24,742 bases of DNA from a virus. The position numbers and the translations under genes were made by a program. Positions 1 through 24,742 of the stretch are shown here, in pieces. Position 1 is the first letter of the stretch; each line of letters starts with the position of its first letter. Location: positions 1 to 24,742 of IMG/VR virus record IMGVR_UViG_3300030104_005080. One strand, 5' to 3'. The notes beneath the pieces are model-generated. The model saw nothing but the letters and a program-made list of their open reading frames with translations, did no database searches and had not been told where the DNA came from.

Positions 1-2205
1 GTAACGATTGGTGGAACTTTAACATACGAAGACGTAACAAATATAGATGTAGTTGGTGTTTCTACTTTTGCTGGTAGAATGAATGTCAATTCTTCTGCAT
101 TATTTAATGAAGGATTGAGTGTAACTGCTGGTGTTACTACTATTGCAGGAACCACTACTTTTGGTGCTGATATAACAATACCTGATAAGATAATTCATAG
201 TGGAGATACAAATACTGCAATAAGATTCCCTGCTGCTGATACAATTACAGCAGAAACTGGTGGTAGTGAAAGACTTCGCATCACATCTGGTGGTAAAATT
301 GGATTTGGAACTGATATGGGAGGAGCACCTGCTTCAAGTTATAATGTTGGTGCATATAGAGCAACAGGAACTAGTTATTATTACGTAGAAGCTGGTGCAG
401 ATGATGCAAGTGCTGGTTTAAGAGCAAAAGCAGGAACAGCAGATTATACAATATTTACAACTGAAGGAGTAGGTCAATTAGCAATATATGATAATACAAA
501 TACTGCAGAAAGGCTTCGCATCGCAAGTAGTGGATTTATTGGCGCAGGAACTGCAAGTCCCCGTAGACATCTTCATGTTCATAATTCGGCATCAGCAACT
601 GTTGGATTCCAGATGACAAATGGAGCAACTGGAGAGGCTAATGATTCTCAAGGTTTCCAACTAAAAGTAGCAAGTGACCTTCATGCTGAAGTTGCTCAGA
701 TGGAAGATTCCTATTTGAGTTTTTATACAAATGCATCAGAAAGACTTCGTATTGATTCGAGTGGGCGATTACTTTTAGGAACGACTACGGAAGGTCATTC
801 AAATGCTGATGATTTAACAATTGCAACAACAGGAAACACTGGTATAACAGTAAGATCTGGAACTGGCAGTAACGGTAATATTTTCTTCTCGGATGCTACG
901 TCTGGGGATGCTGAATTTGAAGGAATGATCTACTATGCTCATGGTACTAATTCCATGAGATTTGCTACTGCTCAAACAGAAAGACTTGTTATCGACTCAA
1001 ATGGAAATGTTCTTCCGAGTGCAGACAATACACAAAATCTTGGATCATCATCTAAGAGATGGGCAGAAGGTCATATTAATTGGGTCAAGCTTGGAACTAA
1101 TGGTTCTTGGGTAAAAGAAAATAATGTTAGGTTCCAATCATCTGGAGATGCTTATATTGATCATGCAACGACTGGTCAAGATATTACATTTAGAACATCA
1201 AATAGTTCTTCTCTTGATACTACTTCAATGTTCATCAGACCTGATGGACGAGTTCAAGTTTACTGTTTGAATAACTCAAGAGGTTTAGAACTTAATGTTG
1301 GTAGTAATGCAGGTGCATTGGTATTTGATCGTAATGGACATATAACATCATACGTTCGTGCTTCTGATGGAAACTCAAATGTTGCTGGAAGTTCTGGTGG
1401 TGGATCAAGATTATATTTAAATAAGAAAAAGATTCAATTTTATACTTTCACACACACAACAAACGTAGGTGATGCTCCTACCTTTGTACAAAGGATGGAG
1501 ATTGGTGAAAATTCAGTAAGAGTGGGTAAACAAAGTGTTCTTTCTGGAGATTTTGATACTATTCGTATACACAATAATTCAAATAATGTAGGAACAGTTT
1601 TCAGAAATTCTGGTGGTGGTGGAATCTCCCAACATAATGAATATTGTTGGTTATACAACCGTATGGGTTCTGATGGAATGATCGTAGCATTTAATGCTCA
1701 AGGGTCACAGGAGGGATCTATTAATGTAAGTGGTTCTTCTGTATCTTATAATGGTGGTGTATTAACTCGTTGGTCACAATTGGTTGGTATATCTACTAAT
1801 GTTAAGTCAGATAGACCTACAATTTATCAAGGAACTGTAATGTCTAACCTTGATGAAATGTGTGAATGGACAGGTGAAGAAAATATGCAGTTGAATAAAA
1901 CTCAAGTGTCTACTGCTTCAGGTGATAAGAATGTTGCTGGTGTATTCTGGGCATGGGATGACGATGATGATAATTATACCAATGATTTCTTCGTTGCACA
2001 AACTGGTGATTACATAATTCGTGTTGCTGGAAGTACAACTGTTGCTAGAGGAGATTTATTAGAGTCTGCTGGTGATGGAACTGCAAAACCTCAATCAGAT
2101 GATATTATTCGTAGTAAAACAGTTGCAAAAGTAACATCGGGTATAGCTCATACAACATATCCAGATGGCACTAAAACATATCCTTGTGTACTTATGGGTT
2201 CATAA
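1..2205 (+). CDS. Tail-fibre-like structural protein, 5'-truncated by the window
   Basis: The reading frame is open from base 1, so the gene starts upstream; the first internal ATG is at 79 but is probably not the start. The visible 734 or so residues are rich in Gly, Ser, Thr and Asn. They carry a recurring motif of the form ERLRI followed by a Gly/Ser-rich turn (four clear copies in the first half: three ERLRI and one ERLVI), which is common in fibre or shaft proteins of marine myoviruses. The C-terminal 120 residues are different: more acidic, with Trp, a DDDDD run, and a GDLLESAGDGTAKPQ-like segment resembling the conserved ends of other phage fibres. The role in the virion (fibre, possibly host contact) is inferred from composition and repeats. 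No catalytic motif is visible. Confidence 0.7.
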   Translation, partial: VTIGGTLTYEDVTNIDVVGVSTFAGRMNVNSSALFNEGLSVTAGVTTIAGTTTFGADITIPDKIIHSGDTNTAIRFPAADTITAETGGSERLRITSGGKIGFGTDMGGAPASSYNVGAYRATGTSYYYVEAGADDASAGLRAKAGTADYTIFTTEGVGQLAIYDNTNTAERLRIASSGFIGAGTASPRRHLHVHNSASATVGFQMTNGATGEANDSQGFQLKVASDLHAEVAQMEDSYLSFYTNASERLRIDSSGRLLLGTTTEGHSNADDLTIATTGNTGITVRSGTGSNGNIFFSDATSGDAEFEGMIYYAHGTNSMRFATAQTERLVIDSNGNVLPSADNTQNLGSSSKRWAEGHINWVKLGTNGSWVKENNVRFQSSGDAYIDHATTGQDITFRTSNSSSLDTTSMFIRPDGRVQVYCLNNSRGLELNVGSNAGALVFDRNGHITSYVRASDGNSNVAGSSGGGSRLYLNKKKIQFYTFTHTTNVGDAPTFVQRMEIGENSVRVGKQSVLSGDFDTIRIHNNSNNVGTVFRNSGGGGISQHNEYCWLYNRMGSDGMIVAFNAQGSQEGSINVSGSSVSYNGGVLTRWSQLVGISTNVKSDRPTIYQGTVMSNLDEMCEWTGEENMQLNKTQVSTASGDKNVAGVFWAWDDDDDNYTNDFFVAQTGDYIIRVAGSTTVARGDLLESAGDGTAKPQSDDIIRSKTVAKVTSGIAHTTYPDGTKTYPCVLMGS

Positions 2206-2233
2206 GAATCGTCATAAAGTTCTGACATTCTGA

Positions 2234-2241
2234 CATAAATA
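2234..2241 (+). promoter_or_regulatory. T4-like late promoter box CATAAATA
   Basis: CATAAATA lies 48 nt before the preferred glutaredoxin start and directly after the fibre gene. T4-type late promoters consist essentially of a TATAAATA-like -10 box; cyanophages use close variants. No -35 box is expected. Confidence 0.5.
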
Positions 2242-2288
2242 TGATATGATGATTAAAATTATAAATTGTTATGTGTTTCGGAAAAGAC

Positions 2289-2525
2289 ATGAATTTTACA
2301 GTCTATAGTAAAGATGGTTGCACTTACTGTGAAAAGATTAAACAAGTACTAGAGTTGACAGGAAGTAGGTTTGTCGTCTATAATTTAGGAGAGGATTTTA
2401 CCAGAGATGGATTTGTCTCTGAATTTGGTGAGGGAGCTACATTTCCTCAAGTCCTTTGTGATGGAAAAAAATTGGGAGGATCAGTTGAAACAATCAAATT
2501 CCTTAAGGAACAACAAATCGCCTGA
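2289..2525 (+). CDS. Glutaredoxin
   Basis: This is a 78-residue thioredoxin-fold thiol-disulfide oxidoreductase. The active-site CTYC is at residues 11-14 after the first beta strand (FTVYSKDG), and the cis-proline segment TFPQV and the GG of the glutathione site (KKLGGS) follow in the expected order. The length is normal for a phage glutaredoxin. An ATG at 2271 is in frame, but 2289 is preferred because the family normally begins right at this strand and a GGAAAAG stretch precedes it. Phage glutaredoxins can supply electrons to ribonucleotide reductase; no reductase gene is in this window, so that partner is inferred. Confidence 0.9.
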   Translation: MNFTVYSKDGCTYCEKIKQVLELTGSRFVVYNLGEDFTRDGFVSEFGEGATFPQVLCDGKKLGGSVETIKFLKEQQIA

Positions 2526-2529
2526 CTCG

Positions 2530-2536
2530 CTAAATA
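2530..2536 (+). promoter_or_regulatory. Late promoter box CTAAATA
   Basis: CTAAATA overlaps the 3' end of the region just after the glutaredoxin stop and precedes the small-gene cluster at 2563-3859. The same heptamer recurs at 4626, 5455 and, on the minus strand, at 11180 and 11978, always shortly before a gene start. Confidence 0.55.
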
Positions 2537-2546
2537 CTTCCAACAT

Positions 2547-2680
2547 CCACTTCGACAGAGGAGTGGAACTTATCTTAAGAGGAGGTAAGAAAAAAAGAAA
2601 GACCTATCAAGTTTTACTTGAAAAGGTATTCAATTTCTTTAATAGGGAGATTGAAATTCATTTAGACTTTTTTCTAAATG
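2547..2680 (+). other. Three successive hairpins downstream of a late promoter
   Basis: Three inverted repeats follow the CTAAATA box. CCACTTC/GGAGTGG (2547-2553 with 2560-2566) has one G-U pair and a 6-nt loop. TCAAGT-TTT-ACTTGA (2607-2621) has outer ACCT/AGGT pairs. CATTTAGA/TCTAAATG (2659-2666 with 2673-2680) is a perfect 8-bp stem. They may form a structured leader or simply lie inside the small ORF proposed here. None has the GC stem plus U-tract of a standard terminator. Confidence 0.35.
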
Positions 2681-2721
2681 TAAAAAAATTACCCCACGGA
2701 GATAAAAATGTCAGAAGCTAG
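2563..2721 (+). CDS. Possible small protein, GTG start, basic and aromatic
   Basis: A 52-codon frame opens with GTG at 2563 and overlaps the next gene by 14 nt. The translation has a basic N-terminus (GGKKKRK) followed by an amphipathic segment rich in Phe, Leu, Ile and Glu (KVFNFFNREIEIHLDFFL), which looks protein-like. Against it, the GTG sits inside a predicted hairpin, its AGAGGAG is too close to be a normal ribosome site, and a strong AGAGGAGG at 2578-2585 has no start codon after it. The interval could instead be a structured leader for the gene at 2708. Not recognised as a known family. Confidence 0.35.
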   Translation: MELILRGGKKKRKTYQVLLEKVFNFFNREIEIHLDFFLNVKKLPHGDKNVRS

Positions 2722-2965
2722 TATAGTTACTAGTCTAGTTCTAGGATCTTTTCTTATAGTTCTATCTTTTATTGTAGGGATACTAATAGGATGGACGGGA
2801 AGAGAATATATGAAAAACTATCGAGAAGTTCCAAGACCTCATCCAGAGATGTTTGATATGCAGGGTAACCTGATACCTGACGAAATTGTTGCATTTAACT
2901 TTGAAAACTATCATGACAGTGAAAACCACAACGAGGAAGAAGACGGCCAAACCGAAATCGGTTAA
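2708..2965 (+). CDS. Small single-pass membrane protein, unknown function
   Basis: This 85-residue protein has one hydrophobic segment at about residues 5-30 (VTSLVLGSFLIVLSFIVGIL), then a short basic stretch, a PRPHPEMFD motif, an NLIPDEIVAFNFEN motif and a very acidic tail. The arrangement suggests an N-terminal membrane anchor with a cytoplasmic acidic domain. A GGAG ribosome site at 2698-2701 gives good spacing to the ATG. The PHPEMxDxxGNxIPDE style is familiar from conserved hypothetical proteins of marine T4-like phages, but no function is known to me. Confidence 0.75.
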   Translation: MSEASIVTSLVLGSFLIVLSFIVGILIGWTGREYMKNYREVPRPHPEMFDMQGNLIPDEIVAFNFENYHDSENHNEEEDGQTEIG

Positions 2966-3509
2966 GGTCACTAAAATTCCTGAACTGCCTAGAAATCCTT
3001 TTGCTTTTGAGGTTCTAGATGCTGTGTCAAAACAAAGATCAAGAGCAAAAAAAGTTGAAGTATTGCAAAAGTATGGTGACTTATCTTTAAAGATAATATT
3101 GAAATGGAATTTCGATACTTCAATAGTATCAGCTCTCCCAGAGGGTGAAGTTCCATATAATGACTTTGATGATCAAAACAATCATGTTGTAACTTTATCT
3201 GGAAAGATTACAGATGAAGTTCGTAGAATGCATGAGACTGGATCTTTTTCATTAGGTTCTAGTGATAAAGAAGGTCATACTACTATTCGTAGAGAGGCAA
3301 GACAGTTCTATAGATTTGTAAGGGGTGGTCAAGATGAATTGAGTACGATTCGTCGTGAAACCATGTTCATAAACATCTTACAGGGATTACACCCATTGGA
3401 GGCAGAGATTGTTGTTTTGGTTAAGGATGGTAAACTTGAGGATCAGTATAAAATTAGTAAAGATGTAGTGGCAGAAGCATATCCTGATATAGTTTGGGGG
3501 GATGCGTGA
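2913..3509 (+). CDS. Conserved phage protein of unknown function
   Basis: This is a 198-residue soluble protein. The ATG at 2913 is preferred over an in-frame upstream start at 2886, because it gives the lysine- and threonine-rich tail MTVKTTTRKKTAKPK typical of small phage proteins and shortens the overlap with the previous gene (to 53 nt). The core begins at PRNPFAFEVLDAVSKQRSRA and continues with KKVEVLQKYGD, LKIILKWNFD and a PEGEVPY segment; the C-terminal half is alpha-helical with ILQGLHPLEAEIVVLVKDGKL. This order matches conserved hypothetical proteins I associate with T4-like cyanophages. It could be a DUF6433-type protein, but I cannot confirm that. No enzyme motif is visible. Confidence 0.75.
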   Translation: MTVKTTTRKKTAKPKSVKVTKIPELPRNPFAFEVLDAVSKQRSRAKKVEVLQKYGDLSLKIILKWNFDTSIVSALPEGEVPYNDFDDQNNHVVTLSGKITDEVRRMHETGSFSLGSSDKEGHTTIRREARQFYRFVRGGQDELSTIRRETMFINILQGLHPLEAEIVVLVKDGKLEDQYKISKDVVAEAYPDIVWGDA

Positions 3510-3859
3510 TGTCTAAAGTAACTGAACCAACTGAGACTAAAGAAAAGGTAGAGGCAACTCCACCAGAACCAAAAAAATTAGATGGTTCTTCGTATAGTTG
3601 TGAAGTTTTATTGCAGAGAACAACTCTTGAGGCTGCAAATGATAAGTCATTTCCAACTGATGCAAGACTTGTGCATTATGAGGTAGAAGGTCAGAGTTTT
3701 ATTGACCTTACGAGATCTCAAAAAACTGTAAATATATTTGATTTGTATTGTGATACTTATGGTAAAACTGCAGTAAAGAAAATAGATTTTGGTTTCGGTA
3801 CCACTTCACCTGCTCGTTGGGGGTATAAAACACCACCTAAAAAGAGAAAACGAAGGTAG
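3509..3859 (+). CDS. Conserved phage protein of unknown function
   Basis: This is a 116-residue protein. The ATG at 3509 overlaps the previous stop by one base (TGATG) and follows a G-rich stretch usable as a ribosome site; an upstream in-frame TTG at 3494 is less likely. The first 30 residues are low-complexity Thr/Glu/Pro/Lys. Residues 30-100 contain two Cys (SYSCEVLL, DLYCDTYG) and an FIDLTRSQKTVNIFDLYCD segment. The tail is strongly basic (PPKKRKRR). Coupling to the 2913 gene suggests the two are expressed together. I do not recognise the fold. Confidence 0.7.
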   Translation: MSKVTEPTETKEKVEATPPEPKKLDGSSYSCEVLLQRTTLEAANDKSFPTDARLVHYEVEGQSFIDLTRSQKTVNIFDLYCDTYGKTAVKKIDFGFGTTSPARWGYKTPPKKRKRR

Positions 3860-3913
3860 TTTCTAAAATATTGGGAAAAAATATCCTGGCTATTTTTGAG
3901 GCCACAGGATTTA

Positions 3914-3961
3914 TGTAACACATGTTACACTTCTTCTTGACTATATAATATACATGTGTTA
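3914..3961. repeat. Operator-like inverted repeats around an early promoter
   Basis: TGTAAC-ACAT-GTTACA (3914-3929) is a 16-nt dyad. Within it, TAACACATGT (3916-3925) recurs exactly as its reverse complement ACATGTGTTA at 3952-3961. The two arms bracket the -35 box (3937-3942) and run into the -10 box (3960-3965) of a sigma70-type promoter. This placement suits a repressor or activator that binds a dyad or loops DNA. No protein is assigned. Confidence 0.5.
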
Positions 3962-3965
3962 ATAT
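3937..3965 (+). promoter_or_regulatory. Sigma70-type promoter TTGACT-17-TAATAT
   Basis: TTGACT (3937-3942) and TAATAT (3960-3965) are separated by exactly 17 nt. The predicted start is near 3972, which is the first base of the glutamine-aptamer-like element, so the leader would begin with the aptamer. This is a host-type promoter, in contrast to the CTAAATA boxes of the late genes. Confidence 0.65.
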
Positions 3966-3971
3966 ACACAC

Positions 3972-4020
3972 ATCGTTCATCCTCTTAAAGGGGGACGCAA
4001 GTAAGCCGACTCGGAACGGA
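3972..4020 (+). ncRNA. Glutamine riboswitch-like leader (glnA / Downstream-peptide type)
   Basis: The order of elements matches the glutamine aptamer. P1 5' strand CGTTC (3974-3978) is followed by an unpaired A and P2 TCCTC/GGGGA (3980-3984 with 3991-3995, one G-U pair). Then come the conserved CGCAAGTA joining sequence (3996-4003), a CCG-act-CGG segment, and the P1 3' strand GAACG (4014-4018). The GTTCA...GGACGCAAGTA...GGAACG signature is that of glnA and Downstream-peptide RNAs, which bind L-glutamine and in the latter class precede very short ORFs. A 49-codon ORF follows here. Identification is from memory of the consensus, not from a covariance search. Confidence 0.75.
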
Positions 4021-4192
4021 ATCGTTCATCCTTATGGAATTCTTAATCGCTACCATCCTATCATGTGAAAGTGCCGAGGATATTATTTCTCGAATACCTT
4101 CTAATGAAAGTCGTGCTGAATTAGTTCAGCAGGTAAAGATGAGTACCGAAGAGGGATGCTTTGAGGACGCAAAAGCCGACTGAAGGAACGGG
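4021..4192 (+). ncRNA. Second glutamine-aptamer-like sequence, split around a 49-codon ORF
   Basis: The 5' strand of the first aptamer (ATCGTTCATCC) is repeated exactly at 4021-4031. The 3' core recurs at 4165-4192 as GGACGCAAAAGCCGACTGAA followed by GGAACGG. CGTTC (4023-4027) can pair with GAACG (4186-4190). TCCTTA (4029-4034) can pair with TGAGGA (4162-4167) with one G-U pair. The short P2 loop of a normal aptamer is thus replaced by the whole 4034-4183 ORF, whose ATG lies at the end of P2 and whose TGA lies inside the 3' core. It may be a functional aptamer for the next gene or a degenerate duplication. Confidence 0.4.
4034..4183 (+). CDS. 49-aa peptide downstream of the glutamine aptamer
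   Basis: The short ORF starts 14 nt after the first aptamer and has 49 residues. The N-terminus is hydrophobic (MEFLIATILSC), the middle is helical and acidic (ESAEDIISRIPSNESRAELVQQV), and there are two Cys. It fits the short ORFs that follow Downstream-peptide RNAs. There is no Shine-Dalgarno sequence close to the ATG; the preceding bases form an aptamer-related hairpin, so initiation may depend on the RNA fold. The function is unknown. Because the locus senses glutamine if the aptamer is real, a role in altering host nitrogen assimilation is conceivable, but that is inference. Confidence 0.65.
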   Translation: MEFLIATILSCESAEDIISRIPSNESRAELVQQVKMSTEEGCFEDAKAD

Positions 4193-4225
4193 GACTTAAA
4201 AACCCTACTACTTTGGAGAAAGCCA

Positions 4226-4369
4226 ATGGCACAAGTTACTTACCGTGGTGTCGAGTACGACACTGAAGAGTACAGAAAAATGCTCATAGAGGAGCATGAT
4301 CAGCGTAGAAACCATGATTTAATGTATCGTGGTATCAAGGTTAGAAGCAAGGCAATTCCTTGCAGTTGA
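4226..4369 (+). CDS. 47-aa YRG-repeat protein (DUF4278-like)
   Basis: This 47-residue protein has two YRG units: TYRGVEYDTEEYR at the N-terminus and MYRGIKVRSKAIP near the C-terminus. Paired YRG units of this kind are typical of DUF4278, a small family of cyanobacteria and cyanophages with no established activity. GGAG at 4215-4218 is 7 nt before the ATG and sits in the loop of a CTTT/AAAG mini-hairpin. The gene ends about 10 nt before a strong terminator and is probably the last gene of the aptamer-controlled operon that starts at about 3972. Confidence 0.7.
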   Translation: MAQVTYRGVEYDTEEYRKMLIEEHDQRRNHDLMYRGIKVRSKAIPCS

Positions 4370-4377
4370 ACACAATT

Positions 4378-4407
4378 AAAAGGAGGGGTTGACACCCTCC
4401 TTTTTTT
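4378..4407 (+). terminator. Rho-independent terminator
   Basis: AAAAGGAGGG and CCCTCCTTTT form a perfect 10-bp stem with a 7-nt loop (GTTGACA), followed by a T-tract reaching 4407. It ends the peptide operon. The loop contains the -35 box of the next promoter. Confidence 0.9.
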
Positions 4408-4417
4408 ATGCCATAAT
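4389..4417 (+). promoter_or_regulatory. Sigma70-type promoter TTGACA-17-CATAAT with extended -10
   Basis: A perfect -35 box TTGACA (4389-4394) lies in the terminator loop. The -10 box CATAAT (4412-4417) follows after 17 nt and is preceded by TGC, an extended -10. The predicted start is near 4424. No ORF of useful size follows before 4650, so the product may be a noncoding RNA or a long leader. Confidence 0.65.
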
Positions 4418-4423
4418 ATATTT

Positions 4424-4620
4424 GTTGAATCGACGGATTTGGCAAGGGAGTGACTGAATAAACTTTCTGGCATATAGCTGGTTAAGGTGACGAGACACAG
4501 GTGGTGCTGCTACTCGCAAGAGTAGAATCGACTTACCAGTCGGGTCTCAGGCAGAGATGTAAAATTTACTACTGTAGTAATGCCCGTCTCTTGTTGGTAA
4601 TACAGAAACCCAACCTCCCA
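4424..4620 (+). ncRNA. Candidate structured noncoding RNA, family unknown
   Basis: About 200 nt between a strong promoter and the late box at 4626 have no plausible ORF (the only ATG after the predicted start, in ATGTAA, is followed at once by a stop). Several helices are visible. CTACTC-GCAA-GAGTAG (4510-4525) is a perfect stem with a GNRA loop. CTGGTTAAG/CTTACCAG (4478-4486 with 4532-4539) has one bulge. GAGAC/GTCTC (4492-4496 with 4544-4548) would cross that helix as a pseudoknot. AGAGA/TCTCT (4553-4557 with 4587-4591), TTACTAC/GTAGTAA (4566-4580) and GTTGG/CCAAC (4593-4614) follow. GGGAG (4446-4450) can close with CTCCC (4615-4619). It does not look like a tRNA. Confidence 0.5.
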
Positions 4621-4625
4621 CTTTA

Positions 4626-4632
4626 CTAAATA
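4626..4632 (+). promoter_or_regulatory. Late promoter box CTAAATA
   Basis: CTAAATA lies 17 nt before the ATG of the 4650 gene and could drive that gene and thyX late in infection. Confidence 0.5.
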
Positions 4633-4649
4633 AACTACGATGACCTTTA

Positions 4650-4826
4650 ATGGCACTTTCGATAGAAACTTCAAGAGCTAAAAGACTCGTAAGACTACTT
4701 AAAAGGTTAATTGCTCAAGACCATCTCTACACAGATGAGCAAATCAAAGATATGAAAAAACAACTCAGAGTTGTTGAAGAAGAAGTTAATAATCTAAACA
4801 AGACAATTAAAAAAGGATTCAAATGA
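4650..4826 (+). CDS. Small coiled-coil protein preceding thyX
   Basis: This is a 58-residue, highly charged, helical protein: a basic first half (RAKRLVRLLKRLIAQ) and a heptad-like second half (QIKDMKKQLRVVEEEVNNLNKTI) predicted to form a coiled coil. The stop overlaps the thyX start as ATGA, so translation is likely coupled. An alternative ATG at 4640 gives only 13 codons. No family recognised; the tight coupling to thyX is the only functional clue. Confidence 0.65.
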   Translation: MALSIETSRAKRLVRLLKRLIAQDHLYTDEQIKDMKKQLRVVEEEVNNLNKTIKKGFK

Positions 4827-5458
4827 CTGTAAAACTAGTAAGCGTTACTCCTGATGCAGAAAAAACTATGGCATATATTGCCAGAGTTTCAAATCCCAAG
4901 AATCAGGATAATGAAAATTTCTCAGGATTACTTCGTTATTGTATTAAGCATAATCATTGGTCTGTATTTGAACAATCTTCATTAACTCTTGAAATTGAAA
5001 CAACTAGAGCTATTGCTGCTCAGATACTTAGACATCGTAGTTTCACATTCCAAGAGTTTTCACAAAGATATGCTGATACAAATCTAATATCTACTGATAT
5101 ACCTTTACCAGAACTTAGAAGACAAGATACAAAAAATCGTCAAAATAGCATTGATGATTTGGATGATTTTACTGTTCAGAAATTAGAATTACAGATGAGA
5201 ACTTTATTTCATTCTGCACAAGCATTATATACTCAAATGCTAGAGTCTGGTGTTGCAAAAGAATGTGCTAGAATGGTATTGCCACTTTGCACTCCTACAA
5301 GAATCTATATGACAGGATCTTGCCGTTCATGGATACATTATATAAACTTACGTTCTGCACATGGAACACAGAAAGAACATATGGACATTGCAGAAGCATG
5401 TCGCACCGTATTTATTGAGCAGTTTCCTATCGTTTCAGAGGCTCTGGAGTGGGTCTAA
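4823..5458 (+). CDS. thyX: FAD-dependent thymidylate synthase ThyX
   Basis: ThyX makes dTMP from dUMP using methylenetetrahydrofolate, FAD and NADPH, supplying thymidine for phage DNA. The family signature RHRx7S is intact: R70-H71-R72 followed by S80-Q81-R82 (RHRSFTFQEFSQR). The C-terminal nucleotide-binding region WIHYINLRSAHGTQKEH provides R177, Q183 and E185 at the expected place. At 211 residues the length is normal. ThyX is common in cyanophages. The start overlaps the preceding small gene (ATGA), and AAGG lies upstream. A late CTAAATA box immediately after it serves the next gene. Confidence 0.95.
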   Translation: MTVKLVSVTPDAEKTMAYIARVSNPKNQDNENFSGLLRYCIKHNHWSVFEQSSLTLEIETTRAIAAQILRHRSFTFQEFSQRYADTNLISTDIPLPELRRQDTKNRQNSIDDLDDFTVQKLELQMRTLFHSAQALYTQMLESGVAKECARMVLPLCTPTRIYMTGSCRSWIHYINLRSAHGTQKEHMDIAEACRTVFIEQFPIVSEALEWV

Positions 5459-5461
5459 ATA
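5455..5461 (+). promoter_or_regulatory. Late promoter box CTAAATA
   Basis: The box overlaps the thyX stop codon and lies 20 nt before the ATG at 5482, giving a short leader for the small gene and phoH. Confidence 0.5.
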
Positions 5462-5481
5462 ATTTTATCTAACTTAATACT

Positions 5482-5751
5482 ATGGCAAATTATCCTGTTG
5501 TTAACACCAAAACTGGTGAACAAAAAGAGGTATCAATGAGTGTCCATGATTGGGACAAGTGGTGCGATGATAATCCTGATTGGAAGAGAGATTATTCTGA
5601 TCCATCTACACTTCCCGGTGTTGGAGAGGTTGGGGAATGGAAAGATAAACTTAGAAAGAAAAATCCGGGATGGAATGAAGTTTTGGAAAAATCAAGAAGG
5701 TCGATACCAAAAAGTAGAAGGTCAGATCCAAATTTAGTACAAAAACTCTAA
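5482..5751 (+). CDS. Small conserved phage protein, unknown function
   Basis: This is an 89-residue, basic, Trp-rich protein. It starts YPVVNTKTGEQKEVSMSVHDWDKWCDDNPDW and ends with a Ser/Arg/Lys region. The layout (a short beta strand pair, then MS-x-DxxxxxxxNPxW, then KNPGWNEVLEKSRRSIPKS) resembles small phage proteins annotated as FmdB-like zinc ribbons, but the CxxC pairs of a zinc ribbon are absent (one Cys only). If related, it has lost metal binding. The stop overlaps the phoH start by one base. Confidence 0.65.
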   Translation: MANYPVVNTKTGEQKEVSMSVHDWDKWCDDNPDWKRDYSDPSTLPGVGEVGEWKDKLRKKNPGWNEVLEKSRRSIPKSRRSDPNLVQKL

Positions 5752-6503
5752 TGCCACGTAAAAAGAGAACGTCTGATCAACCGATTGGGGTTGGTTTGAC
5801 GACTAAACAATTAAAAAGAAAAAGACCTGTAAATGGTGAATATTTAATTGATATAGAACCACTTACAGATAATCAAAAAAGATTATTTGAATCTTATAAG
5901 GATAAGCATGTAATCGCATATGGTGCAGCTGGAACTGGTAAGACTTTCATTACTTTATATAATGCATTATGTGATGTGATGGATGAATCAACACCATATG
6001 AGAGGATTTACCTTGTAAGATCATTAGTTGCTTGTAGGGAGATTGGTTTTCTTCCCGGAGATCATGAAGATAAAGCTGATATCTATCAGATTCCATATAA
6101 GAATATGGTGAAGTATATGTTTCAGATGCCATCTGATGCAGACTTTGAAATGTTATATGGAAATCTTAAATCACAAGACACGATTAAGTTTTGGAGCACC
6201 TCTTTTTTAAGAGGAACAACACTTGATAATTGTATTGTTTTAGTTGATGAATTCCAAAACTTGAATTTTCACGAACTTGATAGTATAATAACAAGAGTTG
6301 GTGAAAACAGTAAAATTTGTTTTTGTGGTGATGCTACTCAAACTGATTTACAAAAAACCAACGAACGAAATGGAATCGTTGATTTCATGAAGATAGTCCG
6401 AACTATGCCATCATTTGATATTATTGAATTTGGTATTGATGATATAATTAGGTCAGGACTTGTCAAAGAGTATCTCATTGCCAAAATGCAACTAGGAATG
6501 TAA
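5751..6503 (+). CDS. phoH: PhoH-like P-loop ATPase
   Basis: This 250-residue single-domain PhoH protein has Walker A GAAGTGKT at residues 58-65 and Walker B CIVLVDEFQN at 161-170 (D166, E167). A CFCGDATQTDL sensor-type segment lies near 195-205. The PLTDNQKRLFESY motif before the P-loop is typical of the family. phoH is very common in marine phages. The name suggests phosphate stress, but the biochemical role in infection is not settled; RNA-linked or helicase-like ATPase activity has been proposed. It lies in a run of overlapping genes leading to gp33 and gp59. Confidence 0.93.
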   Translation: MPRKKRTSDQPIGVGLTTKQLKRKRPVNGEYLIDIEPLTDNQKRLFESYKDKHVIAYGAAGTGKTFITLYNALCDVMDESTPYERIYLVRSLVACREIGFLPGDHEDKADIYQIPYKNMVKYMFQMPSDADFEMLYGNLKSQDTIKFWSTSFLRGTTLDNCIVLVDEFQNLNFHELDSIITRVGENSKICFCGDATQTDLQKTNERNGIVDFMKIVRTMPSFDIIEFGIDDIIRSGLVKEYLIAKMQLGM

Positions 6504-7180
6504 TGTTTAATCATGTAGATATTGATCTCCCTAAACTCTCTAGGGAAACCGTTGATGGAGTTCGTTATTATTCTGTTCCAGATGATGATGAATTATTGAA
6601 ACTAGTTTCAATTACTTCAGTTACAAGTCACTTTAATAAAGAGATTTTTGTAAACTGGAGGAAAAAAGTTGGTAATGAGCAAGCAGATCGCATCACAAAG
6701 GCTGCTACTACTCGTGGAACGTCATATCATGAACTGACGGAAAACTTTCTTTTAAATAAGGAACTTCCTGAAGGACTACCTATTTCTGAGTTTTTATTTA
6801 AAATATCAAAATCCAAACTCAGAAATATAAACAACATTCACTCATTAGAGGGGTCACTTTACAGTAAACAATTAGGTATTGCCGGAACTGTTGACTGTAT
6901 TGCTGAATATGAAGGTGAATTGTCCATCATTGATTTTAAAACATCAGCAAAACCAAAACCCAGAGAGTGGATCGAGCATTACTTTGTCCAAGCAATGGCA
7001 TATGGTTGTATGCTCTATGAACTAACTGGTATATCTGTTAAAAAATTAGTAATTATCATGTCCTGTGAAAATGGAGAGTGTGTTGTTTATGAAGAATATG
7101 ACAAGTCAAAGTACATCAAACTTCTCGGAAAGTATATTAGGAAGTTTGTTCAAGATAAATTGGAACTCTATGGAACCTAA
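6503..7180 (+). CDS. PD-(D/E)XK exonuclease, RecB/MGME1-like
   Basis: This 225-residue nuclease shows the RecB-like motif series. RGTSYHELTE (71-80) has H76 and E77, and GIAGTVDCIAEYEG carries D131. SIIDFKTSAK has the catalytic D144-F-K146, and QAMAYGCM has Q163 and Y167 of the QxxxY motif. These predict a metal-dependent DNA exonuclease of the type found as a stand-alone gene in many T4-like cyanophages. Possible jobs are recombination, primer or flap processing, or host-DNA breakdown. Start and stop overlap the neighbours (TAATG with phoH; 11 nt with gp33). Confidence 0.85.
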   Translation: MFNHVDIDLPKLSRETVDGVRYYSVPDDDELLKLVSITSVTSHFNKEIFVNWRKKVGNEQADRITKAATTRGTSYHELTENFLLNKELPEGLPISEFLFKISKSKLRNINNIHSLEGSLYSKQLGIAGTVDCIAEYEGELSIIDFKTSAKPKPREWIEHYFVQAMAYGCMLYELTGISVKKLVIIMSCENGECVVYEEYDKSKYIKLLGKYIRKFVQDKLELYGT

Positions 7181-7430
7181 TAAAGAACTAGAGAAGGCCA
7201 TTGAGAAGAAGTTTCTGACTCCACAAAAGTTTGCCCTTGAAATCGAAAAAATAGTTGCAGAAGAGGAATTCAATTACATTGATGCCATCTGTTACTATTG
7301 CGAAATCAACAATCTTGAGATAGAATCAGTAACGAAACTCATTTCCAAATCTCTAAAAGAGAGATTGAAGTGGGACGCAACCCGTCTCAATTTTATGAAA
7401 AAAACTACTCGTGCTAGACTACCTTTGTAA
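7170..7430 (+). CDS. 33: Late-promoter transcription accessory protein gp33
   Basis: This 86-residue protein matches T4 gp33 of cyanophages in length, position and pattern. A charged N-terminus leads to FLTPQKFALEIEKIVAEEEFNYIDAICYYCEINNLEIESVTKLI, and the protein ends with DATRLNFMKK. In T4, gp33 bridges RNA polymerase and the sliding clamp gp45 and, with gp55, allows late transcription from TATAAATA-type boxes, which are abundant here. The ATG at 7170 is chosen because the family starts just before this helix; the frame is open upstream only as overlap with the exonuclease gene. Confidence 0.8.
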   Translation: MEPNKELEKAIEKKFLTPQKFALEIEKIVAEEEFNYIDAICYYCEINNLEIESVTKLISKSLKERLKWDATRLNFMKKTTRARLPL

Positions 7431-7648
7431 TGAAAAAAGCAGAATTGATTCATTGGAGGTTACAAGCAATACTCCGGGAAAACCATATGCCAGATCTTGA
7501 ATATCTAGGTGTAAGACCCGATAGTATTGGAATACCTCAACATTGGTATAGAATTGGTGGAGCAGAAGTTCCAGTTGATTCTATTACTGAACTTGATAGT
7601 GAAGAAACTCCAGATGATGAGGATTTTGATGAAAGTGACACCTTTTGA
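7430..7648 (+). CDS. Small conserved phage protein between gp33 and gp59
   Basis: This is a 72-residue protein with a basic, aromatic N-terminus (MKKAELIHWRLQAILREN), a central GVRPDSIGIPQHWYRIGG segment and a strongly acidic tail (EETPDDEDFDESD). The start overlaps the gp33 stop (TAATG) and the end overlaps gp59 by 20 nt, so it is expressed within the replication cluster. The acidic tail resembles those used to recruit or mimic nucleic-acid-binding partners, but no function is known to me. Confidence 0.7.
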   Translation: MKKAELIHWRLQAILRENHMPDLEYLGVRPDSIGIPQHWYRIGGAEVPVDSITELDSEETPDDEDFDESDTF

Positions 7649-8225
7649 GACCTATCAAACATATCTTTCGATAAAGAATCATTTCTCAAATCCGAGATAT
7701 GATTACTTTAAATATGGAGGAAGGTCAAGAGCCAAAATTGCTGCCTTCAATAAAAGGAAGGACAAGTACTGGTTTGAAAAAACTTCGAGAAAATATCCAG
7801 ACAGGGAGATTGTAGATTTTCTTGTTTCAAACTTTGTGGAGACAGATAATCCACAAAGTCTATGGATAGGTGAAATTATTAATTCTGGTGAACGTAATTA
7901 TTCAGAGTGGTCAAGAAAACAACAAAGTCTTGGTTACATTTTTAAAGAACAGATTACACAACTGTTTGATGAATATGAACTAGATGAGTTGTTTGATTGT
8001 TGCAATGGTCATCCAGTTATTTTAAAACAATATCTGGGTGGTTTCATTGATCTTGAAATTTTGGTCATACTCGAAAAGGTCTTTGACTTCTGTAAAAAGT
8101 TTGATTCTAAACTTACAGATCCAGTATGGGAAACCGTAAGTCTTAAGATTAAAAAGTATGATCCTTTCATAAATATTAATGTGTTTCAATATAAAAAAGT
8201 TTTACGAGAGATAGTCAATGAGTGA
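7629..8225 (+). CDS. 59: Loader of the gp41 helicase, gp59
   Basis: This is a 198-residue protein (T4 gp59 is 217). The N-terminus KVTPFETYQTYLSIKNHFSN and the YDYFKYGGRSRAK segment are characteristic of gp59 and its double-strand-binding N-terminal domain; the C-terminal half is helical. gp59 binds forked DNA and gp32 and loads gp41 helicase at replication and recombination forks. The ATG at 7629 is chosen over upstream in-frame codons because those lie inside the previous gene and are not family-like. Close linkage to gp33 and gp32 supports the call. Confidence 0.88.
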   Translation: MKVTPFETYQTYLSIKNHFSNPRYDYFKYGGRSRAKIAAFNKRKDKYWFEKTSRKYPDREIVDFLVSNFVETDNPQSLWIGEIINSGERNYSEWSRKQQSLGYIFKEQITQLFDEYELDELFDCCNGHPVILKQYLGGFIDLEILVILEKVFDFCKKFDSKLTDPVWETVSLKIKKYDPFININVFQYKKVLREIVNE

Positions 8226-8550
8226 TTTTTTCGATTCTGAATTAGTTCAAGAAGAACTAAACTACATCAATGAATTGCAACAGAGAATCTTTGGCGCAAC
8301 GATGAAATACCCATCTATGTCCCGTGATGACAAATTGCAACACGTTGAGTGGCTAACCGAGTTAATGGAAAAACAGAAGGTCATGTATACAAGACTTGCC
8401 CTATCTGAAGATCCAGAGGCAAAGAAAATTTTAAAAAATTTACGATCCTCTGTTCAAATGTTGGGGTTTTCCCCAGATATGGATATGAATCTTTTTTGGG
8501 ATAGTGTCAATAAAACGATACAAACCCTAAGACTTGATATTGACCGATAG
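8218..8550 (+). CDS. DUF1825-like protein (cyanobacterial family)
   Basis: This is a 110-residue helical protein beginning MSDFFDSELVQEELNYINEL, with MSRDDKLQHVEWLTELMEKQKVMYTRLALSEDPEAKK in the middle. The FFDSELVQEE start and the EWxxExMEKQKxxYTRxxLSxDPEAK pattern match DUF1825, a small family of cyanobacteria also found in their phages. It points to a cyanobacterial host. It overlaps gp59 by 8 nt and sits directly upstream of the gp32 promoter. Its biochemical role is unknown; the location suggests a replication or host-takeover function. Confidence 0.78.
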   Translation: MSDFFDSELVQEELNYINELQQRIFGATMKYPSMSRDDKLQHVEWLTELMEKQKVMYTRLALSEDPEAKKILKNLRSSVQMLGFSPDMDMNLFWDSVNKTIQTLRLDIDR

Positions 8551-8568
8551 TCCTTAATTTGTTATAAT
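8540..8568 (+). promoter_or_regulatory. Sigma70-type promoter for gene 32, TTGACC-17-TATAAT
   Basis: TTGACC (8540-8545, inside the end of the DUF1825-like gene) and a perfect TATAAT (8563-8568) are separated by exactly 17 nt. The predicted start is near 8575, giving a leader of about 37 nt with a GAGGT ribosome site at 8600-8604. It would allow strong gp32 expression independent of the upstream operon. Confidence 0.75.
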
Positions 8569-8611
8569 AAATCCAATCCAACGAAATCTAACTAAATCCG
8601 AGGTAATCCAA

Positions 8612-9505
8612 ATGTCGTTTGCTGATTTAAAGAAGCAATCAAAACTAGGCTCACTAACTGCTAAGTTAGTTAAAGAAGTCGAGAAGATGAACAACAACGG
8701 TGCATCAGGTGATGACCGTTTCTGGAAACTAGAAGTAGACAAGAGTGGTAACGGTTATGCTGTTATTCGCTTTCTACCTGCACCAGACAAAGAAGATCTT
8801 CCCTTTGTAAAATTGTATTCCCATGCCTTCCAAGGCCCCGGTGGATGGTACATTGAAAACTCATTGACTACTCTAGGTCAAAAAGATCCTGTATCAGAGT
8901 ACAATTCCCAATTGTGGAACAACGGAACAGATGCTGGCAAAGAACTTGCTAGAAAGCAAAAGCGTAAGTTAACTTACATTGCAAACATCTACGTTGTAAA
9001 AGATCCTACAAATCCTGAGAACGAAGGAAAAACATTCTTATACAAATTTGGTAAGAAGATCTTTGATAAACTCACCGCAGCAATGCAACCTGAGTTCGAG
9101 GATGAGGAAGCAATCGATCCATTCGATTTCTGGCAGGGTGCCAACTTTAAGTTGAAAGCAAAGAATGTTGCTGGTTATAGAAACTACGACAGTTCTGAGT
9201 TTGCATCACAAAGTCCTCTATTAGATGACGATGATGCTATGGAAGCAATCTGGAAAAAGCAAAATTCTCTTGAAGAGTTTAGTGCTGCAGACCAATTTAA
9301 ATCTTATGACGCACTTAAGACACGTCTTGAGTATGTTCTAGGTAAGAGGGGTGCAAGACCAGTTGCTCAAGATGAAGAAGTCCAAGAAGAGGAGTACGAA
9401 GCACCTGTTCAAAAACAAGACACAGTTGCATCAGTAGCATCCAGTTCAAGTGAAATAGAAGATGATGATACGTTATCGTATTTTCAGAAACTAGCTGAAG
9501 ACTAA
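8612..9505 (+). CDS. 32: Single-stranded DNA-binding protein gp32
   Basis: This 297-residue protein (T4 gp32 has 301) coats ssDNA at replication forks. The basic N-terminus (LKKQSKLGSLTAKLVKEVEK) corresponds to the cooperativity domain. The OB-fold core has VDKSGNGYAVIRFLP, the aromatic and basic DNA-binding segment, and ANIYVVKDPTNPENEGKTFLYKFGKKIFDKL, nearly T4-like. The C-terminus is acidic and Ser-rich (partner-binding tail). The T4 zinc ligands are largely gone: H71 matches H64, but S84, D92 and S95 replace C77, C87 and C90. It has its own sigma70-type promoter and a strong terminator after it. Confidence 0.95.
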   Translation: MSFADLKKQSKLGSLTAKLVKEVEKMNNNGASGDDRFWKLEVDKSGNGYAVIRFLPAPDKEDLPFVKLYSHAFQGPGGWYIENSLTTLGQKDPVSEYNSQLWNNGTDAGKELARKQKRKLTYIANIYVVKDPTNPENEGKTFLYKFGKKIFDKLTAAMQPEFEDEEAIDPFDFWQGANFKLKAKNVAGYRNYDSSEFASQSPLLDDDDAMEAIWKKQNSLEEFSAADQFKSYDALKTRLEYVLGKRGARPVAQDEEVQEEEYEAPVQKQDTVASVASSSSEIEDDDTLSYFQKLAED

Positions 9506-9507
9506 AG

Positions 9508-9533
9508 AAAAAGGGGTCGCAAGACCCCTTTTT
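9508..9533. terminator. Bidirectional Rho-independent terminator between gp32 and gp53
   Basis: AAAAAGGGGTC and GACCCCTTTTT form a perfect 11-bp stem around a GCAA tetraloop, with a T-tract on the plus strand and an A-tract (T-tract for the minus strand) on the other side. It lies between the convergent gp32 stop (9505) and gp53 stop (9534) and should end both transcripts. Confidence 0.93.
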
Positions 9534-10199
9534 TTATGGCATGGATATGTTTAGATTTTCCGTCTGAATTGTTGTATCATCTATGAATTGTGATGACTTA
9601 CCATATATCATAATGTCTCTAAAATCATTCAAGAATGTCTGTAGATAACCGGGCTTAAGAACAAATATATTTCTCTTTTCTTCATTCAATCTAGTTTCAT
9701 GAATATAGTTACTCACACCTGTACGAGTCTTTGATGAGATTGGAGTTACGTTTGTTCCTATGACATTATCATAATATGTTATTGAAAAATCTGAATTAAC
9801 TCTCTTTCCTTTTGGAAGTACTAAGTGACCTTCACTATCACGAATTTCTTTTGTTTCAAAATATTTTGTTGAATTTAAATCATCTCCATATTTGTTTAGT
9901 GAGAAATCATATATCTCAGAACTATTCAAAGGCCATTCATCACGGACATTAACAATACCTGCGGTTGTTATCACAACCCAATCAAGTTCTGCAGATCCGT
10001 AAAGTTTCTCTGCTACATTGTCTGGTCTAAATCCCTCTGGTATCTCATACTTATCAAACACCGTAAATACGTTTTGTAAGTCTCCTCTTACTTTTGTGCG
10101 ACGAAAGAAGTTTTTAACTTCTATAAAATCTAAAGAAGAGTTCTTTTCTTTGAGAAAAGATGGATATCTTATATTTGGAAGTTCGCGAAAATATGACAT
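9534..10199 (-). CDS. 53: Baseplate wedge protein gp53
   Basis: This 221-residue protein (T4 gp53 has 196) has the typical start SYFRELPNIRYPSFL. A LysM-like segment follows at about residues 45-95: FDKYEIPEGFRPDNVAEKLYGSAELDWVV and then IVNVRDEWPL. In T4, gp53 joins adjacent wedges to the hub to complete the baseplate. It is the last gene of the minus-strand block and starts 2 nt after the gp48 stop, so it is probably cotranscribed with gp48 and ends at the shared terminator. Confidence 0.85.
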   Translation of the reverse strand: MSYFRELPNIRYPSFLKEKNSSLDFIEVKNFFRRTKVRGDLQNVFTVFDKYEIPEGFRPDNVAEKLYGSAELDWVVITTAGIVNVRDEWPLNSSEIYDFSLNKYGDDLNSTKYFETKEIRDSEGHLVLPKGKRVNSDFSITYYDNVIGTNVTPISSKTRTGVSNYIHETRLNEEKRNIFVLKPGYLQTFLNDFRDIMIYGKSSQFIDDTTIQTENLNISMP

Positions 10200-10200
10200 T

Positions 10201-11160
10201 TTAGAATCCTACTGAGCCATCGTTATCATCATAATCAACATCATATATTGGTTCTAATTCTTTGAATGTTAGATCCATCTGCAAAGATATTGGTGTAGCA
10301 TCATCGTAAGTTGCATACACACCTTCTGCTGTATAATTAACAGATATATCTGTCAAGAAACATTGCTTAAATTTATGTAGAAATGGGTGATCTCTACTAC
10401 CTTTTCGATATCTTATTTCAAAAACATTTGGAGTTTTAAGGAATATACCTGATCCACCTAGACTTCCACCACCCTTTGTCTTAGGAGCCATATTTGATTT
10501 AAATGCTCTTATAATTTTTTTAACTTCTCTTGCTTCCTCAGAACTACGAGGTGTCATTTTGAAACCAAAATTGAAACTCCTTAATGTAGGGCCGTTAAAT
10601 AATAACTCCATATTAGGGTTGAATACTTGTCCTGATTGTCTAGCAAGTAATTGATTAACTGATACGTTTCCACCAACAAGACCAAGTGTTGCTGCAGTTG
10701 CACTTGCTGTTGCAAATTTTGCACCTGCACCCATTAACCCTTCTACATCAGTTCCTTTAAATTGATCTTTGAGATCTTTACCAATACCTTTTATTGCTCC
10801 ATCTGCACCTGTTTTATCTTTCTGTAATAATTTTTTTAACGCATCACCACTACCTTCAACCACACTTCCTACTGCTCCTGCAGCCGCACCTTGTAGGGTG
10901 TTCATTTCACTCTCACCATAATCAACACCATTACCATCTTGAATATTAGATGGCATCTGTAATATGATGGTCTCATGCATCTTTTTATCTTTATTTCTCG
11001 TTCCTATAGGAGTATTTCCACCTATCCTACGACTTCCGGGTGAACCAACAAAACTACCACTTCCTCTATCTTTGACACTTTGATATTCAACAATACCAAT
11101 TTGTAGATAGTCAGTAGTTTGTGTTAGTGCTTCTAATGGATATCTTAATAACCCTGCCAT
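10201..11160 (-). CDS. 48: Baseplate-tail tube protein gp48
   Basis: This 319-residue protein (T4 gp48 has 364) begins MAGLLRYPLEALTQTTDYLQIGIVEY. The end carries the conserved block around FNPNMELLFNGPTLRSFNFGFKMTPRSSEEAREVKKIIRAFK and a final beta region with CFLTDISVNYTAEGVYATYDDATPI typical of tube-fold proteins. The middle (about 85-170) is Gly/Ala-rich and probably flexible. In T4, gp48 caps the hub and, with gp54, nucleates the tail tube. A late CTAAATA box on the minus strand lies just upstream at 11180-11186. Confidence 0.85.
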   Translation of the reverse strand: MAGLLRYPLEALTQTTDYLQIGIVEYQSVKDRGSGSFVGSPGSRRIGGNTPIGTRNKDKKMHETIILQMPSNIQDGNGVDYGESEMNTLQGAAAGAVGSVVEGSGDALKKLLQKDKTGADGAIKGIGKDLKDQFKGTDVEGLMGAGAKFATASATAATLGLVGGNVSVNQLLARQSGQVFNPNMELLFNGPTLRSFNFGFKMTPRSSEEAREVKKIIRAFKSNMAPKTKGGGSLGGSGIFLKTPNVFEIRYRKGSRDHPFLHKFKQCFLTDISVNYTAEGVYATYDDATPISLQMDLTFKELEPIYDVDYDDNDGSVGF

Positions 11161-11174
11161 ATCGACCTTATTTT

Positions 11175-11519
11175 TTAACTATTTAGACGAAATTTTCCAA
11201 AGGGTAATGCTTGAAGATCTTTTATCTCTTCTGCTGTTACTGTGTACACACTACCAACCACTTCATTAAAGGTATATTTTCGTGATTCACCCCAATGAAA
11301 GTTAACACCAGTAAATCCCCAAGAGAATACACCTGTTACTGCAACCAAAGGATTTTGATCATATCTTATTCCCGGAGTTTTAGGATTGTATACAAATAAG
11401 CAGAAGTTACCAACTTCAGGTCTACCACTTTCATTCAATAGATCCATGATTTCCACCATCAAATCATCAGGATCTTCAATCCCGATTAGTTCATCTAATG
11501 CTGGAGCAATACGACTCAT
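11175..11519 (-). CDS. Conserved protein of unknown function between gp48 and gp4
   Basis: This is a 114-residue protein. The N-terminal 45 residues are helical and acidic. The rest is a beta-rich block: GNFCLFVYNPKTPGIRYD, then NPLVAVTGVFSWGFTGVNFHWGESRKYTFNEVVGSVYTV, ending LQALPFGKFRLN. Trp, Phe and Gly spacing in the middle suggests a compact barrel. The start overlaps the gp4 stop as ATGA, so the two are coupled. The position between head-completion and baseplate genes suggests a virion or assembly role. I recall similar proteins at this place in cyanophages but no function. Confidence 0.7.
   Translation of the reverse strand: MSRIAPALDELIGIEDPDDLMVEIMDLLNESGRPEVGNFCLFVYNPKTPGIRYDQNPLVAVTGVFSWGFTGVNFHWGESRKYTFNEVVGSVYTVTAEEIKDLQALPFGKFRLNS
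11180..11186 (-). promoter_or_regulatory. Late promoter box CTAAATA, minus strand
   Basis: CTAAATA (plus-strand TATTTAG) lies at the 3' end of the preceding minus-strand gene, 20 nt before the gp48 start, and could add late expression of gp48 and gp53. Confidence 0.55.
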
Positions 11520-11953
11520 TTGATTCCTAGTTCATCTTCTGTCATCACCTTGAATGTATAAAGTCTATCCTTACAATAATCCACTGCTGCTTTCCATTTA
11601 GCTTGGTTTCGAGCATATTCATATGCCTCACGAAGATAACCTTTTGTTTGTCTTTTTGGACGTGATGGTGGTTGTGTTTGCTTCTTAGGTTTTACTTCAA
11701 TAATATACTTTTTAATATTACCTGTATTTTCTTTCAGTTTGACATAGAAATCTGGAAAGTATCTATGGATTCTATTATCAACTGGTGAACGATACGGTAT
11801 AGCAATTTCTTCACTTCCCCACTCAAGAATATTCTTATTCATATCACAATATACCATGAATTTTCTTTCCCATAAGGAACGATATATGATATTAGTTGGA
11901 TTACCTTTATACTTTTTGGGGTGTGAAGGTGAATACCTTCCTTTATATGACAT
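11516..11953 (-). CDS. 4: Head completion protein gp4 with nuclease-like motif
   Basis: This 145-residue protein (T4 gp4, also called gp50, has 150) starts SYKGRYSPSHPKKYKGNP and has IIYRSLWERKFMVYCD. A PD-(D/E)XK-like series is visible: E29 in LWERKF, D68 in RYFPDFYV, and E86-V87-K88 in YIIEVKPKKQ. This resembles TnsA-type nucleases. In T4, gp4 acts after DNA packaging to finish the head before tail joining. First gene of the minus-strand block, served by the late box at 11978-11984. Confidence 0.85.
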   Translation of the reverse strand: MSYKGRYSPSHPKKYKGNPTNIIYRSLWERKFMVYCDMNKNILEWGSEEIAIPYRSPVDNRIHRYFPDFYVKLKENTGNIKKYIIEVKPKKQTQPPSRPKRQTKGYLREAYEYARNQAKWKAAVDYCKDRLYTFKVMTEDELGIK

Positions 11954-11958
11954 AAATA
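11951..11958 (+). promoter_or_regulatory. Late promoter box CATAAATA, plus strand
   Basis: The box overlaps the gp4 start codon on the other strand and lies 27 nt before the GTG start of the gp54-like gene. Together with 11978-11984 on the minus strand it makes a divergent pair within 34 bp. Confidence 0.5.
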
Positions 11959-11977
11959 CATAAAATAGTCATAAAGG

Positions 11978-11984
11978 TATTTAG
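11978..11984 (-). promoter_or_regulatory. Late promoter box CTAAATA, minus strand
   Basis: Plus-strand TATTTAG reads CTAAATA on the minus strand, 24 nt before the gp4 ATG. It faces the CATAAATA box at 11951-11958. Confidence 0.6.
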
Positions 11985-11985
11985 T

Positions 11986-12720
11986 GTGTCATTAGTACAA
12001 AAGATTACAATGAATGATGCCAAGGTGAAATTTGGTAATTTGTCACTGAATAACCAATATCAAGTTCACTTTGCAGGATTCAATACAAGTGTTGTTAATT
12101 ATTTGAGAAATAATTTAGGTATACTTAACGCGGATGATTTTATATCTCGTCAAGCTGGAATATTATGTTTTGATGCTTCATTACCAGCAAGTGTATTAGC
12201 AACTGCTGAAGTTAAAGATAATTTTATGGGAGTTCCACAGGAATTTGCACATTCAAGATTGTATACTGATATTGATTTTTCTTTCTACATTGATAATAAT
12301 TATACTCTACTTCGCATCTTTGAAGGTTGGATGGATTATATAACTAGTGGTGCAGAGAATGAAGTTGGTGATTTACAAAAACCTTTCTATCGTAGGATGC
12401 AATATCCAGATACTTATAAGGTATCATCCATGTACATTTCAAAGTTTGAGAAGAATGTGGATCGCACTTTGAGTTATCAGTTTATTAATGCGTTCCCAAA
12501 AGCAATCTCACCAATCCCTGTTACATATGGTAATGCAGATTTGTTGAAGGTATCCGTTAGTTTCAATTATGATCGATATATAGTAAATCGTAAAAGAAGA
12601 CAACCAAGTATCTTATCATCTATATTTGATAATTTCTTTAATGATAGTTCTAGTCCTACTGAGAGATATAATTCAAATCGACCTCAGACACGAAGTGGAA
12701 CGCTGGACAACATAGCCTAA
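11986..12720 (+). CDS. 54: Baseplate tail-tube initiator, gp54-like
   Basis: This is a 244-residue tube-fold protein. It contains LNNQYQVHFAGFNTSVVNYL, FISRQAGILCFDASLPASVLATAEV, FAHSRLYTDIDFSFYIDNNYTLLRIFEGWMDYI and FEKNVDRTLSYQFINAFPKAI. This pattern belongs to the gp19/gp54 tube superfamily, and the position next to gp48, gp4 and gp26 favours gp54, which starts tube growth on gp48. The last 50 residues are Arg/Ser-rich and likely disordered. The start is GTG at 11986, with AAAGG 8 nt upstream; ATG at 12010 is the alternative. Confidence 0.75.
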   Translation: MSLVQKITMNDAKVKFGNLSLNNQYQVHFAGFNTSVVNYLRNNLGILNADDFISRQAGILCFDASLPASVLATAEVKDNFMGVPQEFAHSRLYTDIDFSFYIDNNYTLLRIFEGWMDYITSGAENEVGDLQKPFYRRMQYPDTYKVSSMYISKFEKNVDRTLSYQFINAFPKAISPIPVTYGNADLLKVSVSFNYDRYIVNRKRRQPSILSSIFDNFFNDSSSPTERYNSNRPQTRSGTLDNIA

Positions 12721-12737
12721 AAGGTGTATAATACCCC

Positions 12738-12745
12738 TATAAATA
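12738..12745 (+). promoter_or_regulatory. Late promoter box TATAAATA
   Basis: A perfect T4 late consensus TATAAATA lies 20 nt before the gp26 ATG, in the 45-nt gap after the gp54-like gene. Confidence 0.75.
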
Positions 12746-12765
12746 TAATTACTGAATAACATATT

Positions 12766-13491
12766 ATGCCATTACCCAAGATTAACACGCCAACTTATGA
12801 GTTGACACTTCCTTCAAATAATAAGAAAATCAAATATCGACCATTTCTTGTTCGCGAAGAAAAAATATTAGTTCTTGCAATGGAGTCTGGAGATCAAAAA
12901 CAAATTTCCGATGCTATTGTAGAAATACTTTCTGAATGTATAATTACTAAAAATCTTGATATTACTAAACTTCCAACCTTTGATATTGAATATCTCTTTC
13001 TTAATGTTAGATCAAAATCAGTTGGTGAGACTGTAGAGGTGAATATTACTTGTCCTGATGATGGTAAGACTTCAATTGAAACTGCTATTAACATTGATGA
13101 TATTAAAGTTAAGAAAACAAAAGGACATAGTAATATTGTGAAAATCAATGATCAATATTCTATGAAACTAAAGTATCCTTCATTAGAACAATTCATAGAA
13201 AGTAATTTTGATTATGAGGAAGGTGATCTTGTTAATGTAAGTGAATCTCTTAATCTATTATCTACATGCATAGACATGGTATATGATAAAGAGGAAAGTT
13301 GGGATGCGAATGATTGTACTAGAGAAGAATTAGTTGAGTTTATTGAACAATTGAATACTAAACAGTTTAAGGATGTTGAGAAGTTTTTCTCTACGATGCC
13401 TAAACTTAGTCATCAACTTAAAGTAAAAAATCCTAATACAGGAGTTGAATCTAATGTTGTACTTGAGGGACTAGCAAGTTTTTTCAGTTAG
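12766..13491 (+). CDS. 26: Baseplate hub assembly protein gp26 (tape-measure chaperone type)
   Basis: This is a 241-residue protein of the T4 baseplate gp26 family. It starts LPKINTPTYELTLPSNNKKIKYRPFLVREEKILVLAMES, has ITCPDDGKTS in the middle and LKYPSLEQFIESNFD, and ends VLEGLASFFS. In T4, gp26 assists hub assembly and does not stay as a major virion part; its place before the tape-measure gene is that of a tail-assembly chaperone. The FF codons at the end form a T TTT TTC slippery site followed by a stem-loop, so a fraction of ribosomes should shift -1 into the next ORF and make a product of about 301 residues (12766-13670). Confidence 0.85.
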   Translation: MPLPKINTPTYELTLPSNNKKIKYRPFLVREEKILVLAMESGDQKQISDAIVEILSECIITKNLDITKLPTFDIEYLFLNVRSKSVGETVEVNITCPDDGKTSIETAINIDDIKVKKTKGHSNIVKINDQYSMKLKYPSLEQFIESNFDYEEGDLVNVSESLNLLSTCIDMVYDKEESWDANDCTREELVEFIEQLNTKQFKDVEKFFSTMPKLSHQLKVKNPNTGVESNVVLEGLASFFS

Positions 13492-13520
13492 GTATGGCTC
13501 ACCAGAATCTTGAGTCATAC
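13479..13520 (+). promoter_or_regulatory. Predicted programmed -1 ribosomal frameshift signal
   Basis: The zero-frame codons are AGT TTT TTC AGT TAG. The heptamer T TTT TTC (13479-13485) is a canonical X XXY YYZ site. A stem GTATGGCTC (13492-13500) with GAGTCATAC (13512-13520) follows after 6 nt: nine pairs with one G-U, extendable by another G-U (13491-13521), around an 11-nt loop. The -1 frame reads CAG TTA GGT and then the ATG of the gp51-like ORF with no stop. Confidence 0.75.
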
Positions 13521-13670
13521 TATAAACTTAACTTTGCTCTTATCCAACACCATAAATACTCATTAACAGAGATTGAAAATATGATGCCTTGGGAAAGGGA
13601 TGTTTATGTAACTCTGTTGAGACAGCATATAGAGGAAGAAAATTTAAAGGCACAACAAAGTGGCAATTAA
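13494..13670 (+). CDS. gp51-like small ORF, likely expressed as a gp26 frameshift fusion
   Basis: This ORF has 58 residues if started at ATG 13494: a helical N-terminal part (HQNLESYYKLNFALIQHHKYSLTEIE), then MMPWERDVYVTLLRQHIEEE and a short polar tail. The MPWERxxYxxLLxxxIEEE style is what the second part of frameshifted tail-assembly chaperones looks like in many phages. By position (after gp26, before the tape measure) it corresponds to T4 gp51. The frame is -1 to gp26 with no intervening stop, and no Shine-Dalgarno sequence precedes the ATG, both favouring synthesis by frameshift. Its 3' end overlaps the tape-measure gene by 11 nt. Confidence 0.7.
   Translation: MAHQNLESYYKLNFALIQHHKYSLTEIENMMPWERDVYVTLLRQHIEEENLKAQQSGN
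13551..13558 (+). promoter_or_regulatory. Possible late promoter box CATAAATA
   Basis: The CATAAATA box lies inside the gp51-like ORF, about 100 nt before the tape-measure GTG. It may be coincidental, because the codons CAC CAT AAA TAC create it. Confidence 0.25.
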
Positions 13671-15282
13671 TCCAGAAGTAGTATTACCCGGTGATACTAG
13701 AGCCAATAAACCTAAAATTAATGTAACCAACCTAAAGAGTGTTTTTCTTAACAATGGTGGTGGAGGAGGTCTTGCGACCACAGGAAAAGGTGGTTCTATG
13801 GTGCCATCATCTAAAAGTTCTATAGCTAAAGTTAATCCATCCAAATTACTACCACTACCTGATCAGGGATTACAACCACAAGCACAAGCACAAACATCAG
13901 ATTTAGCAGAGAGAGTACAAACAAATACGATTAAGATATCTAAGTTAATTGATATTAATAGACTTCATAGAGAGAATCATCAGAAAGACAGAGTTGAATT
14001 TGTAAAATTAACAAATGTAGTTCAGGAAATATCTAAATCATTCCAAAAAGATCTTGATGATCGTAAAGATGCAAAGCAAAAAGAAAAAGAGGAATTAGCA
14101 AAACAGAAAGCAAAGGAAGCACAGGAAGAGGCAGAGTCGGAACTTGAGTCAAAAGATACTAAGGACACTGGAAAAGCAATTGGAGATAAAACTAAAAAGT
14201 TTGTAAATCCTTTTAGTGGTATACTTCAAAAATTGAAGAGTGCTGTGATGGCAATAGGTGCTGGTATTCTTGCTAATGCTGCGTTTAAGTATTTGGGTGA
14301 TCCTGCTAACTATGAAACCATAAACAAAGTATTCGGATTCATACAAAAACATTGGAAGTGGGTCATGGGTGGACTTGGAGCAATTGCAGTTATTGCTCTT
14401 GCTGCACCATTAGTTGCGATTGCTGGAACTATTGGTAGTGTTATTGCTGCAGTTGCTGGTATAGCAGTTGTTCTTGCAAAAGTTGCATTGGCAATAGGTG
14501 CGATTGTTGGTATTATTATGGGAGCAAAGGCTATATTCAGATGGTTAAGAGGTGGTAAAGAAGCAGCAGAAGCAAGACAAGCAAATAGAGCAGCGTTAGA
14601 TGCTGCAGGGATCAAGCGAACAAGAAATAAATTTGGTAGAAAAGGATTTGACGTAATGAGAGATGGTAAGAAGACATTTGTTAAATATGAAAATTTAACT
14701 GAAACCGAGAAGGAAGCAGTTGATAAGTTTAATGCAGAAGATCAAAGAATTAAAGATGTAACTAAAGATAGAAATAAAGCATCTAAAGAAAGAAAAAAAG
14801 CAATAAGAACTGAAAGATTGGGTAGTGATGAATATGCAGCAATACAGGCAATGCCTAAAGGTAAGGAAAAACGTATAGCATTAGATAATTTTAAAGCAGA
14901 AACTATAAGACTTCAAAATGAATCTGATAAGGAAACTGCAAAGGAATTTGGAGATAAAATGAGTAGTGAATCTCTCATCTCAAGAAAAATAGGTGGTGAT
15001 ACGATGGGAAGATCAATAGTAGGTGAGGATGGCCCTGAGATAGTTGATTTTAGAACTCCAACTTCAATTAAGAGAGCACAAACAACGCAAGATATATTGA
15101 AAGATATGTCTAGTGGTGGTGGAGGAGTGCAAATTATTAATCAGGAACTACCTCCAATTACTGCAGATATACCTGCTATAAAAGTGGGATCTACCCCTGC
15201 AACATCAATTGATGCTGTTAATCCAATAAATCCATTTAATGGATATATGTCATTAGTTCCAGAACTACTTAGTATAGAATAA
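13660..15282 (+). CDS. Tail tape-measure-like protein (gp29-like)
   Basis: This is a 540-residue protein, close to T4 gp29 (590). Order: a Gly/Ser/Pro-rich N-terminus; a predicted coiled coil at about 85-175 (RVQTNTIKISKLIDINRL, then KEKEELAKQKAKEAQEEAE); a strongly hydrophobic segment at about 225-295 (VIALAAPLVAIAGTIGSVIAA and AIGAIVGIIMGAKAI); a basic helical region; and a C-terminal SIVGEDGPEIVDFRTPTSI. The VGEDGPE motif is typical of tape-measure C-termini. The start is GTG at 13660 (TGGCAATTAA overlaps the previous stop). It would set tail length and carry membrane-active segments for DNA entry. Confidence 0.7.
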   Translation: MAINPEVVLPGDTRANKPKINVTNLKSVFLNNGGGGGLATTGKGGSMVPSSKSSIAKVNPSKLLPLPDQGLQPQAQAQTSDLAERVQTNTIKISKLIDINRLHRENHQKDRVEFVKLTNVVQEISKSFQKDLDDRKDAKQKEKEELAKQKAKEAQEEAESELESKDTKDTGKAIGDKTKKFVNPFSGILQKLKSAVMAIGAGILANAAFKYLGDPANYETINKVFGFIQKHWKWVMGGLGAIAVIALAAPLVAIAGTIGSVIAAVAGIAVVLAKVALAIGAIVGIIMGAKAIFRWLRGGKEAAEARQANRAALDAAGIKRTRNKFGRKGFDVMRDGKKTFVKYENLTETEKEAVDKFNAEDQRIKDVTKDRNKASKERKKAIRTERLGSDEYAAIQAMPKGKEKRIALDNFKAETIRLQNESDKETAKEFGDKMSSESLISRKIGGDTMGRSIVGEDGPEIVDFRTPTSIKRAQTTQDILKDMSSGGGGVQIINQELPPITADIPAIKVGSTPATSIDAVNPINPFNGYMSLVPELLSIE

Positions 15283-16736
15283 TGCCATTACCAGCAATTG
15301 CAGCAGTAGTAGGAAAGATTGGAGCAGTAGCAGGAAAAGCTGCTGTAGTAGCGGCTAAAGCTGGAGTAAAAGCAACTGCTGTAGCAACGAAGGGTGTAGC
15401 AAAAGCATCTATAAAAGGTGCAAAAGTTGCTGGAAAGACATCTGTAAAAGGTGCAAAAACTGCTGGAAAGAAATCAACTAAGATAAGTTCAAGAACTTTA
15501 AAATCTCAGTTGAAAAAAGGATTAAGCGGTCTTGATAAGAAGAGAAAACAAACTAGAGCTTTTACTGAAAAACTTATAGAAGAGAGAGATCGTAGAAAAG
15601 AAGAACGTGAAAATGAAAAGAAGAATAAGTTAAAACCAAGTAAATCTCCTGTTGCTAAAAAGGGTGGTGACATCTTTAGTAAAATGATGGGAGTTGCTGC
15701 TGCCTTGGTGGGTGCTTTAATAATAAAAGAATTACCTAGAATAATTGAGGTAGTTAAAAATATTATTGGAAAGGTCAAACCATTTTTCATCACTGTTGGA
15801 AATGCGATTGGAAAGGTTGTCAACTTCTTAACAGGGTTTTCTCCTGAAAGTGATGGATATGAAGAGCAAAAAGCAGCTGCAGATGGGGAAATATTAAACG
15901 CACAAGGTTCTGCTGATAAAATTACAGAAAATGATAAAGTCTTACAAAAAGAAAAGACAAGTATTGATGATCAAAGTAAATCTTTAAGAGATCAAACTTC
16001 TAAATTAGAATCTTCTAGTAGTGATGACACTGTAGGTAAAACGAGTTCGGAGTCTGAAGATCAAGCAACTATCAATAAAGATGCTAAAGACGACAACGAA
16101 AACAAAGAAAATAAAGATGATTCTTCAGTAGATAAAACTGTAAAAAATAAAAAGGTAGATAGTAAGAAAGTATTTGATTCGTCTCATTTTGGAACAGAAG
16201 GATATAGAATGGGTCAAGTTATGCCAGAACAATATATCTACGGTAAGGACACATATACATCCACTTACATGGAAAAAGATGGTAAGGTTATCAAAAATGA
16301 AGAAACTTTAACTGAATTGATGGGTTCTATCGCAACTGAAGATTTATTAAAACATCAGAAGCAATTGATGGGTGAGATTAATAAGGTAAAGGGTTATGAA
16401 AATGCTAATATTATTGATGTTATAGAGCGTGTTGAGGATAAAGGGAGACTTGTATCTATGCCAGATGAAGTTCTTTATCCTATTCTTAATAATAGTGATG
16501 CATACAAAGCAACGGAAGCGAAAATAGATGCAGCAAGGAAGATTGATAAAAAGGCTGGAACTTTATACTTAGATCCAAGAGAAACTATGAAAATAATTGA
16601 TTTTAATACTAAAAAGAAAAATTTAGAGGCGTTAAATAATACAGATAATCTAACTTCAATTAATGGTAATGGCAAAACCATTATTATCAAGCAAAGACAG
16701 ATCGTTGAAAAAGTAGTTCCAGTATCAACCCCATAA
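15282..16736 (+). CDS. Second tape-measure-like structural protein
   Basis: This is a 484-residue protein. Residues 1-70 are Ala/Lys/Gly-rich with repeats of the form KGAKVAGKTSVKGAKTAGK. A basic coiled-coil-like stretch follows (KLIEERDRRKEERENEKKNK), then a hydrophobic segment at about 130-175 (MMGVAAALVGALIIKELPRII), a long Ser/Asp/Lys linker, and a C-terminal domain ending KTIIIKQRQIVEKVVPV. The helix / membrane segment / linker layout parallels the preceding gene, so the two may be partners or paralogues. The start overlaps the previous stop by one base. It occupies the place of T4 gene 28 relative to 27 but shows no likeness I can see. Confidence 0.6.
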   Translation: MPLPAIAAVVGKIGAVAGKAAVVAAKAGVKATAVATKGVAKASIKGAKVAGKTSVKGAKTAGKKSTKISSRTLKSQLKKGLSGLDKKRKQTRAFTEKLIEERDRRKEERENEKKNKLKPSKSPVAKKGGDIFSKMMGVAAALVGALIIKELPRIIEVVKNIIGKVKPFFITVGNAIGKVVNFLTGFSPESDGYEEQKAAADGEILNAQGSADKITENDKVLQKEKTSIDDQSKSLRDQTSKLESSSSDDTVGKTSSESEDQATINKDAKDDNENKENKDDSSVDKTVKNKKVDSKKVFDSSHFGTEGYRMGQVMPEQYIYGKDTYTSTYMEKDGKVIKNEETLTELMGSIATEDLLKHQKQLMGEINKVKGYENANIIDVIERVEDKGRLVSMPDEVLYPILNNSDAYKATEAKIDAARKIDKKAGTLYLDPRETMKIIDFNTKKKNLEALNNTDNLTSINGNGKTIIIKQRQIVEKVVPVSTP

Positions 16737-16739
16737 TAT

Positions 16740-17999
16740 ATGTCAAGAGGAGCATCGCTATCATCCACATATGAGCTTATTACCATTATTAAAGATGGTA
16801 AACAGGCTCCGTTGGAAGGAAAAACTATAAACTTTAACTATTATGAAAGTCTATACTCACCTGTTGTCACTGCAAATTTGACATACGTTGATGCTGGTGG
16901 ATCCACTCCTGATAAGAAAGATAAACTTACAAGTATTAAAGACGGATTGCCTATCACTGGTTTGGAAGACGTAAAGGTAAAGATAGCTCATCCTTCAGGC
17001 ACATTAGATTTTACAAGAGTTCCTTTTAAAGTAAATAACGCACCTGTTTTAAGTCGAGAGTCAAACAGACAGGCTGTCATGTTAAATCTAGTGAGTCCAT
17101 TAGAAATTAAAAATTCAGAGATTCCACTTTTTGATAAGTTCAGTGGAAAAATAAGTGATACTGTTACTAAAATATTACTTGAAAAGTTGGGACTATCTCA
17201 AGATAAAATAGATGTTGAATCAACAAAAAACGATTATGCTTTTGTTGGAAAGGGTAAAGGTGCATTAACTTTAGTATTAGATTTAATGAGAAGATCTGTA
17301 AAGACGAAAGGTGATGCAGGATATTTTTTCTTTCAGACGCAAGAGAAATTTAATTTTAAATCAATAGATACTTTATTAGAGCAGGAACCGAAACAAACAT
17401 ATACTTATTCTGGTGCACTAAGAGCAAATCCAGAAAATGCTGATAATGATTTTAAAATTTTGATGGAACCAACGGTAATCAAAGATCAGGATATAACCAA
17501 AGCTTTGAAGAATGGAACGTATGTAAATCGAAACATATTTTTTGATCCAAGAACCTTTGAATATACTGAATTTACTTTTAGTATTGATAAGGATGGTGTA
17601 AAGAAAACTCTTGGTGGAGAACCACCATTAAAGGGTAAGTTGAAAGGTTTTACAAAAACTAATCATCATATTTTGGATATTGGTAGTTTTGATGTTCAGA
17701 GAATAACTCCCAATAATGATCCAAGGGAGTGGCAAGCAACTTCTACTATGAGATACAATCTTCTACATTCTCAGGTTATGAATATTATGGTTCCATGTAA
17801 TCTTAAGTTAAATGCTGGAGATGTCATAAAACTATCAATAGAAACTATCTCTGAAGAGAAAGAACAGGGTATTGAAGATGAGTTGCAAAGTGGAAATTAT
17901 TTGATATTACACTTGTGTCATCATTTTGATAGTAAAAGATCATTTACATCAATGACACTCGCTCGTGATACATATGGTAAGAGGAGGAAAAATCAATGA
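16740..17999 (+). CDS. 27: Baseplate hub protein gp27
   Basis: This is a 419-residue protein (T4 gp27 has 391). It starts with a beta-rich domain (ASLSSTYELITIIKDGKQAPLEGKTINFNYYESLYSPVVTANLTYVDAG) with PVLSRESNRQAVMLNLVSPLEIKN, and later has MRYNLLHSQVMNIMVPCNLKLNAGDVIKL and GNYLILHLCHHFDSKRSFTSMTLARDTYG. This is the layout of gp27-like hub proteins, whose trimer forms the pseudo-hexameric ring that carries the gp5 spike. It is followed by gp5 with an ATGA overlap, as expected for interacting partners. Confidence 0.85.
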   Translation: MSRGASLSSTYELITIIKDGKQAPLEGKTINFNYYESLYSPVVTANLTYVDAGGSTPDKKDKLTSIKDGLPITGLEDVKVKIAHPSGTLDFTRVPFKVNNAPVLSRESNRQAVMLNLVSPLEIKNSEIPLFDKFSGKISDTVTKILLEKLGLSQDKIDVESTKNDYAFVGKGKGALTLVLDLMRRSVKTKGDAGYFFFQTQEKFNFKSIDTLLEQEPKQTYTYSGALRANPENADNDFKILMEPTVIKDQDITKALKNGTYVNRNIFFDPRTFEYTEFTFSIDKDGVKKTLGGEPPLKGKLKGFTKTNHHILDIGSFDVQRITPNNDPREWQATSTMRYNLLHSQVMNIMVPCNLKLNAGDVIKLSIETISEEKEQGIEDELQSGNYLILHLCHHFDSKRSFTSMTLARDTYGKRRKNQ

Positions 18000-18727
18000 A
18001 ACTTGAAGGTTTTTTTGGCAAAGGTCTAGAATTTTGGATTGGAAAGGTTGTAAAAATTGATAAACAAAAAAGCACTGCATCAGGTATGAGTTGGGGTTTT
18101 AGATATAAGGTTAGGATTATGGGAACATATTCCGATAATGATAATGTTGATGATAGTGAGTGTCATACAGCAATGGTCATGCTTGGTGTTACCGATGGTA
18201 GTGGAGGAGGAGGTCGTGGTAGATCAGTAAGAATTACTCAATATGATATGGTATTTGGATTCTTCATGGCTCCTGATCAAAACTTTCCTGTTATAATAGG
18301 TGTGTTAGGTAGAGCACCTAAAACGGCAAGGAATGGTGGTAAATTTAATATCTTATCTGGATTTACTAAATTTTTGAAAACGGGATTGGTTGAAAGGAAT
18401 GAAACTAATCAAACTGATCAGACTCCTACACCAAAAGTTAAGGAGAAAAGCACAACTGGTTCAGGAACTGGAAAGGAAACACCTACTGCAAAATTGCAGA
18501 ATATGGGTCAATCCACTAATCAAGCAGAAATCAATGCAAGACCAAAACCAGCAGGAAATTCTCAATATGATATGGATGGTTTGAGTCAGGCTGAGATTGA
18601 TGAGGTAGTCGCTGAAGAAAAAGCATTTGTAAAGGCAAATAATGGTAACTATAGTGAGAGTGCTATAGTAGGAGAAACTGATGAGTTTGCTGAAGCTGCT
18701 ACTGATGATGAATTTAAAATATTCTAG
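17996..18727 (+). CDS. 5: gp5-like hub OB-fold protein lacking a visible lysozyme domain
   Basis: This is a 243-residue protein, against 575 in T4 gp5. Residues 1-120 form the OB-fold part: FFGKGLEFWIGKVVKIDKQK, GFRYKVRIMGTYSDNDN, ECHTAMVMLGVTDGSG and QYDMVFGFFMAPDQNFPVIIGVLGRAP. From about 125 on the sequence is low-complexity Thr/Gln/Lys/Pro and then acidic (DEVVAEEKAFVKANNGNYSE). No T4-lysozyme catalytic segment and no beta-helix repeats are visible. The ribosome site GGAGG lies before the ATG, which overlaps the gp27 stop. The needle function may be supplied by the separate protein at 20911. Confidence 0.8.
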   Translation: MKLEGFFGKGLEFWIGKVVKIDKQKSTASGMSWGFRYKVRIMGTYSDNDNVDDSECHTAMVMLGVTDGSGGGGRGRSVRITQYDMVFGFFMAPDQNFPVIIGVLGRAPKTARNGGKFNILSGFTKFLKTGLVERNETNQTDQTPTPKVKEKSTTGSGTGKETPTAKLQNMGQSTNQAEINARPKPAGNSQYDMDGLSQAEIDEVVAEEKAFVKANNGNYSESAIVGETDEFAEAATDDEFKIF

Positions 18728-18733
18728 TAACTC

Positions 18734-18741
18734 TATAAATA
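18734..18741 (+). promoter_or_regulatory. Late promoter box TATAAATA
   Basis: A perfect T4 late consensus lies in the 33-nt gap between the gp5-like gene and the 715-aa gene, 19 nt before its ATG. Confidence 0.75.
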
Positions 18742-18760
18742 GCAACAGAGAAAACGTATT

Positions 18761-20908
18761 ATGGTAACAGCACGTCCACCATTCTTAACATCAGATCAAT
18801 CATCTGTCTTTAAACAGTTGATTGAAGATAACCCTGTGGGATATGAGGATGTTATTGGTAAATTAAAATCTGATTTCCCTACAGATCTTGGTGGAGTTTT
18901 CCCAACATCTGATACTGCCATAGATTCTTTCTCCAATATCGACACTGGTAAATTATTTTCTCGTGTCGAGATGTATAAACAAATAGCTAAACAGGAGGTA
19001 GCAACAGTTTCTTTAACTACAGGTGATACAATAATTTTACCTGATCCAAATTCAAACAGATTTTTTGAAAAGGTCGATGCATCTATGAAGAACTACTTCA
19101 AGATGGCAACAAAATCTGCTAACTTTAATATGGACTTATCGACAGAACTCACTAAACTAACAAAGTCCGTTGGTAACTTCTCACAATCGTTCATTGGTCA
19201 GATATCTGATTCTCTACAGACAGGACTTGTGAGTTACGTTCAAGGCGGTCTAGCTGGAGTGGCAAGTAAAATCTTCAGTAGTGGAGTGAAGGGTGCTCTT
19301 GGTAAAGTAACCAGTTTCCAATCGTCTTTAATTGGCCCTGTCAGCAAACTCTTTGAAGGTATGGAGTGTTTGACATCAAAGATTGGGCAAGCGATGTCTG
19401 GTGTTATCAGTGACATGTTAACTGGAATGACAAAAAACATGTTAACTGCCCCAACTTGTGCAACTCAACAGTTTGTCGGTGCTTTGACGAATAAAATTGC
19501 TGATGCAATGGATTCGGTTGTTTCCCCTTTACTTGGCCCAATTCAAGGAGCATTTGGCCCAATTGGTTCCATCTTCAACGTTAAAGATAAGATCATGGGT
19601 GGAATTGATTTTATGAAAAAGGTTGGAGGATTATTTAAGTGTGAACCACCAAAAAAACAAACATCTTCTGTCAAGTATGTTATTGATGGTTTACTTAAGA
19701 AGGATCTATCTTCTGGTAAACATAAGTCTTTGCTAGATGGAGCAATGAACGCTGCTGCTACAACCAATTCATTTTTACAGAAAGCAGAAGCAGGTTTATC
19801 TGGTTTTGAAAAGGCATATGGTAAGTGGTCGATATTTGGATCCCCTGTAGATAGTGGTGGTGCTCATGAAAGTGCTTTCACTGGAGGAAATTGTGACACT
19901 GGAAATAGTTTTGCCTGTGGCCCAGCAACGGTAGATATATTTGGTGGAGATGGAAATGGAGTAACTGGTGAAGTCATACTAGGTAATTTTTTAACAAGGT
20001 TTGATAAGGATGATATCTATGGAAGTTTTAAAAAGACTGCGAGTATTTTAGGTGTAAACATAACAAATCCCGGAAGAGGTTTTACAGAACCACCATTAGT
20101 ATCATTTGATGATAAATGTGGACAAGGTTATGGTGCTTATGGAAGAGCAATTATCGATACTAATTCAAAATCTCCTACTTTTGGACAGGTAACAAGCGTA
20201 GTTATGTTAAGTGAAGGTGAAAATTATCCTGTAGATGCAAATCCCACAAGTGTAGATGGACAGTTCCCAGAAGTTTATATTGATGATATAATAATTGAAG
20301 ATCCCGGTGAAGATTATATAGATACACCTATCATAGACACAGGACACGATGATATAGAAGTTCAGACTGATACCAATCCAGATTCACCTAATTATGGTAG
20401 AATTATTGCCATTACAATTCTTAAACAGGTGCCGTATGATGTGTTTCCTGATTTAACTGTTATTTCTGAAACTGGATATGGTGCGGTTATACGTCCTATA
20501 TTATCAACTAACAAGGCACAACCTGATCCAGATGTACCTGAGACTCCACCTGAAATAATTGAGGATGGTAAGGTTATTATTGATCCTGCACTTCCAATTA
20601 CTGATATTAGAGGAAATAGAGTACGTCAAGTATTCAAAGTTATTCAGTGTGTTGGAACATATCCAGAGGAAACTATTAAACCAGTCTCAATATTGAAACC
20701 AATTATCACTGATGTTGAAGAACCAGTTGACACCACTCCAACACCTGATATTGTAGAATCAGAAGAGGATGCAACAATATTATCAACTGAGACTGAAACT
20801 GAAACAACCCAAACAAGCACATCCTCATCATCAGCACCAACTAGTTCACCACCACCAACTCCTCCTAGTTCACCACCATCAGGTGGCGGTGGAGGTTATG
20901 GATATTAA
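18761..20908 (+). CDS. Large virion structural protein, unknown role in the hub or spike region
   Basis: This is a 715-residue protein. Residues 1-120 are polar. Residues 120-290 form an Ala/Gly/Ser-rich helical block with repeated hydrophobic turns (SYVQGGLAGVASKIFSSGVK, SPLLGPIQGAFGPIGSIF). Residues 340-470 contain Cys and GFTEPPLVSFDDKCGQGYGAYGRAII, followed by GQVTSVVMLSEGENYP, a G-x-G-Y...G-Q-V-x-x-V...G-x-x-Y unit that recurs in weaker form at about 505-560. The C-terminus is Thr/Ser/Pro-rich and ends PPSGGGGGYGY. Cyanophage genes at this place are usually called structural proteins, some VrlC-like. It lies between the OB-fold and beta-helix parts of the spike and is preceded by its own late box. 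Confidence 0.65.
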   Translation: MVTARPPFLTSDQSSVFKQLIEDNPVGYEDVIGKLKSDFPTDLGGVFPTSDTAIDSFSNIDTGKLFSRVEMYKQIAKQEVATVSLTTGDTIILPDPNSNRFFEKVDASMKNYFKMATKSANFNMDLSTELTKLTKSVGNFSQSFIGQISDSLQTGLVSYVQGGLAGVASKIFSSGVKGALGKVTSFQSSLIGPVSKLFEGMECLTSKIGQAMSGVISDMLTGMTKNMLTAPTCATQQFVGALTNKIADAMDSVVSPLLGPIQGAFGPIGSIFNVKDKIMGGIDFMKKVGGLFKCEPPKKQTSSVKYVIDGLLKKDLSSGKHKSLLDGAMNAAATTNSFLQKAEAGLSGFEKAYGKWSIFGSPVDSGGAHESAFTGGNCDTGNSFACGPATVDIFGGDGNGVTGEVILGNFLTRFDKDDIYGSFKKTASILGVNITNPGRGFTEPPLVSFDDKCGQGYGAYGRAIIDTNSKSPTFGQVTSVVMLSEGENYPVDANPTSVDGQFPEVYIDDIIIEDPGEDYIDTPIIDTGHDDIEVQTDTNPDSPNYGRIIAITILKQVPYDVFPDLTVISETGYGAVIRPILSTNKAQPDPDVPETPPEIIEDGKVIIDPALPITDIRGNRVRQVFKVIQCVGTYPEETIKPVSILKPIITDVEEPVDTTPTPDIVESEEDATILSTETETETTQTSTSSSSAPTSSPPPTPPSSPPSGGGGGYGY

Positions 20909-20910
20909 TT

Positions 20911-21441
20911 ATGTCACAAGAATCAAAACAACTTGAATTATTTGGAGGAAAACTCCTTTTTGAAACAGGTGCAACCGAGATGCATAATCCCGGCCCTGCT
21001 GCATATATCATGGCATCCCAGACTGAAGATAAGTTAAAGTACAGTCAAAGTTTTCATGAGGGTAGTGGATTAGCAAGATTTTATGCTGATAAAACACTAC
21101 AGGTTGAGTCTGGTGTGAGATCACAATCAAATGAGAAAGGTTTTGTACTTCGTGTTAAGAATGGTGATTGTTGTGTAAATACTGAAAATGGTAATGTAGC
21201 TTTAAGTGGAAATCAAATTACAATTGAGGCATATGATGAATTAGTTTTACAGGCACCGAAAATTAGAATTGGTTATGCAGATGGATCTACTGACGATGTT
21301 AAAATTGTGAGTAGTAAAATATTTTTACAGGCAGGATCTTTATGTAAACTAAGAAATAAAATTATGTATAGTAATGTCTTTGGATCTTTCTTAGGTGCAT
21401 ATGTTAGTGCAAACAAATGGTATAGTAGTCTTCCCGGATAA
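20911..21441 (+). CDS. Beta-helix-like spike tip protein (gp5 C-terminal-like)
   Basis: This is a 176-residue, beta-rich protein with short alternating strands: FVLRVKNGDCCVNTENGNVALSGN, then QITIEAYDELVLQAPKIRIGYADGS and VKIVSSKIFLQAGSLCKLRNK. The run of ENGNVAL, ITIEAYDELVLQAPKIRI and IVSSKIFLQAG resembles the stacked strands of triple-stranded beta-helix needles in gp5 and VgrG spikes. It may be the membrane-puncturing needle that the short gp5-like protein lacks. Two adjacent Cys (about residues 89-90) could bind metal or pair. Tip status is inferred. Confidence 0.6.
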   Translation: MSQESKQLELFGGKLLFETGATEMHNPGPAAYIMASQTEDKLKYSQSFHEGSGLARFYADKTLQVESGVRSQSNEKGFVLRVKNGDCCVNTENGNVALSGNQITIEAYDELVLQAPKIRIGYADGSTDDVKIVSSKIFLQAGSLCKLRNKIMYSNVFGSFLGAYVSANKWYSSLPG

Positions 21442-23636
21442 TGATTTTACCAGTTAATCAACAAGGATTATATCAGAATGGAAACTCCATATTCGATGAT
21501 GTTCACGTCCTCGGAACTCTTCATTGTGATTTTCAAATCGGTGCTGGTATAGTAACTGCAACTACATTTATTGGTGATGGATCTCAATTAACAGGTATTG
21601 ATGCTTCGACAATAAAAGATGCTAACGGAAATACACAAATACAGGGAACTTTAACTGGTGCAACACATTCAGGTCGTGCAGTATTTAATGAGCTAGAAGT
21701 AGGTGGAAAATTATATGATGGTGATGGTGACTTTGGAACATCGGGTCAGGTATTAGCATCTGATGGTACCAATACAAACTGGGTAAATACTGGAGATCTC
21801 ACTGCTGGAGCAGCATCAGAGGTAGGTGTTACTGCAACTAATGCTAATGCTGGTCATTTTATAACATTTGTAGATTCATCATCTGGTAATGAAAATATAA
21901 AAGTTGATAGCGATTTATCATATAATCCAAGCACAAATACTTTATCGTCATTGAATATTGCTGGAGCAGTAATTACAGGTAATCTAACATTAAATGGCGA
22001 ACTTCGTGATGGTTCTGGTAGTTTTGGTACGTCAGGTCAGGTGTTATCATCTGATGGAACTGATACTGCATGGGTAAATACTGGAGATCTTACTGCTGGT
22101 GCAGCATCAGAGGTAGGTGTTACTGCAACTAATGCTAATGCTACTCATTTCATTTCATTCGTTGATTCATCATCTGGTAATGAAAATATAAAAGTTGATA
22201 CTAACTTAACATATAATCCTTCTTCAAATACATTAATTGCAAACATATTTAGTGGAACTGCGACACAAGCATCAAATTTGAATAACCATGATACAGATGG
22301 TTTGAGTGAGGGTTCCTCTAACTTATATTTCACAGATGCTCGTGCTCGTTCATCAATTAGTGTTAGTGGTGATCTAAGTTACAATAGTGGAACTGGTGTT
22401 ATTTCGTATAATGACTCAGCAGCAGGTGTTCCTAGTCAAATAACTGTTGCTGATGAATCATCTGATACATCTTGTTTTCTATTGTATGCAACAGCTGCTA
22501 CAGGTAATCTTCAACCAAAGACTGGTAGTAATCTTGTATTTAATTCATCAAACGGAGTTTTAACTGCAACCAATTTTTCTGGTGGTGGTTCAAATATAAC
22601 AAATATAGATGCAGCTAATATTGCTACTGGTACAATAAATGCTGCAAGAATACCTAATCTAGCAGCAAGTAAAATTACCTCTGGCACATTAGGTGCTGAT
22701 AGGATACCTAATCTAGCAGCAAGTAAAATTACTTCTGGCACATTAGGTGCTGATAGGATACCTAATCTAGCAGCAAGTAAAATTACCTCTGGCACATTAG
22801 GAACTGCAAGAATACCTAATTTAAACGCAAGTAAGATTAATGCTGGAACATTATCAGATGCTAGATTACCAAGTTCAATTTCTTCTGATATTACAGGTAA
22901 TGCTGCAACTGCATCCATACTTGCTATTGCGAGAACTATTGCAGGTGCTAGTTTTAATGGATCGTCAGATGTTAATATCAATTACAATAATTTAACGAAT
23001 TTACCCACTATACCAACTAATACAAACCAACTTACAAATGGCTCTGGATTTATAACAGCTGCCATGACTGGTAACAGTAGAATTACTGTTAGGACATCAG
23101 GATCTGGTACACATACCACTCAATCATTCTGTCGAACTGTAGTAGCAGTTATGGTTGGTGGAGGTGGTGGAGGAGGAAGTGCTCGTTACTTCGATGATGA
23201 TGATGATGGAACTTCTCAAGGTAGAGGTGGATCTGGTGGATCTGGTGGTGTTAAATTCCATACACAAAATACAAGTGGATCGACTAATATTTCATTCTCT
23301 GTTGGTGGCGGTGGTGGAGTTAATGTAAGTGGTAGTTGTGATGATAATGCTGCTAGTGGTGGATCTGGTGGAACTACTAGTTTTGGTGGTTCTTCCGCAG
23401 GTGGAGGTGGTGGTGGTCAAGGAACTAACTTTGGTTCAGGATCTGGTGGATCTGGTGGATCTGGTGATTTACCCGGAGCTGCAGGGGGAACTGCTACTTC
23501 AACTCCTGCACCTTTCTGGGGTAAATTTGGTACTGGTGGTAAAGGTGGTATTGGACAGGCAGGAAATGATTCAGGATGTAGTGTTGGTCAGCAATCTGGT
23601 CAAGGAGGTGCTATAATTATATTAGAACTTGGATAA
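21441..23636 (+). CDS. Repeat-rich tail fibre with glycine-rich adhesin C-terminus
   Basis: This is a 731-residue protein. The N-terminal part (DVHVLGTLHCDFQIGAGIVT, then FIGDGSQLTGIDA) is a fibre-type start. Two copies of a roughly 80-residue unit (DFGTSGQVLASDGTNTNWVN through SYNPSTNTL) follow at a 97-residue period. An 18-residue repeat IPNLAASKITSGTLGADR occurs about four times at residues 404-475. The final 190 residues form a polyglycine domain with MVGGGGGGGS, SVGGGGGVNVSGS, SAGGGGGGQG and terminal GGAIIILELG, as in glycine-rich phage adhesins. It likely binds host surface structures. It overlaps the previous stop by one base. Confidence 0.75.
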   Translation: MILPVNQQGLYQNGNSIFDDVHVLGTLHCDFQIGAGIVTATTFIGDGSQLTGIDASTIKDANGNTQIQGTLTGATHSGRAVFNELEVGGKLYDGDGDFGTSGQVLASDGTNTNWVNTGDLTAGAASEVGVTATNANAGHFITFVDSSSGNENIKVDSDLSYNPSTNTLSSLNIAGAVITGNLTLNGELRDGSGSFGTSGQVLSSDGTDTAWVNTGDLTAGAASEVGVTATNANATHFISFVDSSSGNENIKVDTNLTYNPSSNTLIANIFSGTATQASNLNNHDTDGLSEGSSNLYFTDARARSSISVSGDLSYNSGTGVISYNDSAAGVPSQITVADESSDTSCFLLYATAATGNLQPKTGSNLVFNSSNGVLTATNFSGGGSNITNIDAANIATGTINAARIPNLAASKITSGTLGADRIPNLAASKITSGTLGADRIPNLAASKITSGTLGTARIPNLNASKINAGTLSDARLPSSISSDITGNAATASILAIARTIAGASFNGSSDVNINYNNLTNLPTIPTNTNQLTNGSGFITAAMTGNSRITVRTSGSGTHTTQSFCRTVVAVMVGGGGGGGSARYFDDDDDGTSQGRGGSGGSGGVKFHTQNTSGSTNISFSVGGGGGVNVSGSCDDNAASGGSGGTTSFGGSSAGGGGGGQGTNFGSGSGGSGGSGDLPGAAGGTATSTPAPFWGKFGTGGKGGIGQAGNDSGCSVGQQSGQGGAIIILELG
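21714..22244 (+). repeat. Two-copy in-frame direct repeat, 291-bp period
   Basis: Copies at about 21714-21953 and 22005-22244 encode near-identical segments (GTSGQVL.SDGT, VNTGDLTAGAASEVGVTATN, VDSSSGNENIKVD). The second half of each copy is almost identical at DNA level. Confidence 0.8.
22650..22865 (+). repeat. 54-bp in-frame tandem repeat, about four copies
   Basis: Units begin at 22650, 22704, 22758 and 22812. The first three are nearly identical at DNA level (18 codons each, IPNLAASKITSGTLGADR) and the fourth is diverged. Such arrays change copy number by slippage or recombination. Confidence 0.85.
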
Positions 23637-23652
23637 TATTTAAATTTTTATT

Positions 23653-24375
23653 ATGAGAGTCATTAGAAATCCCTTCAGTGATGATGTGAATAAAGAGTTC
23701 TGTCGTTTAATCGAAAGGAACTTTCCTGATATTAAATCAAATCTTTATTATCAGAATGATGTTAAAAAAACTGTTGTAACGGTTCCTGAATGGAGGGATG
23801 AGATAGATAGAGATTCCTTAATGAAACTCTATAGTAAAAAAATATCGTTAGATAAAAATAATACTAAAAATTTAACTAGCATAGGGGGAGATGTAGAGGC
23901 AGGAGGAGAAAGATATAGTAAAGATCTTGAAAAAATTAGATTATTTTTAAAAGATAGGTATAAAGGTGAAACTTATATGAGTGGTAATTTTTATTATCCT
24001 CCTACTGGATACATGGGATGGCACACTAATTGTGGAGATCCTTGTGAGAGATTTTATATTACTTGGGCAAGTGAAGATAAGAAATCATTCTTTAGATATT
24101 ATGATTATGAAAATGATGAGATTATTACTGATTATGATGATAAAGGTATAACAATAAGACAATTTAATATACCTGATAGAGCACCACACCTTTGGCATTG
24201 TGTTGGTAGTGAGTGTGATAGATTAAGTATTGGATTTAGAGTACATTGTAATGTGAGAATAGATTTAGAAACTTATATTGAACTTGAGAAAAGATTGGTA
24301 GGTAAAGAAGGATCACTTTCCAATTTAAGAACTGATTATGTAACTGAGTTGATTAATAATGCGAAACATAGTTAG
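23653..24375 (+). CDS. 2OG-Fe(II) oxygenase-like protein
   Basis: This is a 240-residue protein. The C-terminal half has the jelly-roll pattern: NFYYPPTGYMGWHTNCGDP (H124, with Asn126 in the usual Asp place of HxD), FYITWASEDKKSFFRYYD, and LWHCVGSECDRLSIGFRVH (H182 and R196 as the second His and the 2-oxoglutarate-binding Arg). The HTN form occurs in related phage proteins that I recall from marine myoviruses; whether it binds iron normally is uncertain. The substrate is unknown (protein, nucleic acid or sugar). It lies between a fibre gene and a carbamoyltransferase and overlaps the latter by 17 nt. Confidence 0.65.
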   Translation: MRVIRNPFSDDVNKEFCRLIERNFPDIKSNLYYQNDVKKTVVTVPEWRDEIDRDSLMKLYSKKISLDKNNTKNLTSIGGDVEAGGERYSKDLEKIRLFLKDRYKGETYMSGNFYYPPTGYMGWHTNCGDPCERFYITWASEDKKSFFRYYDYENDEIITDYDDKGITIRQFNIPDRAPHLWHCVGSECDRLSIGFRVHCNVRIDLETYIELEKRLVGKEGSLSNLRTDYVTELINNAKHS

Positions 24376-24742
24376 TATATTTGGTGGACATGATGCAAAC
24401 ATTACATTCTTTAATGGGCAGTATCATATCATTGAGATTGAAAGACTTGTAAAGGAAAGATATGCCCACCTTTATACTGATGACTCAGTTAACATTGATG
24501 ATGTACTTAAGGAGTGTCAAGATATTGCCACGAAATTCTGGGGTATAGAGAATGATTATGAATGTGTGTTAATCAATAGTCAGTGGAAGAAACCTAAGTC
24601 ATTAATTGAAAATGTTTTTAAGTCTGATAAGTATCTAACACTTACTAATCATCATTACACACACGCATACTCTGCTTTTTATCAGTCACCTTACAAAGAG
24701 GCTTTAATATTATCTTATGATGGTGGTGGAGAACATGAATAT
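24359..24742 (+). CDS. Carbamoyltransferase N-terminal part (NodU/CmcH family), cut by window end
   Basis: The frame is open from ATG 24359 to the last base (128 codons). It begins with an SIFGGHDANITFF segment typical of the N-terminal TsaD/Kae1-like domain, and has TLTNHHYTHAYSAFYQSPY, which contains the HxxHA metal-binding signature of NodU/CmcH/TobZ enzymes. LILSYDGGGEHEY, the phosphate-binding strand, follows. These enzymes transfer a carbamoyl group from carbamoyl phosphate to a hydroxyl of a sugar or other small molecule. The phage substrate is not known. The start overlaps the oxygenase-like gene. Confidence 0.8.
   Translation, partial: MRNIVSIFGGHDANITFFNGQYHIIEIERLVKERYAHLYTDDSVNIDDVLKECQDIATKFWGIENDYECVLINSQWKKPKSLIENVFKSDKYLTLTNHHYTHAYSAFYQSPYKEALILSYDGGGEHEY

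Follow-up and report, generated by a model that had tools for sequence, protein, structure and literature searches.

The question raised by this locus is whether gp26 and the gp51-like open reading frame that follows it are two genes, or a single gene from which two proteins are made. The locus lies in a 24,742-nucleotide stretch of viral DNA (positions 1 to 24,742 of IMG/VR record IMGVR_UViG_3300030104_005080), here called the window, and the features from gp26 to the frame downstream of the gp51-like one are on its + strand. A preliminary description of the window proposed that the two frames are joined by a programmed -1 frameshift. We consider it very probable that gp26 and the gp51-like frame are one gene encoding two proteins in this way, namely a short and a long tail-assembly chaperone.

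The gp26 gene (12766-13491, the 0 frame) encodes 241 amino acids and matched both PF12322, T4_baseplate (E = 6.9e-74), and phrog_150 (1.1e-80). Its 3' end reads AGT TTT TTC AGT TAG, which places the heptamer T TTT TTC (13479-13485) in the X XXY YYZ phase expected of a canonical -1 slippery site. The preliminary description had the heptamer and its phase right, but put it 4 nt before the gp26 stop; the gap to the TAG, which begins at 13489, is one codon, ie 3 nt. The 6-nt spacer it gave is present as AGTTAG (13486-13491) and contains the 0-frame stop (13489-13491). TTTTTTC occurs in phase twice more among the 7,790 codons of the window, so the heptamer alone proves nothing and conservation has to decide. 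Those other copies, at 17324 and 8226, one of them within a phrog_350 tail-protein frame, are probably there by chance.

Relatives were collected from marine T4-like contigs, pelagiphages, and phages of Sinorhizobium, Stenotrophomonas, Vibrio, Aeromonas and Cronobacter. Among the first 80 loci, 78 extend to the junction, and all 78 have an in-phase TTTTTTC and carry the extension in the -1 frame; the 0-frame stop varied between TAG, TGA and TAA while the heptamer was unchanged. Wider scans, together with annotated phages, gave 297 complete junctions, of which 202 were non-redundant as judged by shared 9-mers. These 202 were selected as carriers of the T6 heptamer, the only sequences excluded for its absence being the T4 group and two Ackermannviridae-like phages, Menlow and K476; they are related sequences, and counts among them are not independent events. 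With that selection, T TTT TTN was in phase in 202/202 (186 TTTTTTC, 15 TTTTTTT and 1 TTTTTTG), so the alignment of relatives suggested in the preliminary description bore out both heptamer and phase. The codon supplying the first T (AGT, TCT, GAT, GCT, AAT or GGT) ended in T in every case, although the residue encoded differed (Ser, Asp, Ala, Asn or Gly). As a control, Phe-Phe pairs elsewhere in the same genes were spelled TTT TTC in only 7 of 213 cases, and T TTT TTC in 3 of 213. In pelagiphages the 0-frame stop is 7 codons farther downstream, yet the heptamer remains with the extension. A sequencing or assembly error that split one gene is scarcely conceivable, since the same junction recurs in all 297 complete loci, and cultured phages have it too; the relatives had already refuted it.

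The -1 frame reads QLGMAHQNLESYYK... and is open from 13485 to 13667 (61 codons), with a TAA at 13668-13670. The fusion would therefore have 240 + 61 = 301 residues, the approximate length predicted earlier, and the frame runs as described into a 58-codon frame that begins at an ATG at 13494. The whole extension (13485-13670 with its stop) matched phrog_634 ('baseplate hub assembly catalyst') at 2.4e-29; it also matched the C-terminus of phrog_150 (4.1e-06), and in the long chaperone it would form a C-terminal domain resembling gp51. Stops in the -1 frame of relatives, named beforehand as grounds for giving up the proposal, were found in none of the 202, where the extension is 53 to 68 codons long. 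Substitutions in this frame within the window clade fell mostly at third codon positions (15,191, against 6,787 at first and 1,953 at second positions), the pattern of a conserved frame under protein-level selection.

The same extension was found in phages for which gp51 is unannotated or was reported missing: in Cronobacter S13, Aeh1 and Vibrio vB_VmeM-32 (loci L089, L090 and L320) it is present in the -1 frame 3' of gp26. The -1 frames of Aeh1 and Cronobacter S13, neither with an annotated gp51, matched phrog_634 at 1.1e-13 and 3.5e-10, respectively. Several Ackermannviridae gp26 genes (L093:2789-2962, L322, L323, L324 and L327) end ..TT TTC AT[TC] TAA, a sequence without the canonical heptamer. 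These phages have a conserved -1 frame after gp26 which matched phrog_9633 (9.5e-31) and, in Menlow, phrog_634 (2.6e-4); it has no ATG start in Menlow, Maynard and Kevin, and a TAATG in phiDP10.3 and CAU_YEP3.

The frame usually annotated as gp51 is the 58-residue open reading frame starting at ATG 13494 (13494-13670). Were gp26 and gp51 two separate genes, with gp51 made from this ATG by termination-reinitiation and the T run a coincidence, the position of the ATG would be well suited: it lies 2 nt past the gp26 stop (TAG-GT-ATG) in most of the relatives that have one, and it is kept in 41 of the 44 members of the window clade. However, 75 of the 202 relatives have no ATG, GTG or TTG ahead of the conserved core, including all 45 of the pelagiphage type and 15 of the 17 of the syn9 type, and most of these 75 would lose at least 6 core residues if translation began at the next start codon. 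In those phages the whole -1 product can therefore be made only as a fusion. Two separate genes would also leave unexplained the invariant heptamer and the selected hairpin described below, and we regard that arrangement as very unlikely. The expectation that gp51 is made mainly as a fusion thus held for the 75 start-less relatives, where the fusion is the sole full-length form; where an ATG such as that at 13494 exists, it may or may not hold. In lineages with the ATG both routes might operate, frameshifting giving the fusion and reinitiation some of the gp51 domain in free form. All the frameshift features coexist there with an ATG conserved at a fixed distance; against this, the Met replaces a Leu or Phe of relatives, so that its hydrophobic character may be all that is conserved, and no good Shine-Dalgarno match was found before the gp51 ATG. 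On balance the use of both routes seems unlikely. If it did occur, stop-start reinitiation would add a putative third product, the free gp51 domain, to the short chaperone and the long one made by frameshifting. Two recoding routes at a single junction would then tune tail assembly, a reading that we likewise consider unlikely.

A frameshift by the ribosome is commonly stimulated by a downstream structure about 5-9 nt from the slippery site, and one begins here 6 nt after the heptamer. The 9-10 bp stem-loop noted earlier proved to be a 10-bp stem, including one G-U pair, with a 9-nt loop (13492-13520), its 5' arm being GTATGGCTCA (13492-13501) and its 3' arm TGAGTCATAC (13511-13520), within CTT GAG TCA TAC. 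The 43 nt after the heptamer were folded and compared with reshuffled synonymous codons of the -1 frame. The folding energy of the window sequence had a z-score of about -4, and the means were -3.8 for the window group, -3.2 for the P-SSM2 group, -1.3 for pelagiphages and -0.6 for the syn9 group, against -0.3 to -0.5 for control regions in the same test. Wobble bases in the stem were Watson-Crick paired in 202 of 266 cases in the window clade, where 99.7 were expected. The compensatory stem changes that the preliminary description hoped to see among relatives were not found, column-wise covariation in the stem giving no signal beyond that of shuffles, and the claim made for the hairpin is therefore one of synonymous constraint and not of compensatory change. 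A single universal hairpin was rejected, as pelagiphages tend to form a stem whose register is offset by 4 nt and the syn9 clade lacks one. In the window clade the hairpin is under selection at synonymous sites, but it is not universal.

The T run itself could change the frame in another manner, through slippage of RNA polymerase. The homopolymer is T6, and T7 in some relatives; T6 is short for transcriptional slippage. A selected hairpin at a fixed spacing of 5-6 nt fits stimulation of the ribosome instead, and slippage by the polymerase is accordingly most improbable. The signal, its phase, the conserved coding potential, the synonymous selection on the hairpin and the fusion's homology to T4 gp51 are all established at the level of sequence; that frameshifting takes place, with what efficiency, and that its products act as chaperones, we infer. 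In the mechanism proposed, most ribosomes would stop at the TAG and release the short tail-assembly chaperone. A minority would be slowed by the hairpin, and tRNA-Phe on the TTT and TTC of T TTT TTC would slip back by one base to read TTT TTT. The slipped ribosomes would go on in the -1 frame to produce the 301-residue long chaperone, which ends in the gp51 domain. If the pair works as lambda gpG/gpGT does, the two forms might both coat the tape-measure protein, whose gene would come next, while the additional domain might recruit components of the tail tube or hub.

The -1 frame ends 11 nt inside the downstream frame (GTG at 13660; 13660-15282, 540 residues), an overlap with the next frame that agrees with what had been claimed; the identity of that frame as the tape-measure gene is less firm. 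It matched a tape-measure family, phrog_15478, weakly (2e-4) and an 'endolysin' family better, while its translation contains hydrophobic and charged helical segments, and it is probably the tape-measure protein. It adjoins a second frame (15282-16736, 484 residues) at a place where syn9 has a single frame of 1,111 residues, so that the tape-measure gene is possibly split in two in this lineage. Elsewhere in the window, tandem near-identical units (LAASKITSGTLGADRIPN) occur at 22600-22980, within the translation of the frame at 21441-23636. No psbA was found in the record, which is a fragment of 50.8 kb.

The AlphaFold2 model of gp26 (pLDDT 89) was compared with known structures using Foldseek. 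Among the matches listed, the PDB entries of highest probability were 2ob9_B, the HK97 tail-assembly chaperone (0.60), and the related 3fgx_A (0.54), both weak with E > 1; these predicted likenesses are supportive, not proof. Comparison of a T4 gp51 model gave no useful match and none to an HK97-type chaperone, and searching PDB sequences with gp26 and T4 gp51 returned nothing relevant. The coding arrangement and the homology to T4 gp26 and gp51 both give a short form and a long form sharing an N-terminus, the long one with an extra C-terminal domain. The best reading is that gp26 and gp51 are a pair of short and long tail-assembly chaperones like lambda gpG/gpGT, whose action on the tape measure (PMC5009743) is the source of the analogy by which the present pair would act on theirs.

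In T4 itself gp26 and gp51 both matched PF12322, and T4 gp51 covers positions 13 to 280 of the 282 in phrog_150, ie the gp26 part plus the extension. When the two were aligned, the end of gp26 fell at the former slip site of T4 gp51. T4 gp26 ends GAG TTC TTT GAG, which is non-slippery, and gp25 comes next. By sequence, then, T4 gp26 and gp51 are paralogues, gp51 being a gp26-like domain with the same extension, and T4 encodes in two genes what the window phage would produce by frameshifting. T4 gp51 was matched over its full or nearly full length in more than 1,300 phage records, and Pseudotevenviruses such as EC-F2 carry the long and short genes in tandem. In the window, none of the nine proteins scanned was a second PF12322 protein; its gp51 consists of the extension only, and the long form has no full-length gene of its own. 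T4-like phages thus fall into two sets, one encoding the pair through a frameshift and one having a paralogous gene for each member. In Acinetobacter phage ZZ1 (L319) the T4-type gp51 is broken between frames near the N-terminal third and the annotated CDS starts late, which is due either to a sequencing error or to recoding.

Several earlier statements can be read in this light. T4 has long been counted as departing from the G/GT frameshift rule (PMC5009743, 2016). T4 gp51 is essential, is required but absent from the final particle, and has its function listed as unknown (PMC3004832). Cyanophage gp51 was described as about 20% of normal length, and gp51 as missing in Aeh1 (PMC3037559, 2010); both descriptions would follow because the gp51 part sits in the -1 frame after gp26. 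T4-like phages would then obey the G/GT rule after all, T4 having swapped the frameshift for two paralogous genes, and gp26 and gp51 would be mis-split in hundreds of public genomes.

Tail-assembly chaperones were reportedly assigned to T4-like phages by Vladimirov, Gautam and Davidson (Virology 2022, 566:9-15), several groups using a frameshift and the group of T4 having separate genes. A passage in a paper citing that work describes poly-T frameshift signals as known in the TAC-N genes of T4-like phages. The TAC-N/TAC-NC genes are of the same family as the window pair. The doubt expressed in the preliminary description, whether this had been described for T4-type cyanophages, is answered to the extent that the mechanism was already reported for T4-like phages, and the window junction is therefore a well-supported further member and not a discovery. 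Added here are the constraint on the hairpin, the counts of absent start codons, the Phe-Phe controls and the pelagiphage variants. Compared with T4, the proteins are homologous and gp51 is a gp26-like domain with the same extension, but in T4 the two genes lie on opposite strands and gp26 ends with TTC TTT, which is not slippery. The tail-assembly chaperone frameshift of Vandenendeviridae and Andersonviridae (phage Adele, PMC12846349) resembles the present one in its poly-T slip site, its -1 frame open in all genomes and its position before the tape measure, in the window a probable one; it differs in using a GTTTTT motif and in belonging to other phage families. Lambda gpG/gpGT shares the short and long forms, a -1 slip shortly before the short frame stops, and the order ahead of the tape measure, which in the window is the probable one; its slippery sequence is another, and the window proteins belong to PF12322.
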